Source: Streptantibioticus ferralitis
GTDB taxonomy: Bacteria; Actinomycetota; Actinomycetes; Streptomycetales; Streptomycetaceae
Direction: 5' to 3'
Assembly: GCF_029223525.1 (NCBI RefSeq)
Contig: NZ_JARHTQ010000045.1
Coordinates: 1 to 48,550 of the forward strand
DNA: 48,550 bases
The notes beneath the pieces were generated by a model, which saw only the letters and a list, made by a program, of their open reading frames with translations, searched no databases and was not told the DNA's origin. Positions 1 through 48,550 of the stretch are shown here, in pieces (position 1 is the stretch's first letter; each line of letters begins with the position of its first letter). Both the position numbers and the translations under genes were made by a program.

Positions 1-36
1 GACCGGCTCGACAGCCGGGGTTTCCTTGTCTGCCAT
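1..36 (-). CDS. N-terminus of an unidentified protein, cut by window edge
   Basis: A minus-strand ATG at 36-34 opens a frame (MADKETPAVEPV...) that runs off the left edge. A GGACGG stretch just upstream could serve as ribosome binding site. Only 12 codons are visible, so no function can be given. It is also possible that this is not a real start. Confidence 0.35.
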   Translation of the reverse strand, partial: MADKETPAVEPV

Positions 37-167
37 GTCCGTCCGTCCCGGCTGGTCAAGGCCCCAGAGCTGGGCCTCGGCCAGCCTGTCACATCACGGA
101 CTTACACGATCTTTCAGACACGCTCCTGACGGTCGCCTCAAGTCGCCGCAACTACCGCGGTTGTGAG

Positions 168-776
168 TCAGGTGGTGGTTCGTGCTGCTGCTTGGGTGAG
201 GGTGGTTGCGGTGTGTACGGCGCTGTCGACGGCCTCGTCGGGGGTGAGGCGGCACAGATCGGTGAGCGTGAAGAGCGCCTCTGCGCTTACGACCACGGCG
301 AGGTCTCGCTTGAGCTGGGCGAACGCTTGCGGATCCGTTGCTCCCAGGGTGCTTTGGAGCGGCTGGAGGGCGTGGTCGATCAGGCTGAAGCGGATGCCTG
401 GACGTGCGGTCACGTTCTCGGGCCGGGTGATGGTGGCGGCGATCATCGCCCGGACCGCGCCTTGGTGGACGAGGATGCCGCGGAGCAGGAACTTGCAGGC
501 GAAGGCGACGCGCTCGACGGGGTCGGTGGACTCGGCGACCGGCGCCAGCGCCTTTGCCGGAGGTGGCCAGACGCCGGAGAGTGCCTCGCTGATCAGCGAG
601 GGGAGATCGGGGAAGTACCGGTAGGCGGTGGCTTCGGAAACCAGGGCCGCGCGGGCGATCAGGGGCATGGTCACCTCTGTGCCGGTGCCGATCAGTTCCC
701 GTGCGGCCGCCAGGATCGCCGTGCGGGTGCGCTGCTTCTGGTTCGTGCGACCGCTTGCGGCCTGTGCTGCCGTCAT
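168..776 (-). CDS. TetR-family transcriptional regulator
   Basis: A 202-residue protein with the TetR layout: an N-terminal helix-turn-helix at about residues 16-62 (TRTAILAAARELI, then SEATAYRYFPDLPSLISEAL), followed by an all-helical ligand domain. Length is normal for the family. It is divergent from the cupin gene at 904, and the space between holds two copies of an ACTCTC/GAGAGT inverted repeat. The inference is that it represses its own gene and the cupin/hydrolase/exporter genes to the right. Ligand unknown. Confidence 0.9.
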   Translation of the reverse strand: MTAAQAASGRTNQKQRTRTAILAAARELIGTGTEVTMPLIARAALVSEATAYRYFPDLPSLISEALSGVWPPPAKALAPVAESTDPVERVAFACKFLLRGILVHQGAVRAMIAATITRPENVTARPGIRFSLIDHALQPLQSTLGATDPQAFAQLKRDLAVVVSAEALFTLTDLCRLTPDEAVDSAVHTATTLTQAAARTTT

Positions 777-820
777 CGTGAAGCCCTTCTGCTGTAGGTA
801 CCGCCATCATCGTAGGCCTG

Positions 821-839
821 ACTCTCTTTATGGGAGAGT
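821..839. promoter_or_regulatory. Inverted repeat, candidate TetR operator 1
   Basis: ACTCTC and GAGAGT arms pair perfectly across a 7-nt spacer. The site lies between the divergent TetR (starts 776) and cupin (starts 904) genes and shares its arms with the palindrome at 867-880. Confidence 0.55.
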
Positions 840-866
840 ACTTGCGTGACGGGGGTCGGCTAATCT

Positions 867-880
867 ACTCTCCTGAGAGT
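867..880. promoter_or_regulatory. Perfect palindrome, candidate TetR operator 2
   Basis: ACTCTC-CT-GAGAGT is a perfect 14-bp palindrome 24 bp upstream of the cupin AAGGAG ribosome binding site region. It has the same arms as the repeat at 821-839, with a shorter spacer. It probably overlaps the cupin promoter. Confidence 0.6.
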
Positions 881-903
881 CCGCTCTCATGAAGGAGTCA
901 GTC

Positions 904-1362
904 ATGACAAGGGTTTCCGTGGTCGGTCCTGACGATGGTGAAGCCATCCAGTTGGGTCCCACGCGCATGCGCATCCTGGAGGACGGCACCACGACCGGGC
1001 ACCGCCTGGGCATCGGCGAGATCACCATCGCTCCCCACACCGAGGGCCCGCCCCAGCACCGGCACGCCCAGCATGATGAGGGCTTCTATGTCGTGTCCGG
1101 CACCGTGCACTTCACCGTCGGCGAGACGACGCATGTGGCGCCCGCCGGCACCCTGGCGATGATCCCGCCCGGCGCACCGCACACCTTCGCCAACCTCGGT
1201 GACACGCCCGCGGTGATGCTGAACACCTTCACGCCCGACCTGTACGTGCAGTACTTCCGCGACCTGCGGGACATGATCGCCGCCGGTCAGGAGCTGACCC
1301 CCGAGTCGACCGTCACGGTGATGAGCCACTACGCCACCGAGCCCGCGACCGACTACGCCTGA
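904..1362 (+). CDS. Cupin-domain protein (small beta-barrel)
   Basis: A 152-residue protein with a single cupin barrel. Motif 1 is visible as HRHAQHDEGFYVVSGTVHF, with the usual metal-ligand pattern H-x-H-x(n)-E, and motif 2 ends in PPGAPHTFANLG. The chosen ATG has AAGGAG 7 nt upstream. An in-frame ATG 15 nt earlier would bury that site. It is the first gene after the TetR operator region and is followed by an alpha/beta hydrolase and an MFS exporter, which suggests a small detoxification operon. The substrate cannot be inferred, because single-domain cupins include isomerases, dioxygenases and non-enzymes. Confidence 0.85.
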   Translation: MTRVSVVGPDDGEAIQLGPTRMRILEDGTTTGHRLGIGEITIAPHTEGPPQHRHAQHDEGFYVVSGTVHFTVGETTHVAPAGTLAMIPPGAPHTFANLGDTPAVMLNTFTPDLYVQYFRDLRDMIAAGQELTPESTVTVMSHYATEPATDYA

Positions 1363-1458
1363 CCCACGCCCCGTCCATGCGGTCGGCGACGACGGCCCTC
1401 ATGGGCAGCCCTCGTGGCGACAACCAGCCTGAAACACAGCCCACTTGAGGAGCAGCAG

Positions 1459-2274
1459 ATGACCAGCACCCACGCTCTCACGCTCGAACAGGGCACCCTC
1501 GGCGTCACCGTCGAGCAGTCCGGTGACCGGGGGCACCCCTTCCTCCTCCTGCACGGAGGCGGCGGCCCGCAGACGGTGCTGCCGTTCGCCGGGCTGCTCG
1601 CCGAGCAGCGGCCGGCCAGGGTGTTCACTCCCTTCCACCCCGGCTTCGGCGGCAGCGCACGTCCCGAATGGCTGACCGACGTCGCGACGCTAGCCCAGGT
1701 CTACGCGCGGCTGCTCGACGTCCTCGATCTGCGGGATGTCGCCGTCGTGGGCAACTCCATCGGTGGCTGGATCGCCGCCGAACTGGCGGCACTCGGCAGC
1801 GACCGGATCAGCAGTGTCACTCTCGTCAACGCTGTCGGTATCCGGGTCGGCGGCCACCCGATAGCCGACACCTTCTCGCTGACGCCCGTCGAGCTGTCCC
1901 GGCTCTCGTTCCACGACCCCGCCAAGTTCCGCTTCGACCCCGGCGCGCTGGACGACGGGCAGCGCGCGGTCCTGGCCGCGAACCGTGCTGCTCTGGAGGT
2001 CTACGCGGGTGCGTACGCCATGGCCGATCCCACCCTGAGCGGGCGCCTTGCCAAGGTCGACCACCCGACCCTTGTCGCGTGGGGCGCGAGCGACCAGGTG
2101 GTCGACGCCGACTACGGGCGGGCGTACGCGCGGGCGATACCCGGCGCCGAGTTCCGGCTGCTGGAGGGCACCGGCCACATGCCGCAGGTGGAGACCCCCG
2201 ATCAATTCCTGCCCGTGGTATGGGACTTCGCCGACGCCCACGCCACGGACCGGCTCGACCGGCCGCGGCACTGA
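1459..2274 (+). CDS. Alpha/beta-hydrolase fold protein
   Basis: A 271-residue protein with the alpha/beta hydrolase layout: an oxyanion-hole segment LLLHGGGGP, a nucleophile elbow GNSIGG with the catalytic Ser, a late Asp (WGASDQVVDADYG) and a C-terminal His (EGTGHMPQVETP). The ATG at 1459 has GAGG/AGCAG just upstream, better than the in-frame ATG 45 nt earlier. It lies 96 nt after the cupin and 19 nt before the exporter gene, so the three probably share a transcript. Ester or lactone hydrolysis is likely; the substrate is unknown. Confidence 0.88.
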   Translation: MTSTHALTLEQGTLGVTVEQSGDRGHPFLLLHGGGGPQTVLPFAGLLAEQRPARVFTPFHPGFGGSARPEWLTDVATLAQVYARLLDVLDLRDVAVVGNSIGGWIAAELAALGSDRISSVTLVNAVGIRVGGHPIADTFSLTPVELSRLSFHDPAKFRFDPGALDDGQRAVLAANRAALEVYAGAYAMADPTLSGRLAKVDHPTLVAWGASDQVVDADYGRAYARAIPGAEFRLLEGTGHMPQVETPDQFLPVVWDFADAHATDRLDRPRH

Positions 2275-2293
2275 CGGCCCGGGACCGGTCCAC

Positions 2294-3856
2294 ATGCCCG
2301 AACCCGGCCGCCGCAGAAGGGCGTTGGTCCTCGCCGTCTGCTGTATGAGCGTGCTGCTGGTCAGCCTCGACACCACGATCCTCAACGTCGCCCTGCCGGC
2401 CGTCCAGCACGACCTGCACTGCTCGGTACCCGGCCTGCAGTGGACCCTCGACGCCTACACCATCGTGCTCGCCTCGCTGCTGATCCTGGCCGGCTCCACG
2501 GCCGACCGCCTCGGGCGCAGGCGCGTCTTCCTGGCTGGGCTTGTGCTGTTCACCGGCGGTTCGGCCCTGTGCAGCCTGGCGCCGGGCCTTGGCTGGCTGA
2601 TCGCTTTCCGTATGGTGCAGGCGCTGGGCGGCTGCATGCTCACACCGGTCGCCATGGCCATCCTCGCCAACTCCTTCCCCGAGCCGCGGGAGCGGGCACG
2701 TGCCATCGGCGTGTGGGGCGGTGTGGTCGGCATCAGCATGGCGTGCGGACCGATCCTCGGCGGTGTGCTGGTGCAGACGGCCGGGTGGCGGTCGGTGTTC
2801 TGGCTGAACGTGCCGATCGGACTGGCCGCGCTGCTGCTCACCGTCGCCTTCGTCCCGGAGTCCCGCGCACCACAGCCCCGCCGGATCGACCCGGTGGGCC
2901 AGCTGCTGGTGATCGCGGCGCTCGGTCTGCTGACCTACGCCATCATCGAAGCGCCCGGCCGCGGTTGGACGGCGCCGGTCATCGTGGCCTGCCTCGCCGC
3001 CGCGGCGGGCGCCCTCGTCTGGCTCGTACCGTACGAGAACCGGCGCGCCGAACCGCTCATTGATCCCCGGCTCTTTCGCAGCCCGTCCTTCAGCGGCGCC
3101 ACGGTGATGGCGGTGTGCGCATTCAGCGCGCTCGGCGGTTTCCTCTTCGCCAACTCCCTGTATCTCCAACAGGTACTGGGGCTCAGCGCCCTGGAATCGG
3201 GCGTGCGCCTGCTGCCGATGGCCGTGCCGTGCCTGGTGTGTCCGCCGCTGGCCGGACGGATCGTGGGCAGTCACGGCACCCGCATCCCGCTGCTGCTCGC
3301 CGGGCTGGGCATCACCGCGGGTGGCGCCCTCGCCGTGCCGGCCACCCACTCCGCGGACCACGCCGGCCCGCTCCTCTGGGTGGCGTACGCGCTCTTCGGG
3401 CTTGGCTTCGGGTTCGTCAACGCGCCCATCACCGACACAGCCGTCGCGGGCCTGCCGCGCGACCAGGCAGGCGTGGCCGCGGCGATCGCCGCGACCAGCC
3501 GCCAGGTCGGCGCCGCACTCGGCATCGCGGTGATCGGCGCCCTGATCGCCGCCGGAGCGCGGCAGGCCGCCTGGTGGACCATCACCGGCTGCGGGCTTGC
3601 CATCCTCGCCCTCGGCGCGCTCTCCACACGCCCCCGGCCGGGCACCGGTGAACCGGGTCCACACATGTCCCATGGACATCACAAGCCCCGACCCATCGGG
3701 CCGGACCGCGCCACGAGCGTCCACGAACGTACCGTCTCGCGCCGAAGCCCGAGCGCGCACGGACGGCACGAAGCACCAGACGGCACGAAGCGCCACCCGA
3801 CACATCAACTGTCAAAAGTCACCATTCAACAGTCAACAGGAGTCAACACAGCATGA
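2294..3856 (+). CDS. MFS drug/proton antiporter, DHA2 type
   Basis: A 520-residue membrane protein with a 14-helix DHA2 pattern: LVSLDTTILNVALPAV in TM1, motif A-like DRLGRRRVFLAG after TM2, and the family's GxxxGPxxGG exchange segment (MACGPILGGVLVQ) in TM5. These proteins export hydrophobic drugs by proton antiport. The ATG at 2294 (MPEPGRRRRALV) was chosen because it gives a normal short cytoplasmic N-terminus. The C-terminus carries an extra polar tail of about 75 residues after the last helix, rich in Arg, His and Ser, which is unusual and may be read-through into non-coding DNA. It is the third gene of the 904-3856 set. Confidence 0.9.
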   Translation: MPEPGRRRRALVLAVCCMSVLLVSLDTTILNVALPAVQHDLHCSVPGLQWTLDAYTIVLASLLILAGSTADRLGRRRVFLAGLVLFTGGSALCSLAPGLGWLIAFRMVQALGGCMLTPVAMAILANSFPEPRERARAIGVWGGVVGISMACGPILGGVLVQTAGWRSVFWLNVPIGLAALLLTVAFVPESRAPQPRRIDPVGQLLVIAALGLLTYAIIEAPGRGWTAPVIVACLAAAAGALVWLVPYENRRAEPLIDPRLFRSPSFSGATVMAVCAFSALGGFLFANSLYLQQVLGLSALESGVRLLPMAVPCLVCPPLAGRIVGSHGTRIPLLLAGLGITAGGALAVPATHSADHAGPLLWVAYALFGLGFGFVNAPITDTAVAGLPRDQAGVAAAIAATSRQVGAALGIAVIGALIAAGARQAAWWTITGCGLAILALGALSTRPRPGTGEPGPHMSHGHHKPRPIGPDRATSVHERTVSRRSPSAHGRHEAPDGTKRHPTHQLSKVTIQQSTGVNTA

Positions 3857-3867
3857 GTTCGTCATGA

Positions 3868-3951
3868 GGCAGAACCCCGGGACGGGGCAGGACACTGTGG
3901 ACATTGCTGTCCGCCCTGGTGCTGGCCATAGCGGGCCTGGTCGTCTGGTGA
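3868..3951 (+). other. Short intergenic stretch with a lone membrane-helix frame
   Basis: Between the exporter and the next TetR an open frame encodes one hydrophobic helix (TLWTLLSALVLAIAGLVVW) ending in TGA. It has no start codon in frame; an ATG at 3854 reaches a stop after four codons. It may be a decayed small gene or chance. Confidence 0.2.
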
Positions 3952-3956
3952 CGGAT

Positions 3957-4595
3957 TTATGGCGTGCTGGGCGAGTGCGCGAGCCGCAGGCGTGGAGCCG
4001 GCGGCAGCGGTGCGGGCGCTTCCTTCTCTGGTGCGGCGCGGAACGCTTCGATCACGTAGGCGGCGAAGCGGCGGGAAGCCGTGAGCCGGGCGGCACGCGG
4101 CACGTCCTGGACGCCCCGGTGGGCCATGAGCATCAGGTCGTCGATGACGAAGCCAGGTCGCAGCTGGCCGCTCTCCTGGGCACGGCGGGCAAGTTCGGCA
4201 ACCGCGCGTGTAGTCCGCTCTCGGTCGGCGGCGAAGTCCATGGCCTCGGGGAAGGTCGTCATGAAGGCGTCGGCGAATCCCCGGCTGTGCGCGTGGAGTT
4301 CGCAGATCCACTCGATCAGGCTGCGGAATCCGTACCACGGGTCCGAGTCCGCGAGAGCGTCGCGGACGGCTGCTTGGCAGGCTCGCCGCTGCTCGGCGAA
4401 AGTCTCCACGATCAGTGCCTGCTTGGTCGGGAAGTGCCGGTACAGCGTGGCGGGGCCGACACCTGCGTGCCGGGCGACCTCGCGCATAGGCGCACTCAAG
4501 CCCTCCTCGCCGAACACCGCGCGGGCGGCTTCCAGGATGCGGGCCCGGTTGTCGCGGGCGTCGGAGCGCACAGCGTGAGGCAAGGGGTCGGTCAT
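3957..4595 (-). CDS. TetR-family transcriptional regulator
   Basis: A 212-residue protein. The N-terminal HTH is clear (NRARILEAARAVFGEEG, then MREVARHAGVGPATLYRHFP), followed by a C-terminal helical domain of the type found in repressors of oxidoreductase genes. It is divergent from the reductase at 4761. A CGGACG-N4-CGTCCG palindrome lies 18 bp upstream of its start, fitting autoregulation together with control of the neighbour. The C-terminal 20 residues are Pro/Arg-rich and probably disordered. Confidence 0.9.
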   Translation of the reverse strand: MTDPLPHAVRSDARDNRARILEAARAVFGEEGLSAPMREVARHAGVGPATLYRHFPTKQALIVETFAEQRRACQAAVRDALADSDPWYGFRSLIEWICELHAHSRGFADAFMTTFPEAMDFAADRERTTRAVAELARRAQESGQLRPGFVIDDLMLMAHRGVQDVPRAARLTASRRFAAYVIEAFRAAPEKEAPAPLPPAPRLRLAHSPSTP

Positions 4596-4613
4596 GGCCT
4601 CTCATTTCAGCCA

Positions 4614-4632
4614 AGCGGACGGGGGCGTCCGT
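4614..4632. promoter_or_regulatory. Palindrome, candidate operator of the adjacent TetR
   Basis: CGGACG and CGTCCG arms are separated by GGGG, with flanking AAG/TTA partly extending the symmetry. The site lies between the divergent TetR (start 4595) and oxidoreductase (start 4761) genes. Confidence 0.5.
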
Positions 4633-4760
4633 TACGGTCCGATGGCGGTGCCCCCGCCCCGTCCCGCCATCCTGCTGGTGGTGCCTCGGGCCGTGGGGCC
4701 GGCTCGCCGCCCATGGTCGCAGCGCTGTGACCTGTCCGTTCACCGACCCAAAGAGCAGAG

Positions 4761-5723
4761 ATGAAAGCCGTCGTGATCAGGGAGTTCGGAAACGCCGATG
4801 GTCTGGAAGTCGTCGACTTGCCCGTGCCCGTACCTGCCCCGGGGCAGGTACGGATCGCCACGGAGGCGATCGGGGTAGGCGGTGTAGACGCCGTGATCCG
4901 CCGGGGAACGCTCGCCCAGTACGGCTTCCGGGAGGGCCATCTCCTTGGCAGCGAGGTAGCGGGAAGCGTCACCGCGCTGGGAGAGGGCGTGGACGCCTCG
5001 TGGATGGGGCGCCGGGTGTGGGCCTTCACCGGCCTGGCCGGTGGGTATGCCGAGCAGGCCGTCGCCTCGGTCGAGGACGTCCTTCCGCTGCCTGACGGCC
5101 TGACCGGTGCCGATGCGGTGACTCTGGGCGGCTCCGGTGTGGTCGCCCACTTCGCCCTGGACCGAGCCCGTTTCGCGCCCGGCGAGACGGTGCTCGTGCG
5201 CGGTGCGGCGGGCAGCATCGGGATCACGGTGGTCCAGCTTGCAGCCAGGGGCGGTGCGGGCGCGGTGGCGGTCACCACCTCGTCGGCGGAGCGTGGCGCC
5301 CGCCTGCGGGACCTGGGCGCGACCCATGTCCTCGACCGCTCCGGCGAGGGCGGCTCTGACGCGCCGTCGGGTTTCGACGTGGTGATCGATGTCGTGGCAG
5401 GTCCGCAGCTTTCCCTTTTCCTGGACAGGCTGAACTCCAACGGGCGGTACGTGGCTGTCGGTGTGGCCGGTGGGCGGCCGTCGGCAGACTTCGGCATGCG
5501 GCTGATGGACGCCTTCCGCAGGTCACTGTCGTTCGCCACCTTCAGCGCGGACACCGTGCCCGGCCCCGACAGGCAGGCCGTGCGGTCGTCCCAGTTCGTG
5601 GATGCCGCACACGGGGAACTGCGCACGGTCACGCACGAAGTGCTACCGCTGGACCAGGCGGTGCTGGCCCACCGCGAGATGGACGCGGGCAAGGTGTTCG
5701 GCAGGGTCGTGCTGACTCCCTGA
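4761..5723 (+). CDS. NADP-dependent quinone oxidoreductase-like (MDR superfamily)
   Basis: A 320-residue medium-chain dehydrogenase/reductase. The start MKAVVIREFGNADGLEVVDL is typical of the quinone oxidoreductase branch. The nucleotide-binding loop appears as VLVRGAAGSIGITVVQLA. No structural or catalytic zinc cysteines are visible, which points to the zinc-free NADPH quinone reductase type. Divergent from TetR 3957-4595 with a palindrome between, so it is likely induced by a small reactive compound. Substrate unknown. Confidence 0.9.
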   Translation: MKAVVIREFGNADGLEVVDLPVPVPAPGQVRIATEAIGVGGVDAVIRRGTLAQYGFREGHLLGSEVAGSVTALGEGVDASWMGRRVWAFTGLAGGYAEQAVASVEDVLPLPDGLTGADAVTLGGSGVVAHFALDRARFAPGETVLVRGAAGSIGITVVQLAARGGAGAVAVTTSSAERGARLRDLGATHVLDRSGEGGSDAPSGFDVVIDVVAGPQLSLFLDRLNSNGRYVAVGVAGGRPSADFGMRLMDAFRRSLSFATFSADTVPGPDRQAVRSSQFVDAAHGELRTVTHEVLPLDQAVLAHREMDAGKVFGRVVLTP

Positions 5724-5784
5724 GCCAGGCAGCAACTGCTGAGCATGGCCAGAACAACGAGTCGCCGGCCGAAGGGGCACCCTT

Positions 5785-6354
5785 TCACACGGCCGAGACA
5801 GCGGCTTGCACTTCACTGAGGGTCTGACGGGCGATGTCACGGTATTCATCGGTGTTGTCCACGTCGCTCCACCGCTCGTAGGTGACTTTCAGGGCGAGTG
5901 TGCTCAGCTCTGCGGTTACTCGGGCGGTGAGGACGGGGATTCCGCGGCGCGCAATGGCCTGGGCTACCGAAGCGGTGAGGCTGATGCCTTTCAGGGCTTC
6001 GCGTTCCTGGAGGTCGGGATGGGCCTCGATCACCGCTCGCCTTCGGATGCTGAATGCGCGGTGAGCGGGTGTGAAGACGTTCTGTCCGAGCGCGTCGATG
6101 CCGCGCGCCACCGTTTCGAGGGGGGTGGCGCCGGTGGGCGCCGCCGCAATTGCGGTGACGAGCTGCTCGGTCAGCGCATCCTCACCGAAGAGCACCTCCC
6201 GCTTGTTCTGGAAGTGCCGGAAGAAGGTGCTCTTGCCAAGTCCGGCGCGTTGCGCGATGTCGAGCACGGTCGTGTTGTCGTAACCGCGCTCCGCGAACAG
6301 TTCGAGGGCGGCGTCAGCGAGCCGTTGCGATGCATTGGGTTCCCAACGAGCCAT
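5785..6354 (-). CDS. TetR-family transcriptional regulator
   Basis: A 189-residue protein from ATG 6354; a GTG at 6360 is also possible. The HTH is canonical (QRLADAALELFAERGYDNTT, then LGKSTFFRHFQNKREVLF). The C-terminal domain belongs to the type with a conserved core around RRRAVIEAHPDLQEREALK. It is divergent from the MDR gene at 6435, with two related palindromes between. Likely a repressor of that gene and of itself. Confidence 0.9.
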   Translation of the reverse strand: MARWEPNASQRLADAALELFAERGYDNTTVLDIAQRAGLGKSTFFRHFQNKREVLFGEDALTEQLVTAIAAAPTGATPLETVARGIDALGQNVFTPAHRAFSIRRRAVIEAHPDLQEREALKGISLTASVAQAIARRGIPVLTARVTAELSTLALKVTYERWSDVDNTDEYRDIARQTLSEVQAAVSAV

Positions 6355-6367
6355 GCGCACAGCTTAC

Positions 6368-6380
6368 GGGACTTCGTCTC
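6368..6380. promoter_or_regulatory. Candidate TetR operator, imperfect copy
   Basis: GGGAC-TTC-GTCTC sits in an extended ACGGGAC/GTCTCGT symmetry with one mismatch. It shares the GGAC-N3-GTCC-type core with the site at 6394-6416. Confidence 0.4.
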
Positions 6381-6393
6381 GTCACCGTGTACA

Positions 6394-6416
6394 GTGATAG
6401 GACAAAGTCCCATCAC
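6394..6416. promoter_or_regulatory. Candidate TetR operator, long near-perfect palindrome
   Basis: GTGATAGGAC and GTCCCATCAC pair at 9 of 10 positions around an AAA centre. The site lies 18 bp upstream of the MDR start codon at 6435, between it and the divergent TetR. It would overlap the MDR promoter or the start of its transcript. Confidence 0.65.
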
Positions 6417-6434
6417 TCGCTGTGGAGGCACGTC

Positions 6435-7355
6435 ATGAGCCGAGCCGTTGTGTACGACACGTTCGGAGGACCTGAGGTACTGGAGCTGCGCGAAGTCCCG
6501 GAGCCGCACGCGGGAGTGGGCGAGGTCCGCGTACGTGTGGCCGCCGTCGGCCTCAACCCCATGGACTGGGTCCTCACCTCAATGCCGGAGATGGCGCAGC
6601 AGTTCGGCATCACCCTGCCGTCCGGCTTCGCCACCGACTTCGCCGGCACCGTGGACGAGGTCGGTGAAGGAATCTCCGACTTCGCCGTGGGCGACCGCGT
6701 CTACGGAGCCGCGACGGGCCGGGCCGCCGCTGACTTCGTGGTGGTCGACCCCTCCGGGGCGGATACGCTCCGTCGCACTCCGGCAGGGATCAGCGACGCG
6801 GTGGCCAGCACGCTCGCGGTGGCGGGAATGACCGCCTCGGCGGCGTTGGCGGCGGTTGGCGTGAAGGCAGGCGACACCGTTTTGATCGGGGGTGCCGCCG
6901 GCGGCGTGGGCGTGTTCGCCATCCAGCTCGCCAAGCTCGCAGGTGCTCGGGTGATCGGAACTTCCTCCGAAGGCACTTTCGACTTCCTGCGGCAGTTCGG
7001 GGTGGACCCGGTCGCCTACGGTCCCGGCCTGGAGGACCGCGTGCGGGCGATGACCTCCGACGGCGTCAGCGCGGCGGCTGACCTGTTCGGTACGGAAACA
7101 GCCGAGGCGGCGCTCGCGCTTGGCGTCCTCCCGGAGAGGATCTCCACGATCGCCGCCCCCAACCCTCCCGAGGGCGTGCGCGCGACCGGCGGCATCAACG
7201 CGCAGCCGCAGGACCTGAAGCGGATCACCGACGCCGCCGTTGCCGGGGAGCTCACCGTGCCGATCGCCGCCACCTTCCCCATTGAGCAGATCCGGGAAGC
7301 CGTGCAGCTGCAAGCAGGGCGCCGCGTCCACGGAAAGATCGTGGTCAACCTCTGA
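6435..7355 (+). CDS. NADP-dependent oxidoreductase, MDR superfamily
   Basis: A 306-residue zinc-free MDR protein: SRAVVYDTFGGPEVLELREV at the start, a GroES-like domain to about residue 120, and a Rossmann loop VLIGGAAGGVGVFAIQLAKL. The tail (RREAVQLQAGRRVHGKIVV-like) is typical of quinone/enone reductases. GGAGG lies 8 nt before the ATG. The long palindrome just upstream and the divergent TetR suggest induction by an electrophile. It is related only at family level to the MDR at 4761, so this is not a recent duplication. Confidence 0.9.
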   Translation: MSRAVVYDTFGGPEVLELREVPEPHAGVGEVRVRVAAVGLNPMDWVLTSMPEMAQQFGITLPSGFATDFAGTVDEVGEGISDFAVGDRVYGAATGRAAADFVVVDPSGADTLRRTPAGISDAVASTLAVAGMTASAALAAVGVKAGDTVLIGGAAGGVGVFAIQLAKLAGARVIGTSSEGTFDFLRQFGVDPVAYGPGLEDRVRAMTSDGVSAAADLFGTETAEAALALGVLPERISTIAAPNPPEGVRATGGINAQPQDLKRITDAAVAGELTVPIAATFPIEQIREAVQLQAGRRVHGKIVVNL

Positions 7356-7526
7356 CTACGACAGTCACCGGCCGCGTGCGGACAGCCAGTCGACGAACCC
7401 GTGTGTGCCTCCGCCGGAGTCACAGCCGATCAGTGTCCGGCGTCCGCGCCGGTACGTCCTCGGCAGCTGTGCGGGAGCCAGGGCTCCTTGTTGCGCGCCG
7501 CTCCCTCCACCGACGACCTTGTCAAA

Positions 7527-7564
7527 CGGAACAGTGTTCCGTATCGTTCCGGAACGAGGTTCCG
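7527..7564. promoter_or_regulatory. Two identical-arm palindromes upstream of the AKR gene
   Basis: CGGAAC-AGT-GTTCCG at 7527-7541 and CGGAAC-GAG-GTTCCG at 7550-7564 are both perfect in their 6-bp arms and lie 23 bp apart centre to centre, about two helical turns. A third symmetry, CGTTCCGGAACG, bridges them. This is the look of a cooperative repressor site. No regulator gene is adjacent, so the binding protein is unknown. The rest of 7356-7647 shows no gene. Confidence 0.65.
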
Positions 7565-7647
7565 CTTGTCCATGGTGTCAGAGCAGGAACCCGACAACCA
7601 AGCCATGCATCGCCACCACGCTTCACCCGCAATGGAGGAACACGGTC

Positions 7648-8667
7648 ATGCAGTACCGCACCTTGGGCCGCACCGGTGTGCAGGTCAGCTCCCTCGCGCT
7701 CGGCGCGATGAACTTCGGCAAGATCGGGCGCACCACCCAGGACGAGGTCACCGCTATCGTCGACGCCGCTCTCGAGGGCGGGATCAACGTCATCGACACC
7801 GCCGACGCGTACAGCGGTGGCGAGTCGGAAGAGATGGTCGGCAAGGCCATCGCCGGCCGCCGCGACGACATCGTCCTGGCCACGAAGGCGAGCCTGCCGA
7901 TGGGCGACGAGCGCAACCATCAGGGCAGTTCGCGCCGCTGGCTGGTCACCGAGCTGGACAACAGCCTGCGCCGTCTGGGTGTCGATCACGTCGACCTCTA
8001 CCAGATCCACCGGTGGGACCCGAGCACCAGCGACGAGGAGACGCTGTCGGCGTTGACCGACCTGCAGCGCGCGGGAAAGATCCGTTACTTCGGCTCCTCG
8101 ACCTTCCCGGCATACCGCATCGTGCAGGCACAGTGGGCCGCCCGCGAGCACCGCCTGGGCCGTTACGTCACCGAACAGCCCAGCTATTCGATCCTGCAGC
8201 GCGGGATCGAGACCCACGTCCTGCCCGTGACCGAGGAATACGGGCTCGGTGTGCTGGTGTGGAGCCCGTTGGCCTCGGGCTGGCTGTCGGGTGCGATCCG
8301 CGAGGGCCGGGAGATCACCAGCAACCGCTCAGCGTTCATGCCGCAGCGTTTCGATACCACCGTCCCCTCCAACCGGGCCAGGCTCGACGCCGTCGAGCGG
8401 TTGGTCAAGCTCGCCGACGAGGCCGGCCTGACCATGATCCAGCTCGCGCTCGGTTTCGTGACCGCGCATCCCGCCGTGACCAGCGCGCTCATCGGCCCCC
8501 GCACGCTGGACCACCTGCGCTCGCAGCTCGCCGCCGCCGACACCGTGCTCTCCGCCGACGTGCTCGACGCCATCGACACCATCGTCGCCCCCGGTGTCGA
8601 CCTGGCCGCGCACGAGAAGAACGACACTCCGCCCGCCCTGCTCGACCCGGCGCTGCGGCGCCGCTGA
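7648..8667 (+). CDS. Aldo/keto reductase (Kv-beta-like subgroup)
   Basis: A 339-residue NADPH-dependent AKR. The barrel starts MQYRTLGRTGVQVSSLALGA; the catalytic Asp and Tyr appear in NVIDTADAYSGGESE, the Lys in VLATKAS and the His in DLYQIHRWDP. The cofactor-binding end has SALIGPRTLDHLRSQL. TGGAGGAACACGGTC precedes the ATG. Length and motifs are those of voltage-gated-channel-beta-like AKRs that reduce aldehydes and ketones. It is preceded by a double CGGAAC operator and has no adjacent regulator. Confidence 0.93.
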   Translation: MQYRTLGRTGVQVSSLALGAMNFGKIGRTTQDEVTAIVDAALEGGINVIDTADAYSGGESEEMVGKAIAGRRDDIVLATKASLPMGDERNHQGSSRRWLVTELDNSLRRLGVDHVDLYQIHRWDPSTSDEETLSALTDLQRAGKIRYFGSSTFPAYRIVQAQWAAREHRLGRYVTEQPSYSILQRGIETHVLPVTEEYGLGVLVWSPLASGWLSGAIREGREITSNRSAFMPQRFDTTVPSNRARLDAVERLVKLADEAGLTMIQLALGFVTAHPAVTSALIGPRTLDHLRSQLAAADTVLSADVLDAIDTIVAPGVDLAAHEKNDTPPALLDPALRRR

Positions 8668-8821
8668 CCGCCGGGCCCGCCCCGCCAACCACCCAAAGAA
8701 GCCGGGGCGCCTTACACCCTCGCGGGGGTCCAGGCGTGATGCGTGCTCGGATCCTGGATGTCTCGGATGATCTGGTCTGGTGCCGCCGTACCTGCTCGCG
8801 GCGCAACTGCTCTCGGCCGAT

Positions 8822-8918
8822 ATGACAAGCCCTGACCCCGTACCGAAGTTGCGCTGACACGCTTTCTCGTCCTGCACGGCTACGGCATGGGCGGTGTGTG
8901 GTGTTGGCAACCCGTCCA
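8822..8918 (+). pseudogene. N-terminal scrap of an alpha/beta hydrolase
   Basis: ATG at 8822 starts MTSPDPVPKLR and hits TGA. In the next frame the text ALTRFLVLHGYGMGGVWCWQ follows, which matches the oxyanion-hole region (hydrophobic strand, HG, GGxWCW) of alpha/beta hydrolases. It stops at the hairpin at 8925. Very short, so the call is tentative. Confidence 0.35.
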
Positions 8919-8924
8919 CGGGGG

Positions 8925-8967
8925 CCGGGCTGCCTGGGCCGGCCGTGTGGCGGTCCAGGCAGCCCGG
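8925..8967 (-). terminator. Strong 13-bp perfect hairpin
   Basis: CCGGGCTGCCTGG and CCAGGCAGCCCGG are perfect complements around a 17-nt loop. It lies 15 nt downstream of a minus-strand stop at 8983, so it is probably the terminator of the gene whose tail remains at 8983-9065. It could also stop plus-strand transcription from the AKR. Confidence 0.65.
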
Positions 8968-8982
8968 TGGGGTTTCAGGGGT

Positions 8983-9065
8983 TTACCACGCTCCAGCGTT
9001 CGGCGGGGAGTCCTCGCATTTGTAGAGGGTGACGTTGCCGTGGTCGGCGTCGGGGGTCGGCCGGC
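8983..9065 (-). pseudogene. C-terminal tail of an unidentified gene
   Basis: A minus-strand frame encodes ...DADHGNVTLYKCEDSPP... and ends NAGAW-stop at 8985-8983, directly followed by a strong hairpin. Its 5' part is missing because an IS5-type transposase remnant abuts it. The family is not recognised. Confidence 0.35.
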
Positions 9066-9067
9066 CA

Positions 9068-9422
9068 GGTCACCCGCGTGAGCCCCCTGCGGTGTGCTGG
9101 TGGGCACGGATAGAGGTGGAGTCGATGTTGATGTTCCAGTCGACATCGCCCCTTGCGTCGGTGAGGGCCTGGACGTGCTGGAGCAGCCGCTCCCAGGTGC
9201 CGTCGGCCGACCACAGCATGTGCTGTTTGTGAATGGTCTGCCAGGGGCCGAATCGTGCGGGTAACTGGTGCCACTGGCAACCGGTCCCGAGCTGATGGAT
9301 GATCCCGTTGATCACTTGGCGGCGGTCCCGCCATCGGCATCGGCCGCACCGGTTGCTACTCCTGGGGAGTAGCGGCTCAAGCACTGACTACTCGTCATCT
9401 GTGAGATCCCCCCTGCTGGGCA
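9068..9422 (-). pseudogene. IS5-family transposase remnant
   Basis: Read from ATG 9422 the product is MPSRGDLTDDE, then a TAG where the family has Trp, then SVLEPLLPRSSNRCGR and VINGIIHQLGTGCQWHQLP, with the first DDE aspartate in NINIDSTSIRAHQH. The reading ends about 100 residues in, before the second catalytic Asp and the Glu. It has therefore both a nonsense codon and a 3' deletion and cannot be active. Confidence 0.8.
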
Positions 9423-9438
9423 TGACCAGATCGCTCCT

Positions 9439-10296
9439 CTAGGCGGCGATGCTGTCCGCGAGCTGGTCGGCGACGCTGCGCGGCTCACGGCCGAGCAGTT
9501 CCGCCAGCAGAGGGTCGACGCCGGCGAAGCGACCCTCGCGGGCCGCCTGGAATGTGGTGGGCGCCATCCGTGCCATCGTCTCCGGCGTGCCGGTTGCGAC
9601 CTTGTCCGCGATCCACTCCTCATCGTCCATCACGATGCGCTTGACCTCACGGTCACTGATCTTGGATGCCATGGCGGCGATGTCGTCGAACGTCACGGCC
9701 TGGCGTGCGGTGAGCGTGACCGGACCGTCGAACGTCCCGTCACCGGCCAGGATGACCGCTGCCGCTTCGGCGGCGTCGGCGCGGTCGGTCCAGGAAATGG
9801 GCCCGTCGGCCGGGGCCGTGATCGTGCCGGTCTGCTGCCAGGGGCCAAGCAGCCAGCCCAGGCTGTGGGCGTAGAAGCCGTTGCGCAGCGAGGTCCAGGC
9901 GACGCCGGAGTCGGCGAGGAGCTTTTCGGTGGCGGCGTGGTCGCGCGCCGGGTGGAAGGGGCTGTCGGCGCCGGCACCCTGGTGGCTGGTGTAGAGGATG
10001 CGCCGGGCTCCCGCTGCGACGGCGGCCTCGATGCCGACGCGGTGCAGGGCGACCGCGTCGGCGTACGGGTCGTTGGAGGAGACGAGCAGGACCTGCTCGG
10101 CGCCCTCGAAGGAGTGGCGCAGCGCGGCCGGGTCCTCGTAGGAGCCCTGGCGTACCCGTACTCCGCGGTCGGCGAAGTGCGGTGCCTTGGCGGCGTCACG
10201 GACGCTGACACCGATCTGCTCCGCGGGGACTCGTTTGAGGAGGTGCTCGACGGTGGCGCCGTTCAGTGCACCGGTTGCACCAGTGACAACGATCAT
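9439..10296 (-). CDS. NmrA-like NAD(P)-binding reductase (QorB-type)
   Basis: A 285-residue atypical short-chain dehydrogenase. The N-terminus MIVVTGATGALNGATVEHLL is the nucleotide-binding GxxGxxG loop with Ala/Leu substitutions. SHQGAGADSPFHPARDHAATEKLL, given here as SHQGAGADSPF and HAATEKLL, lies where QorB/NmrA proteins place their quinone or regulator site, without the classical YxxxK. It lies 51 nt downstream of a TetR gene on the same strand, so the two may be co-transcribed. Likely an NADPH:quinone reductase or a redox-sensing protein. Confidence 0.87.
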   Translation of the reverse strand: MIVVTGATGALNGATVEHLLKRVPAEQIGVSVRDAAKAPHFADRGVRVRQGSYEDPAALRHSFEGAEQVLLVSSNDPYADAVALHRVGIEAAVAAGARRILYTSHQGAGADSPFHPARDHAATEKLLADSGVAWTSLRNGFYAHSLGWLLGPWQQTGTITAPADGPISWTDRADAAEAAAVILAGDGTFDGPVTLTARQAVTFDDIAAMASKISDREVKRIVMDDEEWIADKVATGTPETMARMAPTTFQAAREGRFAGVDPLLAELLGREPRSVADQLADSIAA

Positions 10297-10347
10297 GATC
10301 GCTCCTTTCGTACCCGCTCCGCGCTCAGCGCGTGCGGGTTTGTCCCA

Positions 10348-10881
10348 TTAGCCGCGCAGGAGCGGCAGGAGGATGTCGTCGACGAGGTGCTCGACGAAGC
10401 GTTCGTCGCACCGCTCGCCGGCGACGACGACGCGGTGCACGATCACGGCCGGTGCGACCTCGGCAAAGAGCTCGGCGGCCTGGGGCGCCAGTTGTTCACC
10501 GTGCCCGATCGCTTGGCGCAGCGGCTGCTCGGTCGCGGCCTCGTCACGGCGCAGAATGCGGCGCATCTCCTCGGCGAGCCTGGGGTCGCTGCGCATACCG
10601 GCGAACAGCGCCCCGAGCAGTCCGATCTCCTGCTCGGCGATCTGTTGCGCCAGCCACGCGACGAGCGAGAGCAGGTTCTCGCGAAGGTCGCCCTCAGCGA
10701 GCCCGGGCGGAGTGGCGTGCGAGCGGTACTCGACCGCGGCGGCGACGAGAGCGGCCTTGTCACGGTAGCGGCGGTAGATCGTCGTCTTCGCCGCCCCGGA
10801 GCGGCCAGCGACCGCCTCCATGGACAACTGCTCGTAACCACATTCAGTCAGCAGGGACAGTGTCGCGTCGAGGATCGCCAC
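10348..10881 (-). CDS. TetR-family transcriptional regulator
   Basis: A 177-residue protein. The HTH is complete (AILDATLSLLTECGYEQLSM, then GAAKTTIYRRYRDKAALV) and the C-terminal domain matches the TetR_C type found in many actinomycete regulators (LGALFAGMRSDPRLAEEMR). Only a GTG at 10881 is available as start, because an in-frame TGA lies 24 nt upstream. The usual polar N-terminal arm is therefore missing and the gene may have a shortened 5' end. No palindrome was found upstream. Confidence 0.85.
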   Translation of the reverse strand: MAILDATLSLLTECGYEQLSMEAVAGRSGAAKTTIYRRYRDKAALVAAAVEYRSHATPPGLAEGDLRENLLSLVAWLAQQIAEQEIGLLGALFAGMRSDPRLAEEMRRILRRDEAATEQPLRQAIGHGEQLAPQAAELFAEVAPAVIVHRVVVAGERCDERFVEHLVDDILLPLLRG

Positions 10882-11154
10882 GTCACGGCCAACTCGGTGG
10901 ACTCATCCACGAATACTCGCAGTCGCATAGGGTGACACAATTTCCGACACTCACACCCTCACCGCGGCTTGGATCTGCGGGCGCCACAGGACGATCCGAA
11001 CACCCTCCCCCCTCCTCGCCGCCACAATCAGATGGCGTCGAGTGCTCGGCGGATCCCTGAACGAATACCATCCCGCACCACCGGGCCGTCCAACCACACA
11101 CCGAAAACCCGCAGTTCAGCTGCCTGAACGGAGTTTTTCACCCTTCAGCAAGCA
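10882..11154. other. Non-coding gap with a weak hairpin
   Basis: No credible gene was seen here. GTTCAG (11114-11119) and CTGAAC (11124-11129) form a 6-bp stem with a 4-nt loop. Read on the minus strand, downstream of the JmjC gene, it is followed by TGCGGGTTTT, the layout of a modest intrinsic terminator for the cluster. Confidence 0.4.
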
Positions 11155-11937
11155 TCAGTACCGGGCGCTGCGAAGGTTCTGCCACGCCTGTTCCGGATGA
11201 GCGTCCCAGTGCTGACGGAGAGCTTCTTCCCGGGCCGAGTACCGGCCCTGGTGGCACAGGCCGCTGTGGAAGATGTTGATGTTCATGCTCAGCGGAGTGT
11301 CACCGGTCACCCAGTGCGGCGTCAGGGCGTGGCTCCACAGCATGTCGCCCGGCTCCATTTTGGCGGACAGTCGTTCGGCGGGGTCATGGGCCGGAGGTAC
11401 CTCGGCCGCGATCTCGGCGTTGACTACAGCCGAGGCCGGCGCCATCCGGTCAGGGTCTCTGTAGCTATTGAAGATCTTGGTGCCCTCCACCTGCCACACC
11501 AGTCCGTTCGGGTTGTCCACGTGGTAGGTGGAGCTGCACCTGTGGCCCGATATGAAAAGTGCGGGGGCGCACCGTTGCCAGGTGAAGCCCTGGGCGGCCA
11601 GGAACGTTCGCCACGGGATCATGACCTTGGTCTGGAAGTCGTGAAGCCAGTTGCCGTAGAACCGGCTGAGGTTGAAGTGGACGAGTCTGAAGGGCCAGGT
11701 TGCGATCTCTTCGACGGGCGCGGTGCGGACGGCCAGGACCCTGGCCGTCCGCACCGCGGGTTCGCCGTCGCCCAGAATCGTGATCTTCGTTTCCGGGTCC
11801 TTTCGGAGGAGATCAAGCACCTCCTGTGCCGGGGGGAACGTGTACGCGAACGGGATCATGGTGGGGGCGATCCTGAAGTTCGGCGGAGTCCGCCAGCTCG
11901 CGGTGAATTCCTCACGTGTCGTCACTAGTCGTAGCAT
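11155..11937 (-). CDS. JmjC/cupin-8-like 2-oxoglutarate/Fe(II) oxygenase
   Basis: A 260-residue protein with a double-stranded beta-helix layout. The iron triad is visible as H139 and D141 in STYHVDNPNG and H208 in ALTPHWVTG, with the family's QVEGTKIF and MEPGDMLW strands between. JmjC-type enzymes hydroxylate or demethylate protein and peptide side chains. Its ATG overlaps the stop of the clan CD peptidase gene (TGATG), so the two are translationally coupled. Inference: it hydroxylates the candidate precursor at 14242-14427 or a product of it. Last gene of the locus. Confidence 0.82.
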   Translation of the reverse strand: MLRLVTTREEFTASWRTPPNFRIAPTMIPFAYTFPPAQEVLDLLRKDPETKITILGDGEPAVRTARVLAVRTAPVEEIATWPFRLVHFNLSRFYGNWLHDFQTKVMIPWRTFLAAQGFTWQRCAPALFISGHRCSSTYHVDNPNGLVWQVEGTKIFNSYRDPDRMAPASAVVNAEIAAEVPPAHDPAERLSAKMEPGDMLWSHALTPHWVTGDTPLSMNINIFHSGLCHQGRYSAREEALRQHWDAHPEQAWQNLRSARY

Positions 11938-14123
11938 CAGGCGGGCTCCAAGGATTCGGGCAGCACAGTGGAGGCGTCATCTTGTCGACCGGATGAGTAA
12001 TGGGTGACGGCGCTGCCGGCCGCAGGCGGACCGGCCGCTGCGGCGACCACGGTGATGGGACGGTTCACCGTCCACAGGTCCCCGTCGCATACGACGGCGG
12101 CACTCAGGTAATAAACACCCACAGGTGTCTCCCGATCCACCGCTACGGTCAATTCGAACGACGGCATCGAATGCTGGCCCGGCAGAAGGCAGATTTCGGC
12201 CTCCGGACCGCCCGAACCCATATTCCACGGGACATGGGCGAATACCAGCCGGGCGGCGAGTTGACGGACCTCACCGGTCGGGGACTGCTCGAAAACACCG
12301 TCCAACCTGTACGTGGTGCTCTCACCGGCCCGGCAGGTCGCAGGCCCCCGCAGGGAGAGCAGCCGAATTCCGTCGGAGGTGTCCGCCACCGGGCCGCAGC
12401 CGGAACAGGTTGTTCTGCGCCGCCGGTGCCCCGAACCTGGCAGGAAGACCTCGGAACTGTCCTGTGGGGAACCGCAGTAGGGACACCTGCCCTCCTCGTC
12501 CCACTGCGCGAGCAGCACGGCCTCGCGCTCGTAGAGGAAGCTGAGGACGGGGCCGCGATCCCGGCAGTAACGGGTGGTGAAGTCAAGTAGTGCCCGGTGC
12601 AGTCCAGTCCAGCGCTGCGCCTCGTCGACGGCGAGCCCGGTCAGATGCGACACCGTACCGTTGAGCAGTGGTGCCCCCTTCGACGAGGCGGCCAGAGCCG
12701 CCGCGTGGTATCGCAGTTCCCAGGACAATTCCGCTTCCAGGGCTTCTGCCCGGCCCGGATCGGTAGCACCGTCCTCACGGGCGAGTTCGACCATGCGCAG
12801 CGACGAGCGCAGACCGGCGAGCCGACTCCAGACGGACTCGACCATGCGTACCGCCGCCGGGGCCTGCGCCCGGTCGTCCGCCCGCAGGGTGACCTCGACC
12901 GACTCGGCACCCGTGTACAGGAGGACGCCTCGCTCCGAACCACGGATGCCGCGCAGCAGCAACCGCTCCTGTTCGACCGGTCGGCCCGCACCGGGGGCGG
13001 CGGTGAGGTAGCAGGCGGTTCCGTCGGGAAGTGCCAGTACCCGCAGGTCGCCGGGGGCCAGGGTAATCCGGGCAGGTGGGCCCCCGCCCCTGCCTGTGTT
13101 CCGGAGGTCGACCGGTCCTTCGTGTCCTGCGTCGTCAGGGGACCGCCAGTCCGGGTCGCCGTAGAGCATCCAGGGCGCACCAGCACCATTGCGCAAGGTG
13201 GCCCGGTTCAGTTCGAGGCAGACGTCACCGAGCCGGTGGCCGGCGCGGTTCAGCGCGAGCGCGTACAGCAACAGCGAATCGTCGGCCTCCACACTCCTGA
13301 ACGGCGTGAGGACGTTGTGGACGTTGTCTCTGGCGAGGAGCTGGTGGATAAGGGCGTACTCGACGTCGAACATCCAGCCGTCGCCGGGCCCGCCGAAGCA
13401 GGTCTGCCATACCAGGACTTCGGCGGCGAGACGGCGCGGGTGAACGAGCGGTGGATCAACGAGCACACTGCCGTTCCGGTGGGCTCGTGCGCAGGGGCCT
13501 CCGGCGACGCAGGTCGGGTGCCGCCCGTCGAGCACCGGAACACTGTGGCTGGTCGGCCGGCGTCGGTCGTCAGCCAGTGGGCAAAGGACGCCAGTGCCGA
13601 GAGGTGCGTCCAGGCCGTTGCTGTGGGTGGCCAGTCCGAGGAGCCGGTACCCGCGAGTGGCTTCGTCCGCGCTGCGTGGATCGTCGAAGGCCCGGATACG
13701 CAACCACTCGCCCGCACCGGGCTCGGTCCCGGAGAAGCCGAACTGACTGGTAGCCGTCGCGCCGGAAAGAAATTCCCGCCCAGTGACCCCGGCCAGCCGG
13801 TCGAGTCGGCGCCGCACCGCACGCCGTCCGCCGGTCGTGGCGATGAAGCCGATACGGCGGTCCATGCTCGTCGCGGCTACCAGGAATTCGTGCAGTCGGC
13901 CCGTCGGGGTGTCTGGGGAGAGCGCGAGAAGGACGACGTCCTCCTCCTTGCCGTGCTTCAGCGGCAGGTTGCGGATATCGCCGGATGGGCAGGCCACCAC
14001 ACGGTGGATGTTCGGGTCGGCTGCCTCCCTCACGGAGTCCAGCGCGGCGCCCATCACGTGAATGGTCTTGCGTTGGTTGTCGATCTCGGTCTCCAGGACG
14101 AGTGGACGGCGGCACGAAGCCAC
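11937..14123 (-). CDS. Caspase-like (clan CD) cysteine peptidase with zinc-ribbon and beta domain
   Basis: Up to 728 residues. Features in order: an alpha/beta region with a hydrophobic strand ending in His-Ser-Asn-Gly (GLATHSNGLDAPLG, H167); a strand ending in the likely nucleophile Cys (VLVWQTCFGGPGD, C242); the segment WMLYGDPDWR, like the LxGDPxLR of gingipain/CHAT-type peptidases; a long helical region; a four-Cys zinc-ribbon (CPYCGS ... CSGCG, about 540-570); and a C-terminal Ig-like beta domain. Clan CD peptidases cut after one specific residue. In this RiPP-like locus the inferred role is leader removal. The GTG at 14123 sits only 6 nt from a large hairpin and lacks a clear ribosome site; GTG 14057 or ATG 14054 are alternatives. 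Confidence 0.72.
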   Translation of the reverse strand: MASCRRPLVLETEIDNQRKTIHVMGAALDSVREAADPNIHRVVACPSGDIRNLPLKHGKEEDVVLLALSPDTPTGRLHEFLVAATSMDRRIGFIATTGGRRAVRRRLDRLAGVTGREFLSGATATSQFGFSGTEPGAGEWLRIRAFDDPRSADEATRGYRLLGLATHSNGLDAPLGTGVLCPLADDRRRPTSHSVPVLDGRHPTCVAGGPCARAHRNGSVLVDPPLVHPRRLAAEVLVWQTCFGGPGDGWMFDVEYALIHQLLARDNVHNVLTPFRSVEADDSLLLYALALNRAGHRLGDVCLELNRATLRNGAGAPWMLYGDPDWRSPDDAGHEGPVDLRNTGRGGGPPARITLAPGDLRVLALPDGTACYLTAAPGAGRPVEQERLLLRGIRGSERGVLLYTGAESVEVTLRADDRAQAPAAVRMVESVWSRLAGLRSSLRMVELAREDGATDPGRAEALEAELSWELRYHAAALAASSKGAPLLNGTVSHLTGLAVDEAQRWTGLHRALLDFTTRYCRDRGPVLSFLYEREAVLLAQWDEEGRCPYCGSPQDSSEVFLPGSGHRRRRTTCSGCGPVADTSDGIRLLSLRGPATCRAGESTTYRLDGVFEQSPTGEVRQLAARLVFAHVPWNMGSGGPEAEICLLPGQHSMPSFELTVAVDRETPVGVYYLSAAVVCDGDLWTVNRPITVVAAAAGPPAAGSAVTHYSSGRQDDASTVLPESLEPA

Positions 14124-14129
14124 GACTAT

Positions 14130-14167
14130 GGGCTTTCCCGGCCGACTCCCGTCGGCCGGGAAAGCCC
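14130..14167 (-). terminator. 17-bp perfect hairpin between precursor and peptidase genes
   Basis: The 17-nt arms GGGCTTTCCCGGCCGAC and GTCGGCCGGGAAAGCCC pair perfectly. On the minus-strand RNA the loop is GGGA, a GNRA tetraloop. No U-tract follows. Its place after a short precursor gene suggests a partial terminator or an mRNA 3'-end stabiliser that sets a high precursor-to-enzyme ratio. Confidence 0.75.
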
Positions 14168-14198
14168 TTGTCGGGTGGGCGGTGGTCCCGGATCAGGT

Positions 14199-14217
14199 CG
14201 TCGTGATGCTCACGACG
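14199..14217 (-). terminator. Second, smaller hairpin after the precursor gene
   Basis: CGTCGTG and CACGACG form a 7-bp perfect stem with a 5-nt loop, 25 nt downstream of the precursor stop codon and 32 nt before the larger hairpin. Confidence 0.5.
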
Positions 14218-14241
14218 CAACCTGACGCGGAAACCGGGGGC

Positions 14242-14427
14242 TTACCAGAAGCACAGGGGCGTGACGATTTCGGCCTTCTGCGAAGCGCTGGCCGACACCT
14301 GCTGGCCCTGCTGCGGGTGGGGCGTGGCGGCGCGCGCCGTGGCCACCGGGATCGCGGCCAGCGCGGCCACACCCGCAGCGATCGCTGTGGCGCGGGTAAC
14401 AGATTTCTTGAGCTGAGAAATATTCAT
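14242..14427 (-). CDS. Candidate RiPP precursor peptide with secretion-type leader
   Basis: A 61-residue peptide. AAGGAG lies 10 nt before ATG 14427; an upstream in-frame ATG at 14487 lacks this. Residues 1-33 look like a Sec signal: K7, K8 and R12, a hydrophobic stretch 13-28, then an A-x-A cleavage motif (A31-R32-A33). The rest is Gln/Ser/Ala-rich, and the chain ends VTPLCFW with Cys59, Phe60 and Trp61 at the C-terminus. It is the only short gene in the block, has its own AT-rich upstream region, and is flanked by radical SAM, oxygenase and peptidase genes. This makes it the best candidate substrate. Family not recognised. It could instead be a small secreted protein. Confidence 0.65.
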   Translation of the reverse strand: MNISQLKKSVTRATAIAAGVAALAAIPVATARAATPHPQQGQQVSASASQKAEIVTPLCFW

Positions 14428-14656
14428 GTCAACCGGACTCCTTGGTGATCCGTTTCGACGGTTTTCGTCGAGAGACCCGATAATCATTCGCCGCAGATGG
14501 ATATGGCGCCCGAATAATCAGGGCCACTCGACGGAATTTACATTAGCCATCGACTTTGCATTACGCAAGCCGAATTCTCGGAAAAGCGGGCAGCGCGTTT
14601 CCTGTCCTCGGGTTTCTGACTTCTTTACTGAATTCCGCTTCCAGAATCTCCGGGGC
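14428..14656 (-). promoter_or_regulatory. AT-rich upstream region of the candidate precursor gene
   Basis: This 229-bp gap is visibly richer in A and T than its surroundings, the only such stretch inside the cluster, and it ends in the precursor's AAGGAG site. Possible weak hexamers on the minus strand are TTGCGT, 17 nt, TAATGT (about 14537-14565). It probably holds a separate promoter for the precursor. Confidence 0.45.
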
Positions 14657-15427
14657 TTATTCCATGGCTGCCTCCGAGGCTTGACGTGCCCCGCCGGACC
14701 TGAACACCACTGCGGCGTTCCCGGAGAGCGCGGCGCGTGCCACGGCGTACGGAGCGCCAAGGGAGCCGGATCCCACAGCGGTGCGGTCAGCCACGATAAA
14801 TTCGGCGATCTCCCGCTTTGCGGCGGGTCCGACCGGTTCCGCGGCAAAAGTGACGGCCACCTGTCGGCGTACTCGGCCGCCGATTGCCGCGCGCTGGAGC
14901 CGGGGTTCAAGGGCGATCACGTCCCCGGGGCCGGTCTCGATCGCCCAGCCGGGTACCTCCGCTTCAGGGAAATCGTCGATCCGGTAGCTTCCGGGTGACC
15001 GGTGCGACCCGGGCAGGACCAGCACTGCCCCGTCCCGCGCGCCGAGGGGGCGATCGTGTAGTACGAACGTGACCAGCCGAGCGCTCCGGAGCAAGGTGCC
15101 GCCGTGCCAGGAGATGTCACCGCGGTATTCGCTCGCCTCTCCGAAAAGGCAGAGGACGGAGGAATCGAGAAGGCCGGCGGCAATATCGGCGAGACCCGAT
15201 GCCGAGACGGCCCTGGTCAGAGCCGGGGAGGCGCCCGGATGATCCACGATGGACCGGTGTTCGGTGTTTTTGCTCAACCGATTCCCCACCGGGGAACCCT
15301 CCTCGATCTCGCGGAAGACATCTCCGGCGAAATCACCGAGCAGCCCCGGGAAGACCTCGAATCCGAAGAGCTCGTACCGCGCGCGGCGCCGAGTGACCTC
15401 TTCCGCCGATTCGTTTGCTTCGGCCAT
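14657..15427 (-). CDS. PhyH-like protein lacking two iron ligands
   Basis: A 256-residue homologue of the neighbouring PhyH oxygenase: both share FGF near the start, a GA-LRV/LVL-PGSH strand, PGDVI and a late RRQ. Where the neighbour has W-H-S-D this protein has W-H-G-G (H108, G110), and where the neighbour has the distal His this one has Arg179. Only one of the three iron ligands is left, although the 2OG-binding Arg region (RRQVAVTF) is kept. HxG alone would recall Fe/2OG halogenases, but those keep the distal His. The likelier reading is a non-catalytic partner or regulator of the PhyH enzyme. The ATG is 1 nt after the upstream stop. Confidence 0.75.
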   Translation of the reverse strand: MAEANESAEEVTRRRARYELFGFEVFPGLLGDFAGDVFREIEEGSPVGNRLSKNTEHRSIVDHPGASPALTRAVSASGLADIAAGLLDSSVLCLFGEASEYRGDISWHGGTLLRSARLVTFVLHDRPLGARDGAVLVLPGSHRSPGSYRIDDFPEAEVPGWAIETGPGDVIALEPRLQRAAIGGRVRRQVAVTFAAEPVGPAAKREIAEFIVADRTAVGSGSLGAPYAVARAALSGNAAVVFRSGGARQASEAAME

Positions 15428-15428
15428 G

Positions 15429-16115
15429 TCAGGAGAACCTCACAGAGCCGCTCACGAAGCGGTTGAGGATGTACCGGGCAGTGGCCCTGCGTTCGGGTTC
15501 GCTCCGGGGCGGTCGGGTGAAGTTCCAGGCCCATTGGCGCCGTGCCGCGCCGCCCCAAGCGGAGTGGAGGATGTTGGTGTTGAAGACGATGACATCGCCC
15601 GGCTCGCAGTCGATGACAGTGGCGGGAATCTCCTCGCCGGCGAGGCCGAGTTCGCTGTCGTGCCGCATCAGCGTGCGGACGGCGGCTCCCTGCCAGCCCG
15701 AGCCAGGCAGATGGGATCCCGGGATGACTCGCAGCGCGCCGTTGCCGGCATGCAGCCTCTCTCCGTAGACCACGGCCCGCAGGTACAGGCCGTGGTCGTA
15801 GAAGCCGTCGGAGTGCCAGTACGAGTCTCCGACCAAGCGGTTCACATCGCTGGACACCATGGAGACGGCCTGCGCCGCCGTCAGGACCTCCCTCAGCGCG
15901 GGCGCGCGTCCGATGACGGCCATGCGCTCGTCACGCTCGACGGCATGGAAGCAGGTGGAGCGCCTGACCGGGCTGGGATCCGGCAGGAGTGTGCGGAACA
16001 CCTCGTCCAGCGTCAGCAGGAGGGGGGTCGCGTCGCCCGGCAGTACGCAGAAGCCGAACCTTTCGAGCTGCCTGGTGCGCTGCCTGGCCGGAGTCGCAGT
16101 CGCGGCCGTGGTCAC
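15429..16115 (-). CDS. Phytanoyl-CoA dioxygenase-family (PhyH) 2OG/Fe oxygenase
   Basis: A 228-residue PhyH-fold enzyme with a complete active site: H101 and D103 in SYWHSDGFYDHG, H184 in VFNTNILHSAW, and Arg192/193 for 2-oxoglutarate. GALRVIPGSHLPG is the family's signature strand and turn. The start is the GTG of the GTGA overlap with the aldo/keto reductase stop, so translation is coupled. PhyH enzymes hydroxylate, epimerise, desaturate or halogenate small molecules and peptides. In this setting the peptide is the likely substrate, and the degenerate homologue encoded 1 nt downstream may act with it. Confidence 0.85.
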   Translation of the reverse strand: MTTAATATPARQRTRQLERFGFCVLPGDATPLLLTLDEVFRTLLPDPSPVRRSTCFHAVERDERMAVIGRAPALREVLTAAQAVSMVSSDVNRLVGDSYWHSDGFYDHGLYLRAVVYGERLHAGNGALRVIPGSHLPGSGWQGAAVRTLMRHDSELGLAGEEIPATVIDCEPGDVIVFNTNILHSAWGGAARRQWAWNFTRPPRSEPERRATARYILNRFVSGSVRFS

Positions 16116-16879
16116 TGAGTCGCCTTTCCGGTCGCGTACCGCAGGACAGCGCTGTACTCGGCCATTTGCTGTGGGGTACGGGGCGCTATGACGACCGCCC
16201 ACGGGTCGTATCTGGACACGGTGGCGTGGAATGCCTCGCCGATCAGGCGGATCCGGCGTTCGGGCGGAAGCCCGTCGAAGGCGGCACCGCCGGAGAACAG
16301 GCTCCGGACGATGAGGCGGTGTCCAGCGTTGGCAAGGCGCACTGCGAGCCCCCGCCGTCGGTCGAGCAGGGCGGCCTCGACCATCACAGGCATAGGCACC
16401 GGCACCGGCACGTCCAGCAGCAGCTCGACCTCTTCTCCGGTGAGGACCGAGGCGCCCAGTGCGTCGGCCGGTCCGTTCACGACCATCAGTTCGTACAACT
16501 GCCTCCAGTCCAACGACCGCAGGACCTCCGCCGTGGGGTTGTGGACGAAGACGCACTCAACCGACGTCCGTCGAAGCCGTCGGCAGGACCCCTGCAACGT
16601 CGCCAGCATGCCGGGAACGCTGTAGTCCAGCCGGGGCAGAACTCCGCCGATGTCCACCCCCACCTTGGTCCACACCCGGGAGGCGGCAGGGCCACCGGAC
16701 CGGCCGAGATCCCACTCAGCCTGGCCGCGGGCGTAGACCGGCGCCGTGTCGAACAGGTCCACCCCCAGGTGACGGGCCGCGTCCAGCAACCGTGACGCCC
16801 CTACGGCGTCACGGTTCAGCACCATCAGGCCGTCGAAGTGCCCGGACATTCGCATCGTGCCGAGGGCTATGTGTGGCAC
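16112..16879 (-). CDS. Short aldo/keto reductase within the RiPP-like locus
   Basis: A 255-residue AKR with the full catalytic tetrad: D44 and Y49 (LFDTAPVYARGQAE), K72 (RVWTKVG), H113 (CVFVHNP). It is shorter than usual AKRs (about 300-330), mostly at the C-terminal cofactor end, which still shows VVIAPRTPQQMAEY. The GTG start lies inside the end of the radical SAM gene (13-nt overlap) with GGAGGAC just before it. Expected reaction: NAD(P)H reduction of a carbonyl, or the reverse. A carbonyl made on the peptide by one of the oxygenases is an attractive but unproven substrate. Confidence 0.87.
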   Translation of the reverse strand: MPHIALGTMRMSGHFDGLMVLNRDAVGASRLLDAARHLGVDLFDTAPVYARGQAEWDLGRSGGPAASRVWTKVGVDIGGVLPRLDYSVPGMLATLQGSCRRLRRTSVECVFVHNPTAEVLRSLDWRQLYELMVVNGPADALGASVLTGEEVELLLDVPVPVPMPVMVEAALLDRRRGLAVRLANAGHRLIVRSLFSGGAAFDGLPPERRIRLIGEAFHATVSRYDPWAVVIAPRTPQQMAEYSAVLRYATGKATQ

Positions 16880-18285
16880 TGTCCGTCCTCCCCGCAGACA
16901 AGCGCGCAGGTAGGTCCCACGGGCGCCGGCGATCGCCTCATGGCGGCCAGCGAGTCCCGGATGGAATCGCGCGGCCGTAGCACGGAGACCTCGTGTCGCC
17001 GGTCGTATGGGCACAGCCGCAGCATCCCCCTCGGCGAGACATAGCCGCGGGTGCTGACGCAGCTCCGGTGCTCGTTCTGCGATGGTCCGCCGCAGATGGC
17101 AACCGCCGGGCACCGCTCGCAGTCCTGGAAGGGATAGAGCGTCTTGGCGGCACGGCCCAGTTTTGCGTTGTCTGCTCGGATCTCATCCAGGGTGAATATG
17201 AACCGAGGATCACGCCAGTTCAGGTCCAGTACACTGATACGTCCCCCGGGCAGGAGCGCCACATTGACTCCGCCGTCCTCCTGGATGTGCTCGTACACCC
17301 GAGGCCGACGGGAGTCCAGGCTCTGGTAGATGCGGTCCAGGTGAGAGAAAAGCATGCCGCCCTGGGAGATTGCCCGCATCCGGGCCTCGAAGAGGTTGCG
17401 GGCAAGGTCGGGGCCGTGTGCTATCCAGGCCCCGTGAGAGGGGATGGGCGTATTGACGTAGATGAATCGGATGCCGAGGGACATCACGTAGTCGACGATC
17501 TCGGTGAGATTCCCCACGTTCCAGTCCGTGGGGGTGACATTGGCGCCGACGTGCACACCGGAGTCGATCATGCGCTTGATGTTGCGGTGGATTCGTTCGT
17601 CCGCCGGTTTTCCGGACAGCAGGACCCGCTCAAGACTGTTGGTGGCGGGTGGTCCATCGATGGAGACGCCGACACCGTATCCGTACTCAAGGAAATGGTC
17701 GATCAACTCGGGGCGTATCTGCGCACCATTGGTCACCACCGTGGGCTGGATCCTGGCGACACCCTTTTCCGCGGCGAGTTCGCGGGCGTAGGCGTCGCCG
17801 GCTCGCATGAGGTCGTGCCTGATCGTCGGCTCTCCGCCGAACCACTGGTATGTGACCTCCGCACGCCCCTGGTTGACCTCGAACAGCAGGTCGAGACCTT
17901 GACGGAGTTGCTCCTCCGTCATGTCCGGGTTGCCGGTGTTGGTGTCCACGAAGCAGTAGCTGCACTTCATGTTGCAGCGGTCGGTAACGACGATCCGGTA
18001 TCCGGCGATATGGCTGGGAGCTGAGCGTATCCCCATGTCCTGAAGCCGGTTTGTGACGGATTCTGAGAAATTTGCGGGTGGGGCAGCCGAGTTGGGCGGG
18101 GCGAATCCGAAGCGGGCGAGATCCGCGACGATCGAGTCGCCGGACTCCCGGACTGCGGTGGTCTCGTCCTCCGTGAGGTAGACGGTTTCCAGGCGCACCG
18201 GATCGAACATCGCCGCGCCGTTGCCGAGGCCGATGAGAAAGTAGTTTCCCCACACCTGCTCGATCTCATGGGGTGCCGTGGTCAT
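16867..18285 (-). CDS. Radical SAM/SPASM peptide maturase
   Basis: A 472-residue protein from ATG 18285, which has GAGGGAG 7 nt upstream. An N-terminal segment (1-95) resembles the peptide-recognition region of other maturases. The radical SAM CxxxCxxC is C104-C108-C111 (RCNMKCSYC), with GGEP at 150-153 and VSIDGPP at 207-213. The SPASM Cys set is C389, C392, C398, C409, C425. Three more Cys sit in an extra C-terminal tail (C460, C464, C470; CALVCGEDGQC). SPASM enzymes install thioether, C-C cyclophane or ether cross-links in RiPPs. The Cys, Phe and Trp at the precursor's C-terminus are plausible targets. Confidence 0.9.
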   Translation of the reverse strand: MTTAPHEIEQVWGNYFLIGLGNGAAMFDPVRLETVYLTEDETTAVRESGDSIVADLARFGFAPPNSAAPPANFSESVTNRLQDMGIRSAPSHIAGYRIVVTDRCNMKCSYCFVDTNTGNPDMTEEQLRQGLDLLFEVNQGRAEVTYQWFGGEPTIRHDLMRAGDAYARELAAEKGVARIQPTVVTNGAQIRPELIDHFLEYGYGVGVSIDGPPATNSLERVLLSGKPADERIHRNIKRMIDSGVHVGANVTPTDWNVGNLTEIVDYVMSLGIRFIYVNTPIPSHGAWIAHGPDLARNLFEARMRAISQGGMLFSHLDRIYQSLDSRRPRVYEHIQEDGGVNVALLPGGRISVLDLNWRDPRFIFTLDEIRADNAKLGRAAKTLYPFQDCERCPAVAICGGPSQNEHRSCVSTRGYVSPRGMLRLCPYDRRHEVSVLRPRDSIRDSLAAMRRSPAPVGPTCALVCGEDGQCHT

Positions 18286-18428
18286 GGATGAACTCCCTCG
18301 CCGAAAAATTTCCTGCCACCGGACTGCCCTGGCGCCGGAGCCAGCCGGAGGACGCGCGAGGCCGGGCGACATCCCGGTCTCGCGCGGCGCGGTACCCCGC
18401 CGACTCCCGGCCACGTGCTGACGCAGGG

Positions 18429-18800
18429 TCAGCCCTGGGCTGCCTCTTCCTGGCCCTCGATCGACAGGCCGAGCCCGGATATGACCTCGGCGACCTTCTC
18501 GGTGTAACGGGACTTCAGGACCTCGCTGTTCTCCGGCGTGGCGCCGTCCGCGAGCACGATGATCCCCGGGAGAGAGGGGTTGGGCGCCATGACGACGATG
18601 CCCGGCGGATCGATGCTGACAGCCATGATGGCACCGTCCAGGGTGACCCAGTCGATGTTGTCCTTCAGCTTTTCCATGACGACGCTCTGGTGTGTTTGGA
18701 ACGCCTCACGCTCCCCGAACCAGACGCCCGACTTCCCTCGCGAACCAACCGCGTCCGCGTAGAGCAGATGATTGTCCTTGTGCTGACGTGAAATCGCCAT
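18429..18800 (-). CDS. 123-residue protein of unknown family, first gene of the maturation block
   Basis: AAGGAG lies 7 nt before ATG 18800. The product is soluble, with no signal or membrane segment: a polar N-terminal third, a central beta-rich stretch (IDWVTLDGAIMAVSID and GIVVMAPNPSLPGIIVLAD), and a C-terminal helix (SRYTEKVAEVISGLGLSI). No Cys and no precursor-like repeats are present. It lies 143 nt upstream of the radical SAM gene on the same strand. It could be a recognition or partner protein for the maturase. I do not recognise the family. Confidence 0.75.
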   Translation of the reverse strand: MAISRQHKDNHLLYADAVGSRGKSGVWFGEREAFQTHQSVVMEKLKDNIDWVTLDGAIMAVSIDPPGIVVMAPNPSLPGIIVLADGATPENSEVLKSRYTEKVAEVISGLGLSIEGQEEAAQG

Positions 18801-18988
18801 CTACCCACTCCTTAGTCGGTCCATTTCACCGGGGCGCGACTATTGTCTCCATCCGGTGCAGGAAACCGGGGAAGATGTGTTCCGCCGGCCCGAGAAACTC
18901 TGCGCATCCACCGGATCCCCGATAATGCAATCAAACCAATGGCACGCGAAGGGCGCCAGGAAGTTCACCCGGAGGTTTCACCGGAACC
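18801..18988 (-). promoter_or_regulatory. Probable promoter region of the maturation operon
   Basis: A 188-bp gap between the TPR gene stop and the 123-aa gene. It is locally AT-richer around 18920-18940 (ATAATGCAATCAAACCAAT on the plus strand), and a possible minus-strand -10 (ACAATA) lies near 18838-18845. No convincing -35 was found. No operator symmetry stood out. Confidence 0.35.
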
Positions 18989-20041
18989 TCACGGTCGTGA
19001 CTCGGCTCTGGAGTTGAGCGTGTCCTTGATGACCGCCGCGGTCTCCCGCACCGCCACGGTGTCCGGATGCCCCGGGCCGAGCAGCCGAGTCCGCCGCGCC
19101 AGAACGTCCTCGGCGAGCCGCAGCGCGTCCCGCTGCCGACCTGCCGTCGCCCAGCGCGAGGCCAGGCCGTGGGCTGCGAGCAGCGTGTCGGGGTGATCCG
19201 CGCCGAGCACCCGGCGGCGGCGCGCGAAGACGTCCTCAGCCAGGGAGCAGGCGCGGGTGGGGTCACCGGCGGCGTCGGCTGCGCGGGCCAGGTACGTCAT
19301 GGTCCGCCAGGTGTCCGGGTGGTCGAGGCCGAGTTCCCGGCTCCAGATCCGGTGCAGTTCGTCGAGCCGACCCAGCGCGCGGCAGTGGTCACCGCGGTCC
19401 ATGGCGTACCAGCATGCCTCACGGGCCACGTCGTGAGCGCGGCTGTCGCTCAGCACTGCGGGATCCACCGCCAGAAGATGCGGCAGCAGCCTGGCCCAGG
19501 TCGGCCATGTGGCGGGGTCGGACACCTGGCCGGGCGCGGCGGCGATCAGCAGCGCCCGCACCTCGGCGTCGGTCACGGACGGCACATGACTGTCGACGTA
19601 TGAGCGCCGGCTCCGGCCTCGCAGCAGGACCCGGGTGAGCGGATAGAGGGTCAGCGAACCGTCGCGGGCCTGCGCGAGTGCGTATCGGTCGAGGGTGGCC
19701 AGCGCCTCCGCGACCGCAGCTCTGGTTCGCGGCAGGCGCCCCGACTTCCGTTCGGCCGGGAGGGCTGGCACGCACGCACGCAGCGGGAAAGGGTCGGGGG
19801 CCAGCATCGCGCAGGCACTTAGCACGGTTGCCGCGCTCGGGTGCCGTAGCGACAGTTGTCGCAGTGCCACCACGGTCCGAGCCGTCTCCAGGACGGAGTG
19901 GGCGTCGGGTCGGCCCTCGGTGCGGACCTCTTCGACCACCTTCGCCGGCAACTCCCGGTGCCGACGTGCCGTCAGCCCGTCGCCCCGCAGCGCGGCCACC
20001 TCCGCAACGCGCCAGGGGGTCGTGTCACCGGTCGGGGGCAT
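18989..20041 (-). CDS. TPR-repeat protein, STAND/FxsT-like C-terminal half
   Basis: A 350-residue protein from ATG 20041 (GGAG 7 nt upstream; ATG 20059 is possible). The first 170 residues look like the helical/winged part that follows NB-ARC in STAND proteins (LSACAMLAPDPFPLRACVP, then LATLDRYALAQARDGSL, LYPLTRVLL). The rest is kinesin-light-chain-type TPRs with the repeated GxxHPDTxxxxxxLA signature. Such proteins accompany some radical SAM cyclophane RiPP systems as FxsT; that link is a resemblance, not proof. It overlaps the end of the NB-ARC gene by 17 nt, so the pair may act as a split STAND regulator. Confidence 0.75.
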   Translation of the reverse strand: MPPTGDTTPWRVAEVAALRGDGLTARRHRELPAKVVEEVRTEGRPDAHSVLETARTVVALRQLSLRHPSAATVLSACAMLAPDPFPLRACVPALPAERKSGRLPRTRAAVAEALATLDRYALAQARDGSLTLYPLTRVLLRGRSRRSYVDSHVPSVTDAEVRALLIAAAPGQVSDPATWPTWARLLPHLLAVDPAVLSDSRAHDVAREACWYAMDRGDHCRALGRLDELHRIWSRELGLDHPDTWRTMTYLARAADAAGDPTRACSLAEDVFARRRRVLGADHPDTLLAAHGLASRWATAGRQRDALRLAEDVLARRTRLLGPGHPDTVAVRETAAVIKDTLNSRAESRP

Positions 20042-21560
20042 CTGGCTGCTCCAACTCATAGAGGCGGACCAGATCGCGTACCCGGTACCGGGGCGCTCCG
20101 CCCTGCGTGGCGGCAGGCTCGACGGTGGCCAGCCAACGGTCGACCAGCCGTTCGGCGGCGGTTTCAGTCTGATGGTCGGCTAGGCCCAGTCTGGCGGCCA
20201 CCTCGTCACTCGCCCAGGATCCACCGGGTATTCGACTCAAGGCCCGTAGCACGCGGCGCTCGATCGGAGAGAGACTGCCGTGGCTCAGGGCGAGACTGTC
20301 CCGTATGTTGAGATCCCCGATCTCCAGGCGGTCCAGTCGGTACCGCTCGTCGGCTAGCAGTGCGGCCAGCTCGGCGAGCGTACGGTGCGGCCGGACGGCG
20401 AGCCACTCGGCGGCGATCCGCAGGGCCAGCGGCAATCCCGCGCAGTGATGCGCGATACAACGCACGGCTGCCGGATCCTGGCCTGCCCGATCGCCGAGCA
20501 GCGTCCGCAGGAAACGGTCCGACGCCGCGCCGTCCAGTTCCCGTAGTTCGACGGTACGGCAGCCGAGGGCGACCAGTCGGCGGCGGCTGACCACGATGAG
20601 GGCGCTTCGCTGACTGTTCGTCAGCATAGGGCGGATCTGGGCTTCGGAAGCCGCATTGTCGACAACGAGCAGCACCTGACGGGCGGCCAGTTGGGACCGT
20701 ACGGCGGCTGCTCGCTCTTCGAAACTGTCCGGGACCCCGGGCACGGCCAGCGAGCGCAGCACTCTGGCGAGGGCTTCGGCCGGCAGCATGCAGCCGCCCG
20801 CCGCATCGTGCAGGTCGAGATAGATCTGCCCGTCCGGGAACATTGTGCGCAGCCGGTGGGCGACATGTACCGCCAGCGTGGTGGCACCGACCGCGGAGGG
20901 ACCGGACACCACCGCCACCCGCGGGACGCTGGCAGGCCGCCCCGTCGGCGGCCCCGGGGGGCCACCGAGCCAGCCGTACAGCTCGGCGGCCGGCTGGAGG
21001 TGCGCGTCCAGTCCGGGCACGCAGGCAGGCAACTCGCACCGTACGGCCGGGCCGGCCACGGCGGGGGGTGTCGCGGCCGGTCGGCCCCGCGCCGGTACGG
21101 ACGCTGGATGCGGCTGCGCCGCCGACTCCTCCTCGGAGCCGGGGGGCCCGTCGGCAACGCAGTCCGGTGTCGGACCGGGAACGGGAACGTTCCGGGGACC
21201 GGCCAGCGGGCCGTGAAGTTCCGTGGAAACCGCCGGGGCCTGCGACGAGAACCCCGACGCGTGCAAGAATTGGGTGAAGTCGGAGCCGGTCAGTTTGAGG
21301 GCCTGCGCCAGCAGGACCACCGATCGCAGTCGCGGGCTGGTCCGCTCCCTCTCGAGGTCACTAATGGACCGGGTGCTCAGCGAGGATAATTCCGCGAGGT
21401 CGTCCTGAGTGAGCCTGGCGCGGAGCCGATTCCCGCGTAACAGAGAGCCAAAACGCTCCCCCCGCGCGATGGGAACGCTCGTCAAGGCGGAGAGTCCGGA
21501 CGTCGTCTCCTCACGGCTCCGCGCCGCGGGCCGTCGATTGCCATTCGCCACGTCCCTCAC
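20025..21560 (-). CDS. XRE-HTH NB-ARC regulator with degenerate Walker A
   Basis: A 511-residue protein. Residues 37-92 form an XRE helix-turn-helix (RFGSLLRGNRLRARLTQDDL, then STRSISDLERERTSPR). A Pro/Ala-rich linker follows, and the NB-ARC domain starts near 195. The P-loop reads GPSAVGATTLA, with Ala226 where the ATP-binding Lys should be; Walker B is LLVVDNAAS. A winged-helix end (PRYRVRDLVRLYELE) closes the domain. AfsR/SARP-related and STAND regulators of secondary metabolism share this plan, which suggests control of the adjacent locus. The GTG start at 21560 is uncertain; a second GTG lies nine bases further on. Confidence 0.83.
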   Translation of the reverse strand: MRDVANGNRRPAARSREETTSGLSALTSVPIARGERFGSLLRGNRLRARLTQDDLAELSSLSTRSISDLERERTSPRLRSVVLLAQALKLTGSDFTQFLHASGFSSQAPAVSTELHGPLAGPRNVPVPGPTPDCVADGPPGSEEESAAQPHPASVPARGRPAATPPAVAGPAVRCELPACVPGLDAHLQPAAELYGWLGGPPGPPTGRPASVPRVAVVSGPSAVGATTLAVHVAHRLRTMFPDGQIYLDLHDAAGGCMLPAEALARVLRSLAVPGVPDSFEERAAAVRSQLAARQVLLVVDNAASEAQIRPMLTNSQRSALIVVSRRRLVALGCRTVELRELDGAASDRFLRTLLGDRAGQDPAAVRCIAHHCAGLPLALRIAAEWLAVRPHRTLAELAALLADERYRLDRLEIGDLNIRDSLALSHGSLSPIERRVLRALSRIPGGSWASDEVAARLGLADHQTETAAERLVDRWLATVEPAATQGGAPRYRVRDLVRLYELEQPDAPDR

Positions 21561-22141
21561 CGGTGCCCACCGATCCCCCGGGAGCGCTTCTTCGGTGACA
21601 CGGGCTCCACACAGGGCCGTGGATGCGATTCTGTGCCGTGCGCGGATCTGTCCGTGACGTCGGTGAACTTTCCGAACCGAATCGCGGTCCGAATAGTGGG
21701 AGAGAGGAAACTCTGTAGCCCAGTAGCGTCCATACAGCTACCCGATCCTTTATGTGGTTCGTGGAGGAGAACGTCAGTCAGGCACGCCTCCGTGCGCGGC
21801 GCGGTGGCGATTACCCGGGGCCGATCCGTCGTGCTCTTTGCCCTTTCCAGGAAATACGGGGCCGCCGAGCTACTGCGGCGATTTTTGGGCAGCCTGGTCG
21901 CACGCGCTCATGGCCGTACCCGTCGTGCCGGTCAGCGCCGGGGTGCCCGCCAGTACGACGGCCCCAGGGGCACCGCACCCAGCGTTCCTGCGGCGAGGGT
22001 CATATCCAGGGCCGAAAGGCCAGGTTTGTACGGCCTGTTGATGACGTCGTGGCACGGCGGCGCCGCAGCGGCTTCGGTGGCACGGCGGCGGCTTCGGCGC
22101 CCTTCGGCCCGTCGGCAGACGGTGAGTGGCGCCGCCCGCGC
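21561..22141. other. 581-bp gap, no confident gene
   Basis: No open frame here has convincing codon use. On the minus strand, ATG about 22001 gives MTLAAGTLGAVPLG, and one frame over it continues AVVLAGTPALTGTTGTAMSA to a stop near 21870. Together these would make a small secreted peptide broken by a frameshift. On the plus strand, GGAGGAGAACGTC at 21763-21775 looks like a ribosome site but is followed by no start codon. The gap probably also holds the promoter of the NB-ARC gene. Confidence 0.3.
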
Positions 22142-22897
22142 TCACGGTCGTGCCGCGAACACGATCTGGCCTAGCGAGCGCGGCGCCAACGCGCCGGCAC
22201 CGCGTTCGATCAAGTCGGCCGCCCTCGGCCATCTCGTGCTTCGCACCCAGGCGCGCGGCCTTGCGGCGAAGCGGATGATGCTGTGGGAATAGCCCGCCAA
22301 GCGCAGGATGCGGGTGAACTCGTCAGCGGTGTACTCCCGCAGGTGGTCATACGTTCCGTAGGGCCGCACCTGGGGGAGCTCCATCGAGGTGCCACCGTGG
22401 GTAAGGAACAGGAGCCGGTTGAGCACGCAGGAGAAGTTCGGCATGGTGCCGACCAGGACACCGCCCGAGCATAGGATGCCGCGCCATGAGGCCAGCAGTG
22501 GGATGAGGCGGGACGGCTCGATGTGCTCAAGGATCTCGCAGGCGGCCACCACGTCGTACCTGTCCGGGAGTTCGCCTGCGGTCAGCGAGTCCCGCTCGAT
22601 GACACGGTCGGCGTACCGCTTGCCCGCGTTCCGCCAGGCCGAGTGCTGCCACATCGGCGCCTGTGGATACTCCAGGCCGGTGATCTCCGCGGCGGGGTAG
22701 GCGCAGCGCAGCACGGCCGTCGAATACCAGAAGCCGACCCCGACGTCGAGCACTTCCCGGGCTGTCGGCTTCACGTCCAAGGTCAACTCGGCGAGCTTCC
22801 GCAGCCGCAGAAGGTTCTCCCGGGCCGCCACCGCTGGTGTGTCGCGCCTCTCGAACGTTTTTGCCAACTCGGTTATTTCGATGCCTAGTTGCACCAT
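22142..22897 (-). CDS. Class I SAM-dependent methyltransferase (UbiG-like)
   Basis: A 251-residue protein from ATG 22897 with AGAGAGGCGGG before it. Motif I is EVLDVGVGFWYSTAV, the acidic motif II lies in EITGLEYPQAP, and post-motif DVVAACEILEHIEPSRL is typical of UbiG/COQ5-like enzymes. It lies on the same strand upstream of the regulator pair but is separated by a 580-bp gap, so membership of the RiPP-like locus is uncertain. Methyl acceptor unknown. The long frame upstream of ATG 22897 has poor codon use and was not included. Confidence 0.83.
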   Translation of the reverse strand: MVQLGIEITELAKTFERRDTPAVAARENLLRLRKLAELTLDVKPTAREVLDVGVGFWYSTAVLRCAYPAAEITGLEYPQAPMWQHSAWRNAGKRYADRVIERDSLTAGELPDRYDVVAACEILEHIEPSRLIPLLASWRGILCSGGVLVGTMPNFSCVLNRLLFLTHGGTSMELPQVRPYGTYDHLREYTADEFTRILRLAGYSHSIIRFAARPRAWVRSTRWPRAADLIERGAGALAPRSLGQIVFAARP

Positions 22898-23119
22898 CCC
22901 GCCTCTCTTGTCGGTTTCTGGTCGGAGGCTGCGCCGACGCGGTGGAGGAGTTCGGCGCCGCGTTTTCTCGCCGGTGCCGGGAACGTGGGACCCCCCTTGG
23001 CAACCTGTAGGGCCCGCAGAGAATGCTGCTCCGCTCGATCGCGCCGCTGCCGATTCGTTGAATGGCTGCACTGAGGCTATGCGCGAACCAGTGCGAACTT
23101 CGTACACCGAGCGCTGTAT

Positions 23120-23149
23120 CTCCGGGTGGAGAACGGCCTCCACCCGGAG
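23120..23149 (-). terminator. 12-bp perfect hairpin
   Basis: CTCCGGGTGGAG and CTCCACCCGGAG are perfect complements around AACGGC. The hairpin lies in the 22,898-23,199 gap, which holds no gene, just beyond the end of the amidohydrolase remnant, and may be its old terminator. Confidence 0.55.
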
Positions 23150-23199
23150 GCGACCCCGCACTGGTCAGAGGGCCGGGCCGGAGCCGCGGCTCCTGGTGC

Positions 23200-23790
23200 A
23201 TGCTCGCGCCGTGCACCAACCCGCCGTTGGGCGGGGACGCGCATGGAGGCGTCGGTGCCGGCGATGATGTCGACGCCTGCGCTACGCAGGGCGGCCACGT
23301 TCGCCAGCACTGGTTCCAGGCTGCCGTCCGGGTACTTGTTGAATCAGGGTGGGCCCCAAGCTGCCGCAGTAGTGGCTCGCATGCTGCGCGGGGGCCGACG
23401 GTCAGCGCCTGTCCGGTGCCTCCCATGACGGCCAGGCACGGGGTGACGAAGATGCCGGCGTCGGTGATCGCCGAGTCGATCTCCTCGGTGTGCGGTCGAT
23501 CGGTGAACAGGCGCGCGAGGCCGTCCACTCCGACCTCGATGTCCTGCTCGGTGGCAGCGAGCGTCATCGCGTGCGCGATCACCTTCTTCCCCAGCAGATG
23601 CGCCTCTGCCACGCCGGCCTTGAGCGCGTCCGTGCTGATCATGGGCAGCCCGGGGTGGCTCATCACGGTGCCTTCTTCGATCATTACCTTTATGTAGTCG
23701 GCTCCCTGGGCGGCCATCGCCCGGACGTGGGCCACCGCCTCAGCTCGGGTTCGCGACCGACGGCGGTGTTCAGCCGCCCCCGCCAGGACG
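23200..23790 (-). pseudogene. Metal-dependent amidohydrolase fragment
   Basis: The text TRAEAVAHVRAMAAQGADYI and KVMIEEGTVMSHPG, with LLGKKVIAHAM and DGLARLFTDRP, matches the middle of imidazolonepropionase-like amidohydrolases (the HA of AHAM is a metal-site His). After LLRQLGAHPDS the frame changes; SAGVDIIAGTDASMRVP, the catalytic-Asp strand, appears in the next frame, and VHGASMHQE in another. The N-terminal metal HxH is missing. At least two frameshifts and a 5' loss make it non-functional. Confidence 0.75.
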
Positions 23791-23989
23791 GTGCTCGGCC
23801 AACTCTGGCGATGAGCTCGTGGGTATGGCCGTCCTTCGCCATCAGGGCCAGCAGGGCCGAGCGCACGTCGGCATACCCGAGTGCGTCAACGGCACATCCC
23901 TGTCTTTCTGCCGGAACTCGTCCCGCGCGCAGGCCAGAGGGGTGGTGCCGTACCAGACCGGTACGTCGCGATTGCCTGCCATGGGTGCG

Positions 23990-24077
23990 ACTTGGCCGCG
24001 GTGTCGCTGCCGGCGTTTGCCAGGATGTTCCGGGCCTTTCCGTATGCACAGGCGTGAATCGTCACCGGGTTCGCCGC
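23990..24077 (-). repeat. 88-bp diverged duplicate, copy A
   Basis: This segment aligns without gaps to 24477-24564; I count 69 of 88 identical positions. On the minus strand it encodes ANPVTIHACAYGKARNILA and then NAGSDTAAK. The changes fall mostly at third positions and keep the frame, so both copies were once coding. Confidence 0.7.
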
Positions 24078-24149
24078 CACGCGGGTGTCCAGTGCGGTAG
24101 CGCCCAGCGCACAGTACTCAGCCAACCCCTGTCGGTCTTGGCGCTGCTG

Positions 24150-24445
24150 GCGAGGGCGGGGCCCGTCCACCCGGTGCGGCGCAGCCAGTCCTCGAAGGTC
24201 ATCAAGTCGGGGTGCAGGCGGCGCAGGAGGGTGATGTCCCGGTCGCGGGTGCAGAGGTCTCGGTCGGCGAAGAACTGGAACATCGCGGCGTAGTCGTGGC
24301 CGAAGTCGGGGATGGCGGCGCGCAGGTCGCCCTGCGGCATTGGGGTGTAGGTGCTGGGGGTGCCTGTGACTTGCGCGAAGGTTGCGGCGATCTCGTCGCC
24401 GGTAAGGCTGTCGCCGATCACCGCGAGGTCGCGGGCGCCCAGGAC
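24150..24445 (-). pseudogene. NmrA-family C-terminal fragment
   Basis: The frame carries DLAVIGDSLTGDEIAATFAQ, DFGHDYAAMFQFFADRD and a C-terminal LHPDLMTFEDWLRRTGW, the characteristic end of NmrA-like NAD(P)-binding proteins. The Rossmann N-terminus is absent, since the frame begins directly after the duplicate segment copy B. Not functional. Confidence 0.7.
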
Positions 24446-24476
24446 TGCCAGTTGTCGAACATGTGGCTGGCGAACC

Positions 24477-24564
24477 ACTTGGCCGCCGTCTGACTGCCGG
24501 CGCCAGCCAGGATGCTCCGGGCCTTGTTGTACGCGGAGGCGTGGATCGTATTCGGGTTCACCGC
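24477..24564 (-). repeat. 88-bp diverged duplicate, copy B
   Basis: Copy B of the segment at 23990-24077. On the minus strand it reads VNPNTIHASAYNKARSILA then GAGSQTAAK. It lies directly between the LysR remnant and the NmrA remnant, whereas copy A follows the NmrA remnant. The parent gene was not identified. Confidence 0.7.
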
Positions 24565-24567
24565 TAG

Positions 24568-25265
24568 CGCACGCCGCACGGCAACCACCTCACGCAAGCG
24601 GGCGAGGTCTTCCTCCCGCTCGCCACCGCGCTGCTGCGCACTGCCGACCAGGCTGCGGCGCGCACGCGGGCCGCGGCCCGGCCCGGCGGCATCACCGTCG
24701 GCTACACGCCAGACATCATCATCACCCCGGCCGTACGCGAACTGCGCCACCAGCACCCCGATGCCGTAGTCGCGACCCTGCACCTGGCCGTGCACGAACG
24801 GCGCCAGGCCCTGCTGGACCGCCGCGTGGACGCCGTGGTCACCCGGCTGCCGTTTACAACCGACGGCCTGGAGGTGACCCCTCTCTACGACGAACCCCGT
24901 GTACTGGTGGTGTCGTTGGGCCACCGGCTGGCGGGCAAGGAATCCGTCCCCCTGGACGACATCGCCGACGAACTTATGCCGAAGGTGCGGGGGCCGACCC
25001 GCTTGCGAGCGCCTTCTGGCGCATCGACCCCCGCCCCGACGGACGCCCGGCCCCGGACGGCCCCCTCGTCGAAACTCTCAAGGACATGGTCGAACTCATC
25101 GCGGCCGGGCAGGCCGTGGCCCTCGCCGGCCACGTCCACACCCTGCGCCCGGACCTCACCACGGTCCCACTGGAAGGCGTCGAGCCCAGCCACGTCGTGC
25201 TCGCCACCCGCGCCCACGACCCCAACCCCCTCGTGACGGCCCTCCGCACCCACGCCCGAACCCAC
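24568..25265 (+). pseudogene. LysR-type regulator, 5'-truncated and frameshifted
   Basis: After an in-frame TAG at 24565 the frame reads HGNHLTQAGEVFLPLA, the linker after a LysR helix-turn-helix, then RPGGITVGYTPDIII and RRVDAVVTRLPFTTDGLE, the substrate-binding domain. Near 24990 (a GCGGGGG run) the frame shifts by one, and the domain continues as ADPLASAFWRIDPRP and MVELIAAGQAVALAGH. The DNA-binding domain is gone and no proper stop follows, so it is a pseudogene. Confidence 0.8.
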
Positions 25266-25274
25266 CTCTGGGCC

Positions 25275-25347
25275 AGCCGTCCTCGACGACGCAGCGGGCC
25301 AGGCGCAGACGGCCGGTCTCGGTCAGGGGTGCATTACGGTGGGGCAC
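25275..25347 (-). pseudogene. N-terminal scrap of an IS481-family transposase
   Basis: From GTG 25347 the frame gives VPHRNAPLTETGRLRLARC and then VVEDGWP, the usual start of IS481-type transposases, before the similarity ends abruptly at the LysR remnant. About 25 codons remain. Confidence 0.65.
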
Positions 25348-25608
25348 GAGGGCCTTTCTGTCGCTGGTCGTAGACGTCGCAATCCACACCAGGCCAGAAG
25401 GCCCTCACCTATTTCAAGGTCCCTCAGCCGAGACCTGCACCACCTGTCCACAACCTCCCGGGATAGAACACCTAGCACCCGTCATCACGATGCTGGCGCC
25501 AGGCGGTCGTCAGTGAATGTGGACGCCGCCTACGACGCGCTCGTGCGCACCCTCTTCGGATCCCTGGACTGGACAGGGCCCGGCGAGGGCGAAGCGACGA
25601 GCGCCTGA
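25348..25608 (+). other. Gap with a possible gene tail
   Basis: This 260-bp stretch between the IS481 scrap and the next TetR contains no clear gene. A plus-strand frame ending at 25608 (VNVDAAYDALVRTLFGSLDW) could be the tail of a lost gene. Confidence 0.2.
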
Positions 25609-25609
25609 C

Positions 25610-26215
25610 TCACTGCTTCCGGGTGGCGTCGTTGACGAGCTTGACCAGCACCCGCCGCCGCTCCTTCGGGCTTTCGTTGGCGACATCGCCGAGCATGAGC
25701 GTCACGGCCGAGGGTACGGCCAGCCACCACGCCGCCACCGCGCGGGCGACGTAGAGCAGGTGCGCCGGGGCGACATCGGTCCGTAGGAACCCGTCGGCCT
25801 GGGCCTTGGCGACCGCGCGGACGTTGTCCGCGTAGTGCCCGGACCGCTCGTGGGCCGCAGCGATCGACGCGCGGTCGGACTGCAGCGGATCCGGGTCGAG
25901 CCCTTCCCACAGCAGCAGCCGCAGGTAGTGCGGGTAGGTCCGGTGGTAGTCCCACACCCTGCCGGAGAACTCCCCGAGATCGGCGGCCTGCTCATCGGTC
26001 AGCGGGACTGCGGCCGCGAGCTTGATCATCTCCTGTTCCAGCACCGCGCTGAACAGTTTCTGCTTGCTGCCGAAGTACTGGTAGATCCGCTCCTTGTTGA
26101 TCCCGGCGCGGGCTGCCACGCGGTCGACGCGCGCGCCCAGTGGGCCGTGCTCGCTGTACTCGAAGACAGCGGCGTCCAGCAGCCGCTGCCTGGTCCGTGC
26201 GGTGTCCCAGGCCAT
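25610..26215 (-). CDS. TetR-family transcriptional regulator
   Basis: A 201-residue protein with a clear HTH (RTRQRLLDAAVFEYSEHG, then AGINKERIYQYFGSKQKLFS). The C-terminal domain with YPHYLRLLLWEGLDPDPL is common in actinomycete TetR proteins. It is divergent from the SnoaL-like gene at 26316. Two copies of CAACT-N4-AGTTG lie between, a convincing operator pair. Although surrounded by gene fragments, it is intact. Confidence 0.92.
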   Translation of the reverse strand: MAWDTARTRQRLLDAAVFEYSEHGPLGARVDRVAARAGINKERIYQYFGSKQKLFSAVLEQEMIKLAAAVPLTDEQAADLGEFSGRVWDYHRTYPHYLRLLLWEGLDPDPLQSDRASIAAAHERSGHYADNVRAVAKAQADGFLRTDVAPAHLLYVARAVAAWWLAVPSAVTLMLGDVANESPKERRRVLVKLVNDATRKQ

Positions 26216-26235
26216 GACGCGATGTTACCAATATC

Positions 26236-26249
26236 CAACTCGACAGTTG
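26236..26249. promoter_or_regulatory. TetR operator copy 1 (CAACT-N4-AGTTG)
   Basis: Perfect 5-bp arms around CGAC, 21 bp upstream of the TetR start codon. Confidence 0.7.
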
Positions 26250-26276
26250 CCTTCGTTCGGCCCGCATGCCACACTC

Positions 26277-26290
26277 CAACTCGTCAGTTG
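26277..26290. promoter_or_regulatory. TetR operator copy 2 (CAACT-N4-AGTTG)
   Basis: The same arms as copy 1 around CGTC, 41 bp away, 26 bp upstream of the SnoaL-like start. One copy per divergent promoter is the likely arrangement. Confidence 0.7.
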
Positions 26291-26315
26291 CAGTTTTGTC
26301 CACAGTGGAGCTGCC

Positions 26316-26717
26316 ATGGACAGTGGATCGACCAGAGCGGCACTGGACGACGTCTTCTCCTCGGTCTCGGAATCCGGGTTCGGCAAGAAATTCCTCGACC
26401 GGCTTGCCCCCGACCTCGTGTTCACCGCCACCGGCACGTCACCGCTGGCCGGCCGGTACACCAGCAAGGCCGAGTACAGCGAGAAGGTTCTGGCACGCCT
26501 GCACGAGCGGCTGGCTACCCCGATCCGTCCGGCGATCGAGCAGATGCTCGTGGACGGGGAGTGGGCGACGGTGCGCTTCCGCAGCGAAGGTGTCCGCGGG
26601 CACAACGGGGCCGATTTCAGCATGCAGTACTGCTGGCTGATCCGGGTCATCGGCGATCGCATCGTCGAGATCATCGGTTTCTACGACACAAAGAAGATGA
26701 TCGATCTGTTCGCCTGA
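26316..26717 (+). CDS. SnoaL-like (NTF2-fold) protein
   Basis: A 133-residue protein with a single NTF2/SnoaL-type cone: a long helix (TRAALDDVFSSVSESGFGKK), then strands FTATGTSPLAGRYTSKAEYS, WATVRFRSEGVRG and a closing VIGDRIVEIIGFYDT. The ATG at 26316 has GTGGAG 5 nt upstream. Members include cyclases, isomerases and dehydratases of polyketide and steroid metabolism. It leads a plus-strand run of mostly broken catabolic genes under the adjacent TetR. Confidence 0.82.
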   Translation: MDSGSTRAALDDVFSSVSESGFGKKFLDRLAPDLVFTATGTSPLAGRYTSKAEYSEKVLARLHERLATPIRPAIEQMLVDGEWATVRFRSEGVRGHNGADFSMQYCWLIRVIGDRIVEIIGFYDTKKMIDLFA

Positions 26718-26763
26718 CGCCAATCCGTCCTTCCTGATTCGCGCGAGACCAAGGAGCGAGCGC

Positions 26764-27417
26764 GTGATCATCGACCGCGATGTGGCGGTGCCCATTGATG
26801 ACGGTGCCGTATTGCGAGCCGACGTGTTCCGGCCGGACATCACCGAACCGGTACCCGTCATCATGACCCTGGGCCCCTACGGCAAGGGAGTGCGATACCA
26901 AGACGGCTACGCGCCCCAATGGAACTGGCTGCTCACGACCTATCCGCATATCCTGCCCGGCTCGACCCGCGAGTACATGGCGTGGGAAACCGCGGATCCG
27001 GAAACCTGGGTGCCGTGGGGCTACGCCGTCGTCCGGGTCGATTCGCGTGGCGCGGGCCGGTCCCCAGGGCGGCTGGACATCATGTCCCCGCGCGAGGTCC
27101 GCGACTACTACGACGCCATCGAATGGGCCGGGACCCAGCCCTGGAGCAACGGCAAGGTCGACCTCAATGGGATCTCCTACTACGCGATCAACCAGTGGCT
27201 GGTCGCGTCGCTGCAGCCGCCGCATCTGGCAGCCATGATCCCGTGGGAGGGCGCAGCGGACTTCTACCGCGACTGGGCCCGTCACGGCGGAATCATGAGC
27301 AACGCCTTCCTGGAATCGGTGTTCAGCGGCCGCACCACCATCCACACGGGCGGGGACACCGCTTCGTCCCTGCTGCTTCCTGTCGTTCCGGCCCCGGACG
27401 CAGGCCATGCGGCATGA
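26764..27417 (+). pseudogene. CocE/NonD-type hydrolase, 3'-truncated
   Basis: From GTG 26764 (AAGGAG upstream) 217 codons match the start of CocE/X-Pro dipeptidyl-peptidase family hydrolases: PVIMTLGPYGKG, VVRVDSRGAGRSPGRLD, and the nucleophile elbow GISYYAINQW (Ser138). Family members usually run to about 550 residues with the Asp and His of the triad later on. Here the frame leaves the family near residue 200 and ends. The product would lack the triad and the beta-sandwich domain, so it is probably inactive. Confidence 0.78.
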
Positions 27418-27470
27418 ACATCGACCTGAGCGGCAAGTCGATCCTGATCACCGGCGCAGGTCGCGGCCCG
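27415..27470 (+). pseudogene. 18-codon start of a short-chain dehydrogenase
   Basis: ATG 27415 gives MNIDLSGKSILITGAGRG, the classic first strand and GxGxxG loop of an SDR, and is then fused to the end of a transporter gene. It overlaps the last codons of the CocE remnant. Confidence 0.65.
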
Positions 27471-27472
27471 GC

Positions 27473-27772
27473 ACCGTCCTCGCGCTGGTCGCCGCGATCG
27501 GGATCGGCCTGGCTCTGGGTGCCGAGGTGGACGTCATCGGGTATCTCACATCGCGGTACTACGGCCTGGCCAGCAGCCGGATGTTCGGGGTTTTCTATGC
27601 CGTTTTCACACGGGGAATCGGCGCCAGCCCACGGCTCATGGCTTGGTTGCGTGCCGCGACCGGGAGCTACTTCGCGGCACTCGTCGTGGCGGCCGGGCTG
27701 CTCGTCGGCGCGTCCGCCCTACTCACGGCACCCCGATTCCCGCGACGGCCCAGGAAAGCGTTCGCGACGTGA
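27473..27772 (+). pseudogene. C-terminal fragment of an MFS transporter
   Basis: The frame gives GTVLALVAAIGIGLALGAEV, DVIGYLTSRYYGLASSRMFG and two further hydrophobic segments ending in a polar tail and TGA. This matches the last three or four helices of MFS carriers of the oxalate/formate or aromatic-acid type. All earlier helices are missing because the SDR fragment abuts it. Confidence 0.7.
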
Positions 27773-27854
27773 CCACGGCCACCACAGAGCGAAGCAGCGC
27801 AACCTGAACGACCGTCGGCCCAACCAGCAGATCCCAACGTGAGAAAGGCCGCCG

Positions 27855-28382
27855 ATGAACGACATCAAGACCCTGGAAGACCGGCTGCGGGCCGTCGAAG
27901 ACCGCCTGGCGATCTACAACCTGCTCGCCTCGCACCCGCTCAGCGCGGACACCGGCGAGCCGGACTTCATCGAATCCATCTACACGCAGGACTTCGTGTT
28001 CGACCGCGGCGCCGGGTTGTCGGGCGCGCGCGGCCGGGACAAGATGGTCGACCTCGTCGAAAGCGACGCACACCGCACTGCGATCGCCGGCGGGCTCGCG
28101 CACTTCGGCAACTTCCCGCTCATCGAACTGCACGGCGACACCGCCGTCGCCACCTCCTACATCGCCCTCATCACGACGGACGAAAAGGGTGAAGAACGCG
28201 AACTGGCCAACCATGGAACATCGACCGGATTCCGCGTCCATCGCATCGTCGCCAACCGCTGGTCACTCGCCCGTGAAAACGGCCGGTGGTCGATCGCGTC
28301 GCGGACGGTCCTGCCCATGGACGGCAGCGGACCCGCACTGGAGATGGTCCGCAAGGCCGCCACCTACTACGCCGACCGCTGA
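27855..28382 (+). CDS. SnoaL-like (NTF2-fold) protein
   Basis: A 175-residue protein of the SnoaL_4 type: N-terminal helices KTLEDRLRAVEDRLAIYNLL, then FIESIYTQDFVFDRGAG, strands VATSYIALITTDEKGEE and a closing ARENGRWSIASRTV. GAGAAAGGCCGCCG precedes the ATG. It appears complete although the genes on both sides are fragments. Such proteins occur beside SDR and CoA-ligase genes in steroid and aromatic catabolism. Function not assigned. Confidence 0.85.
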   Translation: MNDIKTLEDRLRAVEDRLAIYNLLASHPLSADTGEPDFIESIYTQDFVFDRGAGLSGARGRDKMVDLVESDAHRTAIAGGLAHFGNFPLIELHGDTAVATSYIALITTDEKGEERELANHGTSTGFRVHRIVANRWSLARENGRWSIASRTVLPMDGSGPALEMVRKAATYYADR

Positions 28383-28392
28383 AGGCTCCGTC

Positions 28393-28650
28393 GTGTACGA
28401 CGACATCTACCGGGAGAGCCGGGAAGACCCCGAAAAATTCACGGCCGCGCAAGCGCTCGGCTGGTCCCGCCCGCCCACCCGGTGATGGCGCTCATTGAAA
28501 ACAGAGATCCCCATCTCCGGGCGCTCGACGCCACCAACCCGCCGTTCCCCCAGTGGTTTCCCGACGGCGAACTGAACGTCGCCCGCAACACGCTGGACCG
28601 GCACGTCGCGGCCGGACGCGGTAAACAGGCAGCCCTCGTCTACGACCCAT
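28393..28650 (+). pseudogene. Propionate/acetate-CoA ligase N-terminal fragment
   Basis: GTG 28393 starts VYDDIYRESREDPEKFTAAQ and ends GWSRPPTR-TGA. One frame over, after a lost G near 28484, the text continues with NPPFPQWFPDGELNVARNTL and DRHVAAGRGKQAALVYDP, the N-terminal domain of PrpE-type acyl-CoA synthetases. Homology stops at about 28650, before the adenylation core. Confidence 0.75.
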
Positions 28651-29440
28651 GTAGGTTCCGTAGCTCAGTGTCGAACGGCATGGCGCAACCAGAACGCCCG
28701 CCTCCCCGGCGTCTCGCAGCCCAACGACGCGAACGAGCCCGCATCCGCAGCGAGAAAGCCGTCCGCTGGGGAGGCCGTCCCACCAATACGGCGGCCTGAG
28801 CAACTACACCCGCTCCTGGTACACCCTGACCTCGGCCGGCTTGAGTCTGTGGGTCGCTGACCAGGCTGCCCGCTCGGTACGCCCCTTTGGGCCCACTCTT
28901 CGAGATCGCCTCCGGCATCGTGGAAGAACCAAGAGTTGATACTTTCCAGGGCCTCCAGGGCCTCCAGGGCCTCCAGGGCGGGCGGGAGCCGTATCGAAGC
29001 TCGCAGTGAACCTGCACGTAGTGGTCGTGATCATCGTCGCTGTCGGAAACCTCGAACTGTCGGCTGAGGTCCAGCGTGAACATCGCAGGACCGTCGAACG
29101 CGTAAGTGCCGTACTGGAACAGAAGACCGTCGGCATCTGGCGGTTTCGCCAGGTGATGATGTAGCGGCGGATCACGTTGCCATACTCGTTCGTCGCTCCG
29201 CTGGAAACCGGCCGCAAGTCTTGGACCGCGTTTCCTGGACGCGGTACGGCTCGGGCTGGCGCTGGCCGGTCGCGCCAGCTACGAGGCACGCCACGCCCAG
29301 ACCGCTACCTGCTGCCGCGCAGCTCGGCTTACCGCATCACGGCCAGCGGCCTCAGCCCACCACAGCCCAATCAGTCGGCGACGTCGAGGCGTCGCCGACT
29401 GACCGATGCGGGATTCCAGACCGGAGTGACCGGCTTGAAG
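28651..29440 (-). pseudogene. Decayed region with an unidentified minus-strand ORF
   Basis: Minus-strand frames contain protein-like text: ATNEYGNVIRRYII, then (next frame) GLLFQYGTYAFDG, MFTLDLSRQFEVSDSDDDHD and HYVQVHCELRYGSRPP. A third frame then gives LEALEALEALESINSWFFHD and GGDLEEWAQRG across a 9-bp tandem repeat. Two frameshifts therefore split it. I do not recognise the protein. From 29,290 to 29,440 nothing could be identified. Confidence 0.4.
28945..28980. repeat. Four tandem 9-bp repeats
   Basis: TCCAGGGCC is repeated four times, the last copy ending in G. On the minus strand it encodes Leu-Glu-Ala or Trp-Arg-Pro repeats depending on frame, inside the decayed ORF. Confidence 0.8.
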
Positions 29441-29689
29441 CTAGCTGCGCGTCGGGCTAGCCGAATCGGAAGCCTCGTGCGCGCCGTCGTCCTGCAGTGC
29501 GGCGAGGGTCAGTACGTGGTCGGCGATGCCCCAGCCGCCGTCGGCGACCTCCTCGACGAGCACCATCGTCCCGCCGCGGGCGCGCTCACCGTAGATCTCC
29601 ACATAAAGCTCGGTTGTGCGGTGGACGATATTCTCCTTCTGCTCGGCGGTGAGCGTGCCGGCGGGGACCTTGAAGTTCGCGAACGGCAT
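29441..29689 (-). CDS. 4-oxalocrotonate tautomerase-family protein
   Basis: An 82-residue protein whose second residue is Pro (MPFANFKVPAGTLTAEQKEN). In the tautomerase superfamily Met is removed and Pro1 is the catalytic base. The helix and strand (TTELYVEIYGERARGGTMVL) fit the beta-alpha-beta unit. The last 20 residues are polar and atypical. It is the third gene of an SDR-SDR-tautomerase operon, 15 nt after the second SDR. It may isomerise a keto-enol intermediate or act as a dehalogenase-like hydratase. Confidence 0.85.
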   Translation of the reverse strand: MPFANFKVPAGTLTAEQKENIVHRTTELYVEIYGERARGGTMVLVEEVADGGWGIADHVLTLAALQDDGAHEASDSASPTRS

Positions 29690-29704
29690 GATCTGACTCC
29701 CTTT

Positions 29705-30628
29705 TCAGCGGCTGGCCTGCTCGGGCAGCAGGTCGGCGATTCCGATGCGGTGGTAGAACTCGGACCTGATCCGGTCGTTGACGGTGGAGACGACGTCGCT
29801 GCCGTCCCGGCTCGGGTCAATGTGTGTGCGGAACGGGCGCTGCCCGGCGGGCAGGTCGACCACCCGTGCGATCTCCTGAGCGACCTCGTCCACGCCGCGG
29901 CCCTCGGGGAAGATCGAGGTGAGCCGCTCGGCCAGCTGCTCGCGCAGCTCGCCGTAGACGGCGTCGTACTCCGCGGCGCGCTCGGTGTCCGCCGGGACTC
30001 CGGCGTGCGCGAAGTGGTTGGTGCCGCTCGGGTAGGCGCCGGGCACGACGATCACCGTGTCGATGCCGTACCTGATGGTCTCGGCGGCGTAGCTCTCGGC
30101 GAGCGCGTCCATGCCGGCCTTGGCCGCGAAGTACGGGGCGAGGAACGGCGGGTGTCCGCCGCGCGTGCTCGAACTGGCGACCCACACCAGCACGCCGGAA
30201 CCCTGCTTGCGCAGGATCGGCAGCGCGGCCCGGTTCACCCGCTGGGTACTGAGCACGTTGACGTCGTAGAGCTCCGCGAGCTGCTCGACGGTGAACGCCT
30301 CGGCCGGGCCGAGGACCATGTGCCCGGCGTTGTGCACGACCACGTCCAGCCGGCCCTGCTCGTCGACGATCCGGGCGACGGCGGCGTCCACCGAGCCCTG
30401 GTCCTGCACGTCCATCTCGATACCGCGCACGTCGATGTCCTCGGCGGCGGACAGCTCGGCCAGCGCGGTCACCCGCGGCGCGTTGCGGTCGGCGGTGGCG
30501 CGCATGCCCGCGTAGACGAGGTGCCCGGCCCGGGCCAGCGCCCGCGCGGTCAGGTCCCCGAAGCCGGAGGAGGCCCCGGTGACCACAATGACCTTCGGCT
30601 CGGCGGCTGCGGCCGTGTACTTACTCAC
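29705..30628 (-). CDS. Short-chain dehydrogenase/reductase
   Basis: A 307-residue classical SDR. The cofactor loop is VTGASSGFGDLTARAL, the NAG motif appears in VVVHNAGHMVLG, and the catalytic Ser, Tyr and Lys in WVASSSTRGG and APYFAAKAG. The extended C-terminus (about 50 residues more than a 250-residue SDR) is typical of SDRs that act on steroid or retinoid-like substrates. It lies 36 nt after the previous SDR gene. Confidence 0.9.
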   Translation of the reverse strand: MSKYTAAAAEPKVIVVTGASSGFGDLTARALARAGHLVYAGMRATADRNAPRVTALAELSAAEDIDVRGIEMDVQDQGSVDAAVARIVDEQGRLDVVVHNAGHMVLGPAEAFTVEQLAELYDVNVLSTQRVNRAALPILRKQGSGVLVWVASSSTRGGHPPFLAPYFAAKAGMDALAESYAAETIRYGIDTVIVVPGAYPSGTNHFAHAGVPADTERAAEYDAVYGELREQLAERLTSIFPEGRGVDEVAQEIARVVDLPAGQRPFRTHIDPSRDGSDVVSTVNDRIRSEFYHRIGIADLLPEQASR

Positions 30629-30664
30629 GGTTCCCTCCTGTGCCCTTGCTCTGACTCGGAGATC

Positions 30665-31444
30665 TCAGACCAGTCCGCCATTGACACGGATGACCTGCCC
30701 GTTCACCCAGTGACCTCGCGGGCTCGCGAGAAACGCGACGACCTCGGCGATATCCGCGGGGGTGCCGAGCCGATTGAGCGGCGACTGGGCGGCGAGGCTG
30801 GCGATCAGCTCCTCGCTCTTGCCCTCGAAGAACATGTCGGTGCCCGTCGGGCCCGGGGCAACCGTGTTGACGGTGACGTCCCGACCGCGCAGCTCGCGGG
30901 CCAGGACCAGCGTCAGCGCCTCGACGGCGCCCTTGCTCGCGACGTAACCGCCGTAGGTGGGGAACTTCGTGCCCATGACCGAGGTCGAGAAGGTGATCAG
31001 GGCGCCGCCAGCCCGCAGCCGCCTGGCCGCCTGTTGCGCGACGACGAACGTGCCGCGGATGTTAGTACGGTGCATGTCGTCCAGGACCGCCAGGTCGAGG
31101 TCGACGATGGTCGAGAGCGACATCTTCCCCGCGGCGTTGACGACCACGTCGATGCCGCCGAAGCGCGCCTCAGCCTCGTCGAACAGCCGCGCCACGGCGT
31201 GCTCGTCGGCCACGTCCAACTGCACCGCCAGCGCCCGGCCGCCGGCAGCTTCGACCTCTGCGACGGCCTGCTCGGCGAGGTCCTTGCGCCCGGCGTAGGC
31301 GAGCGCGACAGCGTATCCCTCGGCGGCCAGGCGGCCCACGACCTGCCGGCCGATCCCGCGCGTACCGCCGGTGACGACCGCGACCCGCCCCGCTCCGGCG
31401 CCGGTCTCCGGGCCATCGGCGATGATTTCGTGCTCCACGCTCAT
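30665..31444 (-). CDS. Short-chain dehydrogenase/reductase (FabG-like)
   Basis: A 259-residue SDR with VVTGGTRGIGRQVVGRL, VVVNAAGKM, catalytic Ser, Tyr and Lys (FSTSVMG, YGGYVASKGA), and the typical end GQVIRVNGGLV. First gene of the operon, divergent from the XRE regulator at 31568. Likely a 3-oxoacyl or related ketone reductase, or an oxidase of a hydroxyl group. Confidence 0.92.
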   Translation of the reverse strand: MSVEHEIIADGPETGAGAGRVAVVTGGTRGIGRQVVGRLAAEGYAVALAYAGRKDLAEQAVAEVEAAGGRALAVQLDVADEHAVARLFDEAEARFGGIDVVVNAAGKMSLSTIVDLDLAVLDDMHRTNIRGTFVVAQQAARRLRAGGALITFSTSVMGTKFPTYGGYVASKGAVEALTLVLARELRGRDVTVNTVAPGPTGTDMFFEGKSEELIASLAAQSPLNRLGTPADIAEVVAFLASPRGHWVNGQVIRVNGGLV

Positions 31445-31513
31445 GCTGTGCTCCGTTCTCGATGACCACACCACCCTTGCCGCTCGGCACGCGGGCAACC
31501 AGTGGCCGCTTAC

Positions 31514-31534
31514 CCAGGGGACGCCATCCCCTGG
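31514..31534. promoter_or_regulatory. Palindrome between divergent SDR and XRE genes
   Basis: CCAGGGG and CCCCTGG are perfect arms with a 7-nt spacer, 34 bp before the XRE start codon. A looser TTGCC/GGCAA symmetry lies a little to the left. It is a candidate binding site for the XRE regulator. Confidence 0.45.
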
Positions 31535-31567
31535 CTCGGGCTCGTCGCGGGATGGGAAACTGTGGGC

Positions 31568-32419
31568 GTGGATCTCGCCGAGCTCGGAGCATTCCTCAAG
31601 TCGCGACGTGACCGGATCAGGCCGCCGGACGTCGGGCTGCCCGCCGGGCCACGCCGCCGCGTGCCCGGGCTGCGCCGGGACGAGGTGGCCCAGCTGGCCG
31701 GCGCCTCCGTCGACTACTACATCGAGCTCGAGCGCGGCAGCGGCGCGCAGCCCTCCGAGCAGATGCTCGCCTCGTTCGCCCGCGCGCTGCGACTCTCCCT
31801 CGACGAGCGCAACCACCTCTACCACCTGGCCGGACGACCGGTCCCGCCGTCCGGCAGCGGCGCGGCGCACGTGCATCCGGCCATGTTGGACCTGCTCGAC
31901 CAGCTCTCCGGCACCCCGGCCCGGGTCATCACAGACCTGCACGTCATGCTGCTGCAGAACCGCCTCGGCGCCGCCCTGCTCGGCCCGGCGCCGCCCGGCA
32001 CCGGAGTGCGGGCCAGCTTCGTCTACCGTTGGTTCACCGACCCGGCCGCCCGCGCGCTCTATCCGCCGGAGGACCACGCCCGGCACGCCGAGAGCTTCGT
32101 CGCCGACCTGCGCGCCGCCGTCGCGCAGCGCGGCGCGCGCGACGAGGAGTCCAGCGCCTTCATCGCCGACCTGCGGCGGCGCAGCCCCGAGTTCGCCGAG
32201 CTCTGGGACCGGCACGACGTGGCCGTGCGCCGCGTGGAGACCAAGCGCATCGTGCACCCGGCCCTCGGCCTCATCGACGTCAACTGCCTGAACCTGCTCA
32301 GCGAGGACGGGCGCCAACGGCTGCTCTGGTTCAGCCCCGTCGCGGGCACGGACGCGGTCGAGAAACTCGAACTGCTCTCCGTCCTCGGCACCCAGGACCT
32401 CGCCCCCGACCCTCGCTGA
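31568..32419 (+). CDS. XRE-family regulator with MmyB-like ligand domain
   Basis: A 283-residue protein from GTG 31568. The N-terminal HTH (PGLRRDEVAQLAGASVDYYI, ELERG) is followed by the MmyB-type domain common in actinomycetes (ALRLSLDERNHLYHLAGR, FTDPAARALYPPEDHARHA, RLLWFSP). MmyB-like proteins often control a divergent SDR gene in response to a lipid-like ligand, and the arrangement here is exactly that. Confidence 0.9.
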   Translation: MDLAELGAFLKSRRDRIRPPDVGLPAGPRRRVPGLRRDEVAQLAGASVDYYIELERGSGAQPSEQMLASFARALRLSLDERNHLYHLAGRPVPPSGSGAAHVHPAMLDLLDQLSGTPARVITDLHVMLLQNRLGAALLGPAPPGTGVRASFVYRWFTDPAARALYPPEDHARHAESFVADLRAAVAQRGARDEESSAFIADLRRRSPEFAELWDRHDVAVRRVETKRIVHPALGLIDVNCLNLLSEDGRQRLLWFSPVAGTDAVEKLELLSVLGTQDLAPDPR

Positions 32420-32647
32420 CCTCTCCCGCTGCGTCCACCGGCAGGACGGGCCCTGGGCACGAACAGCTTCGCGCCCAGCCTTCTGGCGAACGCAGGTCAG
32501 GGCAGACCCCGGACGAGGGCGACCGCCAAGGTCGCTTGTTGATCTCCGGAGTCATCCGACCAGGCAGGGTGCACGATCAGACGGCAGTCAAGACCGAAGG
32601 CATCGCGGAGCAACTTCGTCAGCATCCGGCGGTGAAGGCCACGGACC
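32420..32647 (-). other. Region joined to the IS3 remnant, unidentified
   Basis: The minus-strand frame of the IS3 transposase runs on through GLHRRMLTKLLRDAFGLDC and HPAWSDDSGDQQATLA to a stop at 32497. This text is not part of the IS3 family and may be the tail of an unknown gene fused to it. Confidence 0.3.
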
Positions 32648-33330
32648 AGTTTGAGGCCGGGTGCGTCAGCGGTGAAGTCACGGGCCACCAGGTCGGGCGT
32701 CTGCGGCGCCGCATCGTCGGCGACGGTGGTCACCCGCCAAGGGCGTGGCTGGCACGGGAACAGGCCCAACTCGCGCATCAGCGCATGGATCAACTCTGGC
32801 CCGGCCTGCACGTTCATCCGCTGGAGCGCGGCATGCACGCGCCGGTATCCGTAGGTCTCATGCGAGTCGGAGAAGACCTGGCGGATGATGGCTTTGAGTT
32901 CCGCACGGCGTCCGGCGGTGGACGACAACGGCCGGGAACGCCATTGGTGGAAACCCGACGTGGAGACACCCGCCCACACGCACATCCGCCGCACTGGATA
33001 GTTGCCGGCCTCGCCGTCGATGAACTCGTACTTCTCCGTCACCGGTATTCCTGGGCGAAGAAGGCCGCCGCTTTTCCCAGGAACTCGGTCTTCATCCGAA
33101 GTTCCCGGTTCTCCCGTTCCAGCTCACGCAAGCGAGCACGTTCACTGATGTTCAGGGGGCGGTTCCTCGCCAGCGTGCTCTTGACGGTACCGGCTAACCC
33201 AGGTGCCCAACGTTCCCTCGTTCACCTGGATTTCCCGCGCGACCTCGGCGATCGGGCGGGACTCCACGACCACCATCTTGACCGCCTCGTCCCTGAACTC
33301 AGGACTGAACTTCCTACCCTTCTGTGCCAC
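32648..33330 (-). pseudogene. IS3-family transposase remnant (orfA frameshifted, orfB truncated)
   Basis: OrfA starts at about GTG 33330 (RKFSPEFRDEAVKMVVVES, EVAREIQVNEGTLGTWV) and runs into a premature stop. One extra base in a run of five C/G at 33155-33159 explains this, because the next frame continues SERARLRELERENRELRM and EFLGKAAAFFAQEYR. OrfB follows (EKYEFIDGEAGNYPVRRMC, SDSHETYGYRRVHAALQ, LVARDFTADAPGLKLV) and ends before the DDE catalytic core. The element cannot transpose. Confidence 0.85.
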
Positions 33331-33337
33331 GTGCTGA

Positions 33338-34373
33338 GTGGACACGCATCGGGACGCTCATGTGGCTGCTGTGCTCTCCCTGGTGGGGGCAGTGATCGGC
33401 ACCGAGGTGTTCCCGGCCACCGCGGCTGGATACCGCGAGCTGCTGGAGTGGGTCAGGGGGCTGGGCACGGTGCGGCGGGCCGGAGTGGAGGGGACCGGCT
33501 CCTTCGGGGCGGCCCTGTACCGCTACCTGCTGGCCCAGGGCGTGGAAGTGTTCGATGTGAACCGGCCCGACCGGACCGACCGCCGTCAGCGCGGCAAGTC
33601 GGACCCGCTCGATGCGCAGAATGCGGCCCGGGCGGTGCTGAGCGGGCTGTCGCGCGCCCAGGCCAAGTCAGGCGATGGACCGGTGTAGATCGCCCGGATG
33701 TGCAAACTCACCAAGGGCTCGGCGGTCAAAGGCCCGCACCCAGGCGATCAATCAGCTCAAGGCTGTCCTCGTTGGTGCCGACCCGAACCTGCGGGAAGAA
33801 CTGGCCGGGCTGAACAATTCAGAACTTTTCCGTACCTGTGCACGGCTCGCCGACGACAGCAAGAACGACAAGGACGGTGAAGAGGCGGTGCTGCGGGCCA
33901 CCCCCATCACCCTGTGTCTGCTGGCCCGGCGCATCGGGCAGCTCACCGAGCAGATCCAGGACGTGGAAGGCCGTCTGGCCCGGCTCGTGGAACGCCACGC
34001 CCCGCAGCTGCTCACGGTGGTGGGCATCGGCCCGGACACGGCCGTCACTTTGCTGATCACGATGGGGGACAACCCGGAACGCCTGCGCAGTGAGGGGTCC
34101 TTCGCCGCGCTGTGCGGGGTCAGCCCTGTCGAGCGTTCCTCGGGCAGCCGACAGTACCGTCGACTCAACCGCGGCGGCGACCGGCAGGCCAACGCCGCCT
34201 TGCACCGGATCGTGCAGACCCGGGTGCGCTTCGACCGACGCACCCAGGACTACTATGAACGCCGCATCAAGGAGGGCAAGACCCCACGCGAAATCGTCCG
34301 ATGCCTCAAACGCTACGCCGCCCGGGAGGTCCTCCACCTGGTCAGACAGCTACAGCCAAGGCCCCGCTCATAG
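33338..34373 (+). pseudogene. IS110-family transposase, nonsense and frameshift mutated
   Basis: The N-terminal DEDD domain is visible (VDTHRDAHVAAVLSLVGAV, YRYLLAQGVEVFDVNRPD, GKSDPLDAQNAARAVL), then TAG at 33686-33688 where the family has Gln, then IARMCKLTKGSAVK. An extra A shifts the frame to ARTQAINQLKAVLVGADP. The Tnp20 domain is complete (LLTVVGIGPDTAVTLLITMG, ANAALHRIVQTRVRFD). Two mutations, and no room for an intact 5' end because the IS3 remnant starts 8 nt away. Confidence 0.87.
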
Positions 34374-34404
34374 GGGCTGTTGTGAGATGTGGGAGCGTGA
34401 CCGG

Positions 34405-35748
34405 GTGAGCACGACGGCGACGAAACACCTGCAATACCGCCTTGACGGGCCAGAAGACGCCCCGTTCCTGATCCTGGGCCCCGCTCTCGGAACCACATGG
34501 CACATGTGGGACCGCCAGATACCCGAGTTGACCCCGCACTGGCGGGTGCTCCGCTTCGACCTGCCGGGACACGGCGGCGCTCCCGTCGACCCCGCGCCCT
34601 CCATACCCGAGCTCGCCGACCGGCTGCTCGCCACCCTCGACAGCCTGGGCATCGAGCGGTTCGGCTACGCGGGCTGCTCGATCGGCGGCGCCATCGGCCT
34701 CGACCTGGCGCTGCGCAGCCCGCAGCGGGTCAACTCCCTGGTACTGGTCTCCGCGTCAGCGCGCTTCGACACACCCGACGGCTGGCGGCAGCGCGGTGTC
34801 GTCGTCCGGTCCGGCGGACTCGCGCAGATCGCCCACACCACCCCGGAGCGCTGGTTCACCCCGGCCTTCCGCGCCGCGCAGGCGTCCATCGTCGAATGGG
34901 GCGTGCAGATGGTGCGCACCACCGACGCCGAGTGCTACATCGCCGCCTGCGAGGCGCTGGCCACCCATGACGTACGGGCCGAACTGGCCGGCATCGCCGT
35001 TCCCACGCTGGTCGTGGCCGGTGCGGAGGACCCCGCGACGCCGCCCGCCGAGGCCCGCGCGCTGGTCGCCGGTATCCACGACGCCCGGCTCGCCGTGGTC
35101 CCCGGCGCTTCGCACCTGGTCCCGGTCGAGCAGCCGCGAGCCTTCACCGACCTGGTGGTACGGCACTTCTCCACTGCCTGGCAGGAACGGGTCGGCCCGG
35201 CAGCGCTCACTCCGCCGCCGGTCCGGCTGCCAGTCGAGCCGCCCGCGCCGCCCGCGACCGCTGTCCAGGCACCGGGACCGGTCGTCACACCGCCGTCCGG
35301 CACCCCCGTACCCCCGCCGACCGCGGTACCCGAGCCGCCGTCCGCCGCGCCCGGGCCCGCGCAGCGCCCGGACCCGTACGACACCGGCATGAAGATCCGC
35401 CGTGAGGTGCTGGGCGACGCCCATGTGGACCGGGCGGCGGACAGCGCCGATGAACTCACTGCCGACTTCCAGGACTTCATCACCCGCTACGCCTGGGGCG
35501 AGATCTGGTCCCGGCCGGGACTCGACCGCAAGACCCGCAGCTGCGTCACGCTGACCGCGCTCGCTTCCGGCGGTCATCTCGACGAGCTCGCCTTCCATGT
35601 CCGGGCCGCGCTGCGCAACGGTCTGTCGCCCGCCGAGATCAAGGAGGTGCTGATGCAGACCGCCGTCTACTGCGGTGTCCCGGCCGCCAACTCGGCCTTC
35701 GCGGTGGCCCAGCGGGTCATCAGGGAGGTGGCCCAGCTGCCCCGCTGA
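34405..35748 (+). CDS. pcaL: PcaL: fused 3-oxoadipate enol-lactonase / 4-carboxymuconolactone decarboxylase
   Basis: A 447-residue fusion. Residues 1-265 form the PcaD-like alpha/beta hydrolase: LGPALGTTWHMWDRQ, nucleophile GCSIGG (Ser92), Asp in AGAEDPATP and His in GASHLVPVEQ. A Pro-rich linker (about 270-325) follows. Residues 330-447 are PcaC-like (RREVLGDAHVDRA, GEIWSRPGLDRKTRSC, GGHLDELAFHVRAALRNG). It catalyses two steps of the protocatechuate branch of the beta-ketoadipate pathway. The other pca genes that usually precede it are absent, replaced by IS debris. The GTG is preceded by GGGAG; ATG 34387 is also in frame. Confidence 0.93.
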   Translation: MSTTATKHLQYRLDGPEDAPFLILGPALGTTWHMWDRQIPELTPHWRVLRFDLPGHGGAPVDPAPSIPELADRLLATLDSLGIERFGYAGCSIGGAIGLDLALRSPQRVNSLVLVSASARFDTPDGWRQRGVVVRSGGLAQIAHTTPERWFTPAFRAAQASIVEWGVQMVRTTDAECYIAACEALATHDVRAELAGIAVPTLVVAGAEDPATPPAEARALVAGIHDARLAVVPGASHLVPVEQPRAFTDLVVRHFSTAWQERVGPAALTPPPVRLPVEPPAPPATAVQAPGPVVTPPSGTPVPPPTAVPEPPSAAPGPAQRPDPYDTGMKIRREVLGDAHVDRAADSADELTADFQDFITRYAWGEIWSRPGLDRKTRSCVTLTALASGGHLDELAFHVRAALRNGLSPAEIKEVLMQTAVYCGVPAANSAFAVAQRVIREVAQLPR

Positions 35749-35861
35749 CAGGTTCGCCGGACACCGGTATCACTTCGCCCCCCGATGGCCGTGGTGTGAC
35801 GCCGCCTCGGTGAAATGATGTTGGGGAAACGGTTCCCGGGACGGTTCGACAGGAGACAACC

Positions 35862-36509
35862 ATGAAGCTGACCAAGAAGGGTCACGCCTGCGTCCGCTTG
35901 GAGAAGGCCGGCCGGACCCTGGTCATCGACCCCGGCACCTTCAGCGAGGAGGACGCCGCGGTCGGCGCGAACGCGGTCCTGGTCACCCATGAGCATCTGG
36001 ACCACTTCGACGAGGGTCGGCTGCGGGCCGCCCTGGACGCCAACCCGGCCGCCGAGATCTGGACACTGCGCAGCGTCGCCGACCAGCTCACCGCCGCCTT
36101 CCCCGGCCGGGTGCACACGGTCGGCCACGGCGACACCTTCGGCGCGGCGGGCTTCGACATCGAGGTGCACGGCGAACTGCACGCCGTCATCCACCCCGAC
36201 ATCCCCCGGATCACCAACGTCGGCTTCCTGGTGGACGGTTCGCTGTTCCACCCCGGTGACGCGCTCACGGTGCCGGACAAGGAGGTGCGCACGCTCCTGC
36301 TGCCGATGCACGCTCCGTGGAACAAGTTCTCCGAGATCGTCGACTACCTGCGGGAGGTCGAGCCCCGGCAGGCCTACTCGATCCACGACGGGCTGCTCAA
36401 CGACACCGGGCACGGGTTGTACAACCGCATCCTCGGCCCGGCGGGTCCCGGCATCGGCGCCGTCGAGCACCGCCGGATCGTGCCGGGGGAGAGCGTGGAA
36501 CTGGCGTAG
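35862..36509 (+). CDS. MBL-fold metal-dependent hydrolase (UlaG-like)
   Basis: A 215-residue metallo-beta-lactamase-fold protein with the HxHxDH motif VTHEHLDHFD (H43, H45, D47, H48), a second metal His in VHGELHAVIHPD and a later Asp in LFHPGDAL. Short and single-domain, it resembles the UlaG/L-ascorbate-6-P lactonase-like set found widely in Streptomyces. AGGAGACAACC precedes the ATG. Substrate unknown. Confidence 0.9.
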   Translation: MKLTKKGHACVRLEKAGRTLVIDPGTFSEEDAAVGANAVLVTHEHLDHFDEGRLRAALDANPAAEIWTLRSVADQLTAAFPGRVHTVGHGDTFGAAGFDIEVHGELHAVIHPDIPRITNVGFLVDGSLFHPGDALTVPDKEVRTLLLPMHAPWNKFSEIVDYLREVEPRQAYSIHDGLLNDTGHGLYNRILGPAGPGIGAVEHRRIVPGESVELA

Positions 36510-36547
36510 TCGTCCGGCTGTCAGTGGCGGACGGTAGATTGCGGGGC

Positions 36548-37333
36548 ATGGCACTGCGCATCGCGACCTGGAACGTCAACTCGATCACCGCCCGCCTCCC
36601 GCGGCTGCTGGCCTGGCTGGAGAGCAGCGGCACGGACGTGCTGTGCATACAGGAGACCAAGTGCGCCGCGGAGCAGTTCCCGTACGACCAGCTGCGCGAG
36701 CTCGGCTACGAGGCGGCGGTGAACGCGACCGGCCGGTGGAACGGTGTCGCGGTGATCTCCAAGGCCGGACTGGAGGACGTGGTCACCGGCCTGCCCGGCG
36801 GCCCGGAGTACGAAGGCGTCCAGGAGCCGCGCGCGGTGGCGGCCACCTGCGGTCCGGTGCGCGTCTGGTCGGTGTATGTGCCCAACGGCCGGGAGGTCGG
36901 CCACGACCACTACCACTACAAGCTGCAGTGGTTCGAGGCGTTGCGGCAGGCCGTCGCCGAGGACGCCGCCGCGGAGCGGCCGTTCGCCGTCCTCGGTGAC
37001 TACAACGTGGCGCCCACCGACGACGACGTATGGGATCCCACCGTCTTCCAGGGCCTGACCCATGTCACCCCCGCGGAGCGCGCCGCGCTGGCCGGGCTCC
37101 GGGACGCGGGCCTCGCCGATGTCGTACCGCGCCCGCTGAAGTACGACCAGCCGTTCACCTACTGGGACTACCGGGAGCTGGGCTTCCCCAAGAACAAGGG
37201 CATGCGCATCGACCTGGTCTACGGCAACGCGCCCTTCACCAAGGCGGTCGGTGACGCCTATGTGGACCGCGAGGAGCGCAAGGGCAAGGGCGCCTCGGAC
37301 CACGCGCCGGTGGTGGTGGACCTGGAGCTGTAA
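36548..37333 (+). CDS. xthA: Exodeoxyribonuclease III / AP endonuclease
   Basis: A 261-residue endonuclease/exonuclease/phosphatase-fold protein with all key motifs: RIATWNVNSITARLPRLL, CIQETKC (metal Glu), VYVPNGREVGHDHYHYKLQW, VLGDYNVAPTDDDVWDP, and the closing RIDLVYGNAP and SDHAPVVVDL. It repairs abasic sites in DNA. The ATG lies 39 nt after the MBL gene. Confidence 0.95.
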   Translation: MALRIATWNVNSITARLPRLLAWLESSGTDVLCIQETKCAAEQFPYDQLRELGYEAAVNATGRWNGVAVISKAGLEDVVTGLPGGPEYEGVQEPRAVAATCGPVRVWSVYVPNGREVGHDHYHYKLQWFEALRQAVAEDAAAERPFAVLGDYNVAPTDDDVWDPTVFQGLTHVTPAERAALAGLRDAGLADVVPRPLKYDQPFTYWDYRELGFPKNKGMRIDLVYGNAPFTKAVGDAYVDREERKGKGASDHAPVVVDLEL

Positions 37334-37420
37334 CCGCTTTACGACCTGTACGGACGGGCGCCGGAGCGCACACACTGTGCCGCCCCGCCACCGCGGCCGA
37401 TGCGCGTACGCTCACCGGCC

Positions 37421-37792
37421 ATGACCGTCAAAGACCCGGGCCGCCAGCTCATACCCAGCTTCGCCCTGCACATCGCCGACGCCGAGCTGTCGCCGGAACC
37501 GCTCGATGCCAGCCAGATCGTCTCCGGGACTCCCGAGGTGACCGGCGCGGTCCTGTGGGAGTCGCCGGACGGAACTCGGGCGCACGGCATCTGGCAGATC
37601 ACCCCTGGTGTGGTCACCGACACCGAGGCCGACGAGATGTTCGTGGTGGTCAGCGGCCGGGCGACGATCGAGGTCGAGGGCGGCCCGGAGTTCGAGGTCG
37701 GACCGGGCGATGTCTGTGTGCTGCGCGAAGGCGACCGGACGACGTGGACGGTGCACGAGACGCTGCGCAAGGCCTACAGCGTCCGGATCTGA
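37421..37792 (+). CDS. Cupin-domain protein (EutQ/DUF861-like)
   Basis: A 123-residue single cupin: SQIVSGTPEVTGAVLWESP, then GIWQITPGVVTDTEADEMF and VVVSGRATIEVEGGPEFEVG, with closing VLREGDRTTWTVHETLRK. The metal His of motif 1 is replaced by Thr/Glu, as is common in this subgroup. ATG 37421 was chosen; another ATG lies 21 nt upstream. Likely a sugar or amine metabolism accessory protein. Confidence 0.85.
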   Translation: MTVKDPGRQLIPSFALHIADAELSPEPLDASQIVSGTPEVTGAVLWESPDGTRAHGIWQITPGVVTDTEADEMFVVVSGRATIEVEGGPEFEVGPGDVCVLREGDRTTWTVHETLRKAYSVRI

Positions 37793-37841
37793 TGGCCACG
37801 CCTGTCGTCACAGGACGGCCGAGCGGTGCCAGTCTGTCGGT

Positions 37842-38285
37842 ATGGAGAACCCGCTTTTCGACAAGTGGCGCAAGCGGCACGGCCCAGCGCGCGGCGTGTC
37901 CGTGATGGGCCCGGCCGCCGTCGACGAGGAGGGGGTCGCGGAGCTGCTCGCGGAGTGCGAGCTGCTGCGCACCCATGCGTCGGCGGCCGGGATCGAACTC
38001 GACGACACCGCGGCCTCGTTGGAGGCCCTCGACCAGTTGCCGCCGCAGTGGCGGGACGATCCGGACAACCTGTCCTGGCTGGGCAACGACGCCGGGCTCT
38101 ACCTCGGCACGGTCATCGTCCGCGGTGTGCCCGGCGCGGTCTGGCAGGTCTGGCCGAACGGCCATCCGGTGGTGCGGTTGGCCTCCGGCCGGGAGGTCGA
38201 CGTGGTCGCCGCGGGCCACGCCTGGGCGGTCGGCGGTACCCCCGAACTCGCCCAGGTGCACGCGGAAGCCGCGGAGGGTCATTAG
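37842..38285 (+). CDS. Conserved small actinomycete protein (possibly DUF6278)
   Basis: A 147-residue soluble protein with EGVAELLAECELLRTHASAA, LEALDQLPPQWRDDPDNLSW and GNDAGLYLGTVIVRGVPGAV. The pattern is one I associate with a Streptomyces protein of unknown function, probably DUF6278. The stop overlaps the convergent PNGase gene by 3 nt. Confidence 0.82.
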   Translation: MENPLFDKWRKRHGPARGVSVMGPAAVDEEGVAELLAECELLRTHASAAGIELDDTAASLEALDQLPPQWRDDPDNLSWLGNDAGLYLGTVIVRGVPGAVWQVWPNGHPVVRLASGREVDVVAAGHAWAVGGTPELAQVHAEAAEGH

Positions 38286-40045
38286 GCCGGGGGCCCGCCG
38301 TAGCGGCGCTGGTTTCTGCCGGAAGTGCAGATTCCGCCGGTATCCGAGGTGATCCACCCGTGTGCCGCGCGAAGCGTGCGGTCATAGCAGAACCCGGCGG
38401 CGGTGCTGCCCCGGTAGTGCTCGGTGGAGGTGCCGTCAGCGGTGAGCACCGCGCCGTTCTTGCGCGCGAGTTCACCGGTGGCGTTGAGCCGGTCGTCCGT
38501 GCTGGCCGTGGTGCGCCAGCCATCGCGGCCGGACCGTACCGCGTCCGTCTCCGTACGGCCCTGGGTGACCGCGGCCCTCAGGTCGTAGTTGTTGTAGTCG
38601 ACGTTGGAGACCGCGTCACTGTCGACGTCGATCGGAGACGACCAGGAGTGCCGCTGGGCGCGCTGCGTGCGACCCGGGCCCGCGGTACGCACCGTGGTGT
38701 TCCCCGCGTCCCGCTGGCGCACCACCTGGTGCTGGCCGGTCTTCGACACCGTGTCGGTGTTGGTGTAGCCGAGGTGCTGTTCCACGGTGGTGGTCACCCG
38801 GCCACGGGATGTGTCGACATAGCCACTGATAGACCAGTCGCGGTGCACGCCCACGGCGACATCCGTACCGCCGTCGGCCCGCTTGGTCTCGGCGGTGGCG
38901 ACCCGGGGAGCCGCGGTGAGCGAATCGCTGGTGACCGCGCCGCTGGTGCGGGCTCGTCCGTGATCGGTGTCGACGAACAGCGAACCGCCCACCGTCCAGG
39001 TGTCGTTGGCGGAGTACGGGGTGACGGTCAGTGAGTGCGGCCTGCCGTCGGCGAGTTCACCGGCGAAGGGGGTCAGGTCGATGTCGTACGCCTCGGTGCG
39101 GAACTGGTCGATCGCCGGGACCGGGCGCCACAGGGTGGGCACGATGCCGCCCGAGTAGACCACCGGATACGGCTGGGCCAGCCCGGCGGGACGGCCGTCG
39201 ACCGAGACCAGGACCTCACGGTAGGGACCGCCACCGCACAGGTAGTCGGGCGCGCTCTTGGCCAGGTCGTCCGGTACGGCGGTGAACCACTGCTCGTCAC
39301 AGCCGCCGCCGCGTGCGTACAGCTCCAGCCGGGCCCGGGTCAGATTCGTCGGGAACGCGACCGCGGTGCTCGCCGACTGGCCCTTGCCCAGTTCGAACCA
39401 GGGAGCGCTCTTCGGATCCTGGCGGGCGACCGGTATCACCTGGTCGGCGGTGCGGGCGGCGGGGTGCCGGGCGTCGGCCAGGTAGTAGGTGAAGCTCAAC
39501 CGCGTGTGGTAGACGCCGGTGTAGGTGGCGTTGACAACGTTGCCGAGTTCGACCTGGAGCTGCTGAGGGTTTCTCAGCAGCGGGGCGAACTCGGTGATGT
39601 CCTTGTCGACGTGCCAGCTGATGCCGTCCTCGTCGGGCTCCGCCGTGCTGGTGCGGAAGATCTCCGCGCCGCCGAGCCACACCCCGGCGAGCCGGTCGTA
39701 CTGGCGTCCCTTGACGCTGCCCGACCAGTCCATGACGACCTTGGTCCAGGGCCCGGCGCACCGGCTCGGCGGGGTGACCGTGGTGCTGTAGGGCGGATCG
39801 CTGAGGGTGTTGCCGAAGTCATGGCGCATCACCTCCACCGTGCAGTGCCGGGTGGCGGGGCGGCTCACCGCAGGCAGGGCGGAGAGCGGATTCTGGTAGT
39901 CCACCGCCGGGTTCGAGCCTGGTTTCGGTGCCGTGCCGGCCCAGGCCGGTGCGCTCAGCCCGCCGAGTGCGAGGGCCGCCGCGGCGCCGAGTGCGGCCAG
40001 TGGCCGGCGACCGGCGAGCGATCGCCATCGTCTGATCCGTGCCAT
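38282..40045 (-). CDS. Secreted peptide-N4-asparagine amidase A-like protein
   Basis: A 587-residue exported protein from ATG 40045 (AGGAGAGG upstream). Signal peptide about 1-36 (RRWRSLAGRRPLAALG, ending SAPAWA). The body matches PNGase A-type proteins: CTVEVMRHDFGNTLSDPPYS, VVMDWSGSVKGRQYDRLAGV, WLGGAEIFRTSTAEP, and later LTVTPYSANDTWTVGGSLFV. These remove N-glycans from plant-type glycoproteins, which fits a soil saprophyte. It is divergent from the TfoX-domain gene. Confidence 0.87.
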   Translation of the reverse strand: MARIRRWRSLAGRRPLAALGAAAALALGGLSAPAWAGTAPKPGSNPAVDYQNPLSALPAVSRPATRHCTVEVMRHDFGNTLSDPPYSTTVTPPSRCAGPWTKVVMDWSGSVKGRQYDRLAGVWLGGAEIFRTSTAEPDEDGISWHVDKDITEFAPLLRNPQQLQVELGNVVNATYTGVYHTRLSFTYYLADARHPAARTADQVIPVARQDPKSAPWFELGKGQSASTAVAFPTNLTRARLELYARGGGCDEQWFTAVPDDLAKSAPDYLCGGGPYREVLVSVDGRPAGLAQPYPVVYSGGIVPTLWRPVPAIDQFRTEAYDIDLTPFAGELADGRPHSLTVTPYSANDTWTVGGSLFVDTDHGRARTSGAVTSDSLTAAPRVATAETKRADGGTDVAVGVHRDWSISGYVDTSRGRVTTTVEQHLGYTNTDTVSKTGQHQVVRQRDAGNTTVRTAGPGRTQRAQRHSWSSPIDVDSDAVSNVDYNNYDLRAAVTQGRTETDAVRSGRDGWRTTASTDDRLNATGELARKNGAVLTADGTSTEHYRGSTAAGFCYDRTLRAAHGWITSDTGGICTSGRNQRRYGGPPA

Positions 40046-40233
40046 CGGATCACCTCTCCTGATCATCCGTGACCATTCGTGATCACCTTCGCCCGTACGC
40101 TGCCGTACTCCCGGACTCCCGACAAGACCCCCGGATCGGACGCGAGGACGGCCCTGCGTCCACGGGATCGGGCCCGGAGCCGGGCATCATGGCGGAGGGG
40201 ACCCCGCGACCACCCCAGACCGGGAGATACGAC

Positions 40234-40485
40234 ATGGAATCCCTGGAGAAACTCCCCAACATTGGTGCGATCCTTGCCGACCGGCTGCGCGAAGCCGGGG
40301 TGAGCGACGCGACGGAACTGCGCCGTCTCGGCGCGGAGGCGGCGTACGCCAAGATCAGCGCGGAACTCCCGGAGGACGCCCGCGGCCACACCCTCTTCGC
40401 CCTCGAAGGTGCCATCCGCGGCACCCGCTGGACCTCCATCCCCCAGGAGGAGCGCGCCACCCTCGCCTCGCGCGTCTTCGACTGA
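40234..40485 (+). CDS. TfoX C-terminal (helix-hairpin-helix) domain protein
   Basis: An 83-residue protein: LEKLPNIGAILADRLREAGV, then LRRLGAEAAYAKISAELP and a C-terminal helix pair. The LPNIG and GAEAAYAKI pattern is that of the TfoX/Sxy C-terminal domain, with a helix-hairpin-helix-like N-terminal turn. CGGGAG precedes the ATG. The N-terminal TfoX domain is absent, as is common for stand-alone versions. Confidence 0.85.
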   Translation: MESLEKLPNIGAILADRLREAGVSDATELRRLGAEAAYAKISAELPEDARGHTLFALEGAIRGTRWTSIPQEERATLASRVFD

Positions 40486-40514
40486 CGCGGCGCGGGCGGC
40501 GCGCCCACGCCGCC

Positions 40515-42170
40515 TCAGTTCTGCCGTAGCGGCACCGAGAGCCAGGACGGATCGGCGGCCGACGCGGAGAACGAGAGCGTCGAGCCAACCGGGTTGTGCG
40601 TGATGTACAGCGGGTCGACGGTGTCGATCACCAGTGCCAGCCGATGCCCGGCCGGTACGTCGTAGGCGGTCGAGAACAGGCCGAGGTCCACGGACGTCGG
40701 CCGACCGGGGGTGCGGTCGATGGAGGTCTGCGGCGCATGGGTGATCAGCTTGCCGATGCCGAGCGCGTCCACGTCGTACAGGTACGCCACGATGCTCGCC
40801 CTGTCCCCGGTGCTGGTCAGTGTGGTGTGCAGACGCACCGTGCCGCGGACCCGCTGCGCCGTGGTACAGGCCTGCGACTGCCACACGGCGGCGACCGAGC
40901 GGGGCAGCAGCGGGATCGACGCGATCGGCGGCAACTTGACGAATTGATCGGCGAGTTGGCTCAAGAAGATGATTCCGCCGTCCGCGCCGGAGTCGATGTT
41001 GGTGCCGATCCGGGTGCTCCAGGCCGTCGCGCCGGCGTCGCCCAGCGATCCGGTGCCGAGGAAGTCCCGCGCCCCGAGCAGCAGTTTGCGTGTCGTGGAC
41101 GGTACGGACCGCCAGCTGGCGTAGCTCTCGTATCCGCCGCCGGTGCGGGATGCCAGCCGCACCGGCGGTTCTCGGTCGATGCCGTTGTCCGCACCCTTGA
41201 GGTAGTGGTCGAGCCAGCGCCTGGCGTCGTTCCAGGTGTCGTTGGGCAGCCCGAACAGACCGGTTGCCTCGGGTGTCGCATGGTCGCCGGGCCGGAACTC
41301 CAGGCGCTTGGCCGTGCGCAACCGCTCGTAGAAGGCGGCGAGTTGGTTGGGGTTGAAGAGGCTGTCCCCCCAGGCGTTGCCGAGCATGATGGCGGCGCCG
41401 TTGGCGTTGATCTGGTCGACGTAGGTGGCCGGGGAGCGCTCCCTGCCCCACGCGATCATGTCGGCCTCCTTGTCGTAGCGGGAGGCGAGGAAGTCGGCGA
41501 GGGTCTGCTGGAGGCTCGCGCTGGGACGGCCGGTCAGATATCCCGACGCGCCGAGCAGCGCGGTGGCCTGGAGGTGCTGGGTGCGCCCACTGTAGATGGA
41601 GTCGATCAGATCGGCCCAGCCGCTCAGCGCCACCACGGCTCTGATCCGCTTGTCGTGCGCGGCGCCCATCAGACCGAGCCCGGCGCCGTAGGAGATCCCG
41701 GCCATGCCGATGTGCGCGGGATCCGCGGGGGTGTGGGCGAGCGTCCAGTCGACGACCTTCGAGATGTCGGCGACGTCTGGTGGCCCCGCCACCTCGATCC
41801 GTCCGCCGGAGAGCCAGAAGCCGCGCGGGGTGTAACTGACCACGACATAGCCGGAGTCGGCGAGGCTCTTCGCCTGGGCGGTGTACTCCAGGTCGTTCAG
41901 CGCCCAACTGCTGGGCAGGATGACGACCGGGTACTTCCGGGTGCCGTCGTCTCCGCTCGGGGTGAGGACATTGCCCTTCAGCGTGACACCGCCCGAGCCG
42001 GGGATGTCGACGAAGCGGAACGACGTGGTCGGCGCCGCTCCGGTGACCGCCGCGGTCGTGACGGGTGCGGCGGTCGCGGCGGGGGCCACAGCCAGCGCGG
42101 CGGTGGCGGCCAGTGCGACGCAGACCGCGCAGGCGATGGTCCGCCGAGGGGATGCGTGGGGGGTTGTCAC
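40515..42170 (-). CDS. Secreted CocE/NonD-type hydrolase (S15 family)
   Basis: A 551-residue exported hydrolase: signal peptide about 1-35, alpha/beta core with GYVVVSYTPRGFWLSGG and nucleophile AGISYGAGLGL (Ser160), a cap region, late RPGDHATPEATG, and a C-terminal beta-sandwich (TVRLHTTLTSTGDRASIVAY, YDVPAGHRLALVIDTVDPL). Full length for the CocE/X-Pro dipeptidyl-peptidase family, in contrast with the truncated homologue at 26764. Likely an extracellular esterase or peptidase. It is convergent with the TfoX-domain gene (29-nt gap). Confidence 0.9.
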   Translation of the reverse strand: MTTPHASPRRTIACAVCVALAATAALAVAPAATAAPVTTAAVTGAAPTTSFRFVDIPGSGGVTLKGNVLTPSGDDGTRKYPVVILPSSWALNDLEYTAQAKSLADSGYVVVSYTPRGFWLSGGRIEVAGPPDVADISKVVDWTLAHTPADPAHIGMAGISYGAGLGLMGAAHDKRIRAVVALSGWADLIDSIYSGRTQHLQATALLGASGYLTGRPSASLQQTLADFLASRYDKEADMIAWGRERSPATYVDQINANGAAIMLGNAWGDSLFNPNQLAAFYERLRTAKRLEFRPGDHATPEATGLFGLPNDTWNDARRWLDHYLKGADNGIDREPPVRLASRTGGGYESYASWRSVPSTTRKLLLGARDFLGTGSLGDAGATAWSTRIGTNIDSGADGGIIFLSQLADQFVKLPPIASIPLLPRSVAAVWQSQACTTAQRVRGTVRLHTTLTSTGDRASIVAYLYDVDALGIGKLITHAPQTSIDRTPGRPTSVDLGLFSTAYDVPAGHRLALVIDTVDPLYITHNPVGSTLSFSASAADPSWLSVPLRQN

Positions 42171-42374
42171 CTGTGGCTCCTGAGGCCGGAAGGGCAGCGC
42201 TGAAAGGCACCTCAGCAGAGTGACTGGAGGGTAACCACGAGCGCTTACCGCCGGTAATAGGCGTGCTGGTTACGTGCGGGTAACGATCGGCGCCGTCGCC
42301 ATCGCGGCGCGGATGCCCCCCGAACGGCCCATGCCCGGGGGCCGACTCCCCGTACCGGCCGGGATCATGACCCC

Positions 42375-43142
42375 ATGGCGGTACTGGTCGCGGTGGGCGC
42401 GTTCCTGATGACCCTGGTCGGCGGCGCGGTCGCGCACCGCATCGGGGACCGCCGCCACCTCGTCCTCGGGCTCGCCGCCGGGCTCATGCTCGGCGTGGTC
42501 GGCTTCGATCTGCTGCCGGAAGCCCTCGACGCCGAACCGGCGGACGTCTTCGGGGTGCCCGCGGCGCTGCTGATGTTCGTCGCGGGCTTCCTCGCCATCC
42601 ATGTCGTCGAGCGGGCGGTCGCCATCCACCGCGTCCACGAGGGCGAGTACGCCGCGCACACGCACCCGGCCGGCCATGCCCACCACCGGCACGGCGGGCC
42701 GCCGCCCCAGGGCCTCGGCATCGCCGCAGCCGGTGCACTGATCGGACACAGCGTGATGGACGGCTTCGCCATCGGCGCCGCCTTCCAGGCCGCGACCTCT
42801 GTCGGCGTGGTGGTCGCGCTCGCCGTCATCGCGCATGACTTCGCGGACGGCTTCAACACCTACACGGTCACCCGGCTGTACGGGAACAACCGGGTCCGGG
42901 CACTCGCACTGCTCGGCTGCGATGCCGTGGCGCCGGTCGCGGGCGCCGCCATCACGTCGGCGTTCACCGTTCCCGAGGGGGCACTCGGGCTGTATCTGGG
43001 CCTCTTCGCCGGGTTCCTGTTCTACCTGGCGACCTCCGACATCCTTCCCGAGGCGCACAGCCCGCATCCTTCGCTGTCCACCCTGCTGTGCACGCTCGCG
43101 GGCACCGGATTCATGTGGCTGGTCATCGGGATGGCGGGCTGA
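42375..43142 (+). CDS. ZIP-family metal transporter
   Basis: A 255-residue membrane protein with eight likely helices and a His-rich loop (HTHPAGHAHHRHGG) after TM3. TM4 and TM5 carry the ZIP metal sites: GHSVMDGFAIGAAFQ and AVIAHDFADGFNTY. ZIP proteins import zinc or iron into the cytoplasm. No Zur- or DmdR-type site was recognised upstream; the 204-bp gap to the S15 gene contains scattered GGTAAC/GTTAC repeats only. Confidence 0.92.
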   Translation: MAVLVAVGAFLMTLVGGAVAHRIGDRRHLVLGLAAGLMLGVVGFDLLPEALDAEPADVFGVPAALLMFVAGFLAIHVVERAVAIHRVHEGEYAAHTHPAGHAHHRHGGPPPQGLGIAAAGALIGHSVMDGFAIGAAFQAATSVGVVVALAVIAHDFADGFNTYTVTRLYGNNRVRALALLGCDAVAPVAGAAITSAFTVPEGALGLYLGLFAGFLFYLATSDILPEAHSPHPSLSTLLCTLAGTGFMWLVIGMAG

Positions 43143-43257
43143 TGCCGATGCCGGACGTTACAGCCGTACGAAACGTCACCGCGGCGGCGCGCTCCCCCTG
43201 TCGCCACCTCCCTCCCGCCGGTAGGCTCCCGCCCCTGTCGTTCGCTTGGAGGTACGC

Positions 43258-45087
43258 ATGGGTCCTGCCGCAGGATCGACAACTCGCCGCCGAATAACGG
43301 CCCTTGCCGCCACCGCCGCCGTAGTGGCCACCCTCGCCGCGAGCTCACCGGCGGCGGTCGCCGGAACGCCCGACGCGGCCCCGGTGAAGTCACCGGTCGC
43401 GGTCGGCTACGGCGGCGCCGTCTCCAGCGTGGACGCCAACGCCTCGGCGGTGGGGATCGACGTGCTGCGGCGCGGCGGCAACGCGGTGGACGCGGCCGTC
43501 GCCACCGCCGCCGCGCTCGGCGTCACCGAGCCGTACTCGGCAGGTATCGGCGGTGGCGGCTACCTCGTCTACTACAACGCCAGAACTCATCGAATATCCA
43601 CCATCGACGGCCGGGAGACCGCCCCGCACACCGCGACCGACGGCCTCTTCCTGGAGAACGGCAAGCCGCTCCCGTTCGACCAGGCGGTCACCAGCGGACT
43701 GTCCGTCGGGGCACCCGGCACCCCCGCCACCTGGCAGGCCGCCCTCGACCGCTGGGGGACGCGCTCGCTCGCCCAGTCGCTCGCCCCGGCCGAGCGACTC
43801 GCCGAACGCGGCTTCACCGTCGACCAGACGTTCCGCCAGCAGACCGCGGACAACCAGGCGCGGTTCGCCGACTTCCCGGCGACCGCCAAGCTCTTCCTGC
43901 CCGGCGGAAGGCTCCCGGTGGTCGGCTCCACCTTCGCCAACCCCGATCTGGCCCGCACCTACCAGGAGTTGGGCCGACGCGGCCTCGGCGCCCTGTACCG
44001 CGGCGACATCGGCACCGACATCATCGACACCGTCCACAAGCCGCCGGTGAGCCCGACCGCCACCCGCAAGGTCCGGCCCGGCAAGCTGAGCGCCGCCGAC
44101 CTGGCCGGGTACGGGGTGAACTTCCGGTCGCCGACCCATGTCTCGTACCGCGGACTCGACGTGTACGGGATCGCGCCGTCCTCGTCGGGCGGCACCACGA
44201 CGGGGGAAGCGCTCAACATCCTTCAGCGGTACGACCTGTCCACGATGAGTTCGGCGCAGTACCTGCACCACTTCATCGAGGCCAGCCGGATCGCCTTCGC
44301 CGACCGCGGGCGCTGGGTCGGCGACCCGGCGTACACGAACGTGCCCAGCCGCGGGCTGACCTCCCGGCAGTTCGCCGACTCACGCGCCTGCCTGATCAAG
44401 CCCGACGCGGTCCTCAGCAGCCCGCTCCCGCCCGGTGACCCCCGTCATCCGGTGAGCGGCTGCGACCATGGCGGCACGGCCGCACCCACCACGTACGAGG
44501 GCCAGAACACCACCAACCTGACGGTGGCCGACCGGTGGGGGAACGTCGTCGAGTACACCCTCACCATCGAACAGACCGGCGGCAGCGGCATCGTGGTACC
44601 CGGCCGCGGCTTCCTGCTCAACAACGAGCTGACGGACTTCGACTTCGCCCCGGCCAACCCCGCGGTCCCCGACCCCAACCTGCCAGGACCCGGCAAGCGT
44701 CCGCGCTCCTCGATCTCCCCGACCATCGTGCTCAAGGACGGCAGGCCCGACTTCGCGATCGGCTCGCCCGGCGGCGCCACGATCATCACCACCGTGCTCC
44801 AGGTGCTGCTCGGCCATGTGGACCGCGGGCTGCCGCTCGTCGACGCCATCGCCGCGCCGCGCGCCAGCCAGCGCAACGGCGCCAACACGGAGTTGGAGCC
44901 GGGGCTCTACAACAGCCCGCTACGCGGTGAGCTGGAGAGGATCGGTCACCACTTCGCCCTCAACCCGGAGATCGGCGCGGCCACCGGTGTGCAGCGGCTG
45001 CCGGACGGCCGGTGGGTCGCCGCCGCCGAGACCGTGCGCCGCGGCGGCGGCTCGGCCATGGTCGTGCACCCGTCCGGCAAGGAGTAG
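43258..45087 (+). CDS. ggt: Gamma-glutamyltransferase, secreted
   Basis: A 609-residue precursor with a signal peptide (about 1-35, RRRITALAATAAVVATLA). The N-terminal half shows ASAVGIDVLRRGGNAVDAAV, GIGGGGYLVYY and DGRETAP. The autoprocessing Thr is in GQNTTNLTVADRWGN (about T418), followed by LLNNELTDFDF, KRPRSSISPTIV and GSPGGATIITTVLQVL. It cleaves gamma-glutamyl peptides such as glutathione. TTGGAGG lies 5 nt before the ATG. Its stop lies 1 nt from that of the convergent S41 gene. Confidence 0.95.
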   Translation: MGPAAGSTTRRRITALAATAAVVATLAASSPAAVAGTPDAAPVKSPVAVGYGGAVSSVDANASAVGIDVLRRGGNAVDAAVATAAALGVTEPYSAGIGGGGYLVYYNARTHRISTIDGRETAPHTATDGLFLENGKPLPFDQAVTSGLSVGAPGTPATWQAALDRWGTRSLAQSLAPAERLAERGFTVDQTFRQQTADNQARFADFPATAKLFLPGGRLPVVGSTFANPDLARTYQELGRRGLGALYRGDIGTDIIDTVHKPPVSPTATRKVRPGKLSAADLAGYGVNFRSPTHVSYRGLDVYGIAPSSSGGTTTGEALNILQRYDLSTMSSAQYLHHFIEASRIAFADRGRWVGDPAYTNVPSRGLTSRQFADSRACLIKPDAVLSSPLPPGDPRHPVSGCDHGGTAAPTTYEGQNTTNLTVADRWGNVVEYTLTIEQTGGSGIVVPGRGFLLNNELTDFDFAPANPAVPDPNLPGPGKRPRSSISPTIVLKDGRPDFAIGSPGGATIITTVLQVLLGHVDRGLPLVDAIAAPRASQRNGANTELEPGLYNSPLRGELERIGHHFALNPEIGAATGVQRLPDGRWVAAAETVRRGGGSAMVVHPSGKE

Positions 45088-45088
45088 G

Positions 45089-46528
45089 TCAGGTCCGCCT
45101 GCTGAGTAAGGCCACCGCCGCGTCGAACGCGGAGTCGCGGCGATGGCCGAACTCACCGTCGGTGAAGACCGGTTCGCGGAGGTCCGGTGGGATGCCCGCG
45201 CCGTCGAAGGTCCGCCCGTCGCGGGTCAGGAACTCCTCGTTGGGCAGGCCGAACGTCCAGCCGTTGGGCAGTTCGCGGTCCATCACATCGGAGAACACCC
45301 CCTGGGTGTTCTCCCCGATCCGTACCGTCGTCCCCGGTCGGCCGAACAGCGCCTGGGTGAAGGTCTCCCCGGCGCTGACCGTCGATCCGCCGGTCAGCAG
45401 GGCCAGCGGACCGCTGTAGCGCGGGGCGTCGGCCGGGCGCACGGTGATCGGCTGCGGTCGGCTGAACCGGGCCGGGTCGCCGGGGTCGTCGCGATACCGC
45501 TTCGCGTACGCGAGGTACGGCCGGTCGGTCAGCCGGGACGCGATGCGCAGGCCCAGGTCGTCGTAGCCGCCGCCGTTGACCCGCAGATCGATGACCAGGC
45601 CCTTGAGCGCGGCGGTACGCCCAGGGGTGAGGATCGCGTCCAGCGTCTGGTCCAGCACCTTCTCGTCGGACGCATAGGGGTCGTTGCGGTCGGCGGTGTA
45701 GCCGCCGAAGCCGGAGATCCGCAGATAGCCCAGACCATCCGGAAGGTCGGCGTAGCTGATCCGGCCGCCCGCAAACTCCTGGAGCGGTCGCCCGCGCAGA
45801 TCACGGCCCTTGATGTACGCCTTCACCTTGGCGTCGTAGTCGGGAGAGGGGGCCACGGTTCCCGGCCGCCCCTGTCCGAAGCGCCGCGAGGGCTCGCCAC
45901 CGTCCAGGTGGACATGGGCGTCGTGCAGCGGGGCGACCATGTCCCGCAGGACGGAGAAGAGTTGGTCGTCCGAGGTGGTCGCGGTCACCCGCGGACGGTA
46001 GCGGTCGTGCACCGCCTGCCAGTTGACGCCCTTGGCCGCGAAGAACGGATAGTTCTCCGCGAACGTCCGCCAGAACGTCTCGAACACCGCCACCGGGTCC
46101 GACGGCGCCGTGCGGGTGCACGCCGCGGGCAGCGCGTCGATCCGCCGTAGCCCGCGGTCGTTCGGCGACCCGGCGATGTGCAGCACCGCGCGATCCGCCC
46201 GCGCCGCCGGACGAACGGTGAGGACGTCCTCGCCGAGCGTGGTGTACGTGGCCGTACCGTCCCCGGCGGTCGGGCCGGACTGCTCGGCCACCTCGCCCGG
46301 TAGACAGCTGACGGCCGTCGTCTGGAAGGTGCGCAGCCGGCCGTGGTCGACGGCGAGTACGGTGCCGTAACCGTTCATCCGCCACACACCGTCCAGCGGC
46401 CCCGCCCCGGACGCCGCCGTCTGCGGGGTCGCCGCGCTCGCCGCGCCCGCCGGGAGCAGCGCGCTACCGCCCACCGCCAGTAACGCCGCGGTCGCGGCCG
46501 CTCGCGTGTATCGGTTCCTGTGTGCCAT
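45089..46528 (-). CDS. Secreted S41-family (C-terminal processing-like) peptidase
   Basis: About 479 residues. A signal peptide (RYTRAAATAALLAVGGSALL, cut near ASA-A) precedes an N-terminal beta region. The S41 domain follows with YPFFAAKGVNW, FSVLRDMVAPLHDAHVHL, DGLGYLRISGFGGY, LKGLVIDLRVNGGGYDDLGL, and the Ser nucleophile in TGGSTVSAGETFTQ. RIGENTQGVFSD and the closing region match tail-specific/tricorn-like peptidases. ATG 46528 fits the signal best; ATG 46537 is possible. Confidence 0.9.
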   Translation of the reverse strand: MAHRNRYTRAAATAALLAVGGSALLPAGAASAATPQTAASGAGPLDGVWRMNGYGTVLAVDHGRLRTFQTTAVSCLPGEVAEQSGPTAGDGTATYTTLGEDVLTVRPAARADRAVLHIAGSPNDRGLRRIDALPAACTRTAPSDPVAVFETFWRTFAENYPFFAAKGVNWQAVHDRYRPRVTATTSDDQLFSVLRDMVAPLHDAHVHLDGGEPSRRFGQGRPGTVAPSPDYDAKVKAYIKGRDLRGRPLQEFAGGRISYADLPDGLGYLRISGFGGYTADRNDPYASDEKVLDQTLDAILTPGRTAALKGLVIDLRVNGGGYDDLGLRIASRLTDRPYLAYAKRYRDDPGDPARFSRPQPITVRPADAPRYSGPLALLTGGSTVSAGETFTQALFGRPGTTVRIGENTQGVFSDVMDRELPNGWTFGLPNEEFLTRDGRTFDGAGIPPDLREPVFTDGEFGHRRDSAFDAAVALLSRRT

Positions 46529-46571
46529 GTGGACCATCGTGTCGGCCGCGTGCCTGTCCAGGGCATCCTGG

Positions 46572-46621
46572 CAGCGGGTGGTTTCGGGGTGGGGAAATCC
46601 GCACCCCGAAACCACCCGCTG
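46572..46621 (-). terminator. 20-bp perfect hairpin
   Basis: A 20-bp perfect stem (arms beginning CAGCGGGTGGTTTCGGGG) with a 10-nt loop, 58 nt downstream of the isochorismatase-like stop codon and upstream of the S41 gene. It is the likely terminator of the former. No U-tract, as is common in Streptomyces. Confidence 0.75.
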
Positions 46622-46678
46622 GGCCTGTCCGGTGGCACCGAGCCCGCCGCGGCCCGACCAGGACCGGTCAGACGGACG

Positions 46679-47230
46679 CTAGCCCAGCAGCTTGACGATC
46701 GCGTCCGCGGTGTCCGTCTCGCCCAGCCGCGGGAAGATCTTCTCGATGCTGTTGCGGTGGGCGTCCGAGTCCAGATCGGTGACCGCGTCGGTCGCGATGG
46801 TCACGTGGTAGCCGTGCTCGTACGCGCTACGGGCCGTGGACTCCACCCCGATGCTGGTCGCGATGCCGGCCAGCACGATCTGGGTGACGCCGCGGCGGCG
46901 CAGCTCCAGATCGAGGTTGGTGCCGTAGAAGGCACCCCACTGCTGTTTGGTGACGGTGATGTCCTGCGGCTGCTGGTTCAGCTCCGGAACCAACTCCGCC
47001 CAGTCGGCGGGTAGTTGGCCGCCCGGCAGCGGTGCGTCGGTACGGCCCGGCGCCCGGCCCGCCACGTTCACCAGGACTACCGGCAGGCCCTTGGAGCGGA
47101 ACCCCTCGGCGAGACGGGCGCCGCGCTCGATGATCTCGGCACTGGGGTGGACGGACGGCAGACCGACGATGCCCTTCTGCAGGTCGATCAGGACGAGGGC
47201 GGTTCGGGGGTCAAGTGTCGTTGCCGGCAT
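46679..47230 (-). CDS. Isochorismatase-like hydrolase, Cys position occupied by Gly
   Basis: A 183-residue cysteine-hydrolase-fold protein: Asp16 in ALVLIDLQKG, Lys95 in VTKQQWGAFYGT, and the nucleophile loop reads AGIATSIGVESTARSAYEHG. In amidohydrolases of this family the residue before VEST is Cys; here it is Gly128, as in true isochorismatases, which do not need the Cys. So it is not a nicotinamidase-type enzyme. It may act on isochorismate-like vinyl ethers. It precedes, on the same strand, the S41 gene, with a hairpin between. Confidence 0.88.
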   Translation of the reverse strand: MPATTLDPRTALVLIDLQKGIVGLPSVHPSAEIIERGARLAEGFRSKGLPVVLVNVAGRAPGRTDAPLPGGQLPADWAELVPELNQQPQDITVTKQQWGAFYGTNLDLELRRRGVTQIVLAGIATSIGVESTARSAYEHGYHVTIATDAVTDLDSDAHRNSIEKIFPRLGETDTADAIVKLLG

Positions 47231-47279
47231 GGCAGGTGCCTACTTCCGTTCGGTTGCGTTTGCGGTTGGGGTGACCGGA

Positions 47280-48427
47280 TCAGCGGCGCTTGGCGCACAG
47301 CGCCCGGTCGGCGATGGTCAGTGTGAGGAGCACCAGGCTCAGCACGCTCACCGTGGCGGCCATCTCATGCAGTCCGGCATCGGTCGCCCGCGGTCCGTAG
47401 AACAGTCCGATGAGGCTGGCCGCGGTGATCGCGCCGAGGTACTGCGCGGTGCGCTGCAGTCCGGCGGCGGCGCCGGTGCCGCCGGGTGGCGCCTGGACGT
47501 AGACGGCGGCCTGGTTGCCGGTCGAGGTGAGTCCCTGCGGTAGACCGAACACCACGGCGATCAGCAGCAGGACCGCCAGCGGTGTGCTGCGCCCGGCCAG
47601 CAGCAGCGCCCCGCCGCCGATGGCGAGCAGCGCCGCGGCCAGCGTGAGCGGGGCCCGGATGCCCTTGGTGCGGGCGCCGAGCAGTGAGCAGACGGCGGCG
47701 GCCACCGACATCGGCAGCATGATCAGCCCGGTGTCGAACACCGAGACGCCATGGGCCTCTTCCAGCCACTGGGCGAATCCGTACATCACGCAGTAGATGA
47801 CCAGGTAGGCGATGCCATGCCGTAGATATGTGGTGGCGAGCGCACGGTTGCGCGTCAGCATCCGCACATCGATGAACGGGGTGCCGCGGCGCAACTCCCA
47901 CCAGGTGAGCACGGCACCGAGCGCCGTGAGCACCGGCAGCAGCAGCCACTGGGGGTGGTCGAGCCGCATCAGGAACACCATGGCGACCGTCAGCGCGCCG
48001 CCGAACAGGGCGATGCCCAGCGGATCGAGCGCCGCCGAGGCAGGCGGCGTTCCCGGGCCGGACGGCCTGCCGCTCGGCAGCCACAGCATCGCCAGTACCA
48101 GCGCGAGCAGCGCCAGCGGGATGTTGACCGCGAAGATCGCCCGCCAGCCCAGGGTCGCCGCGAGCACTCCACCGAGCACCGGACCGACCGCGGCGCTGGA
48201 CAGCCCGGCCAGCGACAGCAACCCCAGCACGGTACGCGGGGTCTCGCGGCCCCGCCGCTCGGACTCCGTCCGCAGCAGCGCCATGGCCGCGGGATACGCC
48301 GCGGAGGTGCCGAAGCCCAGCAGGACGCGGGCGGCCACCAGCCAGCCGAGGGTGGGGGCTGAGGTGCCGACCACGCCCGCCGCGCACACCAGCACCAGAC
48401 CGGCCAGGAAGACCCGGCGTGGCCCTA
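47280..48427 (-). pseudogene. MFS transporter (DHA2-like), 5' end removed by an IS
   Basis: Codons from about 48427 down match an MFS drug exporter: GPRRVFLAGLVLVCAAGVVG, LVAARVLLGFGTSAAYPAAM, SAAVGPVLGGVLAATLGWRA and many later helices ending in ADRALCAKRR. The usual first helix and DRxGRR loop are missing; upstream of LLGPRR the sequence becomes that of an IS701-family element. The frame does stay open into the element and could in theory start there, but TM1-2 would be lost. Confidence 0.82.
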
Positions 48428-48550
48428 GTAGGGCTTGGTCATGTTGATCTTGGCGGTGCGTGTCCTTCGGCCGCTGCATGCGTTGAAGGTGTGTGACGCC
48501 GGAAGAAATCGCAGCCATCCGTGGCGAGTTGGAAGCATTCGCAGCTGATG
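48428..48550 (+). mobile_element. Left end of an IS701-family insertion sequence (partial)
   Basis: The MFS coding sequence stops at CTAG (48425-48428), which fits the YTAR target duplications reported for IS701-family elements. About 65 bp of element end follow, then a transposase start. The right end, second CTAG and inverted repeat lie outside the window. Confidence 0.65.
48493..48550 (+). CDS. IS701-family transposase, N-terminus only
   Basis: GTG 48493 opens VTPEEIAAIRGELEAFAAD, running off the right edge. The pattern (M/V)TPEE-(L/I)-AA-(V/I)-R-x-LE-x-FA is the usual start of Streptomyces IS701-like DDE transposases. GAAGG lies just upstream. Only 19 codons are visible. Confidence 0.7.
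   Translation, partial: MTPEEIAAIRGELEAFAAD

Follow-up and report, generated by a model that had tools for sequence, protein, structure and literature searches.

Analysis of the window (the whole 48,550-nucleotide stretch of DNA studied here) confirmed the eight minus-strand genes of an earlier, preliminary description: eight tightly spaced ORFs with coding-type GC3 (0.75–0.86) lie between positions 11155 and 18800 (Table 1). With likely starts at 18285 for the radical SAM (rSAM) gene, GTG 16879 for the aldo-keto reductase (AKR) gene and GTG 16115 for PhyH-A, the rSAM and AKR genes overlap by 13 nt and the AKR and PhyH-A genes by 4 nt, while the peptidase and JmjC genes have 1 nt in common. 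These overlaps bear out most of the two joined blocks described previously (rSAM-AKR-PhyH-PhyH and peptidase-JmjC), but PhyH-A and PhyH-B are separated by a 1-nt gap.

Table 1. Features of the minus-strand gene set and the evidence used to define them.
Feature	Position	Strand	Basis
x, 123 aa, first operon gene	18429..18800	-	tblastn across loci, alignment, model
Fused radical SAM gene, 472 aa	16867..18285	-	tblastn vs relatives
Aldo-keto reductase (AKR), 255 aa	16112..16879	-	PF00248; alignment with L010, L020, L042
PhyH-A, Fe/2-oxoglutarate oxygenase family, 228 aa	15429..16115	-	PF05721; alignment
PhyH-B, 256 aa, paralogue of PhyH-A	14657..15427	-	alignment
61-aa signal-peptide-like peptide, ending LCFW, orphan	14242..14427	-	Shine-Dalgarno site, GC3
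38-nt hairpin, between CFW peptide and peptidase gene	14130..14167	-	
Putative His/Cys peptidase with zinc ribbon (residue 547 on), up to 728 aa	11937..14123	-	shared motifs
JmjC/cupin-like oxygenase, type B kind, 260 aa	11155..11937	-	58–67% identity to type B JmjC

Sixteen relatives were recovered by the rSAM sequence alone, which with the window makes 17 loci of two types. Type A (four loci, including the window) contains x, rSAM1, rSAM2, AKR and two PhyH genes, and its rSAM-AKR-PhyH-PhyH block is kept in all three relatives of the window (L010, L020 and L042). Type B (13 loci) contains x, rSAM1, rSAM2 and JmjC in a compact operon of that order, with no space for a further peptide gene. In the genomes searched, the gene set was found only in Streptomyces and other genomes of the window's family; when x was sought beyond this group, in a phylum sample of 396 genomes, one genome had it, namely the window's own. 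No plasmid copy of the rSAM was found. The possibility of an anti-phage defence system was rejected, since the PADLOC matches were limited to viperin models and reflect generic radical SAM similarity. As the preliminary description had supposed, the gene set falls outside every curated family, and no published account of it was found in the literature searched (most subscription journals lie outside its coverage); it is apparently a rare, undescribed peptide-modifying set. Locus L042, flagged as a long branch in the tree, additionally encodes YcaO (1e-72), TfuA (4e-34), a P450 and a C39-peptidase ABC protein; YcaO and TfuA are markers of RiPP pathways, and the pair was found in only this one of the 17 loci.

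The radical SAM domain of the window enzyme was confirmed (PF04055, 2e-15, above the cut-off), but the gene, previously read as a single radical SAM/SPASM enzyme, proved to be a fusion: rSAM1 up to residue 410 continues, in the same frame, into roughly the last 60 residues of rSAM2 (junction placed by protein matches). The CX3CX2C and CX2CX5C motifs are kept in its rSAM1 part. The window lacks the second rSAM enzyme that the 16 relatives have, and the catalytic part of that enzyme was not found in the window genome except for a 25% match at 4e-4, which would be expected of any rSAM. With the rSAM2 domain missing, the idea of a complete pathway finds no support in this copy.

The AKR passes its cut-off (PF00248, 7.5e-9) and, aligned with L010, L020 and L042, keeps D, Y, K and H residues that we take to correspond to the AKR tetrad. 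PhyH-A is also above the cut-off (PF05721, 3.7e-7), with HxD...H kept. PhyH-B, without a family match among NCBIfam and Pfam profiles, carries HGG and QR in place of the HSD/HRD and H seen in the three type A relatives; two of its three iron ligands are lost, it is evolving fast and it is probably dead. The window JmjC scores below both cut-offs, and its type B homologue in L011 passes Cupin_8; the identity in Table 1 refers to eight type B proteins, and HxD...H is invariant in all nine sequences aligned. A JmjC of this kind was not found by tblastn in the L010, L020 and L042 loci. Of the three oxygenase-fold proteins reported at the outset, PhyH-A and JmjC thus keep their ligands but PhyH-B does not, so that two or more oxidations, as then proposed, cannot be claimed in full for this copy.

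Because of the rSAM fusion, the absence of the rSAM2 catalytic part from the genome and the ligand loss in PhyH-B, the window copy is considered altered and probably worn. The contig is one of 110, and the fusion could in principle be an assembly artefact in a strain with a normal rSAM2. However, the junction keeps the reading frame and falls inside the SPASM region, the rSAM motifs are intact, nothing like the missing part (bar the 25% match) occurs elsewhere in a genome that is 99% complete, and PhyH-B independently shows loss of function, all of which makes an artefact improbable. The window would then be an example of such a cluster being dismantled and recombined.

The 61-aa peptide located between the two gene blocks had been proposed as the precursor, its C terminus being processed by the rSAM, AKR, oxygenases and peptidase. 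It looks like a real gene (ATG 14427, stop 14242, with a longer frame from 14487; AAGGAG site; GC3 0.81), and its C-terminal Cys-Phe-Trp is one that an rSAM could cross-link. Nevertheless, it resembles an export signal, reading as a signal followed by about 27 residues, and it is set off by a gap of its own upstream and followed by a hairpin. Among the 17 loci, tblastn (E ≤ 0.05) matched only the window, although rSAM1 and the type-specific oxygenases are kept in the relatives; a search of 296 further genomes of the family gave nothing stronger than an E value of 0.001, inside larger frames. A scan for similar C-termini in the relatives gave only three frames, none in operon position (L011, ending TFW; L013, ending CWS, inside rSAM1; L044, ending CWA). 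By both approaches, none of the 16 relatives combines the gene set with such a peptide. Moreover, a precursor-sized ORF that accompanies the rSAM gene, which the preliminary description had itself set against the peptide, does exist: x lies directly before rSAM1 in 17/17 loci. The peptide was therefore rejected as the precursor on conservation, and we consider that role very improbable. The lesson of the window is that position alone is poor ground for naming a precursor.

The protein termed a caspase-like peptidase had no peptidase match in Pfam, NCBIfam, PADLOC or PDB, and its structural model (pLDDT 36.7) is worthless for fold comparison. Its GTG start (14123) directly follows the hairpin; ATG 14054 is also possible. 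Analogues in L010 and L020 (28–29% identity) have His167, Cys242 and the zinc-ribbon cysteines in common with it. The His and Cys lie in motifs, shared by all three proteins, that presumably fit a clan CD dyad. The caspase assignment is thus motif-based, and the protein is best called a putative peptidase.

The position of x before rSAM1 emerged from a search that had used only the rSAM. This gene-encoded precursor candidate travels with the modifying enzymes in every locus (17/17) that has a full rSAM1 or the window fusion, and is absent from L071 and L115, remnants with an rSAM1 tail only. Across the loci x comprises 116–127 aa, without cysteine in the alignment. It had no family match in NCBIfam or Pfam, which weighs against our preferred explanation, and the search for a known fold gave no clear candidate (best Foldseek E value 0.017, TBP-like; best PDB sequence E value 0.18). 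The predicted model contains a folded alpha-beta4-alpha domain, with residues 1–20 predicted to be unfolded. The arm (residues 9–33) is more constrained than the domain (pN/pS 0.19 vs 0.36 in 78 type B pairs). Alignment revealed Tyr (15/17) or His (2/17) at residue 14, followed by Ala15 and Asp16 in all 17 sequences; the resulting aromatic/His-X-X motif, YAD or HAD, is three letters long and weak alone. Known Tyr-Asp and His cyclophane sites, as given in the available part of PMC11002830, resemble positions 14–16. Residue 19 follows locus type, being Asp in 13/13 type B and Gly in 4/4 type A sequences (Val-Asp19-Ser vs Val-Gly19-Ser).

Other hidden precursors were sought among small ORFs in type A gaps and type B flanks, with four of the 13 type B loci as queries. 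Comparison of L010 with L020 yielded three partial matches (2451–2711, 4836–4952 and 9848–9931; E values 1e-5 to 1e-3), all bordering known gene starts, and beyond these nothing better than 0.01. Conserved type B frames were located at the start of x, within or antisense to the genes for the regulator, the phosphotransferase-like protein, AspRS and the RlmN-like protein, and in the AspRS leader, the last being the probable T-box leader described below. Ten small frames of L042 have a Shine-Dalgarno-like site, and x alone among them both lies in the operon and is a gene of its own; a 41-aa frame (17626–17751) with such a site, between the GlyRS and ABC genes, is an alternative candidate.

Since its arm is predicted to be unfolded yet is more constrained than the fold, and since one relative adds YcaO–TfuA, x is the likeliest precursor. 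It might instead be a partner of rSAM1 (a carrier, chaperone or recognition protein), the substrate being an unlinked peptide, some small molecule or a product of the neighbouring NRPS. Consistent with a partner, most of x is folded and the protein is highly conserved, unlike most precursors, and the conserved arm could also be an rSAM1 binding site; L020 has an NRPS module (with sequence and PDB relatives) inside the shared island, L010 has homologous DNA there, and frames reading like NRPS parts occur nearby in L042. Set against this are the lack of an NRPS gene in the type B operon, the location of the strongest constraint in the unfolded arm, and the YcaO–TfuA pair, which points to a peptide substrate. 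We regard the partner role as rather unlikely.

An extra AspRS gene is found nearby in 12/12 type B loci with enough flank (the contig of L019, outside this count, ends at JmjC). It adjoins JmjC in 10 loci; L044 and L045 contain another AspRS lineage (37–38% identity), 5–6 kb upstream, on the other side. The enzyme is of the nondiscriminating type (NCBIfam; typed in L011, L044 and L046), and 7/7 type B genomes checked have a larger, AspRS-sized PF00152 match, a candidate housekeeping copy. Both lineages have a common leader (80–83% DNA identity), which in 5/5 cases tried matched the Rfam T-box (RF00230) over its full length, with E values of 3e-13 to 5e-17 and scores of 70–85 bits, below the gathering score of 93; the scan listed no T-box at that score. 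At what we take to be the specifier place (uuc in the model), GAC (Asp) was read in 20/20 leaders extracted. Since all 12 loci have a second AspRS, of two unlike lineages behind one probable T-box leader reading GAC, the association suggests self-resistance to an AspRS inhibitor.

The AspRS might also be unrelated to the pathway, whether as an accessory T-box-controlled gene, an inherited neighbourhood or a supplier of Asp-tRNA to another step. Among 297 family genomes, 59 have AspRS of this kind, 57 of them without rSAM1, and the same leader occurs there (L073, L075, L076, L078 and L079 have it with no cluster gene seen); the type B loci moreover share ancestry, so that inheritance would explain part of the association. 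Against these readings stand L044 and L045, where an AspRS of the other lineage lies on the opposite side of the cluster behind the same leader, and three of the 10 AspRS regions fetched, where broken type B genes still adjoin AspRS. Producers of albomycin, mupirocin and indolmycin are, in addition, known to protect themselves by divergent second synthetases (available part of PMC9437257). We regard the absence of any link as rather unlikely. Self-resistance, for its part, has against it that type A lacks such an AspRS or T-box: the L010 and L020 genomes gave one PF00152 match each, neither G271 nor the window genome has a match close to the cluster, and no T-box was found in the four type A loci.

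In L042, a fused alpha-beta GlyRS gene, with no T-box match, is located 3.5 kb from x. As a general mark of type A it was rejected: the fused enzyme occurs in 18/297 genomes, is absent from those of L010 and L020, and is present in a type B genome (L018). The regions around eight of the remaining 17 copies showed no cluster gene apart from one weak GNAT match. The Asp/Gly switch at residue 19 of x matches AspRS/GlyRS, the GlyRS link being that of one locus. It is conceivable, but in our estimation unlikely, that the loci form a new RiPP class in which a folded 116–127-residue precursor, its arm cross-linked by rSAM1 and further modified by radical and oxygen chemistry, is released as aminoacyl-tRNA synthetase inhibitors, type B acting on AspRS with the T-box copy resistant and type A maybe on another synthetase (GlyRS in L042).

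The explanation that we favour, with confidence slightly better than even, is that the gene set of the window, rearranged and probably eroding, belongs to a rare streptomycete RiPP-like family in which x is the substrate and the type B product acts against AspRS. The folded C-terminal domain of x would serve for recognition and the flexible N-terminal arm would be modified. The SPASM-type rSAM1 would make the first radical modification, the likeliest being a three-residue cyclophane at (Tyr/His)14-Ala15-Asp16, and rSAM2 a second one in the arm; AKR and two PhyH oxygenases (type A) or one JmjC oxygenase (type B) would follow, and proteolysis would release a small product. That of type B would probably inhibit aspartyl-tRNA synthetase, the second AspRS being the resistant copy and the T-box, sensing uncharged tRNA-Asp, inducing it once the housekeeping enzyme is inhibited. 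The window, with the rSAM2 catalytic domain deleted and PhyH-B probably dead, may yield a reduced product or none; it also carries the type B JmjC, the putative peptidase and the orphan, putatively exported peptide. If x is the precursor, this RiPP-like family would combine two radical SAM enzymes with a folded precursor of unusually large size. The AspRS/T-box association points to a candidate target before the product is known, making the function directly testable.

Among known systems, TfuA clusters with rSAM, PhyH or P450 genes have been reported (PMC8120280), and L042 resembles the YcaO–TfuA thioamide RiPP clusters with rSAM in its YcaO and TfuA; these differ in that the pair is confined here to one of 17 loci and that no x-like precursor is named in the available part of that source. 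In triceptide systems (three-residue cyclophane RiPPs; YxdB, HaaB, YhhB, XncB, OscB) a small conserved protein carrying an aromatic/His-X-Asp site likewise lies next to a SPASM rSAM, and rSAM1 weakly matches the AmcB, YhhB, GrrM and FxsB models, all far below the cut-offs; here, in contrast, x is 116–127 aa long, has a folded domain and bears the site close to its N terminus, and the gene sets add a second rSAM along with AKR/PhyH/JmjC enzymes. The best NCBIfam match of rSAM1 is to PapB-type ranthipeptide enzymes (96 bits vs a cut-off of 340), from whose systems the present one differs in that x has no cysteine. The His-Xaa-Ser (Hxs) system also has two rSAM genes side by side, along with a small partner protein, but the HxsB and HxsC models score 83 vs 370 and 17 vs 268 bits, below membership, and x contains no His-Xaa-Ser repeat. 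Albomycin, mupirocin and indolmycin are, to our knowledge, not rSAM RiPPs, and we know of no earlier case of a ribosomal, rSAM-made AspRS inhibitor. Their producers resemble type B in having a second divergent synthetase beside the genes, to which type B adds a probable T-box leader that would sense tRNA; they differ in that the proposed target here is AspRS, with resistance as a proposal.

Eight ORFs were identified at 11155–18800, all on the minus strand and with a GC content at third codon positions of 0.75–0.86, in agreement with the eight-gene cluster of the preliminary description. Just upstream of x, the gene opening the operon, the region 18989–21560 (−) encodes an HTH/NB-ARC protein (20025–21560, −) and a TPR protein (18989–20059, −), whose matches to the AfsR, HaaT and FxSxx TPR models are far below cut-off; they may represent a cluster regulator, split or truncated. 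A short frame beside the cluster (9070–9384, −) reads by eye like a transposase remnant.

Features of the cluster and of putative T-box leaders before accessory AspRS genes
Feature	Location	Strand	Remark
x	18429–18800	−	without informative Pfam/NCBIfam match
Radical SAM gene	16867–18285	−	above Pfam cut-off
AKR (aldo-keto reductase)	16112–16879	−	above Pfam cut-off
PhyH-A (oxygenase)	15429–16115	−	above Pfam cut-off
PhyH-B (paralog of PhyH-A)	14657–15427	−	without informative Pfam/NCBIfam match
CFW peptide (61 aa, ends LCFW)	14242–14427	−	without informative Pfam/NCBIfam match
Large protein with zinc ribbon	11937–14123	−	without informative Pfam/NCBIfam match
JmjC/cupin-like oxygenase	11155–11937	−	below both its cut-offs
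T-box leader	L011:14491–14730	−	before accessory AspRS
T-box leader	L044:2596–2833	+	before accessory AspRS
T-box leader	L046:4972–5206	+	before accessory AspRS
T-box leader	L043:5812–6049	+	before accessory AspRS
T-box leader	L079:10511–10729	−	before accessory AspRS

Relatives were sought with the radical SAM protein as the sole bait. At 1e-40, it matched 6 of 297 genomes of the family (the window's own among them), while 32 loci were confirmed in GTDB contigs and none was found in plasmids. Eleven GTDB loci, all from Streptomyces, were close (L010–L020; E 1e-125 or better); the other 21 (E 8e-20 to 4e-4), in which the remaining cluster queries gave no match, were left out. The resulting 16 relatives (L010–L020 and L042–L046; 17 loci with the window) form two types, fully supported in the trees of both x and rSAM1, the first of two radical SAM genes of the relatives: type A (the window, L010 of S. 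boncukensis, L020 of S. fimicarius, and L042, a long branch) and type B (L011–L019 and L043–L046). The type A relatives share the order x, rSAM1, rSAM2, AKR, PhyH-A, PhyH-B; in L010 and L020 the large zinc-ribbon protein stands ahead of x and a GNAT protein closes the cluster, and L042 additionally has a P450, YcaO and TfuA. Type B comprises x, rSAM1, rSAM2 and JmjC, with overlapping rSAM genes. The window carries the type A core plus a type B-like JmjC, 58–67% identical to eight type B proteins and 72% to that of a remnant locus, L115.

NRPS DNA lies divergent from the zinc-ribbon gene in L010 (1–4603) and L020 (235–4760), encoding AMP-binding, carrier and condensation domains in L020. It is 80–88% identical between the two loci and lies within a shared island that ends no more than 2 nt from the GNAT stop codon; an NRPS-RiPP hybrid is possible. 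Close to the type A cluster of genome G271 (L106:2697–7502, L042:18400–19899) a C39-peptidase ABC protein is encoded, followed by frames that, by eye, look like pieces of an NRPS (condensation, carrier and adenylation).

The CFW peptide, proposed earlier as the precursor, is probably a gene, since it has a good ribosome site, good GC3 and a downstream hairpin. However, this role was not borne out: tblastn detected the peptide in none of the 16 relatives, where a scan for similar C-termini returned only three frames, all away from operon positions, whereas x immediately precedes rSAM1 in all 17 loci. At E 0.01 the peptide matched 17 of the 297 family genomes including its own (best other E 0.001), the other matches covering parts of residues 4–59 inside frames of 118–1571 aa. 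The type B operon has no space for a further peptide gene, and comparison of L010 with L020 yielded no convincing common small ORF between genes besides x. Ten small frames of L042 have a Shine-Dalgarno-like site, of which x alone is an operon gene; the other nine overlap larger genes on the same or the opposite strand, except a 41-aa frame between the GlyRS (glycyl-tRNA synthetase) gene and an ABC gene.

The x alignment has 37 invariant columns of 127. Its predicted structure comprises a domain that folds at fair to good confidence and an unfolded arm (residues 1–20), and in type B pairs pN/pS is 0.19 for residues 9–33 versus 0.36 for residues 34–116. A segment that is modified or bound by an enzyme would look like this arm, unfolded but under tighter constraint than the fold. 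That x is a partner protein instead of the substrate is considered rather unlikely. Position 14 is Tyr in 15 loci and His in L044 and L045, and Ala15 and Asp16 are found in 17 of 17. According to a review, YxdB makes Tyr-Asp cross-links, and HaaB and YhhB make His cross-links (PMC11002830). With x as the substrate, this analogy supports a putative cyclophane on its arm at Tyr/His14-Ala15-Asp16.

The window cluster is an altered member of this RiPP-like pathway. Its radical SAM gene corresponds by tblastn to rSAM1 up to residue 410 and then at once to residues 244–303 of rSAM2, the remainder of which was not found in the genome (sole other match 25% identity, 4e-4). All 16 relatives keep both enzymes full length (rSAM1 423–442 aa; rSAM2 279–326 aa, counted from the first matched residue). 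The deletion may be real or an assembly error. Moreover, PhyH-B of the window shows HGG and QR where L010, L020 and L042 show HSD or HRD and H, and its identity to L010 (42.3%) is about equal to that to the more distant L042 (41.5%), as against 66.4% and 44.4% for PhyH-A and 72.2% and 56.8% for rSAM1. Given these changed ligand residues and the lowered identity, PhyH-B is undergoing fast evolution and has probably lost its function as an iron enzyme. The window copy would be expected to make a reduced product or none.

In ten type B loci (L011–L018, L043 and L046) an AspRS (aspartyl-tRNA synthetase) gene adjoins JmjC; the two such proteins typed, of L011 and L046, pass both models of nondiscriminating aspartate-tRNA(Asn) ligases. 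L044 and L045 carry a different AspRS (37–38% identical) 5–6 kb before x, which in L044 scores above the cut-off of NF003483 and below that of TIGR00458, both archaeal-type models. The L019 contig stops just past JmjC, and a similar AspRS match lies at the end of another contig of that genome. A larger AspRS-sized match, taken by its size as the housekeeping enzyme, occurs in all 14 genomes checked (9 + 5), seven of them with type B loci. Judged by size only, the three PF00152 matches of the window genome include no extra AspRS. An RlmN/Cfr-like radical SAM gene follows AspRS in 7 of the 13 type B loci (L011–L016 and L018); its L011 product is below all cut-offs, and the gene might either confer further resistance or simply be a neighbour.

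Within the family, AspRS of the nondiscriminating type is widespread as an accessory gene: the L046-like form is present in 59 of 297 genomes, two of which have rSAM1, so it also exists without the cluster, and other clusters may hide beside such genes. Ten AspRS regions were fetched from genomes without an rSAM1 match at 1e-40. Broken type B genes remain in three of them: L070 keeps one fragment of JmjC, L072 has JmjC fragments spread over two frames, and L071 retains the tail of rSAM1 together with rSAM2, split between two frames, and JmjC. The other seven contain none. A JmjC search, matching 8 of 297 family genomes, added the remnant L115, with the same three pieces as L071 and no AspRS within its 19.9 kb. 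In both L071 and L115, x and the N-terminal part of rSAM1 are gone.

A region of approximately 210–275 nt ahead of the L011 AspRS is conserved in the other nine loci with that AspRS, and the same leader, at 81%, precedes the unlike AspRS of L044. The Rfam gathering scan of five sources listed nothing; a permissive scan gave full-length RF00230 (T-box) matches for L011 (73.7 bits, 3.8e-16), L044 (70.0 bits, 3.1e-15), L046 (85.0 bits, 5e-17), L079 (77.0 bits, 5.9e-15) and L043 (70.3 bits, 3.2e-13), missed by default because they score below the gathering score of 93. The model's uuc, which we take to be the specifier place, aligns with GAC, an Asp codon, in the two alignments shown. GAAGAC and the GGTGGNACNGCGAG box occur in all 20 leaders that the search pattern extracted from 22 loci; the pattern failed to capture those of L074 and L077. 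Given the T-box match and the Asp codon at that place, the AspRS genes appear geared to respond when tRNA-Asp is uncharged. The same type of leader also precedes AspRS without the cluster (L073, L075, L076, L078 and L079), and scans of L010, L020, L042 and the window returned no T-box.

According to a review, producers of albomycin, mupirocin and indolmycin hold a second, divergent synthetase (PMC9437257). The spare AspRS fits a self-resistance gene of type B, because a divergent synthetase of two lineages with one leader lies near every type B locus that could be judged and was left in three decayed ones. In one locus, L042, a fused GlyRS gene lies at a distance of 3.5 kb from x; the genomes of L010, L020 and the window lack it. 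The fused alpha-beta GlyRS is patchy in the family (18 of 297 genomes), and apart from a single weak GNAT match, no gene of the cluster is shared by eight copies located away from it.

From the direct observations (gene sets, their covariation, the fusion, ligand loss, and AspRS with its leader) a pathway can be proposed in which rSAM1 and rSAM2 would modify the arm of x, redox changes would be added by AKR and PhyH in type A and by JmjC in type B, a protease would free the product, and the type B product would inhibit AspRS. The large protein had been described as a caspase-like peptidase; His167 and Cys242, in fitting motifs common to the window, L010 and L020, speak for this, and no other support was obtained.

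The earlier statement that no described family has this gene set held, as no description was found in the literature searched and the best models for the window radical SAM protein, among them PapB (96 of 340 bits) and HxsB (83 of 370), are far below cut-off, as they are for rSAM1 of L010. We call the gene set a RiPP-like pathway.
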